NCBI GenBank assembly: GCA_030432595.1
Contig: JAUIGU010000002.1
Span: forward strand, 1 to 64,000
Length of the DNA stretch: 64,000 bases
Direction of reading: 5' to 3'
Origin: Phycisphaerae bacterium
Lineage (GTDB): Bacteria > Planctomycetota > Phycisphaerae > Phycisphaerales > Phycisphaeraceae
Part shown: positions 1-64,000 of the stretch, piece after piece
Position numbering within the stretch: position 1 is the stretch's first letter
How the letters are laid out: each line of letters opens with the position of its first letter
The notes under the pieces: generated by a model
The model's database searches: none
Told to the model about the DNA's origin: nothing
Seen by the model: only the letters and a program-made list of their open reading frames with translations
Program-made: the position numbers and the translations under genes

Positions 1-2
1 CC

Positions 3-482
3 GACCCGTGGATGTATCACAAGGCCTGCCGGGTCGTCCGCCTCGACGGCACGTGCAAGATCTTCGGCGACGCCTGCGGACCCGGCTTCATCGACCCGCC
101 GGCGCATGTGCTCAAAAAGAACGACGGGTACCTCGACAAAAACCATTACAGCACGCATGTGAAGTGGGCCGGCGACGAGACCGGCAAGGCCCGCGTCTTC
201 CACTACGGCTGGGTCAAGACCCGCGAACAGCTCGACGAGAAGTTCTCCATGGTCGACAGCCTGTGGTGGGGCACGCTTTCGCCCGAAGAAAAGGCGCGCC
301 GCAAGAACAACAAGTTCGGGCAGTTCATCGAGCGCTACCCGTTGCTCAAGAAGTTCCGCGGCCAACACCCCGCGTTGATGCAAGACCTCATTGCCCAGCA
401 CCCGCCGTTCGCGAAGGTCCCGAGCCGCTGGCTCAACCCGCGCTTCTACGCCGAGGTACTCAAGCACGGGTTTCACGGATAG
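3..482 (+). CDS. Glycosyltransferase-like protein, C-terminal part (5' truncated by window edge)
   Basis: The frame is open from the first bases of the window (Asp-Pro-Trp before the first Met at 12), so the true start lies upstream. The visible 159 residues include an HYGWV motif about 65 residues in, followed by a Lys/Arg-rich tail. I associate this pattern with the C-terminal region of family 2-type glycosyltransferases acting on surface polysaccharides. The catalytic GT-A domain would be upstream and is not visible, so the assignment is an inference. The next two genes, on the opposite strand, encode a methyltransferase and a WaaP-like kinase, which fits an envelope polysaccharide locus. 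A palindromic element separates it from them. Confidence 0.6.
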   Translation, partial: DPWMYHKACRVVRLDGTCKIFGDACGPGFIDPPAHVLKKNDGYLDKNHYSTHVKWAGDETGKARVFHYGWVKTREQLDEKFSMVDSLWWGTLSPEEKARRKNNKFGQFIERYPLLKKFRGQHPALMQDLIAQHPPFAKVPSRWLNPRFYAEVLKHGFHG

Positions 483-502
483 ACGACAACGAAAGAAGCC
501 TG

Positions 503-550
503 TTAGCCGCAGCCCAACGGGCTGCGCGCAGGCCGTTGGCCTGCGGCTAA
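503..550. repeat. Double-palindrome element (family 1), probable bidirectional terminator
   Basis: Two short hairpins, CAGCCC-AAC-GGGCTG and CAGGCC-GTT-GGCCTG, lie inside a longer inverted repeat whose 21-bp arms are 503-523 and 530-550, with compensating differences between arms. It sits between two convergent genes (stops at 482 and 575). Related copies are at 52619-52668 and, as a half copy, near 14150. Terminator function is inferred from position. Confidence 0.7.
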
Positions 551-574
551 CCAAAACACCCATGCCGTCGCGGT

Positions 575-1342
575 TCAGCCACCCGCCGTCTCCGCGTCGT
601 AACTCAGCGGGCGGGCGTCGTGCATCCTCAGCAATTGTTGACGCAAAAAGATTGGTCGGTCTTCCGCGCCGCGGGCCAACGCCGGCGCGGCGTCGGCGAG
701 GCCGCGACACAACGCCGACAACTCGATCTCCTCCACCGCGTCCACCCGTTGCAGCGCACGGTGCACCACCGCCGCCGAACGCAGCGTGGCCCGTTGCGCC
801 GCGCCGCGCCGCACGCCTTCCAGGTCAATCATCACTGGCATGGCCGCGCCGGGGGCGATGATCAGGTTGGTCGGCTTGTAGTCGCGGTTGGTCAGGCCGG
901 CCGCGTGCATCAGCCCGAGCTGCCGACCGAGCGCCTCTGCCATGCCTCGCCGGTCTTCCCGCGACGCGATCGGCCACCAGCGATCGAGCGTGACGCCCTC
1001 GAGCCTGAACATCACCACATACTCGTCGGGGCCGCGCAACGCCAGCGCCAACGGGCCTGCATAAGGCAGCGACGCTTTACGCAAACGACGTGCCCCGAGC
1101 CACTGCTTCCAACCGGACGTCCGGCGGATCGGCCGGTAAACGAAACGCTTCAGCGGGTTGAGTTCGGACCGCTTGACCACCCATTCGCGCCCCGCGTGCG
1201 ACGCCGCCACCACGCGCGACCGCCGATCCTGCTTAAGCGTCTCGCCGTGATGATCGGCCGCGTCCAACACGGCCCGCACCAACTCCGCCGTCATATCCGG
1301 CGGCGCGTCCGGCGACAACACGACCCGCGCCGCCGCCCTCAC
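575..1342 (-). CDS. Lipopolysaccharide kinase (Kdo/WaaP)-family protein
   Basis: This 255-residue protein has a protein-kinase-like fold signature. A catalytic-loop motif NRDYKPTNLII lies near residue 150 and a DFG-equivalent VMIDLEGVR near residue 170, as in WaaP/KdkA-type kinases that phosphorylate lipid A-core sugars at the inner membrane. The start is GTG at 1340-1342 and overlaps the stop of the upstream methyltransferase (GTGA), so the two are probably translationally coupled. The exact acceptor sugar cannot be read from the sequence. The downstream side ends at a palindromic element. Confidence 0.8.
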   Translation of the reverse strand: MRAAARVVLSPDAPPDMTAELVRAVLDAADHHGETLKQDRRSRVVAASHAGREWVVKRSELNPLKRFVYRPIRRTSGWKQWLGARRLRKASLPYAGPLALALRGPDEYVVMFRLEGVTLDRWWPIASREDRRGMAEALGRQLGLMHAAGLTNRDYKPTNLIIAPGAAMPVMIDLEGVRRGAAQRATLRSAAVVHRALQRVDAVEEIELSALCRGLADAAPALARGAEDRPIFLRQQLLRMHDARPLSYDAETAGG

Positions 1343-1965
1343 GAACCCTCACCCGCCCCCGGGCCACCGACTTTCTCCAGCACCACCCAGACCGAATCCG
1401 CATAGCGATTGAGGTACGCCCGCTGCGACGCGTGGCAGACGCGCTTGAGCCCGCGGGCCACTGCGTTCCGCGGCTGCTCCTGCACGTGTGTATGCACGAC
1501 GCGTAGCGGGTGACGCTTCGTCTGGGCGTCGAAGAAGTCGACCACGTCGGTCACGTTGAAGAACCACTTGTGGCGGTCCTCGGGCTTCTCGGGCGGCAGG
1601 CCGTAGAACCGCGGCGTGCCCCGGCCGCGCACGACCCGGCTGCGCATCGTTCGCCAGCAGTTCGGCAGCGAGATGACCATCGCCCCGCCGGGCCGACAGA
1701 CGCGCACCATCTCGTCGAACACGCGGTGGCAGTGGTCGAGGTGTTCGAGCACTTCCGTGCAGATGATCGCATCGAAGGACGCGTCGTCGAACGGCAGACG
1801 GTCGCACTGCTCAAGGTCGATGACCTGTGTCGGGTCGCCGCCGATGTCGATGCCGTAGTACGACGCCAGGCCGACGTTCTGCTCATCGGCGGCGTGCTCG
1901 ATGCCGCGTTTCCAACAGCCCACGTCGAGCAAGTCGCCGCGCAGGTGTTCGCGAAACCGCTGCAC
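1339..1965 (-). CDS. Class I SAM-dependent methyltransferase
   Basis: The N-terminus carries motif I (LLDVGCWKRG), then an acidic strand end YYGIDIGG, a post-I region LPFDDASFDAIICTEVLEHL and a motif-III-like VCRPGGAMVISLPN. Together these are typical of the Methyltransf_11 fold. The start given is GTG. The same frame stays open upstream to a stop at 2098-2100 and encodes plausible protein sequence (about 45 residues), but contains no ATG, so the true N-terminus is uncertain. An ATG about 15 bases above that stop, in another frame, hints at a frameshift. The gene overlaps the WaaP-like kinase by four bases. The substrate is probably a glycan or lipid of the same locus (inference). Confidence 0.8.
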   Translation of the reverse strand: MQRFREHLRGDLLDVGCWKRGIEHAADEQNVGLASYYGIDIGGDPTQVIDLEQCDRLPFDDASFDAIICTEVLEHLDHCHRVFDEMVRVCRPGGAMVISLPNCWRTMRSRVVRGRGTPRFYGLPPEKPEDRHKWFFNVTDVVDFFDAQTKRHPLRVVHTHVQEQPRNAVARGLKRVCHASQRAYLNRYADSVWVVLEKVGGPGAGEGS

Positions 1966-2130
1966 GACGTATTTCGCGCGGTCGGCACGGTCGGGGAACG
2001 TGAGAAACTCGACGGGCAGCGACGCGGGCAGCGGGAATCCCTTTCGGCGGTATACGCGGACTTCGCCAAACGAAGCCGGATCGTAACCCGCGCGCCGTCA
2101 CGCGGCAAAGCCATGCAAAAGGCTGGGCTT

Positions 2131-2199
2131 GGGTGCCACCGTCGCTTGCGACGGTGCGCGTCGCCACCAACACACGGTCGCAAGCGACCGTGGCACCCC
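2131..2199. repeat. Double-palindrome element, GGTGCCAC-flanked
   Basis: Two perfect hairpins, ACCGTCGC-TT-GCGACGGT (2138-2155) and ACGGTCGC-AA-GCGACCGT (2174-2191), are nested inside a longer inverted repeat with outer ends GGGTGCCAC and GTGGCACCCC. The architecture matches the element at 503-550 but the sequence differs. It lies between two minus-strand genes, downstream of DUF1501 and upstream of the methyltransferase, and could terminate or process the transcript. Confidence 0.7.
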
Positions 2200-2227
2200 C
2201 GGAACCCGCGCATACAAAGCGAGTCGG

Positions 2228-3562
2228 TCACGCGCTGGCGCGGATCAGGCCCGTCGGGCGGAACGTCTTGCCCAGCGCCGCGCCGTCGTCGAGCTCGAGC
2301 CAGTTGCCCAGCACGTCGGCGTAGATGCTGCGGAAGTCGACGCCGTGCTTGAGGTCGCCGTCGAGCAGGTCGGTCAGCGACGGGTGGTCGCCCCACAGCC
2401 CGGGCTGGACCGCGTCGCCGAAGAGGAACACCGGGCCCGCGACGCCGTGGTCCGTGCCGCCAGAGGCGTTCTGTTTCACGCGCCGACCGAACTCGCTGAA
2501 CGCCATGGTGACGACCCGGCCGGCGTCGCCGGTCTGTTCGAGTTCGCGGTGGAACGCGCCGATCGCCTCGCCGAACTGCCGGACGAGGTTGGCGTGCGTG
2601 TTGACCTGGCCGGCGTGGGTGTCGAAGCCGCCGTGGTTCACGTAGTACACCCGCGTGGGCAGGTCGGCGCGGATCATCTTCGCGACCATCTCGAGTTGCC
2701 GGCCCAGACCCGAGCCGGGGAAGCTGTTGTTCGTGCGCTGCGCCACCGCGCGGCGGACGCGCTCCGACGCCACCCGGGCGTCCAACGCCGTGCGCTGCAC
2801 GAACGCGAGCGGGTCTTCACCCAAATCTGTCCGACGAGCGTGCTGCTGATCTAACGGCGTGTCAAGCAGGTCGTCGTAGGTCTTCGACATGTCCGGGTGC
2901 AGGTCGCGCCCGGTCCAGCGGAAGTTCTCGGGCGACGCGAAAGACACGGCCCGGGTTTGCTTGCCGTACGTCGCGAGCGGCGCCTCGGCGCCCATGGACA
3001 CGCAGCCCAGGCCGTCGGCGACCTTGACGCCGTCGAGCGCTTTGCCGATCCAGCCGCGCCCGGTGCCACCGTCGGTCTCGGGCGACGCGGTGTGCCAGAT
3101 GTCCATGCTCACGAAATGCGATCGGTTGGGGTTCGGATACCCGACGCCCTGCACGACCGCGGCCCGGCCCTGTTCCATCAGTTCGAGCACCGGCCGCAGC
3201 CCCGGGTTCAGACCCACGCCGTCCTGCCCCGGCACGCGCAGCACCTGGTCGTCGGGCACGGCCAGGCCCGGGCGGTTGCGGTAGTACGCGCCGTTGCCGA
3301 ACGGCACCACGGTGTTCAGCCCGTCGTTGCCGCCGGAGAGCTGCACGACCACCAGCACGCGGTCCTCGGGCACGCCCGACTTGCTGCTGACGCGCATCGA
3401 CGTGTCCGCCATCGCCACGCCTGCCCGGGTGATGAAGCCCGGCACCGTCACCGCCGCCGACACCATCCCCATCCCCGCGCCCAGGAGCGCACGGCGCGTG
3501 AACCCGTAGCCGTCGGTCGCGGCGGTGTCGTTGCTGCTCAGTGGGTGGTAGTCGGTGCACAT
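2228..3562 (-). CDS. DUF1501 domain-containing secreted protein
   Basis: 444 residues. The N-terminus has a twin-arginine signal (TRRALLGAGMG near residue 23) followed by a hydrophobic stretch, predicting Tat export. The body carries the DUF1501 landmarks VVVQLSGGNDGLNTVVP, the SHF segment after PNPNR, NHGGFDTHAGQ and FSEFGRRVKQNASGGTDHG, which resemble sulfatase/alkaline-phosphatase-superfamily metal sites. It follows the DUF1800 gene at 3744-5225, the usual planctomycete pairing. Function is not established; a role in cell-surface or polysaccharide metabolism is only inferred. GGGAG lies just upstream of the ATG. The intergenic gap to DUF1800 is filled by a heptanucleotide array. Confidence 0.92.
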   Translation of the reverse strand: MCTDYHPLSSNDTAATDGYGFTRRALLGAGMGMVSAAVTVPGFITRAGVAMADTSMRVSSKSGVPEDRVLVVVQLSGGNDGLNTVVPFGNGAYYRNRPGLAVPDDQVLRVPGQDGVGLNPGLRPVLELMEQGRAAVVQGVGYPNPNRSHFVSMDIWHTASPETDGGTGRGWIGKALDGVKVADGLGCVSMGAEAPLATYGKQTRAVSFASPENFRWTGRDLHPDMSKTYDDLLDTPLDQQHARRTDLGEDPLAFVQRTALDARVASERVRRAVAQRTNNSFPGSGLGRQLEMVAKMIRADLPTRVYYVNHGGFDTHAGQVNTHANLVRQFGEAIGAFHRELEQTGDAGRVVTMAFSEFGRRVKQNASGGTDHGVAGPVFLFGDAVQPGLWGDHPSLTDLLDGDLKHGVDFRSIYADVLGNWLELDDGAALGKTFRPTGLIRASA

Positions 3563-3582
3563 GGGAAGCTCCCTGCGGTCGC

Positions 3583-3734
3583 AGTGGTCAGTGGTCAGTG
3601 GTCAGTGGTCAGTGGTCAGTGGTCAGTGGTCAGTGGTCAGTGGTCAGAATCCTATTAATCACAGAATGGATAAAGCACATGATGAAGTCAGTTGTAAGCC
3701 AAGTGCTTCCTTCTTATCTGATCACTGACCACTC
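3583..3734. repeat. Mirror element A: AGTGGTC heptanucleotide array with inverted partial copy
   Basis: The unit AGTGGTC is repeated about 9.3 times without error from 3583 to 3647. After a roughly 70-bp AT-richer spacer, about two units recur in inverted orientation (GATCACTGACCACTC, ending at 3734). The element occupies the gap between the co-oriented DUF1800 and DUF1501 genes. Confidence 0.9.
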
Positions 3735-3755
3735 AACTCTGCGTCAGCAGAGTTG
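3734..3755 (-). terminator. Hairpin overlapping the DUF1800 stop codon
   Basis: Perfect inverted repeat CAACTCTGC-GTCA-GCAGAGTTG with 9-bp arms. It spans the last codons and stop of the DUF1800 gene and abuts mirror element A. No T-tract follows, so it is at most a weak terminator or an RNA-processing stem. Confidence 0.45.
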
Positions 3756-5225
3756 ATACTCCGGCATCGCCGTGATCATGCACAGCAAACCGATCAACGC
3801 CTGCGGATCGTCGGCGCCCTTGTTCCTCCCCTCGGCGAAGGCGTACAGCGCCGCACGGCGCGCTTCGGGCACCTGTTCACCCAGAAGCGCGTCGGCCAGG
3901 TGGTCAACCACAGCGCGCGGGGTGCGTTCGTCCAGGCCTTCGAGCAGCACCGTCGGGTCGTAACCGGTGCCGCGCGCGTCGAACGGCTGGTCCGGGCGTT
4001 TGCCGGTGACGAGATACACGGCGAGGTTCTGGCGGACGTAGAGCGTGGACGTGTTGATCCACGCCTTGCCGCCGTCCCAGCCGTTCACGCTCGGCGGCTC
4101 GAAGACGACCTGGCCCATCTGCTCCATCGCCTCGGCGAGCATGCGGTTGTTGCGGCTCGGGGTGCGCAGCGTCCGCATCGTCCCGATCATCAGGTGCGCG
4201 GGGCTGCGGATCTTTTTCCCGACGTTGCCCGGGTCATGGAAGTGCCGGCTGGCCAGCACCTGCTGCAGCACCGGCACGAGGTCGTACTCGTGTTTCTTGA
4301 TCAGCCTGCCCAGGGTGAGGATCACGCGCTGCCGGTCGCGCGGCACCTTGTCCCAGTCGTCGCCGACGTCGTAGACGAAGTGGTCGTAGAGCTTGAGCGC
4401 CACGAACCGCGGGCACGCGTCCCGGCCCAGCAGGCGGTTGACGAACGCGTCGCCGTCGTAGTCGCCCTTGGCGCCGAGGATTGTCTTGGTCGACGGGTCG
4501 TGCTGGGCCCGGCGGAACTCGAAGTCGTTGTCATCGACGCTGTACCCGGTCAGGGCGCGGGCGCCCTCCTTGATGTCCTGCTCGGTGTAGTTGCCGGCGC
4601 CGAGGGTGAACAGCTCCATCAACTCACGCGCGAGGTTCTCGTTGGGGCTGCGACGCGAGTTGCGGTCGTTGTTGAGGTACTTGAGCATCGCCGGGTCGCG
4701 GACGATCCGCCGGGCGAGCTGCGCGAAGTCGTAGCAGTGCGCCCGGAACATCGCGTTCTGCTGGTACATCAGGAACGCGTCGCGCACCGCGCGGTGCCCG
4801 GTGGCGAAGTGGTTGTGCCAGAGCAGGACCAGCCGTTCGTTCAGCGGCGTTTCGGTCGTGCGCATCACGTCCAGCCACCACCGCTGGATCTGGCGGAACA
4901 TCGCGCGGTCGTTGCGCTGCGCGGCGAGACGCATCTGCCGCAGGCGTTCACGCTGCTGTTCGTCGCCGGCCCGCATCCGGCGGTACTCGATGCGCTCTTC
5001 GCGGCTCGGCGGCTTGATGACGTCCGGGTCCGCGTCGACGGGGTGGTCCGGCACCGGCGCGTCCGGCTGGATGAGCGATTCAATGGCCCGGTCCCGACCA
5101 AGTTCATGAAGCCGGGCGATCGCGTTGGCGTCCCCGCCGAACGCCGCGCGTTGCAGCACGTGCCGCGCCGCCGCCGGGGTCCAGCGGCTCTCGGGGATCG
5201 GCGACCAGGACGGGTCCATCGGCAT
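3744..5225 (-). CDS. DUF1800 domain-containing protein
   Basis: 493 residues beginning MPMDPSWSPIPESRW. It includes family landmarks such as HVLQRAAFGG near the N-terminus, RLVLLWHNHFATGH mid-protein, ENLARELMELFTLG and PPSVNGWDGGKAWINTSTL. Family members usually sit directly upstream of a DUF1501 gene, as here, and probably form a functional pair. No clear signal peptide is visible. The biochemical role is unknown. The C-terminus (EYQLC) is encoded within a hairpin next to the heptanucleotide array. Confidence 0.92.
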   Translation of the reverse strand: MPMDPSWSPIPESRWTPAAARHVLQRAAFGGDANAIARLHELGRDRAIESLIQPDAPVPDHPVDADPDVIKPPSREERIEYRRMRAGDEQQRERLRQMRLAAQRNDRAMFRQIQRWWLDVMRTTETPLNERLVLLWHNHFATGHRAVRDAFLMYQQNAMFRAHCYDFAQLARRIVRDPAMLKYLNNDRNSRRSPNENLARELMELFTLGAGNYTEQDIKEGARALTGYSVDDNDFEFRRAQHDPSTKTILGAKGDYDGDAFVNRLLGRDACPRFVALKLYDHFVYDVGDDWDKVPRDRQRVILTLGRLIKKHEYDLVPVLQQVLASRHFHDPGNVGKKIRSPAHLMIGTMRTLRTPSRNNRMLAEAMEQMGQVVFEPPSVNGWDGGKAWINTSTLYVRQNLAVYLVTGKRPDQPFDARGTGYDPTVLLEGLDERTPRAVVDHLADALLGEQVPEARRAALYAFAEGRNKGADDPQALIGLLCMITAMPEYQLC

Positions 5226-5341
5226 GGCGGATCAACGCCTCCGCGTGCATTGTATTGCCAGCCGGGCAAAACCCGACACCACAAAAAGCCACGTCAAGAT
5301 GGGGTACGCCTCAGGCGGCGTTGCCGTTACGCCCGACGCGC

Positions 5342-7021
5342 TCAGTTGCTCACCACCCCCGGCCCGTGCGTGTCCGCAGAACTGGGCGCCGCGCCGATCG
5401 CGATGGGCAGCCGGATCGTGAACGTCGTGCCCTCGCCGGCCTTGGATTCGACCTCGATCCGCCCGCCGTGTTCCTCGACCACCTTTTTGGTCACGACCAG
5501 GCCCAGGCCCGTGCCCTTCAAACCCTTCGTCGAGTGGAACGGCTGGAACAGCCGCCGCCGCGTCGCCGGGCTCATGCCCTCGCCGTTGTCGCGGATCGTG
5601 ATCACGACCTCGTCCGTGGCGTCGTCGAAGTCGGTGCTCAGCGTCACCGCCCCCTTGTCCTCGGCACACGCGTCCAGCGCGTTGCTCAGCAGGTTCACCA
5701 CCGCCTGATGAATCCCGCCGCCGTCCAGCGGCAGCGGCGGCATGTTCTCCGCCAGGTCGGCGATCAACGCGACACGCTTGTGCTCGTACTGCGTGCCCAT
5801 CAGCGCCACCACCTCGTCCATCAGCGGGTTGAGGTTCGTCATCTCCAGCTCGGGCTTGCGCTGCTTCGAGAACGCGAGCATGTTCATCGTCAGCTCGTAA
5901 ATGCGCTCGAGGTTCCGGCTGACGATGTCCCAGCCCGACTTCACCACCGGCGTGTTGCCCTTGCGCAGCCCGAGCTCGACCACGTCCGCCCCGCCGCGCA
6001 TGCCTTGCAGAATGTTCTTGATCGAGTGCGACAGCGACGCGACCGTCTGCCCAACCGCCGCCAGGCGCTCGGCCCGCAGGCGCTGCTCGATCAGACGCAT
6101 GTTCGCAATCGCCAGCCCCGTCTGCACGCCGATCGCGGTGAGCAGCGCGAGCTGGTCTTCGGTGTAGGTGTAGTTCGCGACCTGGCTGTCCAGGTGCAGC
6201 ACGCCGTACAGCCGATCCTTGTACTTGATCGGTACGCACATCGCCGAGCGGATGTGGTACCCCTGCACCGAATCGCCCGACGCGAAGCGCTGGTCGGTCA
6301 TCGCGTTGCTGGTCAGCACGCCCATGCCGCGCCGCATCACGTACTGCACGATCGTCCGGCTGTACGGGATCGGCGCGCCCGCGTCCTTGTTGATCCGCCC
6401 GGTCACGTTGTCGTGACGCCGACGCACCACCACCGGCTGCGGCTCGTTGCCCGGCTCGTCGTTGAGCAAGACAAACCCGCGGTCCGCATCGAAGTGCTCG
6501 AACACCACCTCCATCACCCGTTCCACCAGCTCCTGCCGATCGCGCACGTTGCCGATCAGGTTCAGCAGGTCGTAGATCACGTTGAGCTGGAACTGCGCCG
6601 CCTGGCTCGGCTCGGGCGAACTCATGATCACCGAGTCGTCGTTGCTCGGCACCGCGTGCTCAAGCGCGACCTCCATCTCGCCCCGGCCGACCGGGCGCAG
6701 CTTCTGCGTCCGTCCCGGCGTGCGGCGCTTGGGGTCCTCGCCGAACACGATCAGCGTGCCGCCGGCCCGCACCTGGTCGCCCGGCCGAAGCATCCGCGAG
6801 TCCGTCACCCGCACGCCGTTGACGAACGTCCCGTTGCTGGACTTCAAATCCCGGATGTACCACCGCCCCTCGTCGGGCGTGAGCTCGGCGTGCCGACGCG
6901 AGATCGTCCGGTCAGTCAACGGCAACGACTCCGACGACCGCCCGATCTGCTGCGGCTCGTGGTCCGGGAGCTCGAACCGGCGGTCCTTGTCCGGGCCTTG
7001 GATGACGGTCAACACAAGCAT
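5342..7021 (-). CDS. FHA-GAF sensor histidine kinase
   Basis: 559 residues. An N-terminal FHA domain (GRSSESLPLTDRTISRRH near residue 27, SSNGTFVNG near 62) binds phosphothreonine peptides in known families. A GAF domain spans about residues 145-310. The histidine kinase core has H-box SLSHSIKNILQGM near 335, N-box NLLSNALDAC near 450, G1 box DNGEGM and G2 box TGLGLVV. No membrane segment is visible, so it is probably cytosolic. No partner response regulator is adjacent, although receiver proteins lie 2-6 kb away. Its start codon directly follows mirror element B. Confidence 0.92.
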   Translation of the reverse strand: MLVLTVIQGPDKDRRFELPDHEPQQIGRSSESLPLTDRTISRRHAELTPDEGRWYIRDLKSSNGTFVNGVRVTDSRMLRPGDQVRAGGTLIVFGEDPKRRTPGRTQKLRPVGRGEMEVALEHAVPSNDDSVIMSSPEPSQAAQFQLNVIYDLLNLIGNVRDRQELVERVMEVVFEHFDADRGFVLLNDEPGNEPQPVVVRRRHDNVTGRINKDAGAPIPYSRTIVQYVMRRGMGVLTSNAMTDQRFASGDSVQGYHIRSAMCVPIKYKDRLYGVLHLDSQVANYTYTEDQLALLTAIGVQTGLAIANMRLIEQRLRAERLAAVGQTVASLSHSIKNILQGMRGGADVVELGLRKGNTPVVKSGWDIVSRNLERIYELTMNMLAFSKQRKPELEMTNLNPLMDEVVALMGTQYEHKRVALIADLAENMPPLPLDGGGIHQAVVNLLSNALDACAEDKGAVTLSTDFDDATDEVVITIRDNGEGMSPATRRRLFQPFHSTKGLKGTGLGLVVTKKVVEEHGGRIEVESKAGEGTTFTIRLPIAIGAAPSSADTHGPGVVSN

Positions 7022-7027
7022 GAAAGA

Positions 7028-7276
7028 ACCACCGATGAACGCGGATGAACGCCGAATCAGAAAGGGAGTTTAGCCGCAGATTTCGCAGAACACGCAGATT
7101 CTTTCAGTCATGATTTCAGGATGAACAGGAGAATCAGGATGAAGTAACGGCGTGTCTAGGCCCGTTCCTGATCTTCATGCTCATCCTGATTCGCTGATTC
7201 CAAATCTGCGTCATCTGCGAAATCTGCGGTTCCGTGCTTGTTTCTTATCCGTGTCCATCCGTGTTCATCGGTGGTT
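7028..7276. repeat. Mirror element B: three nested inverted repeat blocks
   Basis: Three different repeat blocks occur in mirror order. Block 1 is GATGAAC-CGGATG type (7028-7052 against 7249-7276). Block 2 is CAGATTTCGCAGA type (7074-7100 against 7202-7229). Block 3 is CAGGATGA/ATCAGGATGA type (7112-7142 against 7170-7199). The centre is about 27 bp. It fills the gap between argH and the FHA-GAF kinase and encodes the last residues of ArgH. Confidence 0.85.
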
Positions 7277-8666
7277 CCAACCGCGACTTCCATTTGCCCA
7301 CCTGCTCTTTGAACCCCGACGCCCCCGCGTTGCCGGCGGTGCGGTAGCGCTGGACCACGTTCTCGGGGCCAAGCCACTCGAAGACGTCTTCTTCGACCGC
7401 GTCGCACTCGGCCCGCATCTCTTCGAGGGACAGCTTGCGCAGCTCGAAGCGTTCGAGGTCGTCCGCCTTGCGCACCAGCCGGCCGACGATCTGGTGACTC
7501 GTGCGGAACGGCACGCCCTTGGTCACCAGGTACTCCGCCAGCGAGGTCGCGTCGAGGTGCCCGCGGTGGAGCCGCTCGGCGATACGGTCCTCGCGGAAGT
7601 CGGACGTACTCACGATCCGCGTGGCCATGAGCAGGCAGTCCTTCACGCAGTCGTACGCCGCGAAGACGTGGCGTTTGTCCTCTTGCAGGTCGCGGTTGTA
7701 GCCGACGGTCAGGCCTTTGCACATGGTCAGCAGCGCCATCAGTGCCCCGTACGGCGTCGATGCCTTGCCACGCAGCAGTTCAAGCATGTCGGGGTTGCGC
7801 TTCTGCGGCATCATCGACGAACCGGTGGTGAACGCGTCGTCGAGCTGGATGAAGCCGAACTCTTCGGAGGCGTAGATGATCCACTGCTCGGCCCAGCGCG
7901 AGAGGTGCATGGCGATGGTCGTGCATCCGTACACGAAGTCCAGCGCCGAGTCGCGCGTGGCGGTGAAGGCGATGGAGTTCCACGGCGGCTGCTCGAAGCC
8001 AAGCGCCGTGGCGGTCGCGGTCGGGTCCAGCGGCAGCGACGACCCCGCGATCGCGCCTGAGCCCAGCGGCGAAGCGAACATGTGCAGCACGCACTGGTGC
8101 AGGTACCACCGGTCCGAGTCGAACATGCAGCACCACGCCAAACACTCGCTGCCCGCGACGATGGGCTGCGCTCTTTGCAGGTGCGTGTACGCCGGCATGA
8201 CCACATCGGCGTTGCGCTCCGCCATGGCGACGTACGCGCTGCACAATTCGGTGAGCAGGCCGTACAACTCCTGGGCCGCCTCGCGGACCCACATCATGAG
8301 GTCGGTGGCGACCTGGTCGTTGCGGCTGCGCCCGGTGTGCAGTTTCCGCCCCGCGTCGCCGGCCTTTTCGATGAGCGCCGCCTCGACGCACATGTGCACG
8401 TCTTCCAGTTCGACCTTCCACCCGGGCCAGGCGTCGCCCTGCCGCTCGATCTCGGCTTCGATCTCTTTCAGCCCGACCTCGATGGCCTTCAGGTCGGCGG
8501 CGGTGATGAGCCCGACGCCCTCGAGCATCCGCGCGTGGGCGATCGACCCGCGGATGTCGTGTTTGTACAGCCGCTTGTCCACGTCCAGCGACGCAACGAA
8601 CCGCGCCGCCAACGGGTCGGCCTCGCTGCCAGAGCTTTTCGCGTGTTCCCAGGGTTTTTGGGCCAT
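7245..8666 (-). CDS. argH: Argininosuccinate lyase
   Basis: 473 residues. ArgH splits argininosuccinate into arginine and fumarate, the last step of arginine synthesis. The fumarase/aspartase-superfamily signature GSSMMPQKRNPD is present, together with TGRSRNDQVATDL and YTHLQRAQPI. The start MAQKPWEHAKSSG is chosen because upstream sequence runs into the divergent gene at 8740. The C-terminal RLEPPMNTDGHG is encoded by repeat block 1 of mirror element B, so the native end probably lay near VGKWKSRL. No other arg gene is nearby. Confidence 0.95.
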   Translation of the reverse strand: MAQKPWEHAKSSGSEADPLAARFVASLDVDKRLYKHDIRGSIAHARMLEGVGLITAADLKAIEVGLKEIEAEIERQGDAWPGWKVELEDVHMCVEAALIEKAGDAGRKLHTGRSRNDQVATDLMMWVREAAQELYGLLTELCSAYVAMAERNADVVMPAYTHLQRAQPIVAGSECLAWCCMFDSDRWYLHQCVLHMFASPLGSGAIAGSSLPLDPTATATALGFEQPPWNSIAFTATRDSALDFVYGCTTIAMHLSRWAEQWIIYASEEFGFIQLDDAFTTGSSMMPQKRNPDMLELLRGKASTPYGALMALLTMCKGLTVGYNRDLQEDKRHVFAAYDCVKDCLLMATRIVSTSDFREDRIAERLHRGHLDATSLAEYLVTKGVPFRTSHQIVGRLVRKADDLERFELRKLSLEEMRAECDAVEEDVFEWLGPENVVQRYRTAGNAGASGFKEQVGKWKSRLEPPMNTDGHG

Positions 8667-8739
8667 AGAACCGGGGAGTTTATCGCCGGGCCAGTTAGCA
8701 TGCGTGCCGCGGAATCCACACGCCAGCCGAGGCGAAACC

Positions 8740-9288
8740 ATGAAGGTCACATTCGAGGCTGAGAGTGGTTCGAGCCACGCCATCGAGTTGGCGAAAGCCG
8801 ACTACATGCTGTCCGACCTATTCGGTTTCCGAGGCTTTGGGACCGTCTTCCAGCTCTGCTTGGCGGAGTCCAGATCGCCGGGCCTTCATGCCTGCATGTG
8901 GGAGCGGTGGTTTTCGGCGTTGCTCTTTCAGATGGAGATGGAGCGAGACGTGCTGCCGTTCAAGTATGAAGTGCGAAACGACACCGCGGACAGGCATGGC
9001 GTTGTCATCAACCAAGAGCGCTGGGACTTCTCTGTTGGCAACGGAGAATGCAGCCTTTCACAAACCTTGGCTTACGAGAGCATCGACGCTAACGGCCTTT
9101 CCGGCCGGGGAAGCCGAGTCATCAAATGGATCGACTGCCGCGGCCAGACCACGATCGAGACGGACCACGGCCCGATCAAGGTCTCACGGCGCAAGGTGAA
9201 CTACCGCTTCTACGACGAACTCCCCGGACTCATTCAGTTTCTATCGGACTTGCCGTCTGACGAGTTGGTCCGTGGGCGTCCTGCCTGA
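8740..9288 (+). CDS. Conserved-looking hypothetical protein, 182 aa
   Basis: Starts at ATG 8740 behind GAGG. The sequence is soluble-looking, with several Trp, Phe and Cys residues, no signal peptide and no membrane segment. Base composition appears less GC-rich than the flanking genes, with third positions using more A and T, which may indicate recent acquisition. It diverges from argH across a 73-bp gap and ends close to the convergent receiver-GAF gene. I recognise no domain. The body up to KVNYRFYDELPGL reads as a continuous compact domain, so it is likely real. Confidence 0.65.
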   Translation: MKVTFEAESGSSHAIELAKADYMLSDLFGFRGFGTVFQLCLAESRSPGLHACMWERWFSALLFQMEMERDVLPFKYEVRNDTADRHGVVINQERWDFSVGNGECSLSQTLAYESIDANGLSGRGSRVIKWIDCRGQTTIETDHGPIKVSRRKVNYRFYDELPGLIQFLSDLPSDELVRGRPA

Positions 9289-9306
9289 ACACCCGGCGAA
9301 GCCGAA

Positions 9307-10497
9307 TCAAAACGGCAGCGCATCGTCGTCGTCGTTTTCGCCGAAGTAGTCCTCGGTCTCGGCGTGGCTGTCCCAGGCCTCGTCGTCGTGCAGGGCGGCG
9401 CGGTGGTGGCAGCGGATGACCTTTTCCAGGGCCGTGCCCATGGTCGCGCCCAAGGACGAGCAGGCTTCGAGCGCTTCTTCGGTGAAGGGCTGCTCGCGGT
9501 CGCGGAACAAGACGATGACGGCCAGGCACTCGCGGTCGGCGTCGTCGCCGGCCACGCAGGGCACGCCGATCACCTCGCTGTCCGCCAGGTACGCCGCGTC
9601 GTCGTCGAACCACTGCCGCAGCTCGCGGTTGTTGGTGAAGTGGACGTAGTCCTCGACGCTGGCGAGCTTGGGCGCGACGACGTCGGCGAGGTGCTCGAGC
9701 AGCATGTCCGCCGACTCGCTGGTGCAGTCGTAGTTGACGTAGCCGCCCAGGGAGTACTCGTCCATGGTCGCGGGCAGGAAGATCGCCGCGTTGGCCGGGC
9801 CGGCCTTGCCGACGAGGTACTCGAGCGTCTTGCGCAGCAGCGACTCGAGGTCGAGCTCGTCCTTGATCACGCCGTTGAACTCGCTGGTCTGCACGACGTT
9901 CTGGAACTGCGCAGCCAACTCCTGGTACGCGGTCACCAGGTCGGTGCAAAGGATGTCCACCTGACGGGAGACATCGACGCGGGCGTCGTTGAGCTGCCGA
10001 CAGAGCCGGCGCAGCCGGCGGATGCGGCGGTTAACCGCGGCGTCGCGCCGGCGGCGCTGCATCGCGCGGTCCAGGCACGGGCGGAGCTGCTCGGTCCCCA
10101 CCGGGCCCACGAGGAAGTCGCACGCCCCGGCCCGCATCGCCGCGGTGACGGTGTCGAGGTCCGCATTGTCGGCGACGACGACGCTGGTGGTCGGCTTGGT
10201 ACCGGCGGAGAGCTCGTGGGTGAAGTCGATGCCGCTGCCGTCGGGCAGCTTGTGGTCCACGACCGCGAGGTCGACGGTGTGCCCGGCGAGGTAGTCGCGT
10301 GCCTCGGCGGCGCTGGGGACGGCGACGACGCGGACCGGGTGCCGGGCGTCGCCGCAGGCCTCGAGCGGCTGGGCGAGGACGGGCGTGTCCTGGACGAGCA
10401 GGACGTGCCGGCAGCGGTTGCGGGCCTTGCGGCGCGGCCGGTGGGGCGACGCGTCCGACGGGCCTTGGGGGTGTTCGGGGGGTTGCGGTGGGGTCAC
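9307..10497 (-). CDS. Receiver-like domain fused to a GAF-like domain
   Basis: About 396 residues. The N-terminal part has a receiver fold (HVLLVQDTP, VDLAVVDHKLPDGSGIDF with the phosphoacceptor-type Asp, then VVVADNADLDTVTAAMRAGACDFLVGPV). The usual acidic pair and conserved Lys are altered. A basic helical linker (residues about 150-200) follows, then a GAF-like domain with LLRKTLEYLVGKAGPANAAIF. The C-terminus is strongly acidic (GENDDDDALPF). I prefer GTG at 10495-10497, which has GGAG six bases upstream; an ATG at 10587 would add a Pro/Arg-rich leader. It lies downstream of the HDOD kinase and may be co-transcribed with it. Confidence 0.75.
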   Translation of the reverse strand: MTPPQPPEHPQGPSDASPHRPRRKARNRCRHVLLVQDTPVLAQPLEACGDARHPVRVVAVPSAAEARDYLAGHTVDLAVVDHKLPDGSGIDFTHELSAGTKPTTSVVVADNADLDTVTAAMRAGACDFLVGPVGTEQLRPCLDRAMQRRRRDAAVNRRIRRLRRLCRQLNDARVDVSRQVDILCTDLVTAYQELAAQFQNVVQTSEFNGVIKDELDLESLLRKTLEYLVGKAGPANAAIFLPATMDEYSLGGYVNYDCTSESADMLLEHLADVVAPKLASVEDYVHFTNNRELRQWFDDDAAYLADSEVIGVPCVAGDDADRECLAVIVLFRDREQPFTEEALEACSSLGATMGTALEKVIRCHHRAALHDDEAWDSHAETEDYFGENDDDDALPF

Positions 10498-10613
10498 ATC
10501 ATTCTCCGCCGGGGCGTGGACGCTTCGGGGGCGAGGCGTCGGTTCACGCCGCGTGCCCGGGGTTATCCCGGGGTCATGGCGGAGCATCGGTCAGTCGCGT
10601 CGGCGGATGAAGC

Positions 10614-13082
10614 TCAGCCCAGGGCAAGGGTTAAAGTCGCCGTCGTGCCGCGCCCGGGTGTGCTGCGCAGGTCGATTCTGCCGTTGTGCGCGGCCGCGAG
10701 TTGTGCGACGCGCGATAACCCCATCCCCACCTGCCGGCCGGCGGGCTTGGCGCTGAAGAACGGGTCCGTCGCGTGCGCCAGCGTGTGCTCGTCCATCCCC
10801 TCGCCGTCGTCGATCACCTGGATCACCAGCTCGTCCACCGCCGAATCATCCCCCACCGCCGCGTCGTCCGGCACCTGGTGTGAAGCGATGCGGGCTTTAA
10901 CGACGATGCCGTGTTTCGGGTCCGCCTGCACCGCGTTCATGAGCAATTCCGTCAACGCGCGGTCCAGGTGCTCGGGATCCACGTTCACCTCCGGCAGCTC
11001 GCCCGGTAACTGCACGCCGAACTCCAACTCGTCCCGCCGACGCTTCGCCGGGCCGCTGATCTTCTGCACCACCTTGTTCAGCAGGGCCGGGATGTCCGTC
11101 GGTCGGCGCTTCGCCGTCGGCGGGTCCGCGAACATCCGCAGCGCGGTGATCAGGTCCGACAATCGGTGCGTCTCGCGGAAGATCGCCGCCGCCGCCTGGT
11201 GCTCCTTGGTCCCCCCGTCGAGCGCCATGGTCAATAACTGCGCCCGGCCGGAAATCGTCGTCAGCGGGTTGTTCATCTCGTGCGCCGCGCCCGAGGCCAT
11301 CTCGCCCAGCCGCGCCATCGCCTGCGAGCGCGTCAGCTCGCCCTGCGCCTCGGCCAGCGCGGTGTTCGCATCGGCGAGCTCTTCGCTCATGCGTCGCGCG
11401 CCGTCGTGCCGGTTCGCCGCGGCGATCGCCGTGCCCCACGTCGCCGCCACTGGCCCGATCGCCTCCCAGCCCGGCAACTCCCCACGGTCGTGCAGCAACA
11501 CCGCCGACGAACCCCACCCCGACGGCAGCGGCAGCAGCGACACCTTCCGCAGATCGTCCGCGTCCAGCAGAAAGTCCGCGATCCACGGCAGCACACCCAT
11601 CACCGTCATGTCCGTCCCGCGCTGCGCATCCAGGTCCGCCAGGTCCGGCGCCTGCGGCGGCTGCTCCACGTACTGCGCCCGCCTCGGCCGGCCCTCCTCG
11701 TCGTACTGGCAGATCAGCCACGCGTCCCGGTCCAGCACCGACTCCTCCGCGTCCGTCGGCGTCAGCTTCGGCGTGCCCGCGTCGCCCGCCTCCGCCGCCC
11801 CGCTGAGTTGCTCATCCAGCGCCTCGGCGTCGGTCGTGATCTCGTCCGTCGGGTCCAGCCCCACCAGGTTCAGCGACGCCGGCGCGTGCCGCGTCGGGTG
11901 GATCACCGCGTAAAAGCCCGGCCCCAACAACTCCCGCGCCGACAACGCCACCGCGTCGATCACGTCCTGCACGTTCCGCCCCGGCAGCGCGTGCGCGTGG
12001 AACCCCGCGATCGCCGACAACACCTTCGTCTGACCCGCCGCCGCCTTCGCCTTCCGCTCCAGCACCGCGTTGGCCCGGCCCAGCGCGTCGTTCGCGCGCT
12101 GCACGCTCTGCAGATACAAATCCACCGACACCTCGTCGCGCAGCCCCATCGCCACCGCCCGCAGCTCGACTTCGTCGAACAAACCCTCCAGCGCCGCGTC
12201 CACCGCCACGCCGTCCAGCCCGATCTTCGTCGCCAGCGCCTGCGCATCCGTCCCGGTCGTGAAGTTCCCCGAATACCCCAAATGCCGCTGACGCACGCAC
12301 AAATCCGCCAGCTGCACCACCCCGATCATCTTGCGGTGCGGCAGCGCCGGCAGCGTCTCGAACGGCGAGCCGTGCAGCCACATCACGTCCTGCAACCGGT
12401 GCGGCAGCTTCCACTGCTCCGCCAGCCGCTTGCCCGCCGTGTGGTGGTCCACCCCGATCAGCGAACGCTCGTGCTCCGCGACGTTGTTCTGATGCACCTC
12501 CGCCAGCTCGGCGACGCGCTCGTACGCCTTGGGCAGCACCCACGCCAGCGCGAGCTTGCCCACGTCGTGCAGCAGCCCGCACACGAACGCGTCGTCCTTG
12601 TTCAGTTCTTTGTCCTTCGCCGCCGCCGCGATGCGCTCCGCCGCCACCGCCACGCCCAGGCAGTGCGCCCAGAACCCCGCGCAATCGAAGTGCGGCCCGA
12701 CCTTCTCCGGGCACGGGTCCACGCCGTCCTCGTCGACCAGCCCCAGCTTCTTCTGCCGCGCGTCGTCGTCGAACAGCTCCAACACCTTCAGCGACAGCAC
12801 CAGATTCCGCACGTGCGCGTAACCCAGCAGCAGCACCGCCCGCTCCACCGTCAGGTTGTCGCTCTCCCGCACGCCGCGGTCAGCCCGCCGGCACGCCGAC
12901 AACACTTTCGCCGTCAACGCCGGGTCCGACGACACCAGGTCGATGACTTCCTGGCTCTGGCTCTCGTGATCCGCGGTCAGTTCCAGCAGCTTCGTCGCCA
13001 CCGCCGGCAACGTCGGCAACTGGTCCACCTGCCGGAGGATCAGCTCGATACGACGCGTCTTGGGCAGCGTGGCGGCGACCAT
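10614..13082 (-). CDS. HDOD-domain histidine kinase
   Basis: 822 residues. An N-terminal HDOD domain (about 10-240) includes QLPTLPAVATKLLEL, SSDPALTAKVL and FVCGLLHDVGKLAL. A poorly conserved GAF-like middle region spans about 345-570. A histidine kinase core follows, with H-box GAAHEMNNPLTTISGRAQLL, N-box LTELLMNAVQAD, G1 DDGEGMD and G2 VGMGLSRV. There is no membrane segment. HDOD modules often sit in signalling proteins as regulatory, non-catalytic HD-like domains. It follows the HTH-receiver gene on the same strand, across mirror element C, so a kinase/regulator pair is likely. Confidence 0.9.
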   Translation of the reverse strand: MVAATLPKTRRIELILRQVDQLPTLPAVATKLLELTADHESQSQEVIDLVSSDPALTAKVLSACRRADRGVRESDNLTVERAVLLLGYAHVRNLVLSLKVLELFDDDARQKKLGLVDEDGVDPCPEKVGPHFDCAGFWAHCLGVAVAAERIAAAAKDKELNKDDAFVCGLLHDVGKLALAWVLPKAYERVAELAEVHQNNVAEHERSLIGVDHHTAGKRLAEQWKLPHRLQDVMWLHGSPFETLPALPHRKMIGVVQLADLCVRQRHLGYSGNFTTGTDAQALATKIGLDGVAVDAALEGLFDEVELRAVAMGLRDEVSVDLYLQSVQRANDALGRANAVLERKAKAAAGQTKVLSAIAGFHAHALPGRNVQDVIDAVALSARELLGPGFYAVIHPTRHAPASLNLVGLDPTDEITTDAEALDEQLSGAAEAGDAGTPKLTPTDAEESVLDRDAWLICQYDEEGRPRRAQYVEQPPQAPDLADLDAQRGTDMTVMGVLPWIADFLLDADDLRKVSLLPLPSGWGSSAVLLHDRGELPGWEAIGPVAATWGTAIAAANRHDGARRMSEELADANTALAEAQGELTRSQAMARLGEMASGAAHEMNNPLTTISGRAQLLTMALDGGTKEHQAAAAIFRETHRLSDLITALRMFADPPTAKRRPTDIPALLNKVVQKISGPAKRRRDELEFGVQLPGELPEVNVDPEHLDRALTELLMNAVQADPKHGIVVKARIASHQVPDDAAVGDDSAVDELVIQVIDDGEGMDEHTLAHATDPFFSAKPAGRQVGMGLSRVAQLAAAHNGRIDLRSTPGRGTTATLTLALG

Positions 13083-13096
13083 GGGCGAAGCCAGGC

Positions 13097-13208
13097 AAAA
13101 GTCAAAAGTGAAAAGTCGAAAGGCAAAAGCCGAATAAACAACGCCTCAAGCAGAACCCTTGCATACCCGGTTCTCCACTTTCGACTTTTGACTTTTCACT
13201 TTCGACTC
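13097..13208. repeat. Mirror element C: AAAAGTC/AAAAGTG heptads
   Basis: The left arm (13097-13131) is five heptads: AAAAGTC, AAAAGTG, AAAAGTC, GAAAGGC, AAAAGCC. After about 41 bp of spacer the right arm (13173-13208) reads, on the minus strand, GAGTC followed by GAAAGTG, AAAAGTC, AAAAGTC, GAAAGTG. It fills the gap between the HTH-receiver gene and the HDOD kinase. Confidence 0.9.
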
Positions 13209-13220
13209 GCCTATCGAAGC

Positions 13221-13874
13221 TCACACCTCCAGCAGCGATTCGATCCGCTCCATCAGCTTCTCGATGTCGAACGGCTTCTTCAGGAACTCGTCCGCGCCCG
13301 CCTCCAGCAGGCCGTCGATCTCGTCCTGGTTCACCACGCCCGACACGATGATGATCCGCGTGTGACCCAAATCGGCGTTGTTGCGCACGGCCCGGCAGAC
13401 CACGTTGCCGTTGATGTCCGGCAGCATGTAGTCCAGCACGATCACGTCGGGCTTGAACGACTCGCTGACCATGCCCGCGTCGTAACCCGTCGCCGCCGTC
13501 TTGACCTCGAAGCGGTCGTCCTTGCCGAGCACCTCGACCATCAGGTCCACGATGCCCGGGTCGTCGTCGACCACGAGGATGCGCTTGCGCCCGTGGCTGG
13601 GCCCCATCTGGTCCAGCGGGATGTCGTTGTCCTTCATGAAACGGATCAGCTCTTCCCTGGGGATCCGCCGGAACTTGCTGCCCGGCACGCGGAACCCGTT
13701 GAGCCGACCCGCGTCGAAGCAGCGGATGATCGTCTGCTGCGACACCTTGCAGATCTCCGCCGCCTCGCCGGTCGTGAAGACCTGCTTGTCGAACAGCCCG
13801 CTGTCGTCCGACGAGCCGTGCGCGCCGGAGTTGCCGTTGACGGGTTTGCCGTTGTTCGTGTGCGTGTCGGCCAT
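13221..13874 (-). CDS. Response regulator with N-terminal excisionase-type HTH
   Basis: 217 residues. A hydrophilic leader is followed by a MerR/excisionase-like helix-turn-helix (FTTGEAAEICKVSQQTIIR near residue 30, then PGSKFRRIPREELIRFMKDN). A C-terminal receiver follows, with acidic pocket VVDDDPG, phosphoacceptor VIVLDYMLPD and conserved Lys in FLKKPFD. The start MADTHTNN is supported by GGGAGG upstream. The HTH-first order is common in planctomycete regulators. It lies immediately upstream of the HDOD kinase and is its most likely partner. Confidence 0.9.
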   Translation of the reverse strand: MADTHTNNGKPVNGNSGAHGSSDDSGLFDKQVFTTGEAAEICKVSQQTIIRCFDAGRLNGFRVPGSKFRRIPREELIRFMKDNDIPLDQMGPSHGRKRILVVDDDPGIVDLMVEVLGKDDRFEVKTAATGYDAGMVSESFKPDVIVLDYMLPDINGNVVCRAVRNNADLGHTRIIIVSGVVNQDEIDGLLEAGADEFLKKPFDIEKLMERIESLLEV

Positions 13875-14149
13875 GGCCGCTGCCTCCCTGTGACACGCCG
13901 GAATCCGCAAGGTCGTCTCAACCAACCACCCCGAAGCGACACGTATCGCCGCGGGCCTTGCCCAGCTTGTCCAGGTTGACATCGGTGCAATACCCCACCG
14001 GATTAACCCCGCCAACCCCACAACCCGCCATCTTTTCACGTCCAAAACACGGTTACACGCCGACCGCTCAACCCACAAATCAGAAAACGATGACACCACT
14101 GCAAACCCTCGGGCTGCTTGCTGTGCGCAGGTTTAGATCGCTCGGCGCG

Positions 14150-14164
14150 CAGTCCGTTGGACTG
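14150..14164. repeat. Half copy of the family 1 palindrome
   Basis: CAGTCC-GTT-GGACTG followed by CGGCT matches the right half of the double-palindrome elements at 503-550 and 52619-52668, preceded by GCGCG as in those copies. The left half is not recognisable. Confidence 0.55.
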
Positions 14165-14764
14165 CGGCTGAAAACATAAAAGCTTTGCACCGCACGACCT
14201 CCGCGCCCTCCGCGCCTCCGCGGTTCAAACGGCTGCGCAACAACGTGCACCCGCGCCCCGAGATAAGCCCCGCTTCTTCCCGACCCTTCCGGGGGCCGGG
14301 GGGTGGCGGGGGCCCGCAGGTTGTCGCGGGGTTCCAGGTCGGTGAGGCCGTGTCTCGGTGAAACGAGGGGTCCGCTGCGTCGATGGTATCTGGGTGGTGC
14401 GCCCGGCGAGTGGATGCTCGCACGCAAGGCGTAAGAGTTGAAGAATGAGCGCCACCCCACGCTTCGCAAGACCCCCGACGGGACATGAGCCGAGCGAGTC
14501 CGATCCGAACGCGACGGCTCGCCGAGGTCGATGCAAGGTGTGCATCAGCGTGGTGCTGCGTGAAGTGGGAGCCGCCGCCGCGTGGGATGATGATCCGGCC
14601 CTGGTGAAGGTGGCGATATAAAGCGGCCGACGGTGTCGGCCGTTCGGGGCGCGTGTTTGCGAGCGCTCGACGGCGGCCACCGGCCGCCGCTTTGTAGAGC
14701 TGCCGGCTCTTTGACAAGTGAAGCAGGGGCGTTGTCGCTCCAACGTGGCGTCGAGAGAAGAGAA

Positions 14765-14793
14765 GAAGCCCACGTTCACTGAACGTGGGCTTC
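14765..14793. repeat. AAGCCC...GGGCTT palindrome (family 2)
   Basis: Perfect inverted repeat with 14-bp arms, GAAGCCCACGTTCA and TGAACGTGGGCTTC, around a single C. The outer half is shared with the hairpin at 16440-16468 on the other side of the PEP-CTERM gene, while the core differs. Confidence 0.7.
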
Positions 14794-14921
14794 GGGGCCT
14801 TCAGCCCAAAATGCGCCCCCTTCCGCGCTCGATGCGCGAATCTGACCAGTCGGGGCGGTCTGGAGAAGACGGCTTCGTGAAAAACCGGCAAAGATTTGTG
14901 TTTGCGGCGGTTCCGTGGATA

Positions 14922-14955
14922 CTGATGAGGTTCGCTTTCATCTCTCACTCATCAG
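14922..14955 (+). promoter_or_regulatory. Inverted repeat in the leader of the PEP-CTERM gene
   Basis: CTGATGAG (14922-14929) and CTCATCAG (14948-14955) form an 8-bp stem with an 18-base loop, ending just before GCGGAGGAAG, the ribosome-binding region of the ATG at 14977. It could be an operator or a leader stem controlling access to the ribosome site. Confidence 0.35.
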
Positions 14956-14976
14956 GTCTCGCGGAGGAAGCCAGCC

Positions 14977-16395
14977 ATGAGAAGCATCCAAGCCTTGTCG
15001 GCCGCGGCGTTGGCGTCGCTCGTCGGTGCCGTGTCCCACGCCGACACGCTCTACAACATCACCGACCTCACGCCCGCGGGCTACCACAGCTCCGTCGCCT
15101 ACGACATCAATAGCGACGGCGACGCGGTCGGCGTCGCGACCAGCGTCAGTGGCGAGGCGTACTTCTACTACGACCACAGCACGGGGCTCTCGACGGTGTT
15201 CGGCGTCGGCGTGGTGACGCCGCGCGGCGCGATCGTCGGGACCGGCTTCCGCGAGGCGGCGATCAACGACGACGGATTGGTTGCCGGCTCGGCCCGCTTC
15301 CTCGCCGGCGCGACCGAGACCCGCGGGTTCATCTACAACGGCACCAGCTTTACCAACCTGGGCACGCTCGCCGGCGCGCCCGGCACCGGCATCCGCCCCG
15401 CGTCCGACGCGCTGGACCTCAACGGCCTGGGCGTTGCCACCGGCACCGCCACCTCCGGCGCGGGCACCACGCCCCAGGAAAGCGACAACATCGACGTCTA
15501 CACCGGATCGATGTCGCCGATCACCGACATCGACGGCGACCTCACCACGGCCACGCGTTACGACTACGGCCGGGCCATCAACGACGCGGGCTTTGTTGCC
15601 GGGCAGAACCAGGACACCAAGGCGACACTCTTTACCGCCGGCGGTGCCGAGACGATTCTCCTGGCCGGGACCTCCGAGGCGGGTGACAACTCCGTGGCGT
15701 ACGACCTCAACGAATCCAACGACGTCGTCGGCGAAAACATCACCGACAACTCGTCGTTCATCTACGACGGCACCACCGGCGGCGTCACCTTCATCCCGCA
15801 GATCGGCACCGGCAACCGCATGTTCGCCAAGGCCATCAACGAAGACGGCGACGCCGTCGGCCAGGGCGACCGCGACACCGGGCTCAGCGGACAGGCCCGC
15901 GGCTTCCTCTACGACGCCAGCGAAGGCACCAGCCTCATCCTCGAGGACCGCACCGTCTACACCGGGTCCGACACGGTCGGCCTCTCGGACTGGCTCGAGC
16001 TGGGCACCGCGTGGGGCATCAACGACGACGGCTGGATCGTCGGCCAAGGCGAACGCCGGTTCGATGGCAACGGCTTCCCCAATCAGCGGGCCTACCTGCT
16101 GATCCCCGAGGACTTCGGCACGGGCGACTACAACGCCTCGGGACAGGTCGAGCAGGCCGACCTGGACCTCGTGCTCCAGAACTGGGGCGACGACACGACC
16201 GCCGTGGGCATCCCGGCCGGCTGGATCAACGACCAACCCGTCGGGCTCGTCGACCAGGCGGAACTCGACAAGGTCCTGCTGAACTGGGGCGCAACGAGCG
16301 CACCGAGTTTCACGGGCGGCACGGTGCCGGAACCGGCGACGCTGATGCTGCTGATGGCGGGCGGCGTGTGGACCGCGCGGTGTAGGCAACGCTGA
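14977..16395 (+). CDS. PEP-CTERM protein with HAF-type repeats and dockerin-like segment
   Basis: 472 residues. A Sec signal (ALSAAALASLVGAVSHA) is followed by repeated segments such as VAYDINSDGDAVGVA, AAINDDGLVAGSA and AKAINEDGDAVGQGDR, the pattern of HAF (extracellular beta-propeller-like) repeats. Near residue 385 two segments, GDYNASGQVEQADLDLVLQN and GLVDQAELDKVLLNWG, resemble dockerin/EF-hand calcium loops. The C-terminus VPEPATLMLLMAGGVWTARC plus a basic tail is a PEP-CTERM sorting signal processed by an exosortase/archaeosortase-type system. The protein is exported and probably surface-associated; the ligand is unknown. GGAGGAAG precedes the ATG. Confidence 0.88.
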   Translation: MRSIQALSAAALASLVGAVSHADTLYNITDLTPAGYHSSVAYDINSDGDAVGVATSVSGEAYFYYDHSTGLSTVFGVGVVTPRGAIVGTGFREAAINDDGLVAGSARFLAGATETRGFIYNGTSFTNLGTLAGAPGTGIRPASDALDLNGLGVATGTATSGAGTTPQESDNIDVYTGSMSPITDIDGDLTTATRYDYGRAINDAGFVAGQNQDTKATLFTAGGAETILLAGTSEAGDNSVAYDLNESNDVVGENITDNSSFIYDGTTGGVTFIPQIGTGNRMFAKAINEDGDAVGQGDRDTGLSGQARGFLYDASEGTSLILEDRTVYTGSDTVGLSDWLELGTAWGINDDGWIVGQGERRFDGNGFPNQRAYLLIPEDFGTGDYNASGQVEQADLDLVLQNWGDDTTAVGIPAGWINDQPVGLVDQAELDKVLLNWGATSAPSFTGGTVPEPATLMLLMAGGVWTARCRQR

Positions 16396-16439
16396 AGCCA
16401 CGACGGCTTGATCACACCAAGGAACGCATCACGAAAAAA

Positions 16440-16468
16440 GAAGCCCACGCCGTGACGGCGTGGGCTTC
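16440..16468 (-). terminator. AAGCCC...GGGCTT hairpin, intrinsic terminator of pnp
   Basis: Perfect 14-bp arms GAAGCCCACGCCGT and ACGGCGTGGGCTTC around one base. On the minus strand it lies 28 bases beyond the pnp stop and is followed by TTTTTTC, a classic intrinsic terminator. For the convergent PEP-CTERM gene it lies 44 bases beyond the stop and can also act there. Confidence 0.8.
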
Positions 16469-16496
16469 GCTTTGGCAGTCTTTGATCTTCGTGAAG

Positions 16497-18653
16497 TTAC
16501 TCCGCCGCGGCGGCGGCGAGCTTGTCGTCTTCGACGCCTTCGTCCTTGAGGGCCTGCTTGCGGGAGAGCTTCACGCGGCCCTGGTCGTCAATGAGGATGA
16601 CCTTGACGCGGACGGTGTCGCCGACCTTCACGATGTCGGTGACGTTCTTGACGAAGCCGTCGGCGAGTTCGGAGATGTGGCAGAGGCCGTCCTGGCCGGG
16701 GATGACTTCGATGAAGGCGCCGAAGTCCTTCACGCTGGTGACGCGGCCGGTGTAGATCTGGTCGAGCTTGACCTCGGCGGCGATCTTCTCGACTTCTTCG
16801 AGGGCCTTCTCGGCCTTGCCGGCGCCGACGGCGGAGATGTAGATCGTGCCGTCTTCCTCGATGTCGATCTGGGCGCCGGTGGCTTCCTGGATGGAGCGGA
16901 TCATCTTGCCGCCGGGGCCGATGAGCTTGCCGATCTTGTCGGGATTGATGGTAGTGACCAGCATGCGCGGCGCCGAGTCGGCGATCTGCTTGCGCGGTTC
17001 GGGGATGGCCTTTTCGATCATGTCGATGATCTCGAGGCGGTTCTTCTTGGCGAGTTCGAAGGTCTTCTCGATCTGGGCGAGGGTGAGTCCGCGCGTCTTG
17101 AGGTCGAGCTGGATGGCGGTGATGCCGTCGCGGGTGCCGGTGACCTTGAAGTCCATGTCGCCGAAATGGTCTTCCTCGCCCTGGATGTCGGTGAGGTAGC
17201 AGTCGTCGTGGCCGTCGCCGCCGGTGATGATGCCGATGGAGATGCCGGCGACGGGGGCCTTGATCGGCACGCCGGCGTCCATGAGGGCGAGGGTGCCGCC
17301 GCAGGCCGAGGCCATGGACGACGAGCCGTTGCTCTCGAGAATGTCGGAGACGAGGCGGACGGTGTAGGGGAACTTGTCGACGTCGGGCAGGACCGGGGCG
17401 AGCGCGCGTTGGGCGAGCATGCCGTGGCCGATCTCGCGGCGGCCCGGGCCGGTGATGCGCTTCGCCTCACCAACACTGAACGGCGGGAAGTTGTAGTGGA
17501 GGTAGAACTTCTCGGAGTACTCGTCGCTGAGCCCGTCGACGATCTGCTCGTCCTTGCCGGTGCCGAGCACGGCGGTGACCAGCGCCTGGGTTTCGCCGCG
17601 CTGGAAGAGGCCCGAGCCGTGCACCTTGGGCAGCACGGAGACCTCGCAGTCGATCGCGCGGAGCTCGTCGAAGCTGCGGCCGTCGGTACGCGAGCCGGAG
17701 CGGATGATCTCGCGGGTGATCTCTTCTTCGAGGTCGTGCAGGTAGGAGCCGACCTTCTTCATGGTCTCGCGGTAGTCGTTCCAGACGCCCACACCCGCGC
17801 CGGCGTCGGGCTCGGGGAAGTTCTGCTTCTTGAAGTTGCTCTTGGCTTCACGGACGGCGTCCTGACGGTCGAGCTTGTTGCCGTCGGCGGTCTTGGCGGC
17901 CTTGAGCGCGGGGCCGAACGCATCGACCTTGGTCTTGACGTCGGCGGGGATGTCGTAGCTGAACTCCTGCTTGGGCTTGCCGGCCTTGCCCTGCAGGTCC
18001 TTGATGAGGGCGGTGACCTGCTTGACGTAGTCGAAGCCGAAGGTGATGGCTTCGAGCATCTCGTTTTCGGGGATCTGGTGGGCGCCGACCTCGATCATGT
18101 TGAGGCCGTCTTCGTGGCCGCAGAGCAGCAGATCCAGGTCGGAGTAGGCCTCCTGCGCCTTGGTGGGCATGATGACGGGCTTGCCGTCGATGCGGCCGAC
18201 GCGGACGTTGCCGATCGGGCCCTGGAACGGGGCGGAGCTGATGGACAGCGCGGCGGCGGCGGCGATGCCGGCGAGGACGTCGGGCTCGTTCTGCCCGTCG
18301 TAGGCCAGGACCCAGCACTGGATCTGGACCTCGTCGATGTAGCCGTTGGGGAACAGCGGCCGGATGGGCCGGTCGATGTTCCGCATGGTGAGGATTTCTT
18401 TCTGGTTGGGCGCGCCCTCGCGCTTGCGGAAGCCGCCGGGGAACTTGCCGGCCGCGGAGACCTTCTCGCGGTAGTCCACAGTGAGCGGGAAGAAGTCCAG
18501 GCCCGGGCGCGGGTCGGAGCGGACGGCGGTGCCGAGCACGACGGTCTCGCCGTACTGGACGCGGACGGCGCCGTCGGCCTGCTTGGCGAGCTTGCCGGTT
18601 TCGATGGAGAGGGTGCGGCCGCCGATTTCGAGTTCGACGCGGTGGAAGGCCAT
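16497..18653 (-). CDS. pnp: Polyribonucleotide nucleotidyltransferase (PNPase)
   Basis: 718 residues. PNPase degrades RNA 3' to 5' using phosphate and can add tails. Two RNase PH-like modules are visible: the first starts MAFHRVELEIGGRTLSIETG with FFPLTVDYREK and FPGGFRKREG; the second has SGLFQRGETQALVTAVLGT and SSSMASACGGTLALMDAGV. An alpha-helical region lies between them. A KH domain (IGPGGKMIRSIQEATGAQID) and an S1 domain (YTGRVTSVKDFGAFIEVIPG) follow. ATG 18653 is chosen because upstream sequence is unlike the family. rpsO lies upstream in the same direction, the classical rpsO-pnp arrangement. Confidence 0.97.
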   Translation of the reverse strand: MAFHRVELEIGGRTLSIETGKLAKQADGAVRVQYGETVVLGTAVRSDPRPGLDFFPLTVDYREKVSAAGKFPGGFRKREGAPNQKEILTMRNIDRPIRPLFPNGYIDEVQIQCWVLAYDGQNEPDVLAGIAAAAALSISSAPFQGPIGNVRVGRIDGKPVIMPTKAQEAYSDLDLLLCGHEDGLNMIEVGAHQIPENEMLEAITFGFDYVKQVTALIKDLQGKAGKPKQEFSYDIPADVKTKVDAFGPALKAAKTADGNKLDRQDAVREAKSNFKKQNFPEPDAGAGVGVWNDYRETMKKVGSYLHDLEEEITREIIRSGSRTDGRSFDELRAIDCEVSVLPKVHGSGLFQRGETQALVTAVLGTGKDEQIVDGLSDEYSEKFYLHYNFPPFSVGEAKRITGPGRREIGHGMLAQRALAPVLPDVDKFPYTVRLVSDILESNGSSSMASACGGTLALMDAGVPIKAPVAGISIGIITGGDGHDDCYLTDIQGEEDHFGDMDFKVTGTRDGITAIQLDLKTRGLTLAQIEKTFELAKKNRLEIIDMIEKAIPEPRKQIADSAPRMLVTTINPDKIGKLIGPGGKMIRSIQEATGAQIDIEEDGTIYISAVGAGKAEKALEEVEKIAAEVKLDQIYTGRVTSVKDFGAFIEVIPGQDGLCHISELADGFVKNVTDIVKVGDTVRVKVILIDDQGRVKLSRKQALKDEGVEDDKLAAAAAE

Positions 18654-18890
18654 GATGAAAGATTCCCGAGCGCGGCAAGGAGTTGAACGAACCGCCCGCG
18701 TGGGCTCCGCGCTGGCGTCGGGAGGCGAAAGAGCAGGAAGTCGGAAAGACCAGGCCGGGAACGGTGTAACGCGTCCTCGCTTGCTGGGGTTTCCGGGTTC
18801 TTGCTCTGCCGGGTCCCTGACGGCCGGGCGGGCGGCGTCGGCGCTGCGGCCGACAAAAGGGTCGATCGACGGAACGGACCACCGATCAAC

Positions 18891-18921
18891 GAAAACAGGC
18901 CGCGGCGTTTCGGCCACGGCC
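18891..18921 (-). terminator. Intrinsic terminator or attenuator between rpsO and pnp
   Basis: On the minus strand a stem GGCCGTGGC-CGAAAC-GCCGCGGCC (one G-T wobble) is followed by TGTTTTC, about 14 bases after the rpsO stop. It may end most rpsO transcripts and set the level of read-through into pnp. Confidence 0.6.
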
Positions 18922-18935
18922 CGTGCGAAATCGGA

Positions 18936-19205
18936 TCAGCGGCGCAGGCCCAGGCGTTGGATCAATTCCTGGTAGGCCGGTCGGTTCTTCTTGAGCAGGT
19001 AAGCCAGCAGCCGCTTGCGTTTGCTGACCATCTGGAGCAATCCGCGTTGGCTGGCGTAGTCGTGCTTGTGCTGCTTGAGGTGCTCGGTCAGTTCCTTGAT
19101 GCGGTGAGTCAGGATGGCGACCTGGACTTCGGGGCTGCCGGAGTCTTTGCCGTCGCGGCGGTACTGCTCGATGAGTTCGGTCTTCTGGGTCTTGGTAATG
19201 GACAT
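18936..19205 (-). CDS. rpsO: 30S ribosomal protein S15
   Basis: 89 residues, the normal length for S15. The sequence has family landmarks [35 protein letters not shown] and [12 protein letters not shown]15 is a primary binder of 16S rRNA in the small subunit. It is followed by pnp on the same strand, as in many bacteria. The start at 19205 gives a standard N-terminus ([16 protein letters not shown]). Confidence 0.97.
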
Positions 19206-19369
19206 CGAAAAAGGGTCTCGCGTTAGGGGGTCACCGCGGGTTCAGCGTGGCCCGTGAAGTTGTCCGAATGGAATCGGAACTTCCGGGGGCCGAATCCCGG
19301 GTCGAGGCGGCGCACACCGCCGCCAGCGGGAAGGGAGATTGTAGCGGGATTTGAGGGTTTGGCGAATCG

Positions 19370-19391
19370 GGCCACGCTCGGAGAGCGTGGG
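19370..19391 (-). terminator. Hairpin after the gene at 19407 (degenerate family 2 palindrome)
   Basis: The stem GCCACGCTC-GGA-GAGCGTGGGC is followed on the plus strand by TTC. It resembles the AAGCCCACG...CGTGGGCTT palindromes, with the left outer arm eroded. It lies about 15 bases beyond the stop of the upstream minus-strand gene and may separate it from rpsO. Confidence 0.45.
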
Positions 19392-19406
19392 CTTCTGGTC
19401 TGGGGT

Positions 19407-20003
19407 TCATTCCGCTTTGCGCCAGCCGCCGCCGGCACCGCGGACGCCGTTGGACTCGGCCTCGCCGTCGCGTTTGAGCTTGAGCAGGGCCGAGGAAGGG
19501 TCGAACCCGACCTTGTCCGCAATCTCGCCCTTGGCGATAAAGTCGCGGCTCGCCCCGGGGAGGGCTTTGTAGACAGCGCGGGCTTCCTGCTCCATCTGGG
19601 CGGTGCTTTTGCGGGTGCGTTTGCCGGGGGCGGCGGGGCTGCCGGGGGTGGCGGTTTTGGCGGCGGCGGCCGAGGCGGGCGGGCTGGTGTCTTTGAGCTT
19701 GAGCGGGACGCGGAGCATATTCGCAACCACGACGGTGGCCTCGGCAACGAGTTGCAGGTTCTGTTTGCGTTGCGTGCGGTCGTCGATCTTCAAACCCTTG
19801 AGTTGTTCGTCGATGGCGGCGGCGGCGGCGTTGTAGGCGGGGGAGCCTTCTTCGAGGGCCCGGCCGAGGTTGGCCCGTTGCTGTTCGAGTTTGTCGCGGT
19901 CTTCGCCGGCCTTGAGCGCGGCGGGCGAGGGCTGGGCGGCGAACTCTTCGACGATCGGGGTCAGGGTCTTGCTCAGGGTGTCGATCAGGTGTTCTTTGGT
20001 CAT
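19407..20003 (-). CDS. Hypothetical protein, 198 aa, Ala-rich, basic middle
   Basis: The start ATG 20003 (MTKEHLIDTLSKTL) is preferred over an upstream in-frame ATG at 20039. The first 100 residues are predicted helical and charged (AGEDRDKLEQQRANLGRALE). A Ser/Ala/Pro-rich linker and a basic stretch PGKRTRKSTAQ follow, then a C-terminal segment GFDPSSALLKLKRDG. There is no signal peptide or membrane segment. The basic linker with a small C-terminal domain suggests nucleic-acid binding, but I recognise no family. It lies upstream of rpsO-pnp with a hairpin between. Confidence 0.6.
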   Translation of the reverse strand: MTKEHLIDTLSKTLTPIVEEFAAQPSPAALKAGEDRDKLEQQRANLGRALEEGSPAYNAAAAAIDEQLKGLKIDDRTQRKQNLQLVAEATVVVANMLRVPLKLKDTSPPASAAAAKTATPGSPAAPGKRTRKSTAQMEQEARAVYKALPGASRDFIAKGEIADKVGFDPSSALLKLKRDGEAESNGVRGAGGGWRKAE

Positions 20004-20234
20004 GGCGGGCCTATTCGATGAAAACGCAACGAGAAACACAAGGAACCCCCACGCGCCACGGTCGATGGGATGGGGTTTGGACGAAACGTCCCGCGCGGTC
20101 CCGGCTAGGGATTAGCGCGGCGCGAAAAGGCGATGGGGCCGAGTCGCCGACGGCCGTAAACGCGGGCCGTCGCCTCCGGGGGCGCAAAGCATAGCCGCGG
20201 GCCGGGGCGATGTCGAGCGGCGACGGAGTTACGC

Positions 20235-21884
20235 TTAGCGGCGGCGCACTCGGGCTGAGGTCAACGCCAGCAGCGTCGTTGCGGCGGCCGGTTCGGGGAT
20301 GACCGTGCCGTTGACCCGGACGATGAAGCGCTCGTAGCGCGTGATGGGCGTGTCGGGGTGCGTGTCGGTGACTTCGAGGATCAGGTGCAGCGTGCTGCCG
20401 GGGTCGAAGTCGGCGGTGCTGAGGAAGAGGCTGTCGGAGGAGGTGGTGGCGAGCGTGTCGAGCGCGGCCTGGGGCAGCGTGCCGTTGCCGGCTTCTTCGT
20501 AGAACCACCAGGTGTAGTCGAGGCTCTGGCCGTCGGGGTCGAACCAGCCGTTGCTTAAGAGGAAGACGAAGCTGTCGGGGTCGGTGCGGACGGTCTGGGG
20601 TTCGCCGAAGCCGGCCAGCGGGATGGGGGCGTGGTTGGCGTCGGCGAAGTCTTCGACGAACCAGTCCATGCGGGCGGCGAACTCGTTCTGGTACGCCTCG
20701 CGGAAGCGGGCGATGGTCCACTTGGCCTGGGCGGCGGAGACGTTGGCGGCGGGGTCGGTGACGGGCTCGGGCAGCTCGTCGAAGGCGGGGACGAAGTGGT
20801 TGGTGCCGTCGCCTTCGAGGACGTAGCGGCCACCCCAGCCGCCGGTGTCGGGCCGGTTGGGGTCGTTCAGGCCAGTGGGGAAGTAGAACAGCCACGCGGG
20901 CGTGTCGCCTTCCTTGACGCCGGCGGAGTTGCGGGCGGCGGTGGCGTTCTGCGTTGCCGAGGGGATCTGGGTGACGGTGTCGGGGTACATCGCGCCCAGC
21001 GCGCCGTGGTTGGTGGTGACGTTGGTCTGGGCCCAGGCGGTGGTGTTGAGCAACGCGACGTCGTCGGAGACCAGCGGCACGGCCACGTCCGTGAAGGTCG
21101 CCGAGTCGTTCTGGTAAAAGCCGCGGTAGGTCGAGTCGAACCGGCGGACCGTGTCGTCGGGCGCGGCACCCTGGGGCGTGGGGTCGATGATCTGGAGCGT
21201 GGGGTAGTTCTGCTTGATCCAGGTAAGCGTGCCCTCGGCGGCATCGCTGTAGCCGTCCTGGTCGTTGATGGCGTGGACGCTGAGCTTGTTGACGAACGCA
21301 GTGACTTCGCCGGGCGTGCGGTTGTTGGAGACGTCGAACAGGGCCTGGGCCAACTCGGTCGCGCCGCCCCAGATGGCGACGTTGAGCGGGTCGGCCGAGG
21401 CGTCGACGGCGGCGATGATGGCGGTGGACCCCGCGGTGCTGTTCCCGACCCCGACGTTGGAGATCCCGCGGTTGGGGTTGCCGGCGTGGATCTTGGCGAG
21501 CAGGGACGCGGCGGTGGGGAAGTCGGCCGAGTGCTGGAGCAGGTTGGCGTGGTCCTGGCCGTAGGCGTTGACGAAGTTCTGGATCAGGTCGGTGCGGGGC
21601 GTTGGGTCGGTCTCGCCGGGCACGCCGCTGGCCGAGGCGATGAGGCCCTCGATGCGGAACGCGTCGGCATGGGCGAGCAGGCGAACGAGCGATTGCTGGT
21701 CATCCGGGTCGCCGCCGATGTCGGTGGTGATGAGCAGGCGCGGGCGCGTGTCCTGGGCGTGGGCGGAGCCGGGCGTCACGGCCGGCAGGATGCCCAGGGC
21801 GGCGCACAGGATCGGTGCGATCCGGCGGATTCGACGGACAAGGGACCGGCGCGGCGTCGGGGTGGGCGTCGTGGGGGTCAACAA
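20235..21884 (-). CDS. Secreted DUF1593 (nucleoside hydrolase-like) PEP-CTERM protein
   Basis: 549 residues. A signal peptide (LCAALGILPAVTPGSAHA) is followed by LLITTDIGGDPDDQQSLVRL, the nucleoside-hydrolase-like acidic motif that opens DUF1593 proteins. The middle has AIWGGATELAQALFDV and SVHAINDQDGYSDA; the C-terminal third looks like a beta-sandwich (GWFDPDGQSLDYTWWFYEE). The last residues, VIPEPAAATTLLALTSARV plus RRR, form a short PEP-CTERM-like tail. In known relatives this architecture occurs in proteins tied to polysaccharide degradation. The enzyme activity is unproven. It diverges from the gene at 22216 across about 330 bp. Confidence 0.85.
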   Translation of the reverse strand: MLTPTTPTPTPRRSLVRRIRRIAPILCAALGILPAVTPGSAHAQDTRPRLLITTDIGGDPDDQQSLVRLLAHADAFRIEGLIASASGVPGETDPTPRTDLIQNFVNAYGQDHANLLQHSADFPTAASLLAKIHAGNPNRGISNVGVGNSTAGSTAIIAAVDASADPLNVAIWGGATELAQALFDVSNNRTPGEVTAFVNKLSVHAINDQDGYSDAAEGTLTWIKQNYPTLQIIDPTPQGAAPDDTVRRFDSTYRGFYQNDSATFTDVAVPLVSDDVALLNTTAWAQTNVTTNHGALGAMYPDTVTQIPSATQNATAARNSAGVKEGDTPAWLFYFPTGLNDPNRPDTGGWGGRYVLEGDGTNHFVPAFDELPEPVTDPAANVSAAQAKWTIARFREAYQNEFAARMDWFVEDFADANHAPIPLAGFGEPQTVRTDPDSFVFLLSNGWFDPDGQSLDYTWWFYEEAGNGTLPQAALDTLATTSSDSLFLSTADFDPGSTLHLILEVTDTHPDTPITRYERFIVRVNGTVIPEPAAATTLLALTSARVRRR

Positions 21885-22215
21885 CGTGGGCTTTCGGGGG
21901 GCGGGATCGGCGGTCGCCCGGGCACACGGCCGGTGACCGAGCCGTCCGGGGTGGCCGGGACGGATCGTCCAAGTGTACGCGCAAACACTGTCTAGACCAA
22001 TGCATATGTGAAAATATCTCGGGTCAGACGACAGGAATCCGAACGTCCGTTGAGCCGGATTGCCCCCTCCGCACTATTTCTTGGAAACGACAAGGTAGCG
22101 TGGCCACCTCCGGAACCACGAAGGGACATCACGCATTGACCACAAGGGGGTAGGCCTGGAAAATGACCCGATTCACACGGATCGACCCTGGGTCGATTGG
22201 CCGCGAGGCTTGCCC
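21885..22215. other. Divergent intergenic region
   Basis: About 330 bp between the DUF1593 gene and the gene at 22216. It must hold both promoters. I see no strong palindrome. Near 22110-22150 the segments ACCACGAAGGGACATCACGC and GACCACAAGG resemble single arms of the intergenic repeat units described elsewhere. Confidence 0.4.
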
Positions 22216-23730
22216 ATGGACACGATGGAGCCGATTGAACCCCCCGCCGAGGACGTAACGTCTGCCTCGGACCCCGCGGCCCGACCCGCGCCGACGCGCC
22301 GACGCCCCCCTTGGCTAGTGCCCCTGATGATCGGCGGGGTGACGCTGGCGGTGACCATGACCGTGAGCATGGCGATCGGGGTGACGGTGGTGCTGCCGTG
22401 GCTCTTCGGCGGCGGGGACGCCAAGGGCGACAACGGCTCGGCCAACGGGGATCGATCTGAGGGTCAACACGTCACGGCGGGCGCCGCCGACGGGGCCCAC
22501 CGCTGGGTGGGGCTCTGGGAGACGACGACCATGCCGCCGGGGCTGCGCGGCCAGGGCATCCAGCCGGTGAACCTGGTGATGCAGGTGACGCCGGACCGGT
22601 TCTACAGCGTCGCGGTGCGGGAAGCGCAGGACCTGGACCTGGACGGGCTGCCCGACCCATTTGTGCTCGGTGTGCTGGAGGCGGGCGGCGGGAAGTGGTC
22701 GACCAAAACGTTCCGCGGCGCCCCGGGCCAGGGGACGTACCGATTCGAAGACGGCGAAATCAACGTCGCGTTGCACGTGGTCGACGCGCAGCAGCACGAA
22801 GTGACGTGGACGCCCACGAGTTTCGAGGCGCTGCCAAAGCTAGGCGGGTCGCTGCCGGTGCGGGTGCCGGGCGTGGACATGACGGATGCGCCGGTGCTGC
22901 CGTTCATCGCGATGGGCCGGGCGATGGCCAAGGACTGGAAAGAGGACGCGGTGCTGCTGCGGGTGCAGGTGCGTAACCCGCGCGTGGGCGGCCGGCTGAA
23001 CCTGATGCACCGCGACCCGTCGAGCGTGAGCATGACGTTCTACTCACCGTCGACCTACGAGAAGCTGGCCATCAGCACCTTCGGCGACAAGCTGCACCCC
23101 CACGAGATGGGCCCGAGCATGCCCCACGACGACACGCCGATCCCCGACGCGGTGATGGAACTCGACGAGGCGATGCGGCTGGCGTCGGAGACCTCGGGCC
23201 AGACCGGGCTTTGGAAGGAAGCCGAACTCGCGGCCCACCTCGCCGACGACGGGCGGAAGGTCGGCTGGAACCTGATCCCCGACCCGAACATGAAGGTGCA
23301 GCGCCCGGCCGGGCCGACCGTTCCCGGGACGTACCCCGGCGGCGGGCAGGTCGTGACGGTGGAGCGGGCGGCGCGTCCGAGGGCGGTGCTCATCGACGCG
23401 GTCAGCGGCGCGACGGTCTCGACCGCAAAGCTCGAGCAGCAATACATCGACGACTACAACAACCTCGCGAACCGCGCCGCCACGTCGCTGCGCAACCTGA
23501 TCCGCTCGGCCCACGCGACGCCATCGGTGCCGGGCGCGATGCCGCCATCGCTGTCGTGGACGTCTTCCGATTCGGGCCGATCGACCTCCACCGGAACCGA
23601 CGGCTCGCCCGCCTACGACGCGACCAATGATGCGCTCCAGCGCGCGTGGGAAGCGGGCGACATGCAGGCCTATGACCGCATCGCCGGCGGCACCGGGTCC
23701 GACACCGACCGCAGCCGATACGGGTATTGA
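22216..23730 (+). CDS. Membrane-anchored protein of unknown function, 504 aa
   Basis: The N-terminus is Pro- and Arg-rich and cytoplasmic, followed by one hydrophobic segment (LVPLMIGGVTLAVTMTVSMA and onward, about residues 38-65) and a large extracytoplasmic part. The middle contains a small beta-rich domain that starts RWVGLWETTTMPPGLRGQG and resembles a lipocalin-like or cell-envelope sensor, but I do not recognise a family. The C-terminus is Ser/Thr-rich and low complexity. ATG 22216 is chosen over TTG 22210. hemL follows 73 bases downstream. Confidence 0.75.
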   Translation: MDTMEPIEPPAEDVTSASDPAARPAPTRRRPPWLVPLMIGGVTLAVTMTVSMAIGVTVVLPWLFGGGDAKGDNGSANGDRSEGQHVTAGAADGAHRWVGLWETTTMPPGLRGQGIQPVNLVMQVTPDRFYSVAVREAQDLDLDGLPDPFVLGVLEAGGGKWSTKTFRGAPGQGTYRFEDGEINVALHVVDAQQHEVTWTPTSFEALPKLGGSLPVRVPGVDMTDAPVLPFIAMGRAMAKDWKEDAVLLRVQVRNPRVGGRLNLMHRDPSSVSMTFYSPSTYEKLAISTFGDKLHPHEMGPSMPHDDTPIPDAVMELDEAMRLASETSGQTGLWKEAELAAHLADDGRKVGWNLIPDPNMKVQRPAGPTVPGTYPGGGQVVTVERAARPRAVLIDAVSGATVSTAKLEQQYIDDYNNLANRAATSLRNLIRSAHATPSVPGAMPPSLSWTSSDSGRSTSTGTDGSPAYDATNDALQRAWEAGDMQAYDRIAGGTGSDTDRSRYGY

Positions 23731-23803
23731 CGCGCGGCGTCTGCTTACGAGGCGTGCAGACCTGACCAGATGGCCGCATTCGACGGGTGCGTACACTGGG
23801 CGC

Positions 23804-25162
23804 ATGTCCACCCGCAGTGCCGCCGTTGCCGAACCGTCCGAAGCCGCCACCGAGCGTTACGCCAAGTCCGCCGCCGCGCACGCCGCGGCGAAGAAGGTCA
23901 TGCCCGGCGGGGTGAATTCGCCCGTCCGCGCCTACAAAGCGGTGGGGCGTGACCCCGTGAGCGTCGTGTCGGGCAAGGGCGCGGTCGTCACCGACATCGA
24001 CGGCAACGACTACGTCGACTACGTCGGCAGCTACGGGCCGCTGATCCTCGGGCACGCCGCCGCGCCGATCACCGCCGCGGTGAGCAAGGCGCTGCAGCGC
24101 GGCACGACGTTCGGCATGCCCACCGAGGCGGAAACCCGCCTGGCCGAAAACGTGGTCAAGGCCGTGCCCGGTGTCGAGGTCGTGCGCTTCGTGAACTCCG
24201 GCACCGAGGCCGCCATGTCCGCGATCCGTGTCGCCCGCGGCGTCACCGGACGCAACAAGGTCATCAAGTGCACGGGCTGCTACCACGGGCACACGGACGC
24301 GCTCCTGGTCAGCGCCGGGTCGGGCGCGACGACGCTGGGCGTGCCGAGCTCGCCGGGCGTGCCGGCGTCGGTGGTGCAGAACACGGTGCTCGTGTCGTAC
24401 AACGATCTCGAAGCGGTGCGCTCCGCGATGGAAACGCACCGGGGTGACGTGGCGTGCATGGCGGTCGAGCCGGTCGCGGGGAACATGGGATGCATCCCGC
24501 CGGCCGATGGTTATTTGCAAGGTTTGCGTAACCTTTGCGACGAGTTCGACGTGCCGTTGCTCTTCGACGAAGTCATGACCGGTTTCCGTGTCGCCTACGG
24601 CGGCGCGCAAGAGCGGTACGGCGTCACGCCCGATCTCACCTGCCTGGGCAAAGTCGTCGGCGGTGGCCTGCCCTGCGCCGCGTATGGCGGGCGCGAAGAC
24701 TTCATGCGCCACGTCGCGCCCGACGGCCCGATCTACCAGGCCGGCACGCTCAGCGGTAACCCGCTCGCGATGGCCGCGGGCCTAGCCCAACTTGAGACGC
24801 TCGCCGCCGACGACTTTGCGGCGTATGAGCAACTCGAAACCACCGCCGCCGCGCTCGAAGCCGGGCTGCGCAAGGCGGCCAAGAAGGCGAAGTGCCCGGT
24901 CACGCTGACGCGCGTGGGCTCGATGCTGTGCGTGTTCTTCACCGACACCGACGAAGCCCCGGTCACGAACTACGAGCAGGCCACCGCCACCCGCACCGAC
25001 CGCTACGCATCGTTTTTCAACGCCATGCTCGACCACGGCGTCATGCTCGCGCCGGCCGCGTTCGAGGCCTGGTTCGTCTCCACCGCCCACGACGACGCGA
25101 CCACCAAGGCCACCCTCAAGGCCGCGGAGAAGGCGTTCGCCGCGGCGGCAACGATTCAATAG
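23804..25162 (+). CDS. hemL: Glutamate-1-semialdehyde 2,1-aminomutase
   Basis: 452 residues. It converts glutamate-1-semialdehyde to 5-aminolevulinate in the C5 pathway of haem synthesis, using PLP or PMP. Family landmarks are VMPGGVNSPVRA near the N-terminus, VRFVNSGTEAAMSAIRVAR, CYHGHTDALLV, LLFDEVMTGFRVAYGGAQ and the PLP-lysine motif CLGKVVGGGLPCAAYGG. ATG 23804 gives a normal N-terminus. The stop TAG overlaps the first bases of the left arm of mirror element G. Confidence 0.96.
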   Translation: MSTRSAAVAEPSEAATERYAKSAAAHAAAKKVMPGGVNSPVRAYKAVGRDPVSVVSGKGAVVTDIDGNDYVDYVGSYGPLILGHAAAPITAAVSKALQRGTTFGMPTEAETRLAENVVKAVPGVEVVRFVNSGTEAAMSAIRVARGVTGRNKVIKCTGCYHGHTDALLVSAGSGATTLGVPSSPGVPASVVQNTVLVSYNDLEAVRSAMETHRGDVACMAVEPVAGNMGCIPPADGYLQGLRNLCDEFDVPLLFDEVMTGFRVAYGGAQERYGVTPDLTCLGKVVGGGLPCAAYGGREDFMRHVAPDGPIYQAGTLSGNPLAMAAGLAQLETLAADDFAAYEQLETTAAALEAGLRKAAKKAKCPVTLTRVGSMLCVFFTDTDEAPVTNYEQATATRTDRYASFFNAMLDHGVMLAPAAFEAWFVSTAHDDATTKATLKAAEKAFAAAATIQ

Positions 25163-25618
25163 CCACAAGAAGCACAGGAGACACAAAATGGAGGAGCACG
25201 AAGCCCGTCAGCTCGCCGACCGGGTCCGGGAGACCGCGTACGCGCTGCACGTGTATTTGCGACACGGGCATCTGGAGAAGGTGTACGAGAACGGACTACG
25301 CCACCGGCCGCAGAAACAAGGTCTTTCGGTGACGAGCCAAGTGCCGCTGAGTGTTCGCGATGAAGACGGTGCCGTGCTGGGAGAGTACTTCGCCGACCTG
25401 GTGATCGACGGCCAGTTCGTGATCGAGGTCAAGGCGTGCAAGACGCTGGCGGAAGAGCACACCGCTCAGGTCCTGGGCTACCTCCGCGCGACGGGGCTGG
25501 AGCACGCTATCCTCGTGAACTTCGGTGCCCCGAAACTCCAAATACGCAAGTTTGCGAAGATGGATTCGTACGAGGCTTGAGACGTTTCTATTCTGTGTTT
25601 TTTGTGCCTCTTGTGGCT
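25161..25618. repeat. Mirror element G: inverted arms enclosing the GxxExxY gene
   Basis: The left arm at 25161-25189 begins AGCCACAAGAAGCACAGGAG and the right arm at 25590-25618 is its inverse, starting AGCCACAAGAGGCAC on the minus strand. The two 29-bp arms agree at 24 positions. The left arm starts inside the hemL stop codon and ends on the ATG of the enclosed gene; the right arm ends 7 bases before the serA start. A related element without a gene is at 29656-29864. Confidence 0.85.
25188..25580 (+). CDS. GxxExxY protein (PD-(D/E)XK nuclease-like)
   Basis: 130 residues. The family-naming motif appears as GHLEKVYENGLRH, followed by a nuclease-like core: EYFADLVIDGQFVIEVKACK supplies the Asp and the Glu-x-Lys of a PD-(D/E)XK fold, then HTAQVLGYLRATGLEHAILVNFG. 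Members of this family occur in multiple copies in planctomycetes and verrucomicrobia; their function is not known to me. It sits between hemL and serA in the same direction, flanked on both sides by inverted copies of an intergenic repeat arm, as if it were cargo. Its ATG lies inside the left arm. Confidence 0.9.
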   Translation: MEEHEARQLADRVRETAYALHVYLRHGHLEKVYENGLRHRPQKQGLSVTSQVPLSVRDEDGAVLGEYFADLVIDGQFVIEVKACKTLAEEHTAQVLGYLRATGLEHAILVNFGAPKLQIRKFAKMDSYEA

Positions 25619-25625
25619 GAACATC

Positions 25626-27344
25626 ATGCCTGAAAAGACCTTCACACTCCTCGCCGCCGACAAGCTCGCCGACGAAGGCCTCGCGTACATCAAGGACCAG
25701 CCCGACGCCGAGCTGCTCAACCGCCCCGACCTGGTCGCGCTCAAGGCCGAGAAAGGTCAGGACGCCGTTGACGAAGAGGTCGGCAAGCTCCTCGCCGCCG
25801 GCGGGGTCCACGCGATGGCCGTGCGCTCGGGCATCAAGGTCACGCCGAAGATGCTCGAGAACCCCGGCGACCTCAAGGTCATCGCCCGCGCCGGCGTCGG
25901 CGTCGACAACATCGACCTGCCCGCCGCCACCGCGAAGGGCATCCTCGTCGTCAATACCGCCGAGGCCTCCACCATCACCACGGCCGAGCTTTCGTTCACC
26001 CTGCTCATGGCCCTGCTCCGCAAGATCGGGCCCGCCTCGCGCACCATGCACGCCGGCGGGTGGGACCGCAACAAGTTCAAGGGCCGGCAACTCCACGGCC
26101 TCACGCTCGGCGTCGTCGGGCTTGGACGCATCGGACGCACGGTCGCCGAACGCGCGATCGCCTTCGGCATGGACGTCGTCGGCTACGACCCCTTCGTCAA
26201 CACCGACCTGCAGCTCGGTGCCCACACCGTCAAGACCTTCCGCGACTTCGCCGACATGCTCCCGCACGTGGACGTGCTGTCTTTCCACGTGCCCAAGACC
26301 GAGCAGACCACCGGCATGCTCAACGCCGACACGTTCGCCAAGTGCCGCAAGGGCGTCTACGTCGTCAACGCGGCCCGCGGCGGGATCGTCGACGAGGCCG
26401 CCCTGCTCGAAGCGCTCGAGTCCGGGCAGTGCGCCGGCGCGGCGTTGGACGTGTACACGAGCGAACCCCCGCCGGAAGACTTCCCGCTGCGCACGCACCC
26501 CAATGCGCTCTGCGTACCCCACCTGGGCGCATCCACCGAGGAAGCGCAGACCGCCGTGTCCGTCGAGGCCGCCAAGGCCTGCCTCGCGTACCTGCGCGGC
26601 GAGGGCATCAAAGGCGCGGTCAACGCCGGCGGCGTCCGCGTGGACCTCACCGAGAAGCAGCACGCCTACGTCGCCCTGGCCGACCGCATGGCCACGCTGA
26701 TCTCCCCGATGGTCACGCGCGGCATCGCCGAGGTCACGGTCGAGCTTTGCGGCAAGGACCTCGCCGCGGCGGCCGGGACGATCGAGCGCACCGTGCTCAT
26801 CGGGCTGTTGCGTCGGCACTTCGACACGCCGCTGAACGTGATCAACGTCGCGGACGTCGCCGACCAGCGCGGCATCAAGGTCGCCACCACCACCCACGAG
26901 ACCGGCTCCAAAGCCCCGCAAGCGCTTGCGGGGCTATCGGGCCAGCTCACGCTCACCATCACCGGCCCCGAGAGCGCGACCGACTCGGACACCCCCGCCG
27001 CCGACCGCACCCGCCGCGTCGTCGGGCGCGTCTACGACGACGGCCTGCCGCGCGTGCTCGAGATCAACGGCTACCCGATGGACATGGTGCCCGCCGGCCC
27101 GATGGTCGTCATCCGCAACGACGACAAGCCGGGCATCATCGGCACGGTCGGCACGACCTTCGGCGCCGCCGGCGTCAACATCGCCGACATGACCATCGCC
27201 CGCCGCGCCACCGCCGACGGCAAGGCGTTCACCGCGCTCATGCTCCTGAAGATCGACGCCGAAGCACCGCAGGCGTTGCTCGACGACCTAAAGACCAAAG
27301 ACGGCATCCTCAAGGTCGCGTCGGTGACGCTGCCGGGGTGTTGA
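25626..27344 (+). CDS. serA: D-3-phosphoglycerate dehydrogenase
   Basis: 572 residues, slightly longer than the usual long form (about 525). It oxidises 3-phosphoglycerate with NAD, the first step of serine synthesis. Visible are IARAGVGVDNIDLPAA, the Rossmann motif GVVGLGRIGRTVAERA, catalytic NAARGGIVDE (Arg), ALDVYTSEPP (Glu) and PHLGASTEEAQ (His). An intervening ASB domain and a C-terminal ACT domain (VVIRNDDKPGIIGTVGT) follow. Extra length lies near the N-terminus (EKGQDAVDEEVGKLLAAGG) and in a linker before the ACT domain. A perfect 24-bp palindrome interrupts the ASB domain. ATG 25626 is chosen for the normal N-terminus. Confidence 0.95.
   Translation: MPEKTFTLLAADKLADEGLAYIKDQPDAELLNRPDLVALKAEKGQDAVDEEVGKLLAAGGVHAMAVRSGIKVTPKMLENPGDLKVIARAGVGVDNIDLPAATAKGILVVNTAEASTITTAELSFTLLMALLRKIGPASRTMHAGGWDRNKFKGRQLHGLTLGVVGLGRIGRTVAERAIAFGMDVVGYDPFVNTDLQLGAHTVKTFRDFADMLPHVDVLSFHVPKTEQTTGMLNADTFAKCRKGVYVVNAARGGIVDEAALLEALESGQCAGAALDVYTSEPPPEDFPLRTHPNALCVPHLGASTEEAQTAVSVEAAKACLAYLRGEGIKGAVNAGGVRVDLTEKQHAYVALADRMATLISPMVTRGIAEVTVELCGKDLAAAAGTIERTVLIGLLRRHFDTPLNVINVADVADQRGIKVATTTHETGSKAPQALAGLSGQLTLTITGPESATDSDTPAADRTRRVVGRVYDDGLPRVLEINGYPMDMVPAGPMVVIRNDDKPGIIGTVGTTFGAAGVNIADMTIARRATADGKAFTALMLLKIDAEAPQALLDDLKTKDGILKVASVTLPGC
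26912..26935. repeat. Perfect 24-bp palindrome inside serA
   Basis: AGCCCCGCAAGC followed directly by its reverse complement GCTTGCGGGGCT. It encodes APQALAG within a linker of the SerA regulatory region. The outer AAAGCCC/GGGCT and the GCAAGCG core resemble the intergenic palindrome families. Confidence 0.75.
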
Positions 27345-27377
27345 GCGGCATACCAGCAAAATCGAAAGCAGACGCGA

Positions 27378-27980
27378 TTGGCCGTTCCCACTCACAGGCT
27401 CTGGCTTCATCGGTTCGCCGTGCCCAGCTTGCTGCTCACAGCATTTGTCGCGTTCTGGGCCGGCACGATGGGGGTGGTGATCTACCGGATGCTGGGTGTC
27501 CGCAATGTCTCATCGGGCGGTCTGATTGCGTCGCTCGCCCATGACTATGTGGACTTTGGATTGGGAGCCATCTTCTACGCCACACTGCTCAATGCTGTGG
27601 TCGTCGTGGCGTTGTTCGTGTTGCGCATCCCGGTCCGAAGCTGGCTGATTGTGGCACTTCTGCTTTTGGTGGGTACGCCGGTGGCTCTGTTCAGTGGCTT
27701 GAGGATCGCGGACTATGTGTGGGATGTAAACAATGGTTGGGACGAAATGGCGTTGTGGTGTGGTCCACAACTGATCGCGCTTCTGGTGAGTTGGGGCCTG
27801 TATGCGCCGTTGTCTGCCTGGTTGCCGCGCTATCGCTTATTGGTGCTCCGTGTTGACGACCGACGCAGGAGCCCGTGCCCGCGATGTGGCTACGAGCTTT
27901 ATGGTTCCGGTGGCCGTTGTCCGGAATGTGGCTGGGAGCTTCCCCCGGCGATTTCGAACATAAAGCCGCCCGAGAGTTAG
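27378..27980 (+). CDS. Membrane protein with C-terminal zinc ribbon
   Basis: 200 residues with a TTG start at 27378 (no strong ribosome site, so the start is uncertain). About four hydrophobic segments are visible: around 15-35, 60-80, 87-107 and 128-148. A cytoplasmic-looking basic stretch follows, then a zinc ribbon CPRCGYELYGSGGRCPECGW. Such ribbon-plus-membrane proteins are common in planctomycetes, with unknown function. Codon use is less GC-biased than its neighbours. It lies 33 bases after serA and ends before the palindromic element at 27998. Confidence 0.75.
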   Translation: MAVPTHRLWLHRFAVPSLLLTAFVAFWAGTMGVVIYRMLGVRNVSSGGLIASLAHDYVDFGLGAIFYATLLNAVVVVALFVLRIPVRSWLIVALLLLVGTPVALFSGLRIADYVWDVNNGWDEMALWCGPQLIALLVSWGLYAPLSAWLPRYRLLVLRVDDRRRSPCPRCGYELYGSGGRCPECGWELPPAISNIKPPES

Positions 27981-27997
27981 AACGAATCGCGAGATTG

Positions 27998-28086
27998 CTG
28001 CCTTATAGCTGCGACGCGCCGCGTCGCTGTTTCATCGTCGATCATCGGTGACACCTGCGACTCAGTGCGTCGCAGCTAAGAGGCAG
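27998..28086. repeat. Double-palindrome element between convergent genes
   Basis: Outer arms of 20 bp (27998-28017 and 28067-28086, 18 matching) contain AGCTGCGACGC and its inverse. Each half also forms its own hairpin: GCGACGC-GCC-GCGTCGC (28011-28027) and GCGAC-TCAGTGC-GTCGC (28057-28073). Same architecture as 503-550 but a different sequence. Likely a bidirectional terminator. Confidence 0.7.
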
Positions 28087-28238
28087 AATGGGTGCAAAAC
28101 GCTTGAAGCAAGCAAGCTTCACCGGACTACCTCCTGCGGCGGGAGTAGTCACTGATCTGCGGTCCTGACGCGGCTACCGGATGCGTGGAGCGGCATCAGC
28201 AAATCTCGTGAAGCAATCAACACGACCCGACGGCGTCT

Positions 28239-28853
28239 TCAAGCCTTCCGCATCACCACCGTCGCGTCGTGGCCGTGCGGGAAGTAGTCCTGGCGGAACG
28301 CGACGTCGTGCGTCCGGTTGAACGCCCAATCGAGCAGGCGCATAGTCGGCAGCCGGCGGGCCGGGTAGTCCTGCGGGGTGGCGAGCGGGCCGCAGCGGTC
28401 GGAGAGGAAGTTGAACGCCAGCGCTTCGCGGCAGCCTGCCCACGCGTGTTCAAGGACCTCGAACGCGGTGGCGTCGTCCATGGTGTTGAGCGTGCCTGAG
28501 ATCAGGGTGATCTGCGGGTCGGTCTCGGCGAGCAGCGCGGGTTGGTGCACGAAGTCGCCGGCGGCAAAGGTCGCGTCGGGCAGGCCGCGCTGGCGGGCGT
28601 AGTCGATCACGTCGGGCAGGCCATCGACGCCGTGGTAGTGCCCGTAGACGACCTCGTGCTGACGCAGATACGCCGCGAGGTCGCCCCGGCTGCACCCCGC
28701 GTCCAGCAGCCGCTTGCCCGGCAGGAACAACATCTCCGCAAACACCGCGAACCGGCGGGTCTGCGTCTGCGGCGTCGCCCACATCGTGACGTTGAACGAC
28801 GGGCCGTGCGCGTCCTGGGCGTCGCGGTAGGGCTGGAGGTAGGCGTCGTTCAT
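28239..28853 (-). CDS. Class I methyltransferase-like protein
   Basis: 204 residues from ATG 28853 (MNDAYLQPYRDAQ). Motif I is RLLDAGCSRGDLAAYL, followed by GHYHGVDGLPDVIDYAR and DATFAAGDF, consistent with a SAM-binding Rossmann fold. A late segment EALAFNFLSDRCG and the DYFPHGHDATVVMRKA C-terminus are intact. The substrate is unknown. It diverges from tmk; the 121-bp gap contains a perfect 32-bp palindrome. Confidence 0.8.
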   Translation of the reverse strand: MNDAYLQPYRDAQDAHGPSFNVTMWATPQTQTRRFAVFAEMLFLPGKRLLDAGCSRGDLAAYLRQHEVVYGHYHGVDGLPDVIDYARQRGLPDATFAAGDFVHQPALLAETDPQITLISGTLNTMDDATAFEVLEHAWAGCREALAFNFLSDRCGPLATPQDYPARRLPTMRLLDWAFNRTHDVAFRQDYFPHGHDATVVMRKA

Positions 28854-28912
28854 GGGCGGGCATCGTAGCGCAGGACGACGTACGCAGCGGCCGGGAAATC
28901 CGTTGAGTGGTG

Positions 28913-28944
28913 TAAAGCCCGGAGACGGCCGTCTCCGGGCTTTA
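28913..28944. promoter_or_regulatory. Perfect 32-bp palindrome in a divergent promoter region
   Basis: TAAAGCCCGGAGACGG followed directly by its exact reverse complement. It lies between the divergent methyltransferase and tmk starts, 31 bases before the tmk ATG, so it cannot be a terminator of either. The outer AAAGCCC/GGGCTTT places it in palindrome family 2. It could be an operator or simply a mobile repeat. Confidence 0.6.
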
Positions 28945-28974
28945 GGGTGGCGCAAATCCTTTACATTCTCCGCG

Positions 28975-29640
28975 ATGGCCGACGACACCCACGACCACCC
29001 CTGGCTCGAATCCCTGCGCGGTCAGTTTGTCGTCTTCGACGGGCCGGACGGTTCGGGCAAGACCACGCAGTTCCACCGATTCACTGAGCTCGCCGAGGCG
29101 CACGGCGTCCGCGTGTGCGAGGTGCGCGAGCCCGGCGGCACCGCCATCGGCGAACAGATCCGCGACCTGCTCCTGCACTACCGCGACGACGAGCACGGCG
29201 AGATGGCGCCCTCCTGCGAGATGCTGCTGTTCATGGCGTCGCGCGCCCAGCTCATCGCCGAACGCATCCGGCCCGCACTGGCGGACGGCTGCCTCGTGCT
29301 CGCCGACCGGTTCATCAGCTCCACCCTCGCGTACCAGGGCACAGCCGGCGGCACGCCCATCGACGACATCGTCCAGGTCGGGCAGGTCGCGCTGGGACAA
29401 ACCTGGCCGGACCTGGTCGTGGTGTTCGACGTCGATGAAGCCACCGCCGCCAAACGCCTCAACCCCCTGCTGGACCGCATGGAACAGAAGGGCGCCGACT
29501 ACCACCAGAAAGTCCGGCAGGGCTACCACGACCAGGCGCAGCGGCAGCCGGAGCGTTACCTGGTGATCGACGCGCGGGCGGAGGAGGATGTGGTGTTTGA
29601 GCGGTTGCTTGAAGCAATGGCGAACAAAAGTCGCGGATAA
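28975..29640 (+). CDS. tmk: Thymidylate kinase
   Basis: 221 residues. It phosphorylates dTMP to dTDP. The P-loop FDGPDGSGKTTQ is near residue 22, followed by CEVREPGGTAIGEQIRDLLL, the DRF motif LADRFISSTLAYQG and the LID region DRMEQKGADYHQKV. ATG 28975 fits the family; about 15 extra residues precede the P-loop strand. Two glutamates and an aspartate of the LID are as expected. It is followed by mirror element H and then a convergent lytic transglycosylase gene. Confidence 0.95.
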   Translation: MADDTHDHPWLESLRGQFVVFDGPDGSGKTTQFHRFTELAEAHGVRVCEVREPGGTAIGEQIRDLLLHYRDDEHGEMAPSCEMLLFMASRAQLIAERIRPALADGCLVLADRFISSTLAYQGTAGGTPIDDIVQVGQVALGQTWPDLVVVFDVDEATAAKRLNPLLDRMEQKGADYHQKVRQGYHDQAQRQPERYLVIDARAEEDVVFERLLEAMANKSRG

Positions 29641-29655
29641 CCGCAGGTTTTTAAT

Positions 29656-29864
29656 TGGCCACAAAGATGCACAAAAGACACAAAATGAGCTGGATCAACC
29701 CGAAGCTTTGAATCGGAAGACGGCAAGTCAAGGCATATGAAAACCAATCGACGTGGCCCAGCCTTTGAGGCTGCAGACCTCCATATTCGTCTTGGTGCAC
29801 TTGGCGTCTTGGCGGTCGGTAGAAACCAAATCGCCTTCTGTGGATTATGTGCCGTTTGTGGCCA
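29656..29864. repeat. Mirror element H: inverted GGCCACAAA...CACAAAA arms
   Basis: The left arm (29656-29686) contains GGCCACAAAGATGCACAAAA and the right arm (29834-29864) is its inverted relative. The spacer (about 147 bp) includes a run TTGGTGCACTTGGCGTCTTGG, a single arm of the repeat type seen in element I. It is the gene-free counterpart of element G and fills the gap between tmk and the convergent transglycosylase. Confidence 0.75.
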
Positions 29865-29879
29865 TTTTTCCGCGACCAA

Positions 29880-30473
29880 CTACAAGCCCGCCTCGGCCTT
29901 AACCCGCTTGACGTACGCCTTTGTCTTCGGTCCGGCAAACTTTTCCACCAGTTCATTCGGCGACAGCTTCGGGTTCTCGCGGCGCAGCTTGCTCACGCGC
30001 GTCGGGCCCATGTGGTACGCCGCCAGCGCAAGCGTGACGTCGTCGTCGAAGCGGTTGAGCAGGTACGCGAGGTAGCGGGTGCCGACGGTGAGGTTGTAGT
30101 CCGGATCAAAGAGGTCGCCGTCGGGCAGATCGAAGCGCTGCATCGCGTCTTCGTGGGTGATGGGCGTGATCTGCATGAGACCTTTGGCCTTGGCGGAAGA
30201 GTGGGCCTCGGGGTTGCCGCTGCTCTCGGCCAGGACGACGGCCCGCACGAGCAGGGGGTCGACGCCCGCCTGTTCCGCCTTCTCGTCGATCAGGCCGTAC
30301 CACTGCGAGACCCGGTAGTGCCGAACACTGTCGGCGCACGACCGCAGCGTCCAGGGAAAAATGAACCCCACGAGCAGGATGGCGACGACGAGCACGGGCG
30401 GCCAGACGCGCGGGTTCTTCGCGGCCTCCTGCGCGGTCTTCGTGGCCGTCTTGACCCAGTCGCGTCCTTGCAT
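29880..30473 (-). CDS. Lytic transglycosylase (SLT family), membrane anchored
   Basis: 197 residues. An N-terminal segment VLVVAILLVGFIFPWTL anchors the protein in the membrane. The SLT/goose-lysozyme-type catalytic domain follows, with the catalytic Glu in VLAESSGNPEAHS, then KAKGLMQITP and LALAAYHMGPTRV. It cleaves peptidoglycan glycan strands with anhydro-muramyl formation in known families. The minus-strand start is close to the divergent yicC gene, with 69 bp between them. Confidence 0.92.
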   Translation of the reverse strand: MQGRDWVKTATKTAQEAAKNPRVWPPVLVVAILLVGFIFPWTLRSCADSVRHYRVSQWYGLIDEKAEQAGVDPLLVRAVVLAESSGNPEAHSSAKAKGLMQITPITHEDAMQRFDLPDGDLFDPDYNLTVGTRYLAYLLNRFDDDVTLALAAYHMGPTRVSKLRRENPKLSPNELVEKFAGPKTKAYVKRVKAEAGL

Positions 30474-30542
30474 GGGAGCACTCTACGCGGCGCGGGCGGG
30501 TGCGGCGTCGCCGAAGGCGCGGGCTTGGTACGCTGCGGCCCC

Positions 30543-31436
30543 ATGATCCGCTCCATGACCGGCTTCGGCGACGCGGCGACGCAGGAACAGGGCGTGCACT
30601 ACGCCGTCGAGCTGCGGTCGCTGAACAACCGATACTTCAAATGCACCAGCCGGCTACCCGACGAGCTGCTCGGGCTCGAAGCGGAGTTGGAGTCGGCGCT
30701 GCGCAAGCGGTTCGGGCGCGGGAGTTTCTCGGCGGCGGTGAAGCTGCGCGTCTCGGGCGAGGCGGCGGCGTCGCAGGTCAACGACGACGCGCTGCTGGCG
30801 TACCTGGGGCACCTCAAGGAGTTGAAGTCACGGCTGTCGGACGAGGCGGTGAGCATTGATCTGACGCACCTGCTCGCGCTGCCGGGGGTGATGCAGCCGA
30901 ACACGGACGCGGACGCGCTCTTGGCGCTGGCCCGGCCGGTGGTGCTGCGGCTGGTGGACGAGGCGGGCGGGAAGCTGATCGCGATGCGTCAGCGTGAGGG
31001 CGCCGCGCTCGCGACGGATTTGCGGGAATTGGCGGGCCGGCTGCTCAAGATTGTGGAGGAGGTTGCCGGCCGGGCGCCGCGCGTCGTCGATGAATACCAC
31101 ACCAAGCTCAGCGCCCGCGTGGGTGAGCTGATGGCCAAGGCGCAGCTGAAGGTCAACGAGACGGATTTGCTCAAAGAGGTGGCGGTGTTCGCCGACCGCG
31201 CCGACATCAGCGAGGAGCTGACGCGCCTGCGCGGGCATCTGGAGCAGTTCGAACGGATCATCGCCAGCGACGACGGCGAGCCGGCCGGGCGGACGCTGGA
31301 CTTCCTGGCCCAGGAGATGCTCCGCGAGGCGAACACGATCGGTTCCAAGAGCAACGACGCGGCAATCAGCCAGCACGTCGTCAGCGCCAAGTCCCTGATC
31401 GACCGCATCAAGGAACAGGTGCAGAACGTGGAGTAG
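30543..31436 (+). CDS. yicC: YicC family endoribonuclease
   Basis: 297 residues beginning MIRSMTGFGDAATQEQG, the standard YicC start. It continues with VELRSLNNRYFK and ends EMLREANTIGSKSNDAAISQ, the DUF1732 region with the conserved Glu and His-rich end. YicC homologues act as endoribonucleases in RNA turnover. The next gene, a phosphotransferase, is separated by mirror element D only. Confidence 0.95.
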   Translation: MIRSMTGFGDAATQEQGVHYAVELRSLNNRYFKCTSRLPDELLGLEAELESALRKRFGRGSFSAAVKLRVSGEAAASQVNDDALLAYLGHLKELKSRLSDEAVSIDLTHLLALPGVMQPNTDADALLALARPVVLRLVDEAGGKLIAMRQREGAALATDLRELAGRLLKIVEEVAGRAPRVVDEYHTKLSARVGELMAKAQLKVNETDLLKEVAVFADRADISEELTRLRGHLEQFERIIASDDGEPAGRTLDFLAQEMLREANTIGSKSNDAAISQHVVSAKSLIDRIKEQVQNVE

Positions 31437-31440
31437 TCCG

Positions 31441-31563
31441 GAAGGAGTCAGAAGTCAGGAGTCAGGAGCGATCACGGCGCGTTTATCATTCATCGCAGCG
31501 TCTCGAACTGGCTTTGTGGCTTGTCGTGAGTGACTACTGGCTACTGACTCCTGGCTACTTCCG
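31441..31563. repeat. Mirror element D: AGGAGTC/AGTAGTC heptads
   Basis: The left arm (31441-31469) reads GGAAGG then AGTC, AGAAGTC, AGGAGTC, AGGAGCG. The right arm (31527-31563), read on the minus strand, is CGGAAGT then AGCC, AGGAGTC, AGTAGCC, AGTAGTC. The left arm starts 5 bases after the yicC stop and the right arm ends 3 bases before the next ATG. Element E at 61404 belongs to the same family. Confidence 0.88.
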
Positions 31564-31566
31564 CCC

Positions 31567-32754
31567 ATGCCCGCCAAGCCCGACAAAGCGAAATCGCCCG
31601 CGGGGGCCAAAACGACGCCCGGCGAATCGGTCGCGGGCAGCCCCGGGGCGTCGGGGATCAGTTCCGCGGTGCCGTCGGCGTCGATCGGGACGGGCGTGCC
31701 CAGCGCGGTCGTGCCCGGGCAGCGCACGAGCTTCAACGCCGACGAGCTGGCGATCGTGCTCTCGCACTACGACGTGGGGATCATCGACGAGATCAAGGAC
31801 TTCCCGCGCGGCTCGCGCAAGGCGCCGAAGCTGTGGCTCAAGACCGACAAGGGCGACTTCCTGCTCAAACGCCGGGCGCTGGGCAAGGACGACCCGTTCA
31901 AGGTCGCGTTCTGTCACGCGGTGCAGATCCATTTAGCCGAGCGCCAGTTCCCGCTGCCGCACCTGGTGGGGACCAAAAACGACAACAACTCGCTGTTCAA
32001 ATGGGGCGGGGCGACGTACGAGCTGTTCGAGTTCATCCGCGGGACGGGTTACGACTTTTCGCTGGACGCGACGGGCGACGCGGGCAAGGTGCTGGGGTTG
32101 TTCCACAAACTGCTGGGCGATTTCGAGAGCGACTACACCGCGGCGCGCGGGACGTACCACCGCAGTAAGTCGGTGATGAACGCGATGAAGGAGCTGCCCA
32201 ACACGCTGCGCAGCGCCGATGCAGGGGACGCGGCGGAACGGTCGGCGAAGGTCGGGAAGTTCTTGGCCGACGCGTACCTCGACGCGGTCCGGCGGGTCGA
32301 AGACGAGGGCTACGCCGAGTGGCCGATGGCGGTCGTGCATTCGGACTGGCACCCGGGGAACATGCTGTTCCGCGGCAGCCGGGTGGTGGCGGTGATCGAC
32401 TATGACGCGGCACGGTTCGCGCCGCGGATCATCGACACGGCCAACGGGGCGCTGCAGTTCTCGATCCGCGGCGGCGGGGAGGACCCGTCGCAGTGGCCCG
32501 AAGACCTGGACCTTTCGCGGTTCAAGCGGTTTTTGCGGGGCTACGACGCGGTGCCGGACGCGATGCTGACCAAGGCCGAGCTGCGCGTGATCCCGTGGCT
32601 GATGGTCGAGGCGCTGATCGCCGAGGCGGTGATCCCCATCGCGGCGACGGGGTATTTTGCGAAGCTGCCGGGCGCGGTGTTCCTGGAGATGGTGGTGCGT
32701 AAAGTGCAGTGGCTCCGCAAGCACGCGGGGCTGCTCGTGGAAGCCGTGGAATGA
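31567..32754 (+). CDS. Aminoglycoside phosphotransferase-like (APH family) kinase
   Basis: 395 residues. The first 50 are low complexity (Ser/Ala/Gly/Pro). The kinase-like domain follows, with KAPKLWLKTDKGDFLLKR (nucleotide-binding lysine region), YELFEFIRGTGYDFS (hinge), the Brenner motif VVHSDWHPGNMLF and the metal-binding VAVIDYDAARFAP. The phosphoacceptor is unknown; relatives include choline and CotS-type kinases. It overlaps the following PDZ-domain gene by four bases (ATGA). Confidence 0.85.
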   Translation: MPAKPDKAKSPAGAKTTPGESVAGSPGASGISSAVPSASIGTGVPSAVVPGQRTSFNADELAIVLSHYDVGIIDEIKDFPRGSRKAPKLWLKTDKGDFLLKRRALGKDDPFKVAFCHAVQIHLAERQFPLPHLVGTKNDNNSLFKWGGATYELFEFIRGTGYDFSLDATGDAGKVLGLFHKLLGDFESDYTAARGTYHRSKSVMNAMKELPNTLRSADAGDAAERSAKVGKFLADAYLDAVRRVEDEGYAEWPMAVVHSDWHPGNMLFRGSRVVAVIDYDAARFAPRIIDTANGALQFSIRGGGEDPSQWPEDLDLSRFKRFLRGYDAVPDAMLTKAELRVIPWLMVEALIAEAVIPIAATGYFAKLPGAVFLEMVVRKVQWLRKHAGLLVEAVE

Positions 32755-33689
32755 CCCGCCGGCCGAAGGAACGCGATGCCATGACCGCTCGAAACGATGC
32801 ATCCCAAAGCCCGTTGGATCGCCGACGGCGTGTTCGTGGTGCCGGGCTCGGCGTCGTGCCATTGGTGTGTCTTCTGATCGTGGTGCCGGGGCGCGGTCAG
32901 GCCGTGCAGGACATGGCGGAGCCGGATGAGTCCGGCCCACGGGTCGAGGCGGCGGACGTTCCCCACGCCCCTGCGCCCTCGAGCCTGGCAGCGCGGCTGG
33001 CGGCGCTCGACCACCCGGCGTGGGAGGTGCGGCGGGAGGCGACCGAGGCGCTGATGAAGGATCGGCGGACCGGGCTCGACGCGTTGCTTGCCGCCGCGGC
33101 CGACCTGCCGCCGAGTCTCGAGCGCGACGTGAGGCTCGAGAGCGTTGTCCTGCACCGCCTGGTGTCGGAGATGGTGACCGAGGTCGCGCAGCCCGGCGAC
33201 CAGGCGTCGCTAGGCATCACGCACCCGGGCAAACGGCTCGACGCGCTGCCCAACCGCGAAGGTGTCGAGATCGTGGTGATGGACACGCTGCCGGGGTTCC
33301 CGGCCCACGCCGTGCTGCGGCCGGGCGACGTGCTGGTTTCCGTCAACGGCCGGGCCATCCCCTCCGCCGAAGACCCGGACGAGGCGCCGCCGATCAAGGA
33401 CCTGCTCCAAGCGCTCCGCGCCGGCGACACCGTGCCCCTGGGCGTCGTGCGCGACGGGCGGGAGTTGCGGCTGACCGTGACCCTCGCCAGCAGCCGGGCG
33501 CTCAACCAGATCTACACGCCTCCACCGGCCACGCTGCGCGTTAACCACGCACAGCAACTCGAAACCAACTGGCGGGAACTGCGGCAACGCGCCGGGATCG
33601 ACCACCGCACCGACGAATCGGCAACGCCGGCCCCACCCACACAGACCGAACCAGCCGCAGCGCCCGATCCGGCCGCAACGTCCGAGTGA
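32751..33689 (+). CDS. Secreted PDZ-domain protein
   Basis: About 312 residues. I use ATG 32751, which overlaps the kinase stop as ATGA; ATG 32781, with AAGGA upstream, is an equal alternative. A basic N-terminus and hydrophobic stretch LGVVPLVCLLIVV suggest export. A helical part (LAALDHPAWEVRREATEALM) resembles HEAT-like or armadillo units. A PDZ domain follows (GVEIVVMDTLPGFPAHAVLRP, GDVLVSVNGRAI, GDTVPLGVVRDGRELRLTV). The C-terminus is low-complexity Ala/Pro/Thr. No protease domain is present, so it is probably an adaptor or scaffold. Confidence 0.75.
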   Translation: MTRRPKERDAMTARNDASQSPLDRRRRVRGAGLGVVPLVCLLIVVPGRGQAVQDMAEPDESGPRVEAADVPHAPAPSSLAARLAALDHPAWEVRREATEALMKDRRTGLDALLAAAADLPPSLERDVRLESVVLHRLVSEMVTEVAQPGDQASLGITHPGKRLDALPNREGVEIVVMDTLPGFPAHAVLRPGDVLVSVNGRAIPSAEDPDEAPPIKDLLQALRAGDTVPLGVVRDGRELRLTVTLASSRALNQIYTPPPATLRVNHAQQLETNWRELRQRAGIDHRTDESATPAPPTQTEPAAAPDPAATSE

Positions 33690-33905
33690 CCGGTGTCGTC
33701 CGGGCCATCCGGCCCGTCCGGCCAAGCGGCGCGGCCCGACCCGGCGGACGCCGAGTCGTTGTTTTTTCGAACGTTGGTTTGCAAGCCCCCCCGACGGATC
33801 GTCGATGCCGGGAGTTCCGCGTCGGACCGGGCACGAGGCCCCGTTCAACCGGAAGCGTTCCGCCGGCCCGCGTCTTCCCAGGGCCGACCGATCCAGGAGG
33901 CCGCC

Positions 33906-34133
33906 GTGCCCCATCCCCGCCCCTTCCGGAGCCGCGCGCCCCATGCGCCGGCCCGGCACCGCATCCTTGACGCCGCGCACCACGCCTGCTGGATGGCCGC
34001 GACCACCGGCGCCGTGTATTTGGCCGTGTCGCTCGGCGTCGCCGAGGTCGCGCGGAACCCGATCGTCATCGCCGGGCTGCTGCTCGTGGGCGTCGGGCTG
34101 CTGCGCGACGCGAAGCACCGCCTCGCCGGCTGA
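33906..34133 (+). CDS. Small membrane protein, 75 aa
   Basis: The start is GTG 33906, decided by a perfect AGGAGG five bases upstream (33895-33900). Two hydrophobic segments follow, MAATTGAVYLAVSLGVAEVA and PIVIAGLLLVGVGLL, before a short basic tail. I recognise no family. It lies between the PDZ gene and the tail-anchored protein gene. Confidence 0.65.
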   Translation: MPHPRPFRSRAPHAPARHRILDAAHHACWMAATTGAVYLAVSLGVAEVARNPIVIAGLLLVGVGLLRDAKHRLAG

Positions 34134-34233
34134 CCATTCCGGGGCCGACACCGCGTGAAGCGCCCACGGCAATGCCGGGGGCGGCGGTTCAACGCGCGGC
34201 CGACGCGATCGGCCCAAGGGTTACAATCCGTCC

Positions 34234-34626
34234 ATGCCGGACGACCCCAAACGCAAGCCGGACCCGCCGGACGACGACGGCCTGTACGAGCTCGCCGAGG
34301 ACCCCGACCTCGACGCCCCGGCCTCCAGCACGCCGCTGGCACCGGGCATTATGCCCACCGACGACGCTCCCGCCGAGTTGGACCCCATGGCCGACGACCG
34401 GCCGGCGGCCCCCGCGGGCGAAGGCGGCAGCGGCGGGCGGTCCCACTTCTCCGGCGACGACCCCGAGTACGTCAACCCCGAGATCGCCCGGATGCGTCGC
34501 GAAGAGCAGCGCATGGCCCGCGCCGCCGAAGAAGCCGCCGAGGCCGCCCGCAAGCAGAAGTTCATGCTCATCGGCGGCGGGATCCTGGTCCTGCTGCTGA
34601 TCGTGGCGTATTTCGTGTTGCTGTAA
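34234..34626 (+). CDS. Tail-anchored acidic protein of unknown function, 130 aa
   Basis: The first 80 residues are acidic and proline-rich, then a charged helix (NPEIARMRREEQRMARAAEE) leads into one C-terminal membrane segment FMLIGGGILVLLLIVAYFVLL, with almost nothing after it. The topology implies a cytoplasmic N-terminus held by a C-terminal anchor. No known domain. It converges with the pseudopilin gene at 34706. Confidence 0.7.
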   Translation: MPDDPKRKPDPPDDDGLYELAEDPDLDAPASSTPLAPGIMPTDDAPAELDPMADDRPAAPAGEGGSGGRSHFSGDDPEYVNPEIARMRREEQRMARAAEEAAEAARKQKFMLIGGGILVLLLIVAYFVLL

Positions 34627-34705
34627 TCGTGCCTTGGCGCGTTTGATCACCGTACGGCTCAACCATTCTCTCCCCAACACACAGCGCCGCGCGGCATTGC
34701 CCGGA

Positions 34706-35491
34706 TCATTGACAACCACAACCGACCCCGCCCAGGTCCGGCAGCGACCACACGTTGTCATACTTTTCCCACCAGTGCCAGTGCCCCCCGTCGATCCCTA
34801 ACTCCGCGTCGAAGAGCCTCCGGGCGCTGCCGTCCGCCATCGCGAAATTAGCGCCGCCCTCGACATGTCGATAGCCCCGATCCGGCGTATGGGCGAACAA
34901 CAAAAACCACGTCCCGCCGTAGTAGGGGTTCGGTTGGGCCGTCGCGCTGTCAGACGTCACCAGCCGTTCAAACGGTTCGAGCGCCTGCTCGCCGAGCATG
35001 ATGATGTCCGAAGCGTTCTCGACGGCGTCGGGATCGAACGACCACTGCGGGAAGTACATCGCCGGATTAATCCCGTAGGAAGACGCTTGCTCGCCGGGCA
35101 CCACCTGCGGCCGGATCGCCTCGATCATCGACGCGTCCACGTCGGGACACTGCATCACCGACCCCGCCTCGGGGAGTTGCTCCCGCGAAACCGCCAGGTA
35201 ATCCGCCAGCGGGGACACCGGGTTGTTCACCGCCTCGCCGTCGCCGTCCGGCCCGGACCAGAACCGGCTGAACACGCCGTAGTCGCTGAAGTACGCGAAC
35301 TCGGCCGTGGTCACCTGCCGAAGATTGCTTCGGCACTTCACGTCCACGGCCGCCGAACGAGCCGCCCCCAACGCCGGCAGCAGGATTCCCAGCAACAGCG
35401 CCGTGATCGCGATCACGACCAGCAACTCGATCAGCGTAAACCCCCCGCCACGGCAACGGCCCGCGCCACATCTGGAGGGGGTTTCGTCCAT
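34706..35491 (-). CDS. Type II secretion-like pseudopilin (prepilin N-terminus, MADGS tail motif)
   Basis: 261 residues. The start ATG 35491 is supported by an upstream TTGAACCC shared with the paralogue at 37756-38553. GFTLIELLVVIAITALLLG forms a prepilin peptidase site and N-terminal helix. The C-terminal half has GYRHVEGGANFAMADGSARR, the histidine-to-DG signature of the planctomycete pseudopilin family. The C-terminus ends GCGC-Q. The paralogue shares most of the middle (GEAVNNPVSPLA, LGEQALEPFERL), so this is a duplication. Likely assembled in a surface or periplasmic filament. Confidence 0.9.
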   Translation of the reverse strand: MDETPSRCGAGRCRGGGFTLIELLVVIAITALLLGILLPALGAARSAAVDVKCRSNLRQVTTAEFAYFSDYGVFSRFWSGPDGDGEAVNNPVSPLADYLAVSREQLPEAGSVMQCPDVDASMIEAIRPQVVPGEQASSYGINPAMYFPQWSFDPDAVENASDIIMLGEQALEPFERLVTSDSATAQPNPYYGGTWFLLFAHTPDRGYRHVEGGANFAMADGSARRLFDAELGIDGGHWHWWEKYDNVWSLPDLGGVGCGCQ

Positions 35492-35572
35492 GGGTTCAAG
35501 ATACACCCCCACTCATAAAACGCCTACCGATTCTCCTGATTCGTTGTCCGGTCCCGCTCGCCACCGAATGAT

Positions 35573-35600
35573 CAAGCCCCGGCATTGTCCCCGGGGCTTG
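35573..35600 (-). terminator. AAGCCCC...GGGGCTT hairpin after the anti-sigma gene
   Basis: CAAGCCCCGG (35573-35582) pairs with CCGGGGCTTG (35591-35600) around an 8-base loop. It lies about 29 bases beyond the stop of the minus-strand gene at 35629 and before the pseudopilin gene. No T-tract is visible. It is a member of palindrome family 2. Confidence 0.55.
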
Positions 35601-35628
35601 ACTTTCGTCATGGATTCGGTCGCGGGGC

Positions 35629-37050
35629 TTACGGCCCTTGTTCCGAACCCGGATTTGTCGGTGCCGTCTGATCATCGACCACACCTTGCCCCGGCCGGTG
35701 GCCCTCAGACTGCAAAAACGCTTCCGGCAGCGCGTCGGGCGCGACCTCGCGGATGGTGAAGTCGTTGTAGACCACGCGGTAGGTCTCGCCGTCTTTAGGC
35801 TTCCACCCGCACAGGGGCACGTCACTGTCGCCCGCGGTCGCGCCGCCGCCGACCCAGCGCCAGTCTTCGGCGGTCTCCGCCAGTCCCGCGAGGAAGATCG
35901 CGCCGCGGCCCATCGTGACGCCGAGCTGTTCCATCGTCGGGCCGATCGCTTCGCCGGTGAGCGCTTCCTCGCCGTAGATCGGGGTCAGCACTTTCACGAG
36001 GCGCTGGTGGTTTTCCTCGGGGGTCATGCCCGGTCTCATCATCACGGTGGGCAGGCCGGTGAGTGTCTCGGGGCCGAACTCCGTGGGGAAGGGCTGCTCG
36101 GAGAGCGCCGCGTAGAGCCGGAGCATCATCGCGAAGTCCTCGGGCTGGGCGTTGCTCATGTCCATCTCGCGGACCTGGTAGCCGTCGGGGATGGTCATGT
36201 CGAACATCGCGTCGTCCACCGCCACGTCCCAGCGGAAGTTGTCCATGACGATCTTCGCGTTGGGGTCGTCGGGCAGCGTGGGGTTGCCGAGTTCCCAACG
36301 CAGGGGCAGGTTCGTGTCGGCGTCGATCCAGGCCCGGCCCTTGATGGCGCCGGCGTCGATGGCGTAGACGTGCGCGTCCACGCCGTTGAACGGCTCGTCG
36401 CGCAGGTATTCCACCTCTTCGGGGTCGAGCTTGGTGAACTCGGAGATCATGTCGCGGGGGTTGTCGCCGCGCGGCAGCCCGGCCATGTCGATCTTCTGCG
36501 CCAGCTTCTGCTGCTCGAGCAGCGTGATCATCTGCTGTGTTTCGTAGTCGAAGATCTGGACCATCGCGAAGCTCTCATCGTTCACCTTCATCTCGGCCTC
36601 GACCCGCATCGACGCGGGGTTCTTGATCGTCGCCCGCATCGACATGGGCGCGTCCTGGTTCGGCACGCCCATGGTCATCGTGAACGCCATGGTCTGCGCC
36701 GCACGGACCTGTCGGACGGCCTGGGCGAACACCGCGTTGCTGTCGAACCCGGAGGGTGCCCACAGCACCACGGTCAACGCCAGCAGAACAGCCGCGGCCG
36801 CCGCAAGCGGAGCGAGTGTTCGCATGATCCACCGCGGAGAATGTGAAGCAGGAGGAAGGTCGGTCGCAGGGGAAGCAGACAACACGAGGCGCGTCGCAGC
36901 CGTGTGGTCGCCGTTGAGCTGACTCTCCAAAGTCTGAAGCGTCTCGGCGTCATCGGGGCGCGGCGGCAGTTCTGCCTGCTCGAACGCGTCGGCGATCGTC
37001 TCAAGCAGTTCGTCGGGCTGGTCGGGTTGCGGAGGACGTTGAACGTTCAT
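35629..37050 (-). CDS. Anti-sigma factor-like membrane protein with LolA-like domain
   Basis: 473 residues. A soluble N-terminus of about 70 residues (DELLETIADAFEQAEL) is followed by one membrane segment (LAPLAAAAAVLLALTVVLW). A periplasmic domain of LolA-like/outer-membrane-lipoprotein-carrier appearance comes next (AVRQVRAAQTMAFTMTMG, then EVEYLRDEPFNGVDAHVYAID). The start ATG 37050 overlaps the stop of the upstream sigma-factor gene (ATGA), so the two are translationally coupled, as expected for sigma/anti-sigma pairs. No classical zinc motif is seen in the N-terminus. Confidence 0.75.
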   Translation of the reverse strand: MNVQRPPQPDQPDELLETIADAFEQAELPPRPDDAETLQTLESQLNGDHTAATRLVLSASPATDLPPASHSPRWIMRTLAPLAAAAAVLLALTVVLWAPSGFDSNAVFAQAVRQVRAAQTMAFTMTMGVPNQDAPMSMRATIKNPASMRVEAEMKVNDESFAMVQIFDYETQQMITLLEQQKLAQKIDMAGLPRGDNPRDMISEFTKLDPEEVEYLRDEPFNGVDAHVYAIDAGAIKGRAWIDADTNLPLRWELGNPTLPDDPNAKIVMDNFRWDVAVDDAMFDMTIPDGYQVREMDMSNAQPEDFAMMLRLYAALSEQPFPTEFGPETLTGLPTVMMRPGMTPEENHQRLVKVLTPIYGEEALTGEAIGPTMEQLGVTMGRGAIFLAGLAETAEDWRWVGGGATAGDSDVPLCGWKPKDGETYRVVYNDFTIREVAPDALPEAFLQSEGHRPGQGVVDDQTAPTNPGSEQGP

Positions 37051-37595
37051 CGTTGTTCTCCGGTCAGGGCTTGCGGGTTGTCGGCGGTTTTGTGTCGTGA
37101 GGGTTCGGGGCAAAGCTTCCGGCGGAGCGCTTCGGTCGCGCGGTGTACGAGTTGGCGGGCGTTGGCGGAGGTCGTCTCAAGTTGTTCGGCGACCTGCTCG
37201 TGGGTCATCTGCTCCATGTGCCGCAGCCAGAACGCCTCGGCCTGGCGCTCGGGCAATTCACACAGGGCATCGCGGACCTGCTCGCGCAGCTCCATGGCTT
37301 CGAGCCGGGCCCCGGGCGCGTCGAGTCGGCGGTCAGACGCGGGGAACGTGTCGAGCTGGGCGGGCGACTCCTTGCGGCGGTATTTCAAGCGCAGCCGGTC
37401 CATCGCGCGACGGGTGGCGATCTTCCGAAGAAGCGCTGACCAGTTCCGCACGGCCGCGGGGTCGGGGAGCTTGAGCGCGGCCAGAAACGTGTCCTGGTAG
37501 CAGTCGCGGGCGTCGTCGGGGTTGGGCAGCAGGCGGGCGGCGGTGCGCCAGACGGCGTCGCCGTGCTGCTCGATGAGGGCTTGGGCGTCGGGCAT
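37047..37595 (-). CDS. ECF-type RNA polymerase sigma factor
   Basis: 182 residues, a usual ECF size. Region 2 shows DAVWRTAARLLPNPDDARD followed by CYQDTFLAALKL and LLRKIATRRAMDRLR; region 4 shows LPERQAEAFWLRHMEQMTHE then a helix-turn-helix VAEQLETTSANARQLVHRA. ATG 37595 is chosen because upstream sequence is not sigma-like. The following gene is its probable anti-sigma factor. Targets may include the flanking pseudopilin genes (inference from position only). Confidence 0.9.
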   Translation of the reverse strand: MPDAQALIEQHGDAVWRTAARLLPNPDDARDCYQDTFLAALKLPDPAAVRNWSALLRKIATRRAMDRLRLKYRRKESPAQLDTFPASDRRLDAPGARLEAMELREQVRDALCELPERQAEAFWLRHMEQMTHEQVAEQLETTSANARQLVHRATEALRRKLCPEPSRHKTADNPQALTGEQR

Positions 37596-37755
37596 GGCCG
37601 GGGCCTCCGCGGGGCGTCGTTGCGGTGTTATGGTCGCCGGGCGGGCGAAAGTGTGACGTCCACCCCACAATTTCACCACGGACATCACGCTTCACACAGA
37701 TCGCGGCCCGTCGAAACGGGTCACGCGCAACGTGGCGGACGAATCGGCATTTTCG

Positions 37756-38553
37756 TCAGTTGCAGCCGCAGCCACCCTCGGCCGTGCTCGAGCCAGACCC
37801 CGTCGCGGTCCACGGGTCGTTGTTGGTGTCCCACCCCTTCCAGTGCCGGCCGTGAAGCGGGAGGTCGGCGTGGAACAGTTGCCGCGCGCTGCCGTCCGCC
37901 ATGGCGAAGTTGGCCCCGTCATCGACGTGCCGATATCCGCGCTGCGGGTTGTGCGACGACAGTTGGAACCACGTCGCGCCGTAGTACGCGTCGGGCCGGG
38001 CCGTGACCCCGTCGGAGGCGGCCAGCCGTTCAAACGGCTCCAACGCCTGCTCGCCCAGCAGGATGATGTCCGACGAGCGGCGGACGGCGTCGGGGTCGAA
38101 CGCCCACTGATCGAAATGCATCGCCGGGTTGATGCCCAACGACGACGCCTGCTCGCCCGGCGCGACCAGGGATTGGATCCGGTCGAACTCGCCCGCGTCC
38201 ACCGCCGGGCACTGCATCACCGATCCCGCGTCCGGCAAGCGCTCGCGCGCGACGCCGAGGTACCCCGCCAGCGGCGACACCGGGTTGTTCACCGCTTCGC
38301 CGTCGCCCTCGGACCCGGACCACAGTCGGCTGAACACGCCGTGGTCGTTGAAGTACGCGAACTGCGCGGTCGTCACCTGCTTGAGGTGCGTTTTGCACTT
38401 GCCGTCGACGGCCACCCACTTGGCGGCGCTCAACGCCGGCAGCAGGATCCCGATCAGCAGCGCGATGATCGAGACGACGACCAGCAACTCGATGAGCGTG
38501 AAGCCGGCCGATTTGGCGATAGGCACGACCGGAAAAACGGGGCGGCGAGGCAT
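37756..38553 (-). CDS. Pseudopilin-like protein, paralogue of 34706-35491
   Basis: 265 residues. The prepilin site is AGFTLIELLVVVSIIALLIG. The middle matches the other copy (EGDGEAVNNPVSPLA, GSVMQCPAVDA, LGEQALEPFERLA) and the C-terminal signature is GYRHVDDGANFAMADGSARQ. It also ends in a Gly-Cys-Gly-Cys motif (EGGCGC-N). ATG 38553 is chosen because TGAACCCATG is conserved with the other copy. The two copies flank the sigma/anti-sigma operon. Confidence 0.9.
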   Translation of the reverse strand: MPRRPVFPVVPIAKSAGFTLIELLVVVSIIALLIGILLPALSAAKWVAVDGKCKTHLKQVTTAQFAYFNDHGVFSRLWSGSEGDGEAVNNPVSPLAGYLGVARERLPDAGSVMQCPAVDAGEFDRIQSLVAPGEQASSLGINPAMHFDQWAFDPDAVRRSSDIILLGEQALEPFERLAASDGVTARPDAYYGATWFQLSSHNPQRGYRHVDDGANFAMADGSARQLFHADLPLHGRHWKGWDTNNDPWTATGSGSSTAEGGCGCN

Positions 38554-38733
38554 GGGTTCAGGATACCCCGCCGTCCGCGGCAAACCCAGCAAAAACTCTG
38601 CGAATTCCCGCGAATTACGGGCCTTCGCACGGTGCCCGCGGGCCCGTGGCGGACGCCGGATTCTGCTAAAATGCCCGGCTCAACAGGCCGCTCCCCACGA
38701 CCCTCATTTCACGCCCCCGGAAGCCCCGAATCC

Positions 38734-41391
38734 ATGGCCGAAACGCCCCCGGACCTGCCCCCCGACACGCCCGACGACGCCGGCAACTCCGGCGACGCGC
38801 CGACCGGCCCGACGAACCTCGGCCGGATCACCGACCTGGCCATCGAACGCGAACTGGCGGACAGCTACCTCACCTACGCCATGTCCACCATCGTGGACCG
38901 CGCGCTGCCCGACGTCCGCGACGGGCTCAAGCCCTCGCAGCGCCGCGTGCTCATGGCGATGAACGACCTGAACCTCCGGCCCGGCAGCAAGCACCGCAAG
39001 TGCGCGAAGATCGCCGGCGACACCTCCGGCAACTACCACCCCCACGGCGAGGCCGTCGTCTACCCCACGCTGGTCAACATGGCCCAGCACTGGAAGATGC
39101 GCCACCCGCTCGTGGACCCACAGGGCAACTTCGGCAGCATCGACCCCGACCCCCCTGCCGCGATGCGGTACACCGAGGCCCGCATGGCCGCCCCCGCCGC
39201 GGACATGCTCGAAGACCTCAAGCTCGACACCGTCGACTGGATCGAGAACTACGACGGCACCCGCGAAGAGCCCAAGGTCCTTCCGGGCAAGTTCCCGAAC
39301 CTGCTGGTCAACGGCGGCACCGGCATCGCCGTCGGCATGGCGACCTCGCTCGCGCCGCACAACCTCGGCGAGGTCTGCGACGCCATCACCGCGCAGATCC
39401 ACAACCCGTCGATCGAGCTGCCCGAACTCCTCCAGCACATCCCCGGCCCGGACTTTCCCACCGGCGGCATCCTCATGGGCCGCGGCGGTGTGGTCCAGGC
39501 TTACAAGACCGGGCGCGGCCGCGTCACCGTCCGCGCGAAAATCCACCACGAGACGCGCGGCAAGCGCAACGTGCTCGTCGTCACCGAGCTGCCGTTCCAG
39601 GTCTCCAAGAACGACGGAGTCATCGAAAAGATCAAGCAGCAACGCGCCAACGACAAGCTGACGGAGATCAGCGCCGTCACCGACGAAAGTTCCAACCGCG
39701 CGGGCATGCGGCTGGTCATCGAGCTCAAGACCGGGGCCGACCCCAACACGGTCGAGAACCAGCTCTACGCGCTCACGCCGCTGCAGTCGACGTTCTCGAT
39801 CATCAACATCGCGCTCGTCAAAGGTCAGCCGCGCACGCTGGCGCTGCGTGAGTTGATCCAGTGCTACATCGACCACCGCGTCGAGGTCACCCGCCGCAAG
39901 ACCGCGTACCGGCTGCAGCAAGCCCAGCAGGAAGCCCACCGCATCGAGGGCCTGATCTACGCGGTGTGCGACATCGACGAGGTGATCCGCCTGATCCGGT
40001 CGAGCAAGACCCGAGACGAGGCGATCGAGAAGCTGATGCGGCGCGGCTTCCGCATCCCGGCCGACCACGAGTACGCGCCGCAGATCCCGCAGCGCCTGCG
40101 CGACGTGTCGGCCGAGAACGATGTTGCACTCACGCGGGTGCAGGCCGAGGCGATCGGGCGTCTGCAACTCATCCAACTCGTCGGGCTGGAGATCGAGAAG
40201 CTGGTCGCGGACTACGCCAAACTGGTCGCCGACATCGAGGAGTACGAAGCCATCCTCGCCAGCGCCGAGCGGGTGAACCAGATCATTCTCGACGAGATTG
40301 AGGAGCTGAAGAAGAAGTACGCCGACGCCCGCCGGACGCAGATCAGCGAGGTGGAGGTCGGCGACTTCGACATGGGCGACATGATCGCCGAGCACCAAGT
40401 CGCGGTGACCATCACGCACGCCGGCTACGTCAAGCGCCTGCCCGTGGACGAGTACAAGACCCAGGGCCGCGGCGGCAAGGGCGTGATCGGGTCCAAGAGC
40501 AAGGACGACGACTTCACCACCGAGGTCTTCGTCGCGGGGTCGCACGACGATCTGCTGTGCTTCACCGATACCGGCCGGGTGTTCAAGAAGAAGGTCTACG
40601 AAATCCCCGAGGGCACGCGCACCAGCCGCGGCCGGGCGGTCGTGAACCTGATCAACCTGGCCGAGGGCGAGCGCGTCGTCGAGTTCATGCCCATCCACGA
40701 CTTCGAGAAGGGCGAGGACTTCCTGCTGTTCGCCACGCAGAACGGCCTGGTGAAGCGCACCGCGCTGGCGGACTATCGCAACGTGCACACCGGCGGGATC
40801 ATCGCCGTGTCGCTCAAGGACGGCGACGCGCTCATCGGCGTGAAGTACGTCGGCGACGACGACCACGTGATCCTGGGCACCGCCAAGGGCATGGCCATCC
40901 GCTTCCGCGCCGACGACGCCCGCGCCATGGGCCGCAACGCCGCCGGCGTCAAGGGCATCAACCTTGGGGCCGGCGACACCGTCATCGGCGTGGTGCGCTG
41001 CGACGAGAACGACACCTCCGAGCTGCTCACCGTCACCCGCAACGGCTACGGAAAACGCACGCCCACCGACGAGTACCTCGTGCACTCCGAAGACGGCAGC
41101 GTCCGGCCGCAGTCGCGCGGCGGCAAGGGCCGACGCGACATCAAGACCACCGACCGCAACGGCCCGGCCGTCGCCATCCGCCGCGTCACCGAGGCCGACG
41201 ACGTCATGCTCATCACGACCAACGGCATGATCGTCCGCACCCGCGTGGCCGACATCCGCCAGACCCACCGCGACTCGGCGGGCGTCCGCGTGATCAGCGT
41301 CAAGGACGGCGACACCCTCGCCGCCATCGCGCCCATCCGCGACGACGGAGAAAGCGAAGAGGCGGCTCCCGGTGAAACCACGGGGGGTTGA
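38734..41391 (+). CDS. gyrA: DNA gyrase subunit A
   Basis: 885 residues. It forms the breakage-reunion subunit of gyrase. The N-terminal domain has [39 protein letters not shown] and the catalytic tyrosine in [11 protein letters not shown]. The GyrA-box [10 protein letters not shown] in the C-terminal beta-pinwheel separates it from ParC. Later blades repeat GxxR/K strands ([14 protein letters not shown]). ATG 38734 fits the family after a Pro/Asp-rich leader. In the quinolone-determining region the residues at the E. coli Ser83 and Asp87 positions appear as Ala and Pro (GEAVVYP). Confidence 0.96.
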
Positions 41392-41394
41392 GCG

Positions 41395-41496
41395 ATGCAA
41401 CGCGGCCCGACGCGAAGGTTTGTCGGCTGGCTGGTGATGCTGGTGTTGATCGTGCTGTTGGTTCTGGTGATGCAACTCCTGCAAGCCGCGGGTTGA
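41395..41496 (+). CDS. Membrane microprotein, 33 aa
   Basis: ATG 41395 directly follows the gyrA stop. The sequence starts MQRGPTRRFVGWLVMLV and is almost entirely hydrophobic thereafter, ending LLQAAG. A basic N-terminus followed by one membrane helix is typical of small regulatory or structural membrane peptides. It sits between gyrA and the STAS gene, 12 bases before the latter. Reality is inferred from position and hydrophobicity, without homology. Confidence 0.5.
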   Translation: MQRGPTRRFVGWLVMLVLIVLLVLVMQLLQAAG

Positions 41497-41508
41497 CGGA
41501 GTCCGAGG

Positions 41509-41847
41509 ATGCCCGTTGAGAAATGGTCCGAGCGCACCTGGCTGGTCAAGCTCCCGGACGAGCCGTTGCTGACCGACGAGCTGGACAACCTTTCGGCGGT
41601 CCTGCGCAAGTCGGACCCGCTGCCGGACGTCGTGCTGGACCTCAACGACGTGCCGATGGTGCATTCGACGGCGTTGTCGCGGCTGCTGACGCTGCGCAAG
41701 ATGTTGCTGGACGGCGCGGCGCGGCTGCGGCTGGTCCACCCCAACGACCGCGTGTGGACCGTGTTCCTCACCACCGGGCTGGACCAGGTTTTCCGATTCA
41801 GTGAAGACACGGCGACGGCGCTGGCGGAGATGCAACTGCCGCGGTAA
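41509..41847 (+). CDS. STAS-domain anti-anti-sigma-factor-like protein
   Basis: 112 residues. The STAS fold is visible as a beta strand PDVVLDLNDVPMVHSTALSR, where the conserved Asp-Ser-Ser/Thr-Gly of SpoIIAA is replaced by His-Ser-Thr-Ala but the phosphorylatable Ser is retained, followed by the helix LLTLRKMLLDGAARLRLV. Such proteins titrate anti-sigma factors in partner-switching systems. No anti-sigma kinase is adjacent. It is in the gyrA transcript direction and followed closely by a zinc-ribbon protein gene. Confidence 0.85.
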   Translation: MPVEKWSERTWLVKLPDEPLLTDELDNLSAVLRKSDPLPDVVLDLNDVPMVHSTALSRLLTLRKMLLDGAARLRLVHPNDRVWTVFLTTGLDQVFRFSEDTATALAEMQLPR

Positions 41848-41857
41848 GGGGGCCGGC

Positions 41858-42385
41858 GTGTACTGTCGAAAGTGCGAATACCCGCTGGGGCAAACCAAGG
41901 CGACGCACGGGGACTGCCCGGAGTGTGGCTGCGCCTTCGACGCGACGGACCCGAAGACGTTTGCCGTGCACCCGGACCGGCTGCGCCTGTTTCGGAAGCT
42001 CGGGTGGTCGGCGGCGGCGCTCACGGCGATCGCGCCGGCGGGGTACCTCGTGACCGTCGGGATGGTTTACGTCTCGGCGGTCCGGCATCTGGGGCGGGCG
42101 CCGGACGTTTACGCCGAGTACCCGGACGACTGGGGGCCGGTCGCGGGGTACGCCGTGGGGCAGGGCATTTTGGACTGGCTGTTTGTTGCCGGTTTGATCT
42201 CGTGGATCGCGGGCGTGGTGGCGATGTTCGGCTACTACATCGTGTGGTCGGCGATCCGTTTGCCGGACCACGAAACGACAGCGCGTCGGCTCGCGGCGCT
42301 GAGGCCGTTCGCGCTGATGGGGGCCGTGGCGGTCGCGCCGTTTGTCGCGTCGATGTTCGGCGACATCTTCTGGTGGTGGGAGTGA
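41858..42385 (+). CDS. Zinc-ribbon membrane protein, 175 aa
   Basis: GTG 41858 is the start, supported by AAGGGGG upstream, 10 bases after the STAS stop. The N-terminus carries a zinc ribbon (CRKCEYPLGQTKATHGDCPECG), followed by about three membrane segments (LTAIAPAGYLVTVGMVYVSAV, FVAGLISWIAGVVAMFGYYIV, FALMGAVAVAPFVASMFG). Function unknown. It is one of four ribbon-plus-membrane proteins in this window. Confidence 0.78.
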   Translation: MYCRKCEYPLGQTKATHGDCPECGCAFDATDPKTFAVHPDRLRLFRKLGWSAAALTAIAPAGYLVTVGMVYVSAVRHLGRAPDVYAEYPDDWGPVAGYAVGQGILDWLFVAGLISWIAGVVAMFGYYIVWSAIRLPDHETTARRLAALRPFALMGAVAVAPFVASMFGDIFWWWE

Positions 42386-42410
42386 CGGCGGCTTGGATGC
42401 GCCGGGCGGT

Positions 42411-43778
42411 TCAGCCCGCGTTGCCGGCCGAACCGACTTGGCCCTCGATGCGGGCGACGGTCTGGTTGGCGGTGGCGGTGCCTGCGTCCTCGGGGTCGGC
42501 GTCGGCGAGCATGGCCTTGGCCGAGGCGACGGAGTCGGCGGCGGCCTGGCGGAAGGTGGCGGCCTGGTCGGCGAGCGGCGCGGCGGCCTGGGAGAGCCGG
42601 CTCTGAAGCTCGGGGGTCTGGTCGAACGCGGCACGGCCGGCCATCGCATCCAGCGACGCGCTCATCGACGCCGCGTAGCCCGCGGCGGTCGCGAGGGTCT
42701 GGGCGTGGACGAGCTGCTTGGCCAGCAGGTCGTTTTCGAGGGCGTCGCGGCCGGTACCCGACGCGCCCGAGAGCGCGCCTTGGAGCCCGGACACCGCGGC
42801 CGAGGCGTTCTGGCCGGCCGCGTCCAACGGCTGGCGTACCTCGGCGTCGAAGCGCTCGGCCAGGGCGACGGCGGCGGCGGCGAGCGTCTCGGCCTGGGCG
42901 GTCTGCTCATCGCGCAGAACGCGGACCGCCTGCTTGGCGTCGGCGCCGGCCTCTTCGAACACCTGACGGGCATCCTTGAGCTTCTCGAGCGCGGCGTCGG
43001 ACATCGCGGCGTCCCGCCGAGCCAGGACCAGGCCCGACTCGATCTTGTCCAGCCGGATCTCCAGCTCCTGCGCGGCGACGTCGGCGGCGTCGGCTTTTTG
43101 CTGGGCCTCCCCGGCACGGTCGAGCAAGGCGTACTTCTCCTCGCCGTCGGCGACGAAGGCCTGACTCTCGAGGCGCGATTTCTCGGTGAACGCTTCCTGA
43201 GCGGACTTTTTCTGCGCGTCGATCTGGCCGCGCAGCGTCGAGACTTCGTTGTCGAGCCGGCCGAGCGTCTCGGTCAGCGCGCCGCGGCGGGCGTCGAACT
43301 CCTGAATCGCGGCGTCAGTTTTGTCGATGGCGGTCTGCGGATCGACCTGCGCCGCGGTCGCGGTGGCGGCGACGGTGTCGACGGTTTCGATGTCCGCCAG
43401 CAGGTTCGCGATGTCGACCTTGATCTGGGCGAAGGCGAACTCCGCCTGGCGTCGCAGGCGGTCGGCGTCCTGCGTTTCGATGTCCGCCAGCAGCATGGCG
43501 GCCTGGGCCTTCTGCGTCGCGCTGCCCTGGTTGAAGACGCTCTGCAGCAGCGGCTTGGCCTCACGGAGTTTGCGGAGGCGTGCCTCGCTGACGCTCGTGT
43601 CGGGGTCGGGCGACGAGGCGTTGGCTTCGTTGATCAGGGCCAGCGCATCATCGAAGTCGCCCGCGGCGGCGAGGCGGTTCTGGGCCTCCTGGTCGCAGCC
43701 GGCGGTGAAGACGGCGGCGCCGGCGAGGCACAGGGCGGCGGCGGAACATCCGAACAACTTCGACAGGGCTTCGGGCAT
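42411..43778 (-). CDS. Lipoprotein with long coiled-coil body
   Basis: 455 residues. A lipobox (AAVFTAGC) at about residue 25 predicts lipid modification. The remainder is Ala/Glu/Asp/Gln-rich heptad-like helix (LGRLDNEVSTLRGQIDAQKK, ELEIRLDKIESGLVLARRDA), consistent with an elongated coiled coil. ATG 43778 is chosen so that the signal peptide is intact. I recognise no family. It follows the secreted protein gene at 43963 on the same strand with a 184-bp gap. Confidence 0.8.
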   Translation of the reverse strand: MPEALSKLFGCSAAALCLAGAAVFTAGCDQEAQNRLAAAGDFDDALALINEANASSPDPDTSVSEARLRKLREAKPLLQSVFNQGSATQKAQAAMLLADIETQDADRLRRQAEFAFAQIKVDIANLLADIETVDTVAATATAAQVDPQTAIDKTDAAIQEFDARRGALTETLGRLDNEVSTLRGQIDAQKKSAQEAFTEKSRLESQAFVADGEEKYALLDRAGEAQQKADAADVAAQELEIRLDKIESGLVLARRDAAMSDAALEKLKDARQVFEEAGADAKQAVRVLRDEQTAQAETLAAAAVALAERFDAEVRQPLDAAGQNASAAVSGLQGALSGASGTGRDALENDLLAKQLVHAQTLATAAGYAASMSASLDAMAGRAAFDQTPELQSRLSQAAAPLADQAATFRQAAADSVASAKAMLADADPEDAGTATANQTVARIEGQVGSAGNAG

Positions 43779-43962
43779 CGGGGTGACTCGTCGGCGGCGG
43801 TCGATGGACCGCCTGGGGATCGGGCCGGGGCTTCCCGGGACAACCACGCAGCGGGGCTGCGTCACGGGCGGCGCCGGTCCGTCGGCGCGGGGCTCGGCGG
43901 GCGGCCGAGGCGGGGTAATGTACCGCGCCACGCGGGTTTACGGGGGTTCAGTTGGACGGGGC

Positions 43963-45186
43963 TCAGTTGGCCGGGGCGGGCGTGTCGGCGTCCGGGGCGG
44001 CCGGGGCCGCGGGGGGATAGTCGATGCCGTAGTCCGGGGCCGGGCTGTAGAGCGTGCCGATCCAGTCCACGATCCGCAGGAACTGCGGGTCGTCGACCGA
44101 GCGGAAGGCCGGCTCCCACCCTTCGACCTGGGGCGCGGGCGAGGTCGCCAGTTCGCGGGGCAGTCCCCATTGCACCAGCAGCGAGTCCGCGGGCGAAACG
44201 CGGTCGATCATGGGCACGCCCTCGGGCCCCTTGTAGTTGTGGAGGACGTAGAAGTTGGTGTAGGCCTCTTCGACCGCGTTGGGCCGGGCCCCGAAGAGCT
44301 TGAGCCCGTCAACTTGGCCCTGCCCGAAGTGGCGGCGGAAGTAGGGCGCGACGTAGTCGTCGTTGACCGTGTTGCGGTAGGTCGCCAGCGCCGGCGGGTC
44401 GGTCAGGATCTCGACTTCACCGTAAAGGTCGCGCAACCGGGCGGCGAAGATCTCTTCCAACTGCTCGTAGGGCGGCCTGCGGCGGAACTCGGCCTGGGCG
44501 CGGCGGTCGAGCGGCTGGCCGTCGGCGTCGCGGTAGGACTGGAAGAACTTGTCCAGCGTCTCGCGCGGCACGCGGATGCCGCGCGGCTGGGCGCTCAGGT
44601 CCACCTCGTAGACCCGGATCAGGTTGACCTGCTCGGGCGTGAGCAGTTCGCCGGCCTCGGCGGGCTGGGCGCGGCCGGGGTTGCGCGGCGGTCGGCCCTG
44701 ATCTTCACGCACGCGGCGTGGGTCGTTCCCCGTGTCCACCTGCCGCCGGGCGAGTTCCTGATCCGCCTCGATGATGTTGATCAGGCGGACCACCCGCGGC
44801 TCACCGGGGAACAGCCGGGCCAGGTCCTGCAGCTCCCGCAGGGCCAGGTCCAGTGCCTTCATCTCGTAGAGGCGCTGCGACAGCGCGAACCGCCCTTCCA
44901 GGTCGTTGTCGTCCAGCTCCGGGCGGGTCTGCGCGTAGTACTCGTCGGCCGTGGGCTTGAGCTCGAACTCGGCAACCTGATCGCGCTGGACCGAGATCTC
45001 GATGCCGGAGATGTTGAGCACCACCACCTTGTCGTTCTGCGTGACCAGTTCGCCGGTCAACTCCCGGCCGTCGCGCGTCCGCACCGTGGCCTCGCGCGCC
45101 CACACCGCCGGCACCGTCAATACGAGCAATAGCGTGCCGGCCACCAGCGGCACGTACTCACGATTCGTCATCAAGCGGTACATCAT
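43963..45186 (-). CDS. Secreted protein of unknown function, 407 aa
   Basis: A signal peptide VPLVAGTLLLVLTVPAVWA is followed by a small beta-rich start (TVRTRDGRELTGELVTQNDK, VVVLNISGIEISVQRDQVAEF) that resembles a short SH3-like or LSM-like barrel found at the start of planctomycete proteins. A tetratricopeptide-like helical part follows (YEMKALDLALRELQDLARLF). The C-terminal half contains GQGQVDGLKLFGARPNAVEE and is not recognised. It sits between a lipoprotein gene and a receiver gene on the same strand. Confidence 0.75.
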   Translation of the reverse strand: MMYRLMTNREYVPLVAGTLLLVLTVPAVWAREATVRTRDGRELTGELVTQNDKVVVLNISGIEISVQRDQVAEFELKPTADEYYAQTRPELDDNDLEGRFALSQRLYEMKALDLALRELQDLARLFPGEPRVVRLINIIEADQELARRQVDTGNDPRRVREDQGRPPRNPGRAQPAEAGELLTPEQVNLIRVYEVDLSAQPRGIRVPRETLDKFFQSYRDADGQPLDRRAQAEFRRRPPYEQLEEIFAARLRDLYGEVEILTDPPALATYRNTVNDDYVAPYFRRHFGQGQVDGLKLFGARPNAVEEAYTNFYVLHNYKGPEGVPMIDRVSPADSLLVQWGLPRELATSPAPQVEGWEPAFRSVDDPQFLRIVDWIGTLYSPAPDYGIDYPPAAPAAPDADTPAPAN

Positions 45187-45316
45187 GATGCAGGCCTTTC
45201 AAAAAACGGGCCAAACCCGAACCACCGCGCAGACGGACCGTCCACCGTGTGACGGCCACCACGCCTTCCCATTCAGTATACGGCTGCATCTCCCCGACCC
45301 GAACCCCGGCCGAACG

Positions 45317-45703
45317 TCAGAGCAGCGACTCGACCTCGGCGATCAAACGCTCCATCCGCACCGGCTTGTGCAGGTAGCCGTCCACCCCGAGCGCCTCAGC
45401 GTACTCCTGGTGCCGTTTGCCCTCGTTCGCGGTGACCATCACGACCTTCGGGCAGACCTCGAACCGCTTGATCTTCTCAAGGACCAGAAAGCCGGACCGC
45501 TTGGGCAGCATCATGTCCAGCACCACCAGGTCCGGCGGGTCGGACTCGACGATCCGCACCGCCGTGTTCCCGTCGCCGCAGGTCTGCGTGAGCGCGCCCT
45601 CGGCCTGGAGCGCGTGGTCGATCGCGGCGCGGACCTCGCTGTCGTCGTCCACGATCAGGATTTTCTTGGCCTTCAAACGCAGGTCGTCGGTGGTGTCGGG
45701 CAT
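45317..45703 (-). CDS. Single-domain response regulator (CheY-like)
   Basis: 128 residues from ATG 45703. The receiver has acidic pocket ILIVDDDSEV, phosphoacceptor PDLVVLDMMLPKRSG, Thr in VVMVTANEG and Lys in YLHKPVRME. No output domain, so it acts through protein interaction or phosphorelay. The start is chosen because the upstream alternative only adds a Pro-rich leader. A kinase partner is not adjacent. Confidence 0.92.
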   Translation of the reverse strand: MPDTTDDLRLKAKKILIVDDDSEVRAAIDHALQAEGALTQTCGDGNTAVRIVESDPPDLVVLDMMLPKRSGFLVLEKIKRFEVCPKVVMVTANEGKRHQEYAEALGVDGYLHKPVRMERLIAEVESLL

Positions 45704-45790
45704 GGCGTAGCCGGGGAGCGGGTGCGGGAGTAGGTCGTCGGCCAATCGCCAACGCGATGCTCAGTGTAGCGAAGAACACCCCCCCATCTC

Positions 45791-45976
45791 TCAAGCACCC
45801 GCCGAACGCGACGACTCGGCATCGCCCTGCCGGGCACAGCGTTTCGAGCAATAACGCACATTCGCCCAGTCCCGTGCCCACTTCTTCCGCCAAAGGAACG
45901 ACCGGCCACACGCGGGGCAGACCTTGCTCGGCAGCCGCTGCTGGTCCGGGTTGCCTCGACGGGCCGGCCTGCTCAT
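45791..45976 (-). CDS. DUF2256 zinc-binding protein
   Basis: 61 residues. The signature runs [19 protein letters not shown] then [15 protein letters not shown], with four Cys spaced as in a small treble-clef or zinc ribbon. Family members typically sit beside photolyase or cryptochrome genes. Here it overlaps the upstream SDR gene by four bases (ATGA), in the same photoreactivation cluster. Confidence 0.88.
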
Positions 45977-47568
45977 GACGACGCGTCCGTCTGGTGGTTG
46001 CTTGCACGAAAGACCGCCGTGGGTTCGGTTTGTTGCTGCCAGAGCGTCTTGGCCGTCTGCTCGATGCCGCGCAGCATGCCCGGAAAGATGAACCCGTGGG
46101 CCGGCAATAGCGCATACCAGTACAACGCACCCGGCAACCCGAACGGCTCGAACACCGCGGTCTGCCGCAGCCGTGCCCCGTCACGCGTCGGCTCCACCTC
46201 CCACTGCAGCCACGCCCGGCCGGGCAGCTTCATCTCGGCCCGCAAACGCAGCACACCGACCGCCGGGTCTTGTGGTTCCGGCACCTCTCCCGACTCTCCG
46301 GCGTCCATGCGTTCTCCCGGCGCGTCCACGCGCTCCACCCGCCAGAAGTCCAGCGCCTCGCCCTCGAGGATGCGGTCCGGGTCGCGCCGGCCGCGCCGCA
46401 GCCCCGGCCCGCCGATCAGCCGGTCGAACAGGCCCCGCACCGCCCACGCCCAGCCCCAGCCGTGGTACCCGTGCGGCCCGCCGAGCCGGCACACCGCCTC
46501 GAACACCCGCGCCGCCGGCACGTCCGTCACCAACTCTCTCCGGTCGCGGCAGAGCCCCTCGCGCTCGTCGATCTGACTCGACACCTCCGCGGACGACCCG
46601 TCGCGCGTCGAGGCCAATACGCCAGCGCTCTGCGGCGCGCCGCTCCACCGCGTCTCGACCTGGCCTTCGTCGATCTTCCCCAGCGCGTACCGCACCGCCG
46701 CGCGGTAATCCAACGGCACAACATCCGGGAAGCGTGCCGACGCCTCAGCCGTGTCCGCGACCAGCGGCTGCGTCACCCCCGCCACCAACGGCACCGCCAG
46801 CGAATTCGGGATCGGCGTCACCAGCCCCACCCACCGCGCTGCAAGCTTCGGAGCCAACACCGGCGTCGGGATGATCCACCGCCGCAGCCCGCGCTCCGCC
46901 GCGAAGCCGTGCATCATCGCTTTGAACGAAAGCATCTCGCCACCCACGTCCACCACCCCCGCCGGCCCAATGCGCAGCGCCGCCTCCAGGTACGCCAGCA
47001 CATCACGCACCGCGATCGGCGTCACACTCGTGTTCACCCAACGCGGCGTCACCATCACCGGCAGACGCTCCGTCAAATACCGCACCATCTCGAAACTCGC
47101 CGACCCCGACCCGATGATGGGCCCGGCCCTGAATTCCGTCACTTTTCCCGGCAAACGCTCCGCCAGCACCTCCCCCACTTCCGCCCGACTCCGAAGGTGT
47201 TCGCTGCGCACCGTGCCCTCGGGTTGAAGCCCGCCGAGGTACACGACGTGCGCCGGCCCGCCTTGCGCTGAGGCGTGACACGCCGTACAGAAGTGCTCCG
47301 CCGCCTTTCGATCCTGCGCCGCAAAGTCCTGGCCCGCGTACATCGAGTGCACGAGGTAATACGCGGCGTCCACGTCGTCCAGAACCCCTTGCAACGAGGC
47401 CGGCTCGAGCAGGTCGCCCCGCCGCACCTCCACGCGCTGCTCCCATTCCCGCCCGCGCACCGAATCGAAATCCCGCACCAGCACCCGCACGTCGTGGCCC
47501 ACGTCCAGCAAACGCGGCACCAGCCGCCCGCCGATGTACCCCGTTGCGCCCGTGACCAACACCTTCAT
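45973..47568 (-). CDS. NAD(P)-binding SDR-type protein with C-terminal DUF2867
   Basis: 531 residues. The N-terminal Rossmann domain shows [17 protein letters not shown] and [11 protein letters not shown]; catalytic-type residues lie in AAYYLVHSM and [19 protein letters not shown]. The C-terminal part after about residue 330 is DUF2867 ([55 protein letters not shown]). This fusion is typical of proteins encoded next to photolyases. Its substrate is unknown. Downstream it overlaps the DUF2256 gene; upstream lies mirror element I and the DPRP-type photolyase. Confidence 0.9.
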
Positions 47569-47595
47569 GCGGTGATCCTAGACCTCAAGGAGGCT

Positions 47596-47704
47596 GAACC
47601 GCCAAGACGCCATGGTCGCCAAGCTCGCCAAGCGAAGCAAAAACTCACTCAAACCAACAAAGAACTTAAATGTCTTCTTGGTGCTCTTGGCGTCTTGGCC
47701 ATTC
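47596..47704. repeat. Mirror element I: GCCAAGACGCC-type inverted arms
   Basis: The left arm (47596-47632) has GAACCGCCAAGACGCC then TCGCCAAGC repeats; the right arm (47672-47704) inverts GAATGGCCAAGACGCCAAGA. The spacer is about 39 bp. It fills the gap between the photolyase stop and the SDR start, and the photolyase stop codon lies in the right arm. Confidence 0.75.
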
Positions 47705-49247
47705 AACCTTCTTCCGTCACCTCCGCGATGAACTTGCCCGCCTTGGTGAAGATGCGGTGCTTGCGTTCGTCATCCATCTTGTTCAGCGTGCCGAGCATCA
47801 CCGACAGCCGGGCGTTGCCCTCGAAAAAGTCGCGGTGGTGGTCTACAAACCGCCAGTACAAGCCGTCAAGCACCTCGCACCAATCCTCCGACTTCGTGTA
47901 GCAGTCGCTCATCTTCACCAGGTAGTTGCTGCCGCAGACGTACGGCTTGGTCGCGAACACGCCGCCGTCGCTCATCAAGCCCATGCCGTACACGTTCGGG
48001 GCCATCACCCAGTCGCTGCTGTCGACGAACATGTCCATGAACCAGGCGTACGCCTGACGCGGGTGCACCTCGCAGAGGTTGAACAGGTTGCCCATGACCA
48101 TGAGCCGCTCGATGTGGTGCGTCCACCCGAAGTTCAAGGCTTTCTTGATCACGTCGTCCAGCGGCCGCAGCCCCGTGGTGCCGTCGTACCAGCAAGGCTT
48201 GAGCGTCCGCGTGTGCCCCCAAAAGTTCTTCCGCTCGTGCGTGTCGTCGTAGTGCTGATACACCCCGCGGATGAACTCCCGCCAGCCGATGACTTGACGG
48301 ACGAAGCCCTCGAGCGAGTTGATGGGGATGCCGTGTTCGTCGGCATGCTCAACCGCGCGCCCCACGATCTCGCCCGGCGTGATCAAACCCAGGTTCATCA
48401 TCGGCGACAGCACGGAGTGAAACAGCACCGGGTCGCGGTCGCTGAGTGCATCTTCGTAAGGCCCGAATCCCCGGAAGCGTTCATTCAGAAACGCACGCAA
48501 CCAGGCCAGCGCCTGGCGCCGCGTCGTGGGCAACCAGAACCCATCCGCGTCACCGGGGTGATCCACGAAACGGTCCTTGACCAACGCCTGCACCGCGCGA
48601 ACGTGCTCCGTCGGCTCTGCCCAACGCGTCTCCGGGACCTCCACCTTACCGGGGAGCTTCTTGCGGTTTTCGTCGTCGAAGCTCCAACGCCCGCCCGTCG
48701 GCTTACCGTCTTTGGTCAGCAGCAAATCCAGTCGCTTGCGCTGCCGCTCGTAGAACCGGGCCATGAACGGCTTGCCGTCGCAGTCCTCGACGTACTCCGC
48801 GAACGCCTTCCGCGGGGTTACGAACATTGGCGAGGACAGCACCGTCAGCTTCAACCCCTTCCGCTCCGCAAAGTCTTCGATCCGCTGCTCAAACCACTTG
48901 TCCTCGATCTCCCAGACAATCAACTCGTCGCAATCGAGCGACTTCGTTTCGTCCAGGTACCGCTCGAGCTTGGTCTCGTACTTCGTCCTGAGCTGCGCTC
49001 CGGCCTGGTCTTCGAGTGATTCATAATGAACCGTGCATCCGTGGCCCCGCAGCTCGTCCCGGTAGCTCCGCATCGCCGCGAGGAACAGCACGATCTTCTG
49101 CTGGTGGTGCTTCGTGAACGTGCAGAGCTCGTAGTCCTCGGCGATGAAGTACCGCGGTGTCGTGGGGTCCTTGCCCTGCTTCTGCAACTCCGCCCAAGGA
49201 AAGAGTTGGTTCCCCAACACCACGAAAACCTTCTTGATCGACGCCAT
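47703..49247 (-). CDS. Cryptochrome/photolyase, DPRP (FeS-BCP-like) family
   Basis: 514 residues from ATG 49247 (MASIKKVFVVLGNQLFPW). The family start VVLGNQLFPW and IVWEIEDKWFEQRIEDFAER match the DPRP family, which includes bacterial (6-4) photolyases binding FAD and a [4Fe-4S] cluster. Later segments include RGFGPYEDALSDRDPVLFHS, LNFGWTHHIERLMVMGNLFN and TKPYVCGSNYLVKMSDCYTK. The Cys-x-x-Cys that usually holds the cluster is not obvious. It diverges from the class II photolyase gene across 49 bp. Confidence 0.88.
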   Translation of the reverse strand: MASIKKVFVVLGNQLFPWAELQKQGKDPTTPRYFIAEDYELCTFTKHHQQKIVLFLAAMRSYRDELRGHGCTVHYESLEDQAGAQLRTKYETKLERYLDETKSLDCDELIVWEIEDKWFEQRIEDFAERKGLKLTVLSSPMFVTPRKAFAEYVEDCDGKPFMARFYERQRKRLDLLLTKDGKPTGGRWSFDDENRKKLPGKVEVPETRWAEPTEHVRAVQALVKDRFVDHPGDADGFWLPTTRRQALAWLRAFLNERFRGFGPYEDALSDRDPVLFHSVLSPMMNLGLITPGEIVGRAVEHADEHGIPINSLEGFVRQVIGWREFIRGVYQHYDDTHERKNFWGHTRTLKPCWYDGTTGLRPLDDVIKKALNFGWTHHIERLMVMGNLFNLCEVHPRQAYAWFMDMFVDSSDWVMAPNVYGMGLMSDGGVFATKPYVCGSNYLVKMSDCYTKSEDWCEVLDGLYWRFVDHHRDFFEGNARLSVMLGTLNKMDDERKHRIFTKAGKFIAEVTEEG

Positions 49248-49296
49248 GGCGGACGTTAGGCCGGACGATTCCAACGGGCCGGGTCTAGACTCTGCC
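49248..49296. promoter_or_regulatory. 49-bp divergent promoter region between two photolyase genes
   Basis: Both start codons lie in CCATGGC contexts facing outward, and the gap is only 49 bases, so the two promoters must overlap or lie within the coding ends. A shared light-responsive control is likely but no binding site is identifiable. Confidence 0.4.
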
Positions 49297-50757
49297 ATGG
49301 CCACCCAGACCATCGACGCCACCCGCATCAAGCCGCTGCACGACGCCGATCCGAACACGTCCGGGCAATACGTCCTTTACAGCATGGAGTCGAGCAACCG
49401 GGCCGAGGACAACCACGCCCTGGAGTATGCGGTCCAGAGGGCGAACGAGTTGAACAAACGTCTACTTGTGCTCTGGCCGCTGTTCGGCGACGCCTTCGGC
49501 TCGCACCGCCGGCAGAAGCACTTCCTCCTGCAAGGCGTCCGTGAAGTCGGCGAGAAGCTTAAACGCCGAAAGATCAAGTTCGCGGTGCAATACGGCGAAC
49601 AAGCCCAGAAGACGATCGAGTTCGCGAAGGACGCCGCGCTGGTCGTGGTCGACCGCGGCTACCTCCGCCACCACACCGCCTGGCGCGACGAGGTGGCAAC
49701 CAAGGTCGACGTGCCCGTGATCGAGGTCGAGACGGACGTGGTCGTGCCCATCGAAACCGCCAGCGACAAACGCGAGCATGCCGCGCGGACGATCCGCCCC
49801 AAGATCATGCGACAACTCGACGACCACCTCGTCGAGCTCAAGGCCACCACGCTCAAGAAGGACTCGCTCAACCTCTCGGTCGACTCCGTGCCGCTGGGCG
49901 ACCTCGCCGCCGTACTCGACAAGCTCAAGCTCAAGGACGGCTTCGGCGGCGAGGACGAAGGCGTCGGCCCGGTCCCGCTGTTCACCGGCGGCGGCGACGA
50001 GGCCAAACGCGTCTTCCGCGCGTTCCTCAAGGACAAATTCAAAAACTATTCCGAGCACCGCAACCAGCCGCAGACCTCCGACTGCTCTTACATGTCCATG
50101 TACCTGCATTTCGGCATGGTCTCGCCGATCTGGCTCGCCATGCAGGCTCTTGATTCGACTTCCGGGGGCGGGGGCAAGGACGACCGTGACGACTTCATCG
50201 AAGAACTCGTGGTCCGCCGGGAGCTCGCCATCAACTTCTGCGCCTTCGGCGACGACTACGACCAGTATTCCGCCATCCCGAACTTCGCAAAAAACACGCT
50301 CGATAAGCACAAGGACGACGACCGCCCGCACCGCTACACGGCGCAACAGCTCGAAGACGCGCAGACCCACGACCCCTACTGGAACGCCGCCATGCGCGAG
50401 ATGCGCTACACCGGCTACATGCACAACTACATGCGGATGTACTGGGGCAAGAAGATCATCGAGTGGACCAACACGCCGCAGTACGCGTTCAAGACCGCGC
50501 TGCACCTCAACGACAAGTACTTCCTCGACGGCCGGGACCCCAACAGCTACACCGGCGTCTCCTGGTGCTTCGGCACGCACGACCGCGGCTGGACCGAGCG
50601 CGAAATCTTTGGCACCGTCCGCTACATGAACGCCAACGGCCTGAAACGTAAGGCCGACCCGGAGGCGTACGTCGAGAAGGTCGATGAACTCGTCGCCGAG
50701 GTCGGTGGGCCGGAGGCGAACCACGAACACGAGAAAGACTCGCTGTTTTCGGGATGA
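49297..50757 (+). CDS. Deoxyribodipyrimidine photolyase, class II (CPD)
   Basis: 486 residues. The C-terminal FAD-binding region has YTGYMHNYMRMYWGKKIIEW, YFLDGRDPNSYTGVSWCFG and HDRGWTEREIFGTVRYMNAN, which are class II hallmarks. The N-terminal Rossmann-like domain shows VLYSMESSNRAEDNHALEYA. It repairs cyclobutane pyrimidine dimers with light. Upstream ATGs exist but the N-terminus MATQTIDATRIKPLHD is typical. Divergent from the DPRP photolyase. Confidence 0.95.
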   Translation: MATQTIDATRIKPLHDADPNTSGQYVLYSMESSNRAEDNHALEYAVQRANELNKRLLVLWPLFGDAFGSHRRQKHFLLQGVREVGEKLKRRKIKFAVQYGEQAQKTIEFAKDAALVVVDRGYLRHHTAWRDEVATKVDVPVIEVETDVVVPIETASDKREHAARTIRPKIMRQLDDHLVELKATTLKKDSLNLSVDSVPLGDLAAVLDKLKLKDGFGGEDEGVGPVPLFTGGGDEAKRVFRAFLKDKFKNYSEHRNQPQTSDCSYMSMYLHFGMVSPIWLAMQALDSTSGGGGKDDRDDFIEELVVRRELAINFCAFGDDYDQYSAIPNFAKNTLDKHKDDDRPHRYTAQQLEDAQTHDPYWNAAMREMRYTGYMHNYMRMYWGKKIIEWTNTPQYAFKTALHLNDKYFLDGRDPNSYTGVSWCFGTHDRGWTEREIFGTVRYMNANGLKRKADPEAYVEKVDELVAEVGGPEANHEHEKDSLFSG

Positions 50758-50821
50758 CGGAATCTACAACGTTTGCGCCGTGCTCCCGACGAAATCGGAA
50801 CGCGCTGCTACGGTTCGTGGC

Positions 50822-51325
50822 ATGGGCCAACCCGAACTCCACGTCATCTGCGGCCTGCCCGGCACCGGGAAAACCACGCTCGCCAAACGCCTCGAAACCA
50901 GCCTGCCGGGCGTGCGGCTCTGCCCCGACGAATGGATCACCGCCGTCTTCCCCGAGCGGCGACACGGTTATGTCAATCACAACTACCGCGACGACATCGA
51001 GCAGCTGCAGTGGCGGCTCGGCAAACGCATGCTTGCGGCCGGGTGCAGCGTGATCGTCGAGTGGGGCACGTGGGGCCGGAGCGAACGTGACCGGCTGCGC
51101 GACGAAGGCCGGTCCGCGGGGGCAAAAGTCGCCTTGCATTATCTCGACGTCCCGATGGACGAGATCCGCCGGCGCTTGCTTGCGCGCAACCAGAACCGCG
51201 CGGCCGACGAACTCTTCATGCCGCCCGAACGCATCGACGAATGGTTTGCCGAGTGGACAGCGGTCATCGAACGCCCGACGCCAGAGGAGTTCGCGCTTTG
51301 GGATGACGCCCGATCTTCCCCGTAG
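50822..51325 (+). CDS. P-loop AAA-type ATPase/kinase, 167 aa
   Basis: ATG 50822. A P-loop near the N-terminus (ICGLPGTGKTTLAKRLE) is followed by LCPDEWITAVFP, a Walker B-like VIVEWGTWGRSERD and a C-terminal LDVPMDEIRRRLLARN. The layout is of small zeta-toxin/gluconate-kinase-like P-loop proteins that phosphorylate small molecules or nucleotides. The substrate is unknown. It lies 65 bases after the photolyase and before mirror element F. Confidence 0.82.
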   Translation: MGQPELHVICGLPGTGKTTLAKRLETSLPGVRLCPDEWITAVFPERRHGYVNHNYRDDIEQLQWRLGKRMLAAGCSVIVEWGTWGRSERDRLRDEGRSAGAKVALHYLDVPMDEIRRRLLARNQNRAADELFMPPERIDEWFAEWTAVIERPTPEEFALWDDARSSP

Positions 51326-51339
51326 CCACCACTTGTCAA

Positions 51340-51484
51340 ACCGGGGTTTCGGGTCTGGGGCTTGGGGTCGGGGAGACAGGCCGGGCTGGATGCGATACGT
51401 TCCGCCGTTCGGAGTCGCGGCATCGCTGTGCTCCAGGCGCGTTTGCAGACCAAACCCCAAGCCCCCGACCCCACACCCCAGAGC
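51340..51484. repeat. Mirror element F: GGGGTC-type heptads
   Basis: The left arm (51340-51380) has consecutive heptads GGTTTCG, GGTCTGG, GGCTTGG, GGTCGGG. The right arm (51447-51484), on the minus strand, has GGGGTGT, GGGGTCG, GGGGCTT, GGGGTTT, GGTCTGC. The spacer is about 66 bp. The right arm ends 3 bases before the ychF ATG. Confidence 0.85.
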
Positions 51485-51487
51485 ACC

Positions 51488-52582
<1,095 letters not shown>

Positions 52583-52618
52583 CGAGAGAAGCCGATTCAA
52601 CGCGATATGAGGTGCATG

Positions 52619-52668
52619 CATAGCTGCAGTCCAACGGACTGCGCGCACGCCATTGGCGGGCGGCTATG
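52619..52668. repeat. Double-palindrome element (family 1), probable bidirectional terminator
   Basis: The hairpin GCAGTCC-AAC-GGACTGC (52626-52642) and a second hairpin CGCC-ATT-GGCG lie inside outer arms CATAGCTGC and GCGGCTATG. It sits between the convergent ychF and the zinc-ribbon gene at 52677. It shares CCAACGG and GCGCGCA with the copy at 503-550. Confidence 0.7.
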
Positions 52669-52676
52669 AATCTGCG

Positions 52677-53678
52677 TCATCGGATCATGCTGTCGGCTGG
52701 ACCGCCGTGGTGCCGACGATAGCGCGTTGAGTTCAAAAGATCGATAAGCAGGCGAACGTAAAGAAAAAACGCGTAGATCGCTGTCCCGATGTACATCACG
52801 ACGAGCACGAGGTAGAAGAAACCGAAACCCGGCAGGATGAAAATGACCTGCCCGATCGAAAGCAAGATGAAAAAGCCCAGAACCTTGTCGGCGTTCTCCT
52901 CGATCTCGGGAAAACCGAAGAACTCGGCGAGCTGCTTGAGAAAAACCAAAAACATCACCGTGCCCAGAAACCCGAGGAAGCCCGCAGAGATGCTCATCAG
53001 CGAGCCGTCTTCGGCGATCAAGCTGAGTCCGATCTCGGCCACCGACATGATCAGCGCCACGATCAGCACGCCGCGGGCCTTGGCTTCGCCGGGCACGGCG
53101 AGCATCAGGAAGTACGACAGGATCGAAAGCACGGCACCGCCGATCACCAGCAAACCAAGCATCAACGTCGCCTGATCCGCATCCATCGCGAACATCGCCA
53201 CGATGATTCCGATCACCGAGAGAACGGTCAGCAGGATCGACATCAGCTCGCACCACAAGCCGAACTCGAGCGCAACCATTCCTTTGCTGCGATAGGCATC
53301 GCGCCCCGTTCCGTCTCCATCCCCCCGACGCACGTCGCCCAACGCGCGCGGGTCGAACGCCGGCTCGGGTGCCGCGCCGCCGGTCTGGGTCGCGAGCTTC
53401 TTGCCGGTGCGCTGGTCGGTGCCGCAGCGCACGCAGATCACGCCGGTCAGCGGCGCGTTGCAGTTGACGCACTTCGCGCCTTGCCGTGCCGGGGCCTGCG
53501 CGGCACGCGACCCGCCGTGGTCCGGCAGCGGCTCGGCGAGCGGGATCGGCCCGGTCGAGACGTCCACCGGCACACGGATCGCCGCGCCGCACGGGCACGT
53601 CGTTTCACGCCCGGCGAGGGTGGGCTTCCACTTAAAGCGGCGCCCGCAACTCGGACACCCAAATCCCGGCTGGCTCAT
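52677..53678 (-). CDS. Zinc-ribbon membrane protein with about six membrane segments
   Basis: 333 residues. Two N-terminal zinc ribbons are seen (CPSCGRRFKWKPTLAGRETT continuing to CPCG, and CVNCNAPLTGVICVRCG). A low-complexity linker follows, then about six hydrophobic segments (LLTVLSVIGIIVAMFAM, LLVIGGAVLSILSYFLMLAV, FFILLSIGQVIFILPGFGFF and others). Function unknown. It diverges from the zinc-ribbon gene at 53800. Confidence 0.82.
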   Translation of the reverse strand: MSQPGFGCPSCGRRFKWKPTLAGRETTCPCGAAIRVPVDVSTGPIPLAEPLPDHGGSRAAQAPARQGAKCVNCNAPLTGVICVRCGTDQRTGKKLATQTGGAAPEPAFDPRALGDVRRGDGDGTGRDAYRSKGMVALEFGLWCELMSILLTVLSVIGIIVAMFAMDADQATLMLGLLVIGGAVLSILSYFLMLAVPGEAKARGVLIVALIMSVAEIGLSLIAEDGSLMSISAGFLGFLGTVMFLVFLKQLAEFFGFPEIEENADKVLGFFILLSIGQVIFILPGFGFFYLVLVVMYIGTAIYAFFLYVRLLIDLLNSTRYRRHHGGPADSMIR

Positions 53679-53799
53679 GGCTCAAACATACCGGGAAATG
53701 CTTGGCCGATTCCGCGAGCCGGTTTACAATCAAGCCCACGGATGAGACGCGGACCGCGGCCGATTGATTCGCTCGGCCTTCCTTTCCGGAGCCGCCGCC

Positions 53800-54162
53800 A
53801 TGACCCGTGCCCTGCTCTACGACCGGACCTGCCGCTGCCCCCGCTGCCGCCAGGGGTTGGCCGGCATCCCCACCGCGGTCAAGCGCTGCCCGCGCTGCCG
53901 CGTCCGCATGGACCCGCTGCGGGTCTGGCGGCACCGGCGCTACCGCGGGTTGATCGAGGTGCCGCGGTGGATGCTGGCGGTCCCGGTGTTCCTGGGTGCG
54001 TTGGCGGCGGGGTTGCTGTTCGTGGCCGTCGCGCACGGGCAGGACACGTCGAACCTCGTGTCGTTCATCGCGGTCACCGCGTTCGGGCTGCCGTGGATCG
54101 CCGGCGCGTACTCGCGCTGGATCGCCCGCCGGCAGCAGCACGCGAACGCGCCGTCGGCGTGA
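53800..54162 (+). CDS. Zinc-ribbon membrane protein, 120 aa
   Basis: ATG 53800, with GGAG 9 bases upstream, is preferred over TTG 53764. A zinc ribbon (CRCPRCRQGLAGIPTAVKRC then PRC) is followed by two membrane segments (WMLAVPVFLGALAAGLLFVAV and LVSFIAVTAFGLPWIAGAYS). No family is recognised. It ends 10 bases before a convergent Trm112-like gene. Confidence 0.7.
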   Translation: MTRALLYDRTCRCPRCRQGLAGIPTAVKRCPRCRVRMDPLRVWRHRRYRGLIEVPRWMLAVPVFLGALAAGLLFVAVAHGQDTSNLVSFIAVTAFGLPWIAGAYSRWIARRQQHANAPSA

Positions 54163-54172
54163 GGCTTGCTCA

Positions 54173-54430
54173 TTACTTCGGCAACTGGTCCGCGTACTTC
54201 GCTTTGAAATCTTCCAGGCTCGACACGCCCTCCGGCAGCGCCGCCTCGTCCATCAGCAGCACCGGGATGCCGTCGCGGATCGGGTAGCGCAAGCCGCCAC
54301 CGACGGGTCGGGTCGCGACGAGTTCGTCGCCCTGCTGCTCCAGCGGGCAACGCATCAACGGGCAGACGAGGATCGCCAGAAAGTCCGCGTCGACGGTCGG
54401 TTCCGGGTGTGTGGCGGCTTGATCAGTCAT
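54173..54430 (-). CDS. Trm112-like zinc/adaptor protein
   Basis: 85 residues. The pattern LAILVCPLMRCPLEQQGDEL, then LRYPIRDGIPVLLMDEA, matches the Trm112 (YcaR) family of small proteins that in known cases activate methyltransferases. The Cys spacing (C-x4-C) is altered relative to the four-Cys form. No methyltransferase is adjacent. Convergent with the zinc-ribbon gene. Confidence 0.85.
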   Translation of the reverse strand: MTDQAATHPEPTVDADFLAILVCPLMRCPLEQQGDELVATRPVGGGLRYPIRDGIPVLLMDEAALPEGVSSLEDFKAKYADQLPK

Positions 54431-54795
54431 ACCGGGATGCTACCGAGAAATGCACCCCCCTCTTTCGGGGCGGTTCCCGACCGGGCCCACAAAGTGAAAA
54501 GCATCACCATACCCAGGCCCACTCGACTCAGCGGACCATTTGCAATTTTCTGCAAGGACACGGCGCTCGCCGGAACAATCTCGACAAAAAAAAGTCTATG
54601 CAATTTCTTTACAATAGAATATCAATGGGATCGATAGCAGATCGCTTAGCGCTAAATCTAGAACAATCATGAAAAAGACATTCAAAATAAGTGTATGCCG
54701 GATAGATGGCGGTATTAGCCCTTTGCAATAATGCGTGCTGGGGGATCCGCCCAGTCAACCGATTCACTATTGGCTGACGGATCGGCTAGAACACT
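54431..54795. other. AT-rich intergenic region upstream of the PAS-LuxR gene
   Basis: 365 bp, clearly more AT-rich from about 54540. Octamers TTTGCAAT (54539), TATGCAAT (54597) and TTTGCAAT (54722) recur and may be regulatory sites. TTTACAATAGAATATC near 54610 is a promoter-like segment. No gene or strong hairpin is seen. Confidence 0.45.
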
Positions 54796-55458
54796 ATGCA
54801 AGAAAAAGTCTCACGCTCTGATATCCGCCCTGAATCATCTGCCTGGAAAGCTCTTTGCAACGACCCGAATACCGGGGTTGTTGTCATCGACGCGGACGGG
54901 GCGTTTCAATACGCCAACAACCAGGCGGTGACGCTGATCTTTGGGACCGACGAGCCCGCGTCGAAGAAGCTGATCGGCCGGTCGATCACTGACGTGTTGC
55001 CGCCCGTGGCCGCGGCGGATCGTTGGCGGGCGATCTCGAAGGTTTTTAAAACCGGCACGCCCGTGCTGTTCCGATCGATCTGCAAGGGGTACCAGAACCA
55101 CACCTGGATGCAGCCCATCCGGAACAGCCCCGAGGATCAAGTCCACAGCGTCCTGTTGACGATCCGCCGGGCATCGGATGACGCGGCGGTCGAAAGCCCG
55201 GTTATCTATGAATACGAGTGCGCCCAAGTCAACGACCTGGGGGAACTCGAAGTGCTCTCATCCCGCGAGATCGAGGTGTTGGCGATGCTCGGCATCCGTG
55301 CGGTTGCAGACGCCCTGAAGCGATCCTCCAAAACCATCGAGAAACACCGCGACAGCATTTCCCGGAAACTCAAGGCCAAGACCCGGGCGGATCTGGTCCG
55401 ACTGGTTCAACAGGCTGGCCTCACGCGAGCGGACGCCGCTCGCCGGGGCACTGCCTAA
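54796..55458 (+). CDS. PAS-domain LuxR-type transcriptional regulator
   Basis: 220 residues. A PAS-like domain occupies about residues 17-125 (GVVVIDADGAFQYANNQAV, IGRSITDVLPP). The LuxR/GerE-type HTH is at the C-terminus (LSSREIEVLAMLGIRAVADA, then SSKTIEKHRDSISRKLKAKT). Compared with the usual LxxREReVLxLxxxGxxxxEIA spacing the turn is about four residues shorter, so DNA recognition may be unusual. The 365-bp upstream region is AT-rich and likely holds its promoter. Target genes are unknown. Confidence 0.85.
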   Translation: MQEKVSRSDIRPESSAWKALCNDPNTGVVVIDADGAFQYANNQAVTLIFGTDEPASKKLIGRSITDVLPPVAAADRWRAISKVFKTGTPVLFRSICKGYQNHTWMQPIRNSPEDQVHSVLLTIRRASDDAAVESPVIYEYECAQVNDLGELEVLSSREIEVLAMLGIRAVADALKRSSKTIEKHRDSISRKLKAKTRADLVRLVQQAGLTRADAARRGTA

Positions 55459-55472
55459 AAAAAAGCTCGGGG

Positions 55473-55490
55473 ATGGGGTGTTCACCCCAT
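55473..55490. terminator. Palindrome after the PAS-LuxR gene
   Basis: ATGGGGTG-TT-CACCCCAT, a perfect hairpin 15 bases after the LuxR stop. A run of eight A lies just before it; no T-tract follows on the plus strand, so it would be a weak terminator. Confidence 0.5.
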
Positions 55491-55646
55491 GCGGGACTAC
55501 CCGAATCACGAGATATTGCTCACTTGCCTGACATGTTTCAGGCACGATTTGAACGGAATTTTCATACAAACTGTGCCCGGCGGCCGTAAACCTCCCCCCC
55601 CGTGCGGTCGTCGGGCCTATTTATGCGCGCCGCTACACTCCGGGCC

Positions 55647-56135
55647 ATGCCCGAGTCGATCACCGGACAACTTCTCCCCGGCGAGCACCGTCTGGCGATC
55701 GTCGCCGCGCGGTTCAATGAGTATGTGGTCGATCACCTGCTCGCGGCGGCGCTGGACACGTGGAAGCAGCTCGGCGGGAAGGACGAACACCTCACGGTCT
55801 GCCGCGTGCCGGGATCGTTCGAGCTGCCGGTGACGGCCCGCAAGCTCGCGGAATCCTGCGACGTCGCGGCGGTGATCTGTCTGGGCTGCGTGATCCGCGG
55901 CGAGACGGACCACTACGACCACGTGGTCGAGCAGACCGCCAAGGGGATCAAGGACGTGAACGTGCTGACCGGCGTGCCGTGCGTGTTCGGTGTGCTGACC
56001 TGTGACACGCTCGAGCAGGCGGTGCAGCGGGCCGGGGCCAAGATGGGCAACGCCGGCCGCAGCGCGATGATGACGGGGGTAGAGATGGCGAACCTTCTGG
56101 AAGCCCTGGACGAAAACGCCCAGGCACCGAAGTGA
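55647..56135 (+). CDS. ribH: 6,7-dimethyl-8-ribityllumazine synthase
   Basis: 162 residues. It condenses 3,4-dihydroxy-2-butanone 4-phosphate with 5-amino-6-ribitylaminouracil in riboflavin synthesis. Landmarks are LAIVAARFNEYVVDHLL, VPGSFELPVTARKLAES, CLGCVIRGETDHYDHV with the catalytic His, and GVPCVFGVLTCDTLEQA. ATG 55647 is chosen because the upstream in-frame alternative adds unrelated residues. Other rib genes are not in the window. No FMN riboswitch is seen upstream. Confidence 0.95.
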   Translation: MPESITGQLLPGEHRLAIVAARFNEYVVDHLLAAALDTWKQLGGKDEHLTVCRVPGSFELPVTARKLAESCDVAAVICLGCVIRGETDHYDHVVEQTAKGIKDVNVLTGVPCVFGVLTCDTLEQAVQRAGAKMGNAGRSAMMTGVEMANLLEALDENAQAPK

Positions 56136-56162
56136 GATTTCGGGGCGCGGGTCATCGCCGGG

Positions 56163-56182
56163 CTGCTCGTTTAGGCGAGCAG
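56163..56182. terminator. Hairpin between convergent ribH and PilW-like genes
   Basis: CTGCTCG-TTTAGG-CGAGCAG, a 7-bp stem about 28 bases after the ribH stop and 39 bases beyond the stop of the convergent minus-strand gene. It could serve both. Confidence 0.45.
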
Positions 56183-56220
56183 TCCAAGGGAGGTATCTCT
56201 TTGAGTATGTGTAAGTTGCG

Positions 56221-56862
56221 TCAGCGCAGCCGCCGCGGCGCCGTGGTCGTGATGACGCGGATCGGCGGGGAGTTGCCCGACTCGATGGCCAGCGTCGTGT
56301 CGATGTCGGGCTGGACGGTCATGTCCACGGACGCGCGTTGGAGCACCCAGACGTAGTCGGTCGAGGCGTCGCGTCGGCGTTCGAGCCGGAACTCGCAGGC
56401 GGTGACGCCGCCGAGCAGCGGGTAGGTGATCGGCGTGCCGGACCCGTCGGTCGTGACGTAGAGCATCTCGTCGGCGGCGCGGTACTCAAGCGTGATGCGC
56501 TGGTTGTCGGGGTCGGTGAGGATCAGGTACGACGAGGTCACGACGTCGCCGGTAAAGGTCGGGGTCGGCAGCCCGGACCCGAAGGTGGCGTGGTCGCCGG
56601 TGGTCAGCGGGCCCTGCGCGGTGCCGTTGCGGATCAGCGCCAGGACGCGGTGGGTGACCATGCGCGTCGAGACCTGCGTCGAGGTGGACTCGGCGGCGAT
56701 GGCATACGACTTGAAGCTCGCGTCGATAGCGACCATCGTGGCGGTCAGCAGCAACGCCGTGATCGCCAGCGACACCAGCATTTCCGCCAGCGACAGGCCG
56801 CGGCAACGCGCCCGCGCACGGAGCCGCGACGGAGTGTTCCGGTGTTCGTGCGGCCGACGCAT
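56221..56862 (-). CDS. PilW/GspJ-like pseudopilin
   Basis: 213 residues. A prepilin-type N-terminus (CRGLSLAEMLVSLAITALLL) is present, with Glu at position +5 of the mature protein. The rest is beta-rich (LEYRAADEMLYVTTDGSG, GGVTACEFRLERRRDAS). The ATG overlaps the stop of the large upstream PilX-like gene (TGATG), so they are coupled. Probably a minor pseudopilin at the tip of a pilus- or T2SS-like filament. Confidence 0.8.
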   Translation of the reverse strand: MRRPHEHRNTPSRLRARARCRGLSLAEMLVSLAITALLLTATMVAIDASFKSYAIAAESTSTQVSTRMVTHRVLALIRNGTAQGPLTTGDHATFGSGLPTPTFTGDVVTSSYLILTDPDNQRITLEYRAADEMLYVTTDGSGTPITYPLLGGVTACEFRLERRRDASTDYVWVLQRASVDMTVQPDIDTTLAIESGNSPPIRVITTTAPRRLR

Positions 56863-59348
56863 CACTTCCCGCCTTCCTTGAACGTCCGCTCCAGCGGCTC
56901 GATGGTCAGCGGGCCGTCGATGCCGTCGGGCAGGTACTTGTTGGGGTTGTAGCGGAGCGTGATCTTGCCCAGGCCGGTGCTGGGCAGCTCGGCTTCGAGG
57001 TCACCGGAGGCGGAGTCGAAGTAGCCCAGGGTGGTGTTGAACTGCGGGCTGGTGTCGCCGATGACCGGGCCGGTGTCGCTGATGGGCTCGAAGGTGGTGA
57101 CGACGGTGCCCTCGACCTCGACCTGGCCGCGCATGTCGATCAGGCCGGCGACGATCGTGCCCGAGAGCTTCACGGTTTCGGAACTGGCGTAGCCGTCGTC
57201 GAACGAGCCCATCTCCACCGAGAAGTGCGGCAGGAGCAGCGTCGAACGCTGGAACAGGTCCTTCTCGTCGTCGGACAGGTTGGTCGAGTCCTCGATGTTG
57301 AACTCGGTGTTGCCGGTGAAGGCGACCTTGTTGCGGGTGTGGGTGTACTCGGCGGGCTGGTCGCTGGTTGAGCCGCCGGTCCAGTTGCCGCTGACGATCG
57401 CGCCCTCGAAGGTGCAGTTGTGGAAGCGGACGTTGTTGCTGATGAGCTTGGTGCCGTAGGCCTGGTTGCCCACCGCGACGGGGTCGCCGCCGTAGTCTGT
57501 GCCGTTGACGGTGACGACGCGGTCGGGGTGCTTGAACGACCCGTCGGCGTTCTGCATGCCGGCGTAGTTGTAGTCCTCGGCGTCGTTGACCGGCTCGGTC
57601 TCGATGTAGGTCACGCCGATGAACTTGCAGTCCTCGAACAGCGCGTTGGTCCCCTTGGGGATCTTCACGTTGTCAAACACCATGTTCCGGTACACCGGGC
57701 GGTCGAAGTAGTCGTAGGGGTAGGCTGCTCCGAAGGGCACGGCCTCGCGCGTCGCGGCGCTGGGCGCGACGTATTCCGTCGGGTTGCTCGGTTCGTTGGC
57801 CACGGGCGCGGCGGCCTGGGCGGCCACGTCCGTCGTGGCGTCGTCCGCGAAGGCGGCGATGTTGAAGTCCGACGCCGTGAACTGGAAGTCCTCGGCGTGC
57901 TGCTGGTCGTCGAAGGTGATCGGGTCGTGGCCGTAGTCCGGCAGGATCGAGCCCTCGACGTAGTCCTGGTAGGCCCCGCCGGCGGCACCGGACTCCCAGT
58001 CGCTCTGGGTCGCGAGGATGGAGACCTCGCCGCGGATCTTCGCGTAGAAGTCGTCGCCGTCGATGAACCCGTCGCCCTCGGGGATGCCGTCGCCGTTGCT
58101 GTCGTAAGCGTTGGGCGACATCAGCGCGTCGATCATCTCGAAGAGCTGCTCACGCGACGGGTCGCCGGTCGTGCCCAGCTCGCTGGCGGTGACGCGGTTG
58201 TCGCCGTTGCCGTCGAAGGCGGCCAGGAAGAAGTCGAAGTCGCTGATGTACCCGTCGCCATCGATGTCGAGCGCGGCGGGGTCGGCGATGCCGGAGGTCT
58301 CCGACGACGACGCGATGTTCAGGCGGTTGTCGCCGTTGACGTCGTTGGTGATCAGCGTGCCCACCAGCGCATCCAGGTCGGAGTCGAGCGTGCCGTCGAG
58401 GCCGCGGAAGTCCGAGAGCACCTGGACCGGGTGGCCGTTGGTGAGGTTGACCTCGGAGAAGTGCGACCCGACCGCGCCGTCGACCATGACGTTGCGGCCG
58501 ATCATGACGCGGCTGCGCGACAGGATCGCGAAGGGGATGCGCTTGGTGATGCGCACGTCCTTGGACACCGAGCGGTAGACGCGGCGGTGCTCGGGCGCGC
58601 CGGGCGCGGCCTGCGTACCGGCACTGCTGCCGTCGTCGTACGCCGTGACCTTGATGCGGATGAACCGGCCGTCCAGCGGCGCGGCGTTGGAGACGACCCA
58701 GTCGATGCCGGCCTCTTCCTTGATCTCTTCCTCTTCCGGCGTCGTCGCCGGGCCGTAGGGCAGGCGGTCGTACTCGGCGCTGTCGTAGTCCTCGCCCGGC
58801 AGCGGGTGCGGGGTGAACTTGGCCGTGAAGTCCGGCTCGCCGGGTCCCACGCGGATCGGGCCGATGTTCAACTCAACGATCGGCAGGCCGTGCAGCGTCG
58901 TGCCCGGAGCCGGCGTGGTGAACGACGGGTTCGCCTGATTATGCAGCTGGCCGGTCATCTCCGAATGGATCTGCGTGGCGATGGCCTGCCACAGGCCGTA
59001 GACGTTGCCGTCCGTGTCGGTCGGGATGCCGTCGTGGATGATGCCGTCGGTCGTGGTGATGTCGGGGCGGTCGTCGGAGTCGCTCCCGTCGAACCGTAGC
59101 GCCGCGGCGAACTGGTACTCCATCAGGAGCATGCCGGTCTCGGCGGCGGCGAGCGTGCGGTTGATCTTCAGGTGCGACTCGGCGGTGCGCAGGTTGCCCT
59201 GCGAGACGATCGCCATCGCCGCCGCCAGCGACCCGAAGATGACCAGGAACATCATCGCCAGCACGGCGGCCACGCCGCGGCGGCGCGCGGCCGGTCGACG
59301 CCGGGCACCACGCTGGGTCGGGATGAACTCGCGATTCCGTTGGTTCAT
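56862..59348 (-). CDS. Large PilX-like pilus-associated protein with EF-hand-like repeats
   Basis: 828 residues from ATG 59348. An N-terminal basic stretch is followed by a PilX-type hydrophobic segment (VAAVLAMMFLVIFGSLAAAM) without a GFTLIE-type site. The middle has acidic loops DVNGDNRLN, DIDGDGYISDFDF, DGNGDNRVTASE and DSNGDGIPEGDG, resembling EF-hand/dockerin calcium sites. The C-terminal third is beta-rich (KLSGTIVAGLIDMRGQVEVE), suggesting a right-handed helix or adhesin-like fold. Much larger than typical PilX (about 200 residues). It is in an operon with two pseudopilins, GspF and PilT. Confidence 0.82.
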   Translation of the reverse strand: MNQRNREFIPTQRGARRRPAARRRGVAAVLAMMFLVIFGSLAAAMAIVSQGNLRTAESHLKINRTLAAAETGMLLMEYQFAAALRFDGSDSDDRPDITTTDGIIHDGIPTDTDGNVYGLWQAIATQIHSEMTGQLHNQANPSFTTPAPGTTLHGLPIVELNIGPIRVGPGEPDFTAKFTPHPLPGEDYDSAEYDRLPYGPATTPEEEEIKEEAGIDWVVSNAAPLDGRFIRIKVTAYDDGSSAGTQAAPGAPEHRRVYRSVSKDVRITKRIPFAILSRSRVMIGRNVMVDGAVGSHFSEVNLTNGHPVQVLSDFRGLDGTLDSDLDALVGTLITNDVNGDNRLNIASSSETSGIADPAALDIDGDGYISDFDFFLAAFDGNGDNRVTASELGTTGDPSREQLFEMIDALMSPNAYDSNGDGIPEGDGFIDGDDFYAKIRGEVSILATQSDWESGAAGGAYQDYVEGSILPDYGHDPITFDDQQHAEDFQFTASDFNIAAFADDATTDVAAQAAAPVANEPSNPTEYVAPSAATREAVPFGAAYPYDYFDRPVYRNMVFDNVKIPKGTNALFEDCKFIGVTYIETEPVNDAEDYNYAGMQNADGSFKHPDRVVTVNGTDYGGDPVAVGNQAYGTKLISNNVRFHNCTFEGAIVSGNWTGGSTSDQPAEYTHTRNKVAFTGNTEFNIEDSTNLSDDEKDLFQRSTLLLPHFSVEMGSFDDGYASSETVKLSGTIVAGLIDMRGQVEVEGTVVTTFEPISDTGPVIGDTSPQFNTTLGYFDSASGDLEAELPSTGLGKITLRYNPNKYLPDGIDGPLTIEPLERTFKEGGK

Positions 59349-59418
59349 GGTCAGGCCGTCGCCTTCCGCCTCACAAGCTGGGGTGCGGACTTTGCCCTTC
59401 GCACGTCGCACGTGCCGA

Positions 59419-60006
59419 TCACTCCGGCACCGCCCAGGTCAACTGCGCGATCTGCGTCTGCCGACCGTCGTTCTCGGTGTACAACACCCGCACCCGGACC
59501 CGCATCACGTCCGTCGTGCCCAGCGGCTGCAACCCTTCCGCATCGATCAGATGCACGAGCACGTTGCCCACCGTAATCTCCTGCGTCCACCGGCCCATGT
59601 CGGTCAGCGTCTCGCCGGCCGCGTTGATCGGCGGGTTGAGCGTGATGCCCGCGCCCACCCCCGACGTAACCACGCCCGCGAAGTCGTCCAGGTCGTCGTA
59701 GTCGGTGATCGCCAGCTCGCTGGGCTCGGGGCCCATGTTCACTTCGCCGGTGATCGGGTCGTGGTGCGGCAGGCCGTACGTCAGCTCGCGGATCTCGTTG
59801 GCGAGCAGGTGCCCGGTGTTGGAGCGGACCGCGAAGTCGTTCTTGATGTGGTACGCCGTCTGCGCCTGCACGATCGCCAGCACGCCGGTGCCGATGATCA
59901 CCGTCGTCAGCGACGCCTCGATCAGCGTGAAGCCGCGGGCGCGCCGGCGGGCGCGCCGGATTTGGCGAATTCGCGATCGGGCGATTTGGCGATTGTTCTT
60001 GCGCAT
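59419..60006 (-). CDS. PilV/GspI-like pseudopilin
   Basis: 195 residues. A very basic N-terminus is followed by the prepilin site ARGFTLIEASLTTVIIGTGV, then a beta-rich domain (TQEITVGNVLVHLIDAEG, DVMRVRVRVLYTENDGRQ). Probably a minor pseudopilin. It lies downstream of gspF and upstream of the large PilX-like gene, on the same strand. Confidence 0.82.
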   Translation of the reverse strand: MRKNNRQIARSRIRQIRRARRRARGFTLIEASLTTVIIGTGVLAIVQAQTAYHIKNDFAVRSNTGHLLANEIRELTYGLPHHDPITGEVNMGPEPSELAITDYDDLDDFAGVVTSGVGAGITLNPPINAAGETLTDMGRWTQEITVGNVLVHLIDAEGLQPLGTTDVMRVRVRVLYTENDGRQTQIAQLTWAVPE

Positions 60007-60174
60007 CGCGGGTTAATCCACCAATACAACTCGGATCGTGTCTAGTGCTTCACCGTTCATCGACGGGCCTGGCAACTTTCTGAACCCGTCACACCCCGTC
60101 CATTCGATACAAACCGGACTTCTTGCCAAGCCGGGGTCTGGACTTCAATCGCCAAACCTCCGATCGCCACACGC

Positions 60175-61398
60175 CTAGCTCACCAGCGTCGACAGCTTGA
60201 AGATCGGGAGGATGATCGCCATCGCGATGAAGCCGACGATCGAACCCATGATCAGGATCATGATCGGCTCGATCATGCTGGTCACGGTCTTGATCGTCTC
60301 GCGCAGCTGTTTGGCGTAGAACGTCGAGATCTCGTCGAGCACCTCGCCAAGCTTGCCCGACTCCTCGCCGGCGCTGATCATCTGCACAACCGGTTTCGGA
60401 AGAAGGTTGCCTTTGTACATCGGCTGGGTGATCTTCTTACCCTGTTTCACCGAGTTGTAGACACCCTTCCAGAGCCGGGTAAACAGGCGGTTGCCCGAGA
60501 TCTCGCCGGTGATCGCCAGCGTGTCGAGCATCGGCACGCCCGCGTTGACCAGCTCGCCCATCGTGTGCAGCGAGCGGCTGATGTACAGCGACTTGAACAT
60601 CTTGTTGAAGATCGGCACGCGCAGCTTGAGCTGGTCGAACCACCAGCCGCCCTTCTCGGTCTTGGCCGTGAAGAACACGCCCAGGCTCGCGAGGATCAGC
60701 CCCAGGATCACCGCCCACCACCACACCTGCATGAACGCCGACAGCGTCATGAGGATGATGGTCGGCTTGGGCATCGCCGCCTCCTTGCCCTCGAACACCG
60801 CCGCGAACTTGGGCAGCACGAAGGTCAGCAGGAACATCGACACGCCCACCGCCATCACGGCGATCACCACCGGGTAGATCATGGCGCCCACGACCATCCG
60901 CCGCGTCTCGATCTGCTGGGCCAGATACGCCGCGATGCGTTCGAGCATGTGGCTGAACTGGCCGGACATCTCCGACGCCCGGATCATGTTCACGTACAAC
61001 GGCCCGAACAGCTTGGGGTGCTTGTTGAGCGCATCGGAGAATGGCTGGCCGGACTCGACGTCCTGCTTGATCTGGAACAGGAGCTGCTTGAACTTGGCGT
61101 TCTCGGTCTGCTCGGCGATGCCCTCGAGCGCGGCCCGCAGCGAGATGCCCGCCCGGACCATGACCGCCAACTGCGTCGTGAAGTTCAGGATGTCGCGCTG
61201 ATTGGGGCCGGAGCTGTAGTTGAGCGCCTTGAGCTTGTCACCCAGCGCCGCGGCGTTGCCGCCCACCGGCGACAAGGACTGCACAACGTTGCCCTGCGCC
61301 CGCAGCAGCTGCGACGCGGCCAGCGCGCTCTCGGCCGAGAGCGTGCCCGTGGTCACCTCGCCGTTGGGCGTCTTCATCTCGTAGCGGTAGTGGGGCAT
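60175..61398 (-). CDS. Type II secretion/type IV pilus inner-membrane platform protein (GspF/PilC)
   Basis: 407 residues. Two T2SSF repeats are visible: the first with NFTTQLAVMVRAGISLRAAL and QFSHMLERIAAYLAQQIETR, the second with SRSLHTMGELVNAGVPMLDT. Three membrane segments (MVVGAMIYPVVIAVMAVGVS, VWWWAVILGLILASLGVFFT, IMGSIVGFIAMAIILPIFKL) match the family. It couples the assembly ATPase to pseudopilus growth. ATG 61398 gives the normal start MPHYRYEMKTPNGEV. PilT lies just upstream across mirror element E. Confidence 0.93.
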   Translation of the reverse strand: MPHYRYEMKTPNGEVTTGTLSAESALAASQLLRAQGNVVQSLSPVGGNAAALGDKLKALNYSSGPNQRDILNFTTQLAVMVRAGISLRAALEGIAEQTENAKFKQLLFQIKQDVESGQPFSDALNKHPKLFGPLYVNMIRASEMSGQFSHMLERIAAYLAQQIETRRMVVGAMIYPVVIAVMAVGVSMFLLTFVLPKFAAVFEGKEAAMPKPTIILMTLSAFMQVWWWAVILGLILASLGVFFTAKTEKGGWWFDQLKLRVPIFNKMFKSLYISRSLHTMGELVNAGVPMLDTLAITGEISGNRLFTRLWKGVYNSVKQGKKITQPMYKGNLLPKPVVQMISAGEESGKLGEVLDEISTFYAKQLRETIKTVTSMIEPIMILIMGSIVGFIAMAIILPIFKLSTLVS

Positions 61399-61403
61399 CT
61401 TAA

Positions 61404-61535
61404 TTTCAGGAGTCAGGAGTCAGTAGACAGGAGTCAGTAGGCCCGACCCGTTGCTTTGCTCCGTCTTCCATCTCTCCCATGTGGCGTGGCGTCGTCAACT
61501 TCTGACTACTGACTACTGGCTCCTGACTACTTCCG
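61404..61535. repeat. Mirror element E: AGGAGTC/AGTAGTC heptads
   Basis: The left arm (61408-61442) has heptads AGGAGTC, AGGAGTC, AGTAGAC, AGGAGTC, AGTAGGC. The right arm (61502-61535), on the minus strand, reads CGGAAGT then AGTC, AGGAGCC, AGTAGTC, AGTAGTC, AGAAGTT. The spacer is about 60 bp. It lies between PilT (stop at 61537) and gspF (start 61398) and is of the same family as element D, in the opposite gene orientation. Confidence 0.88.
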
Positions 61536-61536
61536 A

Positions 61537-62592
61537 TCACGCCGCGAGCTGGCGCTCCAGCTTCTCGGGGTACGCCGCCTGGGCGATCGCGTCTTCCCGG
61601 CTGATCATGCCGTTGAAGTAGAGCTCGGCGATGGCGTTGTCGAGCGTCTGCATGCCCAGGCCGCGGTTGGTTTCGATCACGTTGGGGATCTCGAAGCTGC
61701 GGTCCTCGCGGATCAGGTTGCGGACGGCCGGCGTACAGAGCATCACCTCCGTCGCGGGCACCATGCCGGGCTTGTCGATCCGTTTGAACAGCGTCTGCGA
61801 GATCACCGCCTGCAGCGTGTTCGCGAGCATGGACCGGATCTGGTTCTGCTGGTCCGCCGGATACATGTCGATGATGCGCTCGACGGTGTGCGAAGCGTTG
61901 ACCGTGTGCAGCGTGGACAACACCAGGTGGCCGGTTTCCGCGGCGGTGATGGCCGCGGCGGTGGTTTCCAGGTCGCGCATCTCGCCGACGAGGATGATGT
62001 CGGGGTCCTGACGCAGCACGTGCCGCAGGCCCGAGGCGAAGCTGGGCGTGTCCTGGCCCAGCTCGCGCTGCTCGATGCAGGACTTCTCGGAGTTCAGCAG
62101 GTATTCGACGGGGTCTTCGAGCGTGATGATGTGCTTCTGGTAGCGACGGTTCATCGCGTCGATCATGGCCGCCAGCGTGGTGGTCTTACCCGAGCCGGTG
62201 TCGCCCGTGACCAGGATCAGGCCGCGCGGCAGGTACGTCAGCCGGCTGATGACCTCCGGCAGGTTCAGGCTCTTGAGCGCGGGCACCTGCGTCTTGATCG
62301 ATCGCAGCGCGATGCCGATCACGCCGCGCTGGCTGTGCGCGTTCACACGGAAGCGTCCGGCATCCTTGACCTCGTACGAAAAGTCCGCGTCCTTGATCTT
62401 GTCGAACGTCTTGAGCTGCTCGGGCGGTGCCATGTGCTCGACCATCGCCCGTGCCGCCTCGGGGGTGATCTCCGGGAAGTCCATCGGGGTCATCACCGTC
62501 TGCACGCGGCACATCGGCGGGTGGCCGGCCACCAGGTGGATGTCCGAGCTGTCCATCTCCAACGCCGTCTTGAGGATCGTGTCCAGCTGCAT
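61537..62592 (-). CDS. pilT: Type IV pilus twitching motility/retraction ATPase PilT
   Basis: 351 residues. Walker A VTGDTGSGKTTTLAAMIDAM, the Asp box ITLEDPVEYLLNSEKSCI, Walker B DPDIILVGEMRDLET, the His box TGHLVLSTLHTVNASHTVER and the AVRNLIREDR motif near the C-terminus identify PilT. It powers pilus retraction. It is first in an operon with gspF and the pseudopilins. In this set no PilB-type extension ATPase is seen. Confidence 0.95.
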   Translation of the reverse strand: MQLDTILKTALEMDSSDIHLVAGHPPMCRVQTVMTPMDFPEITPEAARAMVEHMAPPEQLKTFDKIKDADFSYEVKDAGRFRVNAHSQRGVIGIALRSIKTQVPALKSLNLPEVISRLTYLPRGLILVTGDTGSGKTTTLAAMIDAMNRRYQKHIITLEDPVEYLLNSEKSCIEQRELGQDTPSFASGLRHVLRQDPDIILVGEMRDLETTAAAITAAETGHLVLSTLHTVNASHTVERIIDMYPADQQNQIRSMLANTLQAVISQTLFKRIDKPGMVPATEVMLCTPAVRNLIREDRSFEIPNVIETNRGLGMQTLDNAIAELYFNGMISREDAIAQAAYPEKLERQLAA

Positions 62593-62959
62593 GAAGGGCT
62601 CCGAAGATCACGGAAAAACAAGCGGAAAACGGCCCCAACGACCGCGTCGCGCGACGCACAAAGCGCCGCCGGTTGTCGGGATATCGACCACCGACGCGGG
62701 CTGGATAAGCCGGGCCGGCCGGGAAAATGCGCGAACGCCCGCGCGTCGGCGTGAAAACGCGAAGTTTTCTCGGACGCGCAGACACCCCTGGAACCGCGCA
62801 CCGCGGCTGGTCGTGCACGCGACCGGCTCCGTTTCGCTTCGATCCTTCAGCGCCGGTAGCGTCCGCGACCGGTTGCTCTAAAGAGCGCCGCACCCACTTA
62901 AACCGCATAACCCCACCGAAACGCTTGGTCGGCGCGACCCGCACGGATACGATGACCCC
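62593..62959. other. Divergent intergenic region between pilT and clpS
   Basis: 367 bp that must contain both promoters. A short inverted repeat GAAAAC-GCGAA-GTTTTC lies near 62751. I see no array, palindrome family member or gene. Confidence 0.4.
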
Positions 62960-63334
62960 GTGACCGATCACGCCCGCGAGTCCGACGCCGACACCGCCGT
63001 CGCCGAGCCGCAACCCCGGGAATCGCCCCGTGCGGACACGGACGCCAAGCCCGACCGGCCGCCGCGCTACGCCGTGATCCTGCACAACGACGACGACATC
63101 GATTTTTCATTCGTCATTGCGACCTTGGTGAAGGTCCTCAAGGTTTCCGCCACCGCCGCCATGCGGTTCGCGCTCGTCGCTCACAAGACCGGCCGCTGCG
63201 CCGTCTGGACCGGACTCAAAGAACACGCAGAACTCAAGGCTCAACAGATCAAGGGCGCAGGCATCGACCCAACCGCCACCTGCGAACACCCGCGCCCGAT
63301 CAAGGCGACCATCGAACCGGTGCCGGGGACGTGA
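62960..63334 (+). CDS. clpS: ATP-dependent Clp protease adaptor ClpS
   Basis: 124 residues with a GTG start. The ClpS fold is recognised by YAVILHNDDDIDFSFVIATL, where the Asp-Asp pair and hydrophobic pocket bind N-degrons, then AAMRFALVAHKTGRCAVWTG with the conserved His, and EHAELKAQQIKGAGID. It delivers N-end-rule substrates to ClpA or ClpC. The following gene overlaps its stop (GTGA). Confidence 0.92.
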   Translation: MTDHARESDADTAVAEPQPRESPRADTDAKPDRPPRYAVILHNDDDIDFSFVIATLVKVLKVSATAAMRFALVAHKTGRCAVWTGLKEHAELKAQQIKGAGIDPTATCEHPRPIKATIEPVPGT

Positions 63335-64000
63335 GCCGGCGGCCGGCTCGGCGTGCGGACGGCTTTGCGCGTCGGGACGCCGTCGCGCTCGTCATCGTGG
63401 CCGCGCTGATTGGGGCCCTGCTTTTGCCCGTGCTTTCAACCATGCGCCGCACGTCGCGGATGCATCAGAACAACATCCAGTTGCGCGGGATCGTGCAGGG
63501 CATGTTTACGTTCGCGCAATCAGGCAAAAACGGGGGAGCAGACGGCTGGTATCCCGGCGTCGACAGACGTGGCCGCGCGATCACGCCAACTCTACAAACG
63601 TGGGCCCGAATCGATCCGAACATATTCGGACAGCACAACGCTATTCAAGCCTACGCCGACGACCGCGACGACCCTCAAGACATCGCGTTGGCCGAAATGA
63701 ATGACCCCGACACCGGTGAGGGCTTCATGCAGTACGCCTTTGCGGAACTCTTGACCGGCGACTTCATTCCCGGCGGCCGGCGGCGTTGGCGACTGGCTCC
63801 CGGACTGGAATTCGGCGAACCGTTCGTCGGCAGCAATTGGATGGTCAATCCAAACGACCCGGTGAAAACACGCTTTGAAGCCGGCGACCCCGGCGACACC
63901 GGGCGGTTCGACATGTCCAAAGTCTCGTACACAATCCTCAACGTCGCGGTGGACGGGCTCAAGGAGGAGTGGCGCGAAACCGCCAACCCCAACGCGATCA
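63331..64000 (+). CDS. Pseudopilin-like protein with degenerate prepilin segment (3' truncated by window edge)
   Basis: The frame is open from GTG 63331 (overlapping the clpS stop as GTGA) to the window end, about 223 codons. A basic stretch is followed by FARRDAVALVIVAALIGALL and LPVLSTMRRTSRMHQNN, the arrangement of planctomycete pseudopilins (helix, LPVL, basic-Ser, then Asn and Gln), although the canonical GFTLIE cleavage site is absent. The remainder (GWYPGVDRRGRAITPTLQTW) fits their variable middle. The C-terminal DG motif would lie beyond the window. Confidence 0.7.
   Translation, partial: MSRRPARRADGFARRDAVALVIVAALIGALLLPVLSTMRRTSRMHQNNIQLRGIVQGMFTFAQSGKNGGADGWYPGVDRRGRAITPTLQTWARIDPNIFGQHNAIQAYADDRDDPQDIALAEMNDPDTGEGFMQYAFAELLTGDFIPGGRRRWRLAPGLEFGEPFVGSNWMVNPNDPVKTRFEAGDPGDTGRFDMSKVSYTILNVAVDGLKEEWRETANPNAI

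Follow-up and report, generated by a model that had tools for sequence, protein, structure and literature searches.

The question raised by this locus is whether a small gene of the GxxExxY family and the two inverted repeat arms that enclose it, in the gap between hemL and serA, are neighbours by accident or the parts of one element able to move. The locus belongs to the window, that is, the whole stretch of 64,000 nucleotides analysed here, taken from the genome of a Phycisphaerae bacterium, and its features are collected in Table 1. Each arm is 32 nt long, the two being 81% complementary with 394 nt between them, and their score was reached by none of 2000 dinucleotide shuffles of both flanks. 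The left arm starts (25161) within the hemL stop codon (TAG, 25160-25162) and includes the ATG of the GxxExxY gene (25188), and 7 nt separate the end of the right arm (25618) from the serA ATG (25626). A preliminary description had seen here a mirror element with a complete GxxExxY gene as its spacer, an ATG formed within the left arm, and arms touching the hemL stop and lying a few bases off the serA start; this layout was borne out in every part, by the PF13366 and TIGR04256 matches and the shuffles as well as by the positions just given. A search of the window with Rfam gave no match at the gathering threshold.

Table 1. Positions of the GxxExxY element, its neighbours and related gene-free repeats in the window
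Feature	Position	Strand	Basis
Left inverted arm	25161..25192	+	Repeat search; units CACAAGA-AG-CACAGGA-GA-CACAAAA
Right inverted arm	25587..25618	-	Repeat search; left-arm units on the opposite strand
GxxExxY gene, 130 aa	25188..25580	+	PF13366 E 1.9e-27, TIGR04256 E 9.2e-31
hemL, upstream neighbour (class-III aminotransferase)	23786..25162	+	PF00202
serA, downstream neighbour (D-3-phosphoglycerate dehydrogenase)	25626..27344	+	PF02826, PF00389, PF19304, PF01842
Gene-free mirror element, CACAAA-type arms	29653-29685 / 29836-29867 (29653..29867)	.	24/2000 shuffles reach the score
Gene-free nest, outer CACCGATGAA/CACGGATGGA-type arms	7026-7055 / 7248-7277	.	0/2000 shuffles reach the score of the nest
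Gene-free nest (7026..7277), inner CGCAGATTT-type arms	7074-7100 / 7203-7229	.	
Single CGCGGAG-type arm in a dispersed REP-like composite repeat	14199..14222	-	

The product of the gene passes the curated cut-off of TIGR04256 (35 bits) with 106.6 bits. Its AlphaFold2 model (mean pLDDT 92.7) has a PD-(D/E)XK-type fold, the closest solved structure being that of Sulfolobus SSO0001 (4ic1; Foldseek E 4.7e-4, VIA Z 10.0), which we take to be a Cas4-type protein, with lambda exonuclease, MGME1 and Hjc among the lower-ranked matches; a search of solved structures by sequence profile gave none at E up to 1. The putative catalytic residues are D70, E80 and K82, of which, among 42 sequences, D70 and K82 are invariant and E80 is kept in at least 90%. 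By its fold and its D...ExK residues, GxxExxY is a predicted member of the PD-(D/E)XK superfamily, and its substrate cannot be read from the modelled fold. No HUH (Y1) transposase was found in the ORF of the element, for which PDDEXK_3 and GxxExxY were the sole Pfam and NCBIfam families matched at E up to 0.001. The literature found, as far as its text was accessible, assigned no role to the curated GxxExxY family, which is named merely in passing in the accessible parts of PMC8934634 and PMC12085832; the Pfam number PF13366 also occurs in one further paper. No description of GxxExxY genes with flanking repeats or arms was found in the literature searched, a search outside which most subscription papers lay.

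The association of gene and arms is general. Each gene was given an arm score, that of the best alignment of one flank with the other in inverted orientation, and genes scoring at least 14 were counted as armed. By this measure 141 of 184 GxxExxY genes carried inverted arms, and several of the 43 below the threshold had visible but degenerate units. The preliminary description had proposed a check for such arms at other GxxExxY genes, and the majority proved to be armed both in a phylum-centred set (88/104) and in named genomes of many phyla (53/80, these being the best 80 of 586 matches). The 104 loci, drawn from the own genome, from relatives and from a phylum-wide draw, were mostly best-scoring matches and not a random draw, the phylum-wide search counting 501 matches in 138 gene-positive genomes out of 294 (mean 3.6 each, up to 14 per genome); in the relatives search the gene was found in 22 of 41 genomes. 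Loci with a short flank on one side were kept in the arm counts, as were genes with stops (L005, L026, L114, L136, L175, L179, L183 and L184), and L054 and L132 are probably one genome from two collections. Positional controls reached the threshold once in 101 cases in the phylum set, where flanks were taken 300-550 nt out, and in none of 66 in the named set (1/167 in total), and serA as a control gene was never armed (0/24, two short loci left out). Flanks paired across different loci reached the threshold in 10% (phylum set) and 14% (named set) of cases, because the arms of different copies are alike. Armed copies occurred in 14 phylum-level groups, among them Pseudomonadota (15/17), Bacteroidota (9/19) and Chloroflexota (6/9), with Methanobacteriota at 0/1. 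The own genome (4.39 Mb) has seven GxxExxY genes, one of them (L005) with an in-frame stop, and six of the seven are armed; the remaining one (L003) has, by reading, unit-like repeats on its downstream side only. The six armed copies were read as having one unit spelling each, namely CGCAGAG, CGCGGAG, CACAGAT, CACGGAG, CACGAAG/CGCGAAG and CACAAGA.

The arms follow a common grammar. A typical arm consists of about three 7-nt units of the form C-R-C-R-R-A-G/T, placed one every 8-10 nt from the outside inwards, the step between units being 8 nt in 72 and 9 nt in 74 of 178 cases. Of 117 left arms, 66 contain three units by the strict pattern and 17 contain none, and units are often preceded by AAC or TTCAC, as judged by reading aligned arms. 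Between the two arms of an element, unit positions agree at 0.82-0.996 but spacer positions only at 0.63; across loci, the agreement is 0.40 for spacers and 0.52-0.70 for the variable unit positions. Since units agree far better than spacers, it is the units with their local spelling that are conserved, beyond what mere complementarity would bring about. A G-U signature was sought in the arms of 117 loci with a score of at least 16 and an aligned left arm of up to 75 nt, and was absent, with 118 mismatches tolerable in sense RNA and 119 tolerable only in antisense.

These local spellings, or dialects, go with the protein. Protein identity and arm similarity were correlated over 112 loci, those with stops having been dropped from the 117 (Mantel rho 0.52, 0/500 permutations), and the observed rho was reached in none of 1000 trials in which arms were swapped among copies of the same genome. 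Moreover, the protein-nearest copy elsewhere surpassed less related siblings of the same genome in arm similarity in 36 of 43 cases (p 3e-9). Host identity does not account for this: unit spelling tracks the protein. In a tree of 98 proteins, each with three or more readable units (14 dropped), built from few columns and with many forks unresolved, a single branch (support 97/49) separates the nine copies of the GAT dialect from the others, so that this dialect requires 1 change as against a shuffled mean of 8.8, with 0/500 shuffles as low; the GAG/AAG distinction changes often on the same tree. For an out-of-sample test, the nine GAT-type proteins were made into a profile; its search of the 294 genomes returned 30 loci, of which 6 profile members or known loci were set aside and 24 scored, 3 more of these being known. 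Among the new loci so picked, 20 of 21 were armed (score of at least 14) and all 20 had GAT arms by a classifier that is a plain letter count, compared with 6 GAT, 98 GAG and 4 undecided among the 108 other earlier loci. Gene and arms are thereby shown to be inherited together, as a single unit. The strongest association of a single residue with dialect concerned residue 88 of protein L052 (N in 8/9 GAT-type and 0/89 other proteins), associations for other unit positions being much weaker; as a dialect-setting residue it was dropped, since the GAT type is a single tree group and the association is confounded by descent. Within genomes, none of 39 sampled pairs of GxxExxY copies reached 60% protein identity, so that the copies look like separate arrivals and the sample contains no recent within-genome copying of the gene.

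Comparison of junctions gives a view of how the elements turn over. In 22 of the 26 serA loci used (out of 27, L229 being left out) serA is preceded by hemL, and no other relative in the search of 41 genomes has a GxxExxY match near serA. Relatives whose hemL-serA locus is without the gene, which the preliminary description had advised looking for, do exist: in G001, of the same genus, and in G007 the gap is occupied by a mirror element that has no gene and a different dialect, as read by eye in the 260 nt upstream of serA, and in G003, G005, G011, G015 and G024 the gap before serA is about 25 nt or shorter (by eye). At a junction between groEL and dnaJ, both named by eye, the element is present in G030 and G034 and absent from G025, whose flanks are 91-93% identical to those of G030; presence and absence at one junction thus occur in close relatives. 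A second junction is occupied by a CGCAGAG-type GxxExxY element in G251, G158 and G087 and, in G189, by a truncated gene enclosed in CACAGAT arms; the three best matches of this gene (E 5e-17, residues 50-113) are proteins of the GAT clade. In G108 the arms there are like those of G189, with a shred of the gene of at most 12 residues (best match a GAT-clade protein, E 0.003). These comparisons show that an element can be inserted or lost at a junction, can give way to one of another type, and can decay. Inspection of the two junctions by eye, where the intergenic flanks are poorly alignable, revealed no evident target-site duplication, and no shared flank motif was noticed in an unsystematic reading of junctions.

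In 54 of 99 phylum-set loci and 39 of 64 named-set loci the gene and both its neighbours share one direction, and the gene opposes both in 8/99 and 7/64, respectively, neighbours being taken, as a crude measure, as the longest open frames of at least 100 codons. Such co-orientation would be explicable by read-through expression or by a role at the transcript level. As regards vehicles, 72,556 plasmid records contained 7 GxxExxY matches, and of the two inspected, that of Bacteroides finegoldii had clear arms (score 22.5) and that of Treponema saccharophilum none (score 11). Phages as the vehicle were rejected, as 50,697 phage records gave no GxxExxY match.

Arms also occur without the gene, and in far larger numbers. 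A matching gene-free element had been reported at 29656-29864 in the window, and one with CACAAA/CACA units is indeed present there within the limits of Table 1, but it is weaker than the hemL-serA arms by the shuffle test. Its spacer held no convincing GxxExxY trace (184 queries, best tblastn match of 8 residues, E 0.048), and the seven gene-free elements of the window gave only short, weak matches to GxxExxY remnants (best E 0.039). In the 294 phylum genomes, a pattern of three CRCRRAG units matched 5,809 times and its reversed control 160 times; overlapping matches in one arm were tallied separately, and each gene has two arms. Such arms were present in 117 of 138 gene-positive and 51 of 156 gene-negative genomes, so that the correlation of arms with the gene across genomes, another point raised for checking, was found, and neither of the two outcomes that the preliminary description had named as refuting its cargo hypothesis was obtained. 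At least four arm matches were reached by 101/138 and 20/156 genomes, respectively (Fisher 5e-27), and the mean per genome was 37.7 with the gene and 3.9 without it; in gene-positive genomes arm matches are thus about ten times as numerous as genes (37.7 vs 3.6). The GAT-arm pattern was found in 76/138 gene-positive and 17/156 gene-negative genomes. The association has exceptions on both sides, with at least ten arm matches in 13 of the 156 gene-negative genomes and no CRCRRAG match in 21 of the 138 gene-positive ones, 8 of these 21 having GAT arms. In the own genome, 51 arm matches were merged by eye to 37 sites, and 13 of the 20 sites read by eye were one REP-like composite repeat with a single CGCGGAG-type arm. 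Paired sites include concentric nests, the fullest reading CGCCAAG, CACAGAG, CGCAGAT and CAGGATG from outside to inside. Finally, G289 contains ten dispersed gene-free loci with CACAAAG/CACGAAG arms that match one copy at 75-98% over about 200-490 nt, from which it follows that gene-free members multiply.

A second protein family shares this architecture. The own genome has ten genes of TIGR02436 (S23, a four-helix bundle), and S23 loci had inverted arms in 28 of 39 cases at a score of at least 16, compared with 0/34 positional controls (29/39 and 1/34 at a score of at least 14). The best repeat period of their arms was 7 nt in 20 of 26, against 8 or 9 nt in 91 of 117 GxxExxY loci. Two protein families thus have in common a design in which inverted arms of tandem units enclose one small protein. 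According to the accessible part of PMC4990558, S23 ORFs are known from intervening sequences (IVSs) of 23S rRNA with terminal inverted repeats, and a mobile or selfish origin has been proposed for them.

The explanation that we favour, with a confidence slightly above even, is that the GxxExxY gene and its two arms form one selfish element, which moves horizontally and settles in intergenic gaps. The protein, as a small predicted PD-(D/E)XK nuclease, would recognise, in the left arm and the right, the units spelt in its own dialect, either in duplex form or once they make up the stem of a cruciform that has been extruded or of a lagging-strand hairpin, and would cut at the arms so recognised; the element, or any arm pair of the same dialect, might then be released or copied, with repair placing it at a new intergenic site, and gene-free mirror elements would be satellites mobilised in trans or products of decay. 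That the protein binds, cuts or moves the arms is what we infer; the link between dialect and protein is consistent with recognition of the arms without proving it, and co-inheritance of gene and arms alone would yield the same link. A simple autonomous transposon is opposed by the dissimilarity of same-genome copies (0/39 pairs at 60%) and by the 13 of 156 gene-negative genomes with at least ten arm matches. These same arm-rich genomes would suit a different account, unlikely but deserving attention, in which some other activity (host replication or repair, or another enzyme) makes the arms, GxxExxY and S23 are cargo surviving in hairpins, and dialect comes from block inheritance. The presence of two unrelated ORF families in the same architecture and the many mirror elements of the window without a gene agree with it, and co-inheritance would account for the Mantel, arm-swap, tree and GAT out-of-sample results with no need of recognition. 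Nevertheless, a mere passenger would not lead one to expect a roughly tenfold lower number of arm matches where the gene is absent, an arm grammar proper to each protein family (period 8-9 for GxxExxY, 7 for S23) or conserved D, E and K residues.

Somewhat less likely again is an action on transcripts, as in 23S rRNA IVSs, where the arms would pair in operon mRNA and be processed by RNase III, with GxxExxY acting on RNA or being incidental. The accessible part of PMC4990558 offers a precedent, in that RNase III excises IVSs and the Coxiella one ends in a stem of 28 bp, and the preference of the gene for the direction of both neighbours, crude as its measure is, points the same way; the lack of a G-U signature argues against it, as do spacers much less complementary than the units, which is unlike a selected RNA stem. 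There is a slender chance that GxxExxY is instead a resident nuclease of DNA repair or chromosome structure, whose arms are binding sites, both operators of its own gene and dispersed ones, with nothing selfish about them. Arms are in fact dispersed in many genomes, REP-like composite repeats bear GxxExxY arm units and the D, E and K residues are conserved, but a host function is hard to reconcile with the patchy presence of the gene (in 22 of 41 and 138 of 294 genomes), with several divergent copies per genome, with different occupants of one junction in related genomes and with the truncated copy of G189. Least probable among the readings weighed is that the nuclease cuts empty intergenic sites in the manner of a homing endonuclease and repair copies the element in, the arms being a by-product or a protection of the filled allele: the conserved, cognate-looking motifs sit in the ends of the element, and no shared flank motif was noticed in the unsystematic reading of junctions. 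The single small ORF of nuclease type and its intergenic siting would accord with homing, and the dissimilarity of the same-genome copies sampled, with nearest kin elsewhere, is what repeated arrival predicts and internal copying does not.

Returning to the selfish element, GxxExxY with cognate inverted tandem-unit arms, dialect-specific recognition and gene-free satellites in at least 14 phylum-level groups may represent a categorically new class of selfish element, together with a second class of S23 four-helix bundles and heptamer arms that includes the rRNA intervening sequences; this proposal is tentative, its chances being a little short of even. If true, a protein within a mirrored repeat would be a general route to mobility without a classical transposase. 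The link to cognate repeats gives the GxxExxY family a testable function and a likely origin to thousands of small repeats, as counted above against the reversed control, and it would provide a second, independent case of co-evolution between nuclease and repeat beside RAYT/REPIN. In addition, the natural dialects offer material for studies of binding specificity.

Classical DDE transposons and MITEs have inverted ends, an internal gene and gene-free derivatives, all of which the GxxExxY element has as well. It differs from them in having no DDE transposase and in ends that are imperfect, copy-variable arrays of tandem units; a target duplication was not recognised at the two junctions read by eye, where flanks align poorly. 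With the 23S rRNA IVS bearing an S23 ORF (PMC4990558, accessible part) it shares one small ORF between inverted arms and the proposed selfish or mobile origin, but GxxExxY is unrelated to S23, its arms have a period of mostly 8-9 instead of 7, and the element of the window lies between the protein genes hemL and serA, outside rRNA. The likeness to RAYT/REPIN, as described in the accessible part of PMC3116915, comprises a nuclease gene beside matching inverted repeats, a repeat flavour matched to the protein, and gene-free extragenic doublets; inverted doublets, commoner gene-free copies and protein-matched flavour were all found in GxxExxY elements. According to the same source, the RAYTs of one genome almost never cluster and have their nearest relatives in other genomes. 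The analogy with RAYT and REP drawn in the preliminary description stands as regards dialect-matched arms, arm matches far in excess of genes and closest kin mostly in other genomes, and the interpretation given there is supported in part. RAYTs are HUH tyrosine enzymes acting on palindromic REPs, most often GTAG-tagged (PMC8266576, accessible part). GxxExxY is not a RAYT, as it has neither an HUH enzyme nor a tagged palindrome as repeat unit; it has a predicted PD-(D/E)XK fold, arms of tandem 7-nt CRCRRAG-type units with a period of mostly 8-9, and up to 14 gene matches per genome. By analogy, the GxxExxY element appears to resemble in function a RAYT together with its REPIN, built from an unrelated nuclease and unrelated repeats.

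Inverted arms are not confined to GxxExxY genes. They also surround genes for S23-like four-helix-bundle proteins (TIGR02436, a family unrelated to GxxExxY and known from 23S rRNA intervening sequences), at 28 of 39 loci (L037-L046 in the own genome and L260-L288 in the phylum) when the best inverted alignment between the two flanks must score at least 16. These arms are composed of 7-nt tandem units of very diverse spelling.

The window holds further mirror elements without a gene (see table), the arms of which use the unit types CAGTGGT, AAAAGTC, GTCAGGA and CGCCAAGA. Ten dispersed gene-free mirror elements (L326-L335) are found in genome G289, where the terminal inverted repeats reach past the units and other repeats lie all around, and these are suited to defining the element ends. 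Mirror arms of differing unit spelling are also nested concentrically, in the window and at L237, L246 and L230 of the own genome, with a similar order of spellings from outside to inside.

Repeats, by position in the window or by locus
Feature	Window	Loci
Gene-free mirror element	3573-3750
Gene-free mirror element	13090-13210
Gene-free mirror element	31443-31552
Gene-free mirror element	47587-47713
Gene-free mirror element	61406-61531
Concentric nest	7026-7277
Composite repeat	14199-14222	L234, L235, L242, L243, L245, L251-L255, L257-L259

Also dispersed is a composite repeat, roughly 170-190 nt long, in which REP-like palindromes (TCAGCCGCACTGC...GGGCTGCGGCT) come after a single CGCGGAG-type arm. 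In one relative (G017, L216), the same hemL-serA junction that houses the main element is filled by a long palindrome which, by eye, resembles REP sequences.
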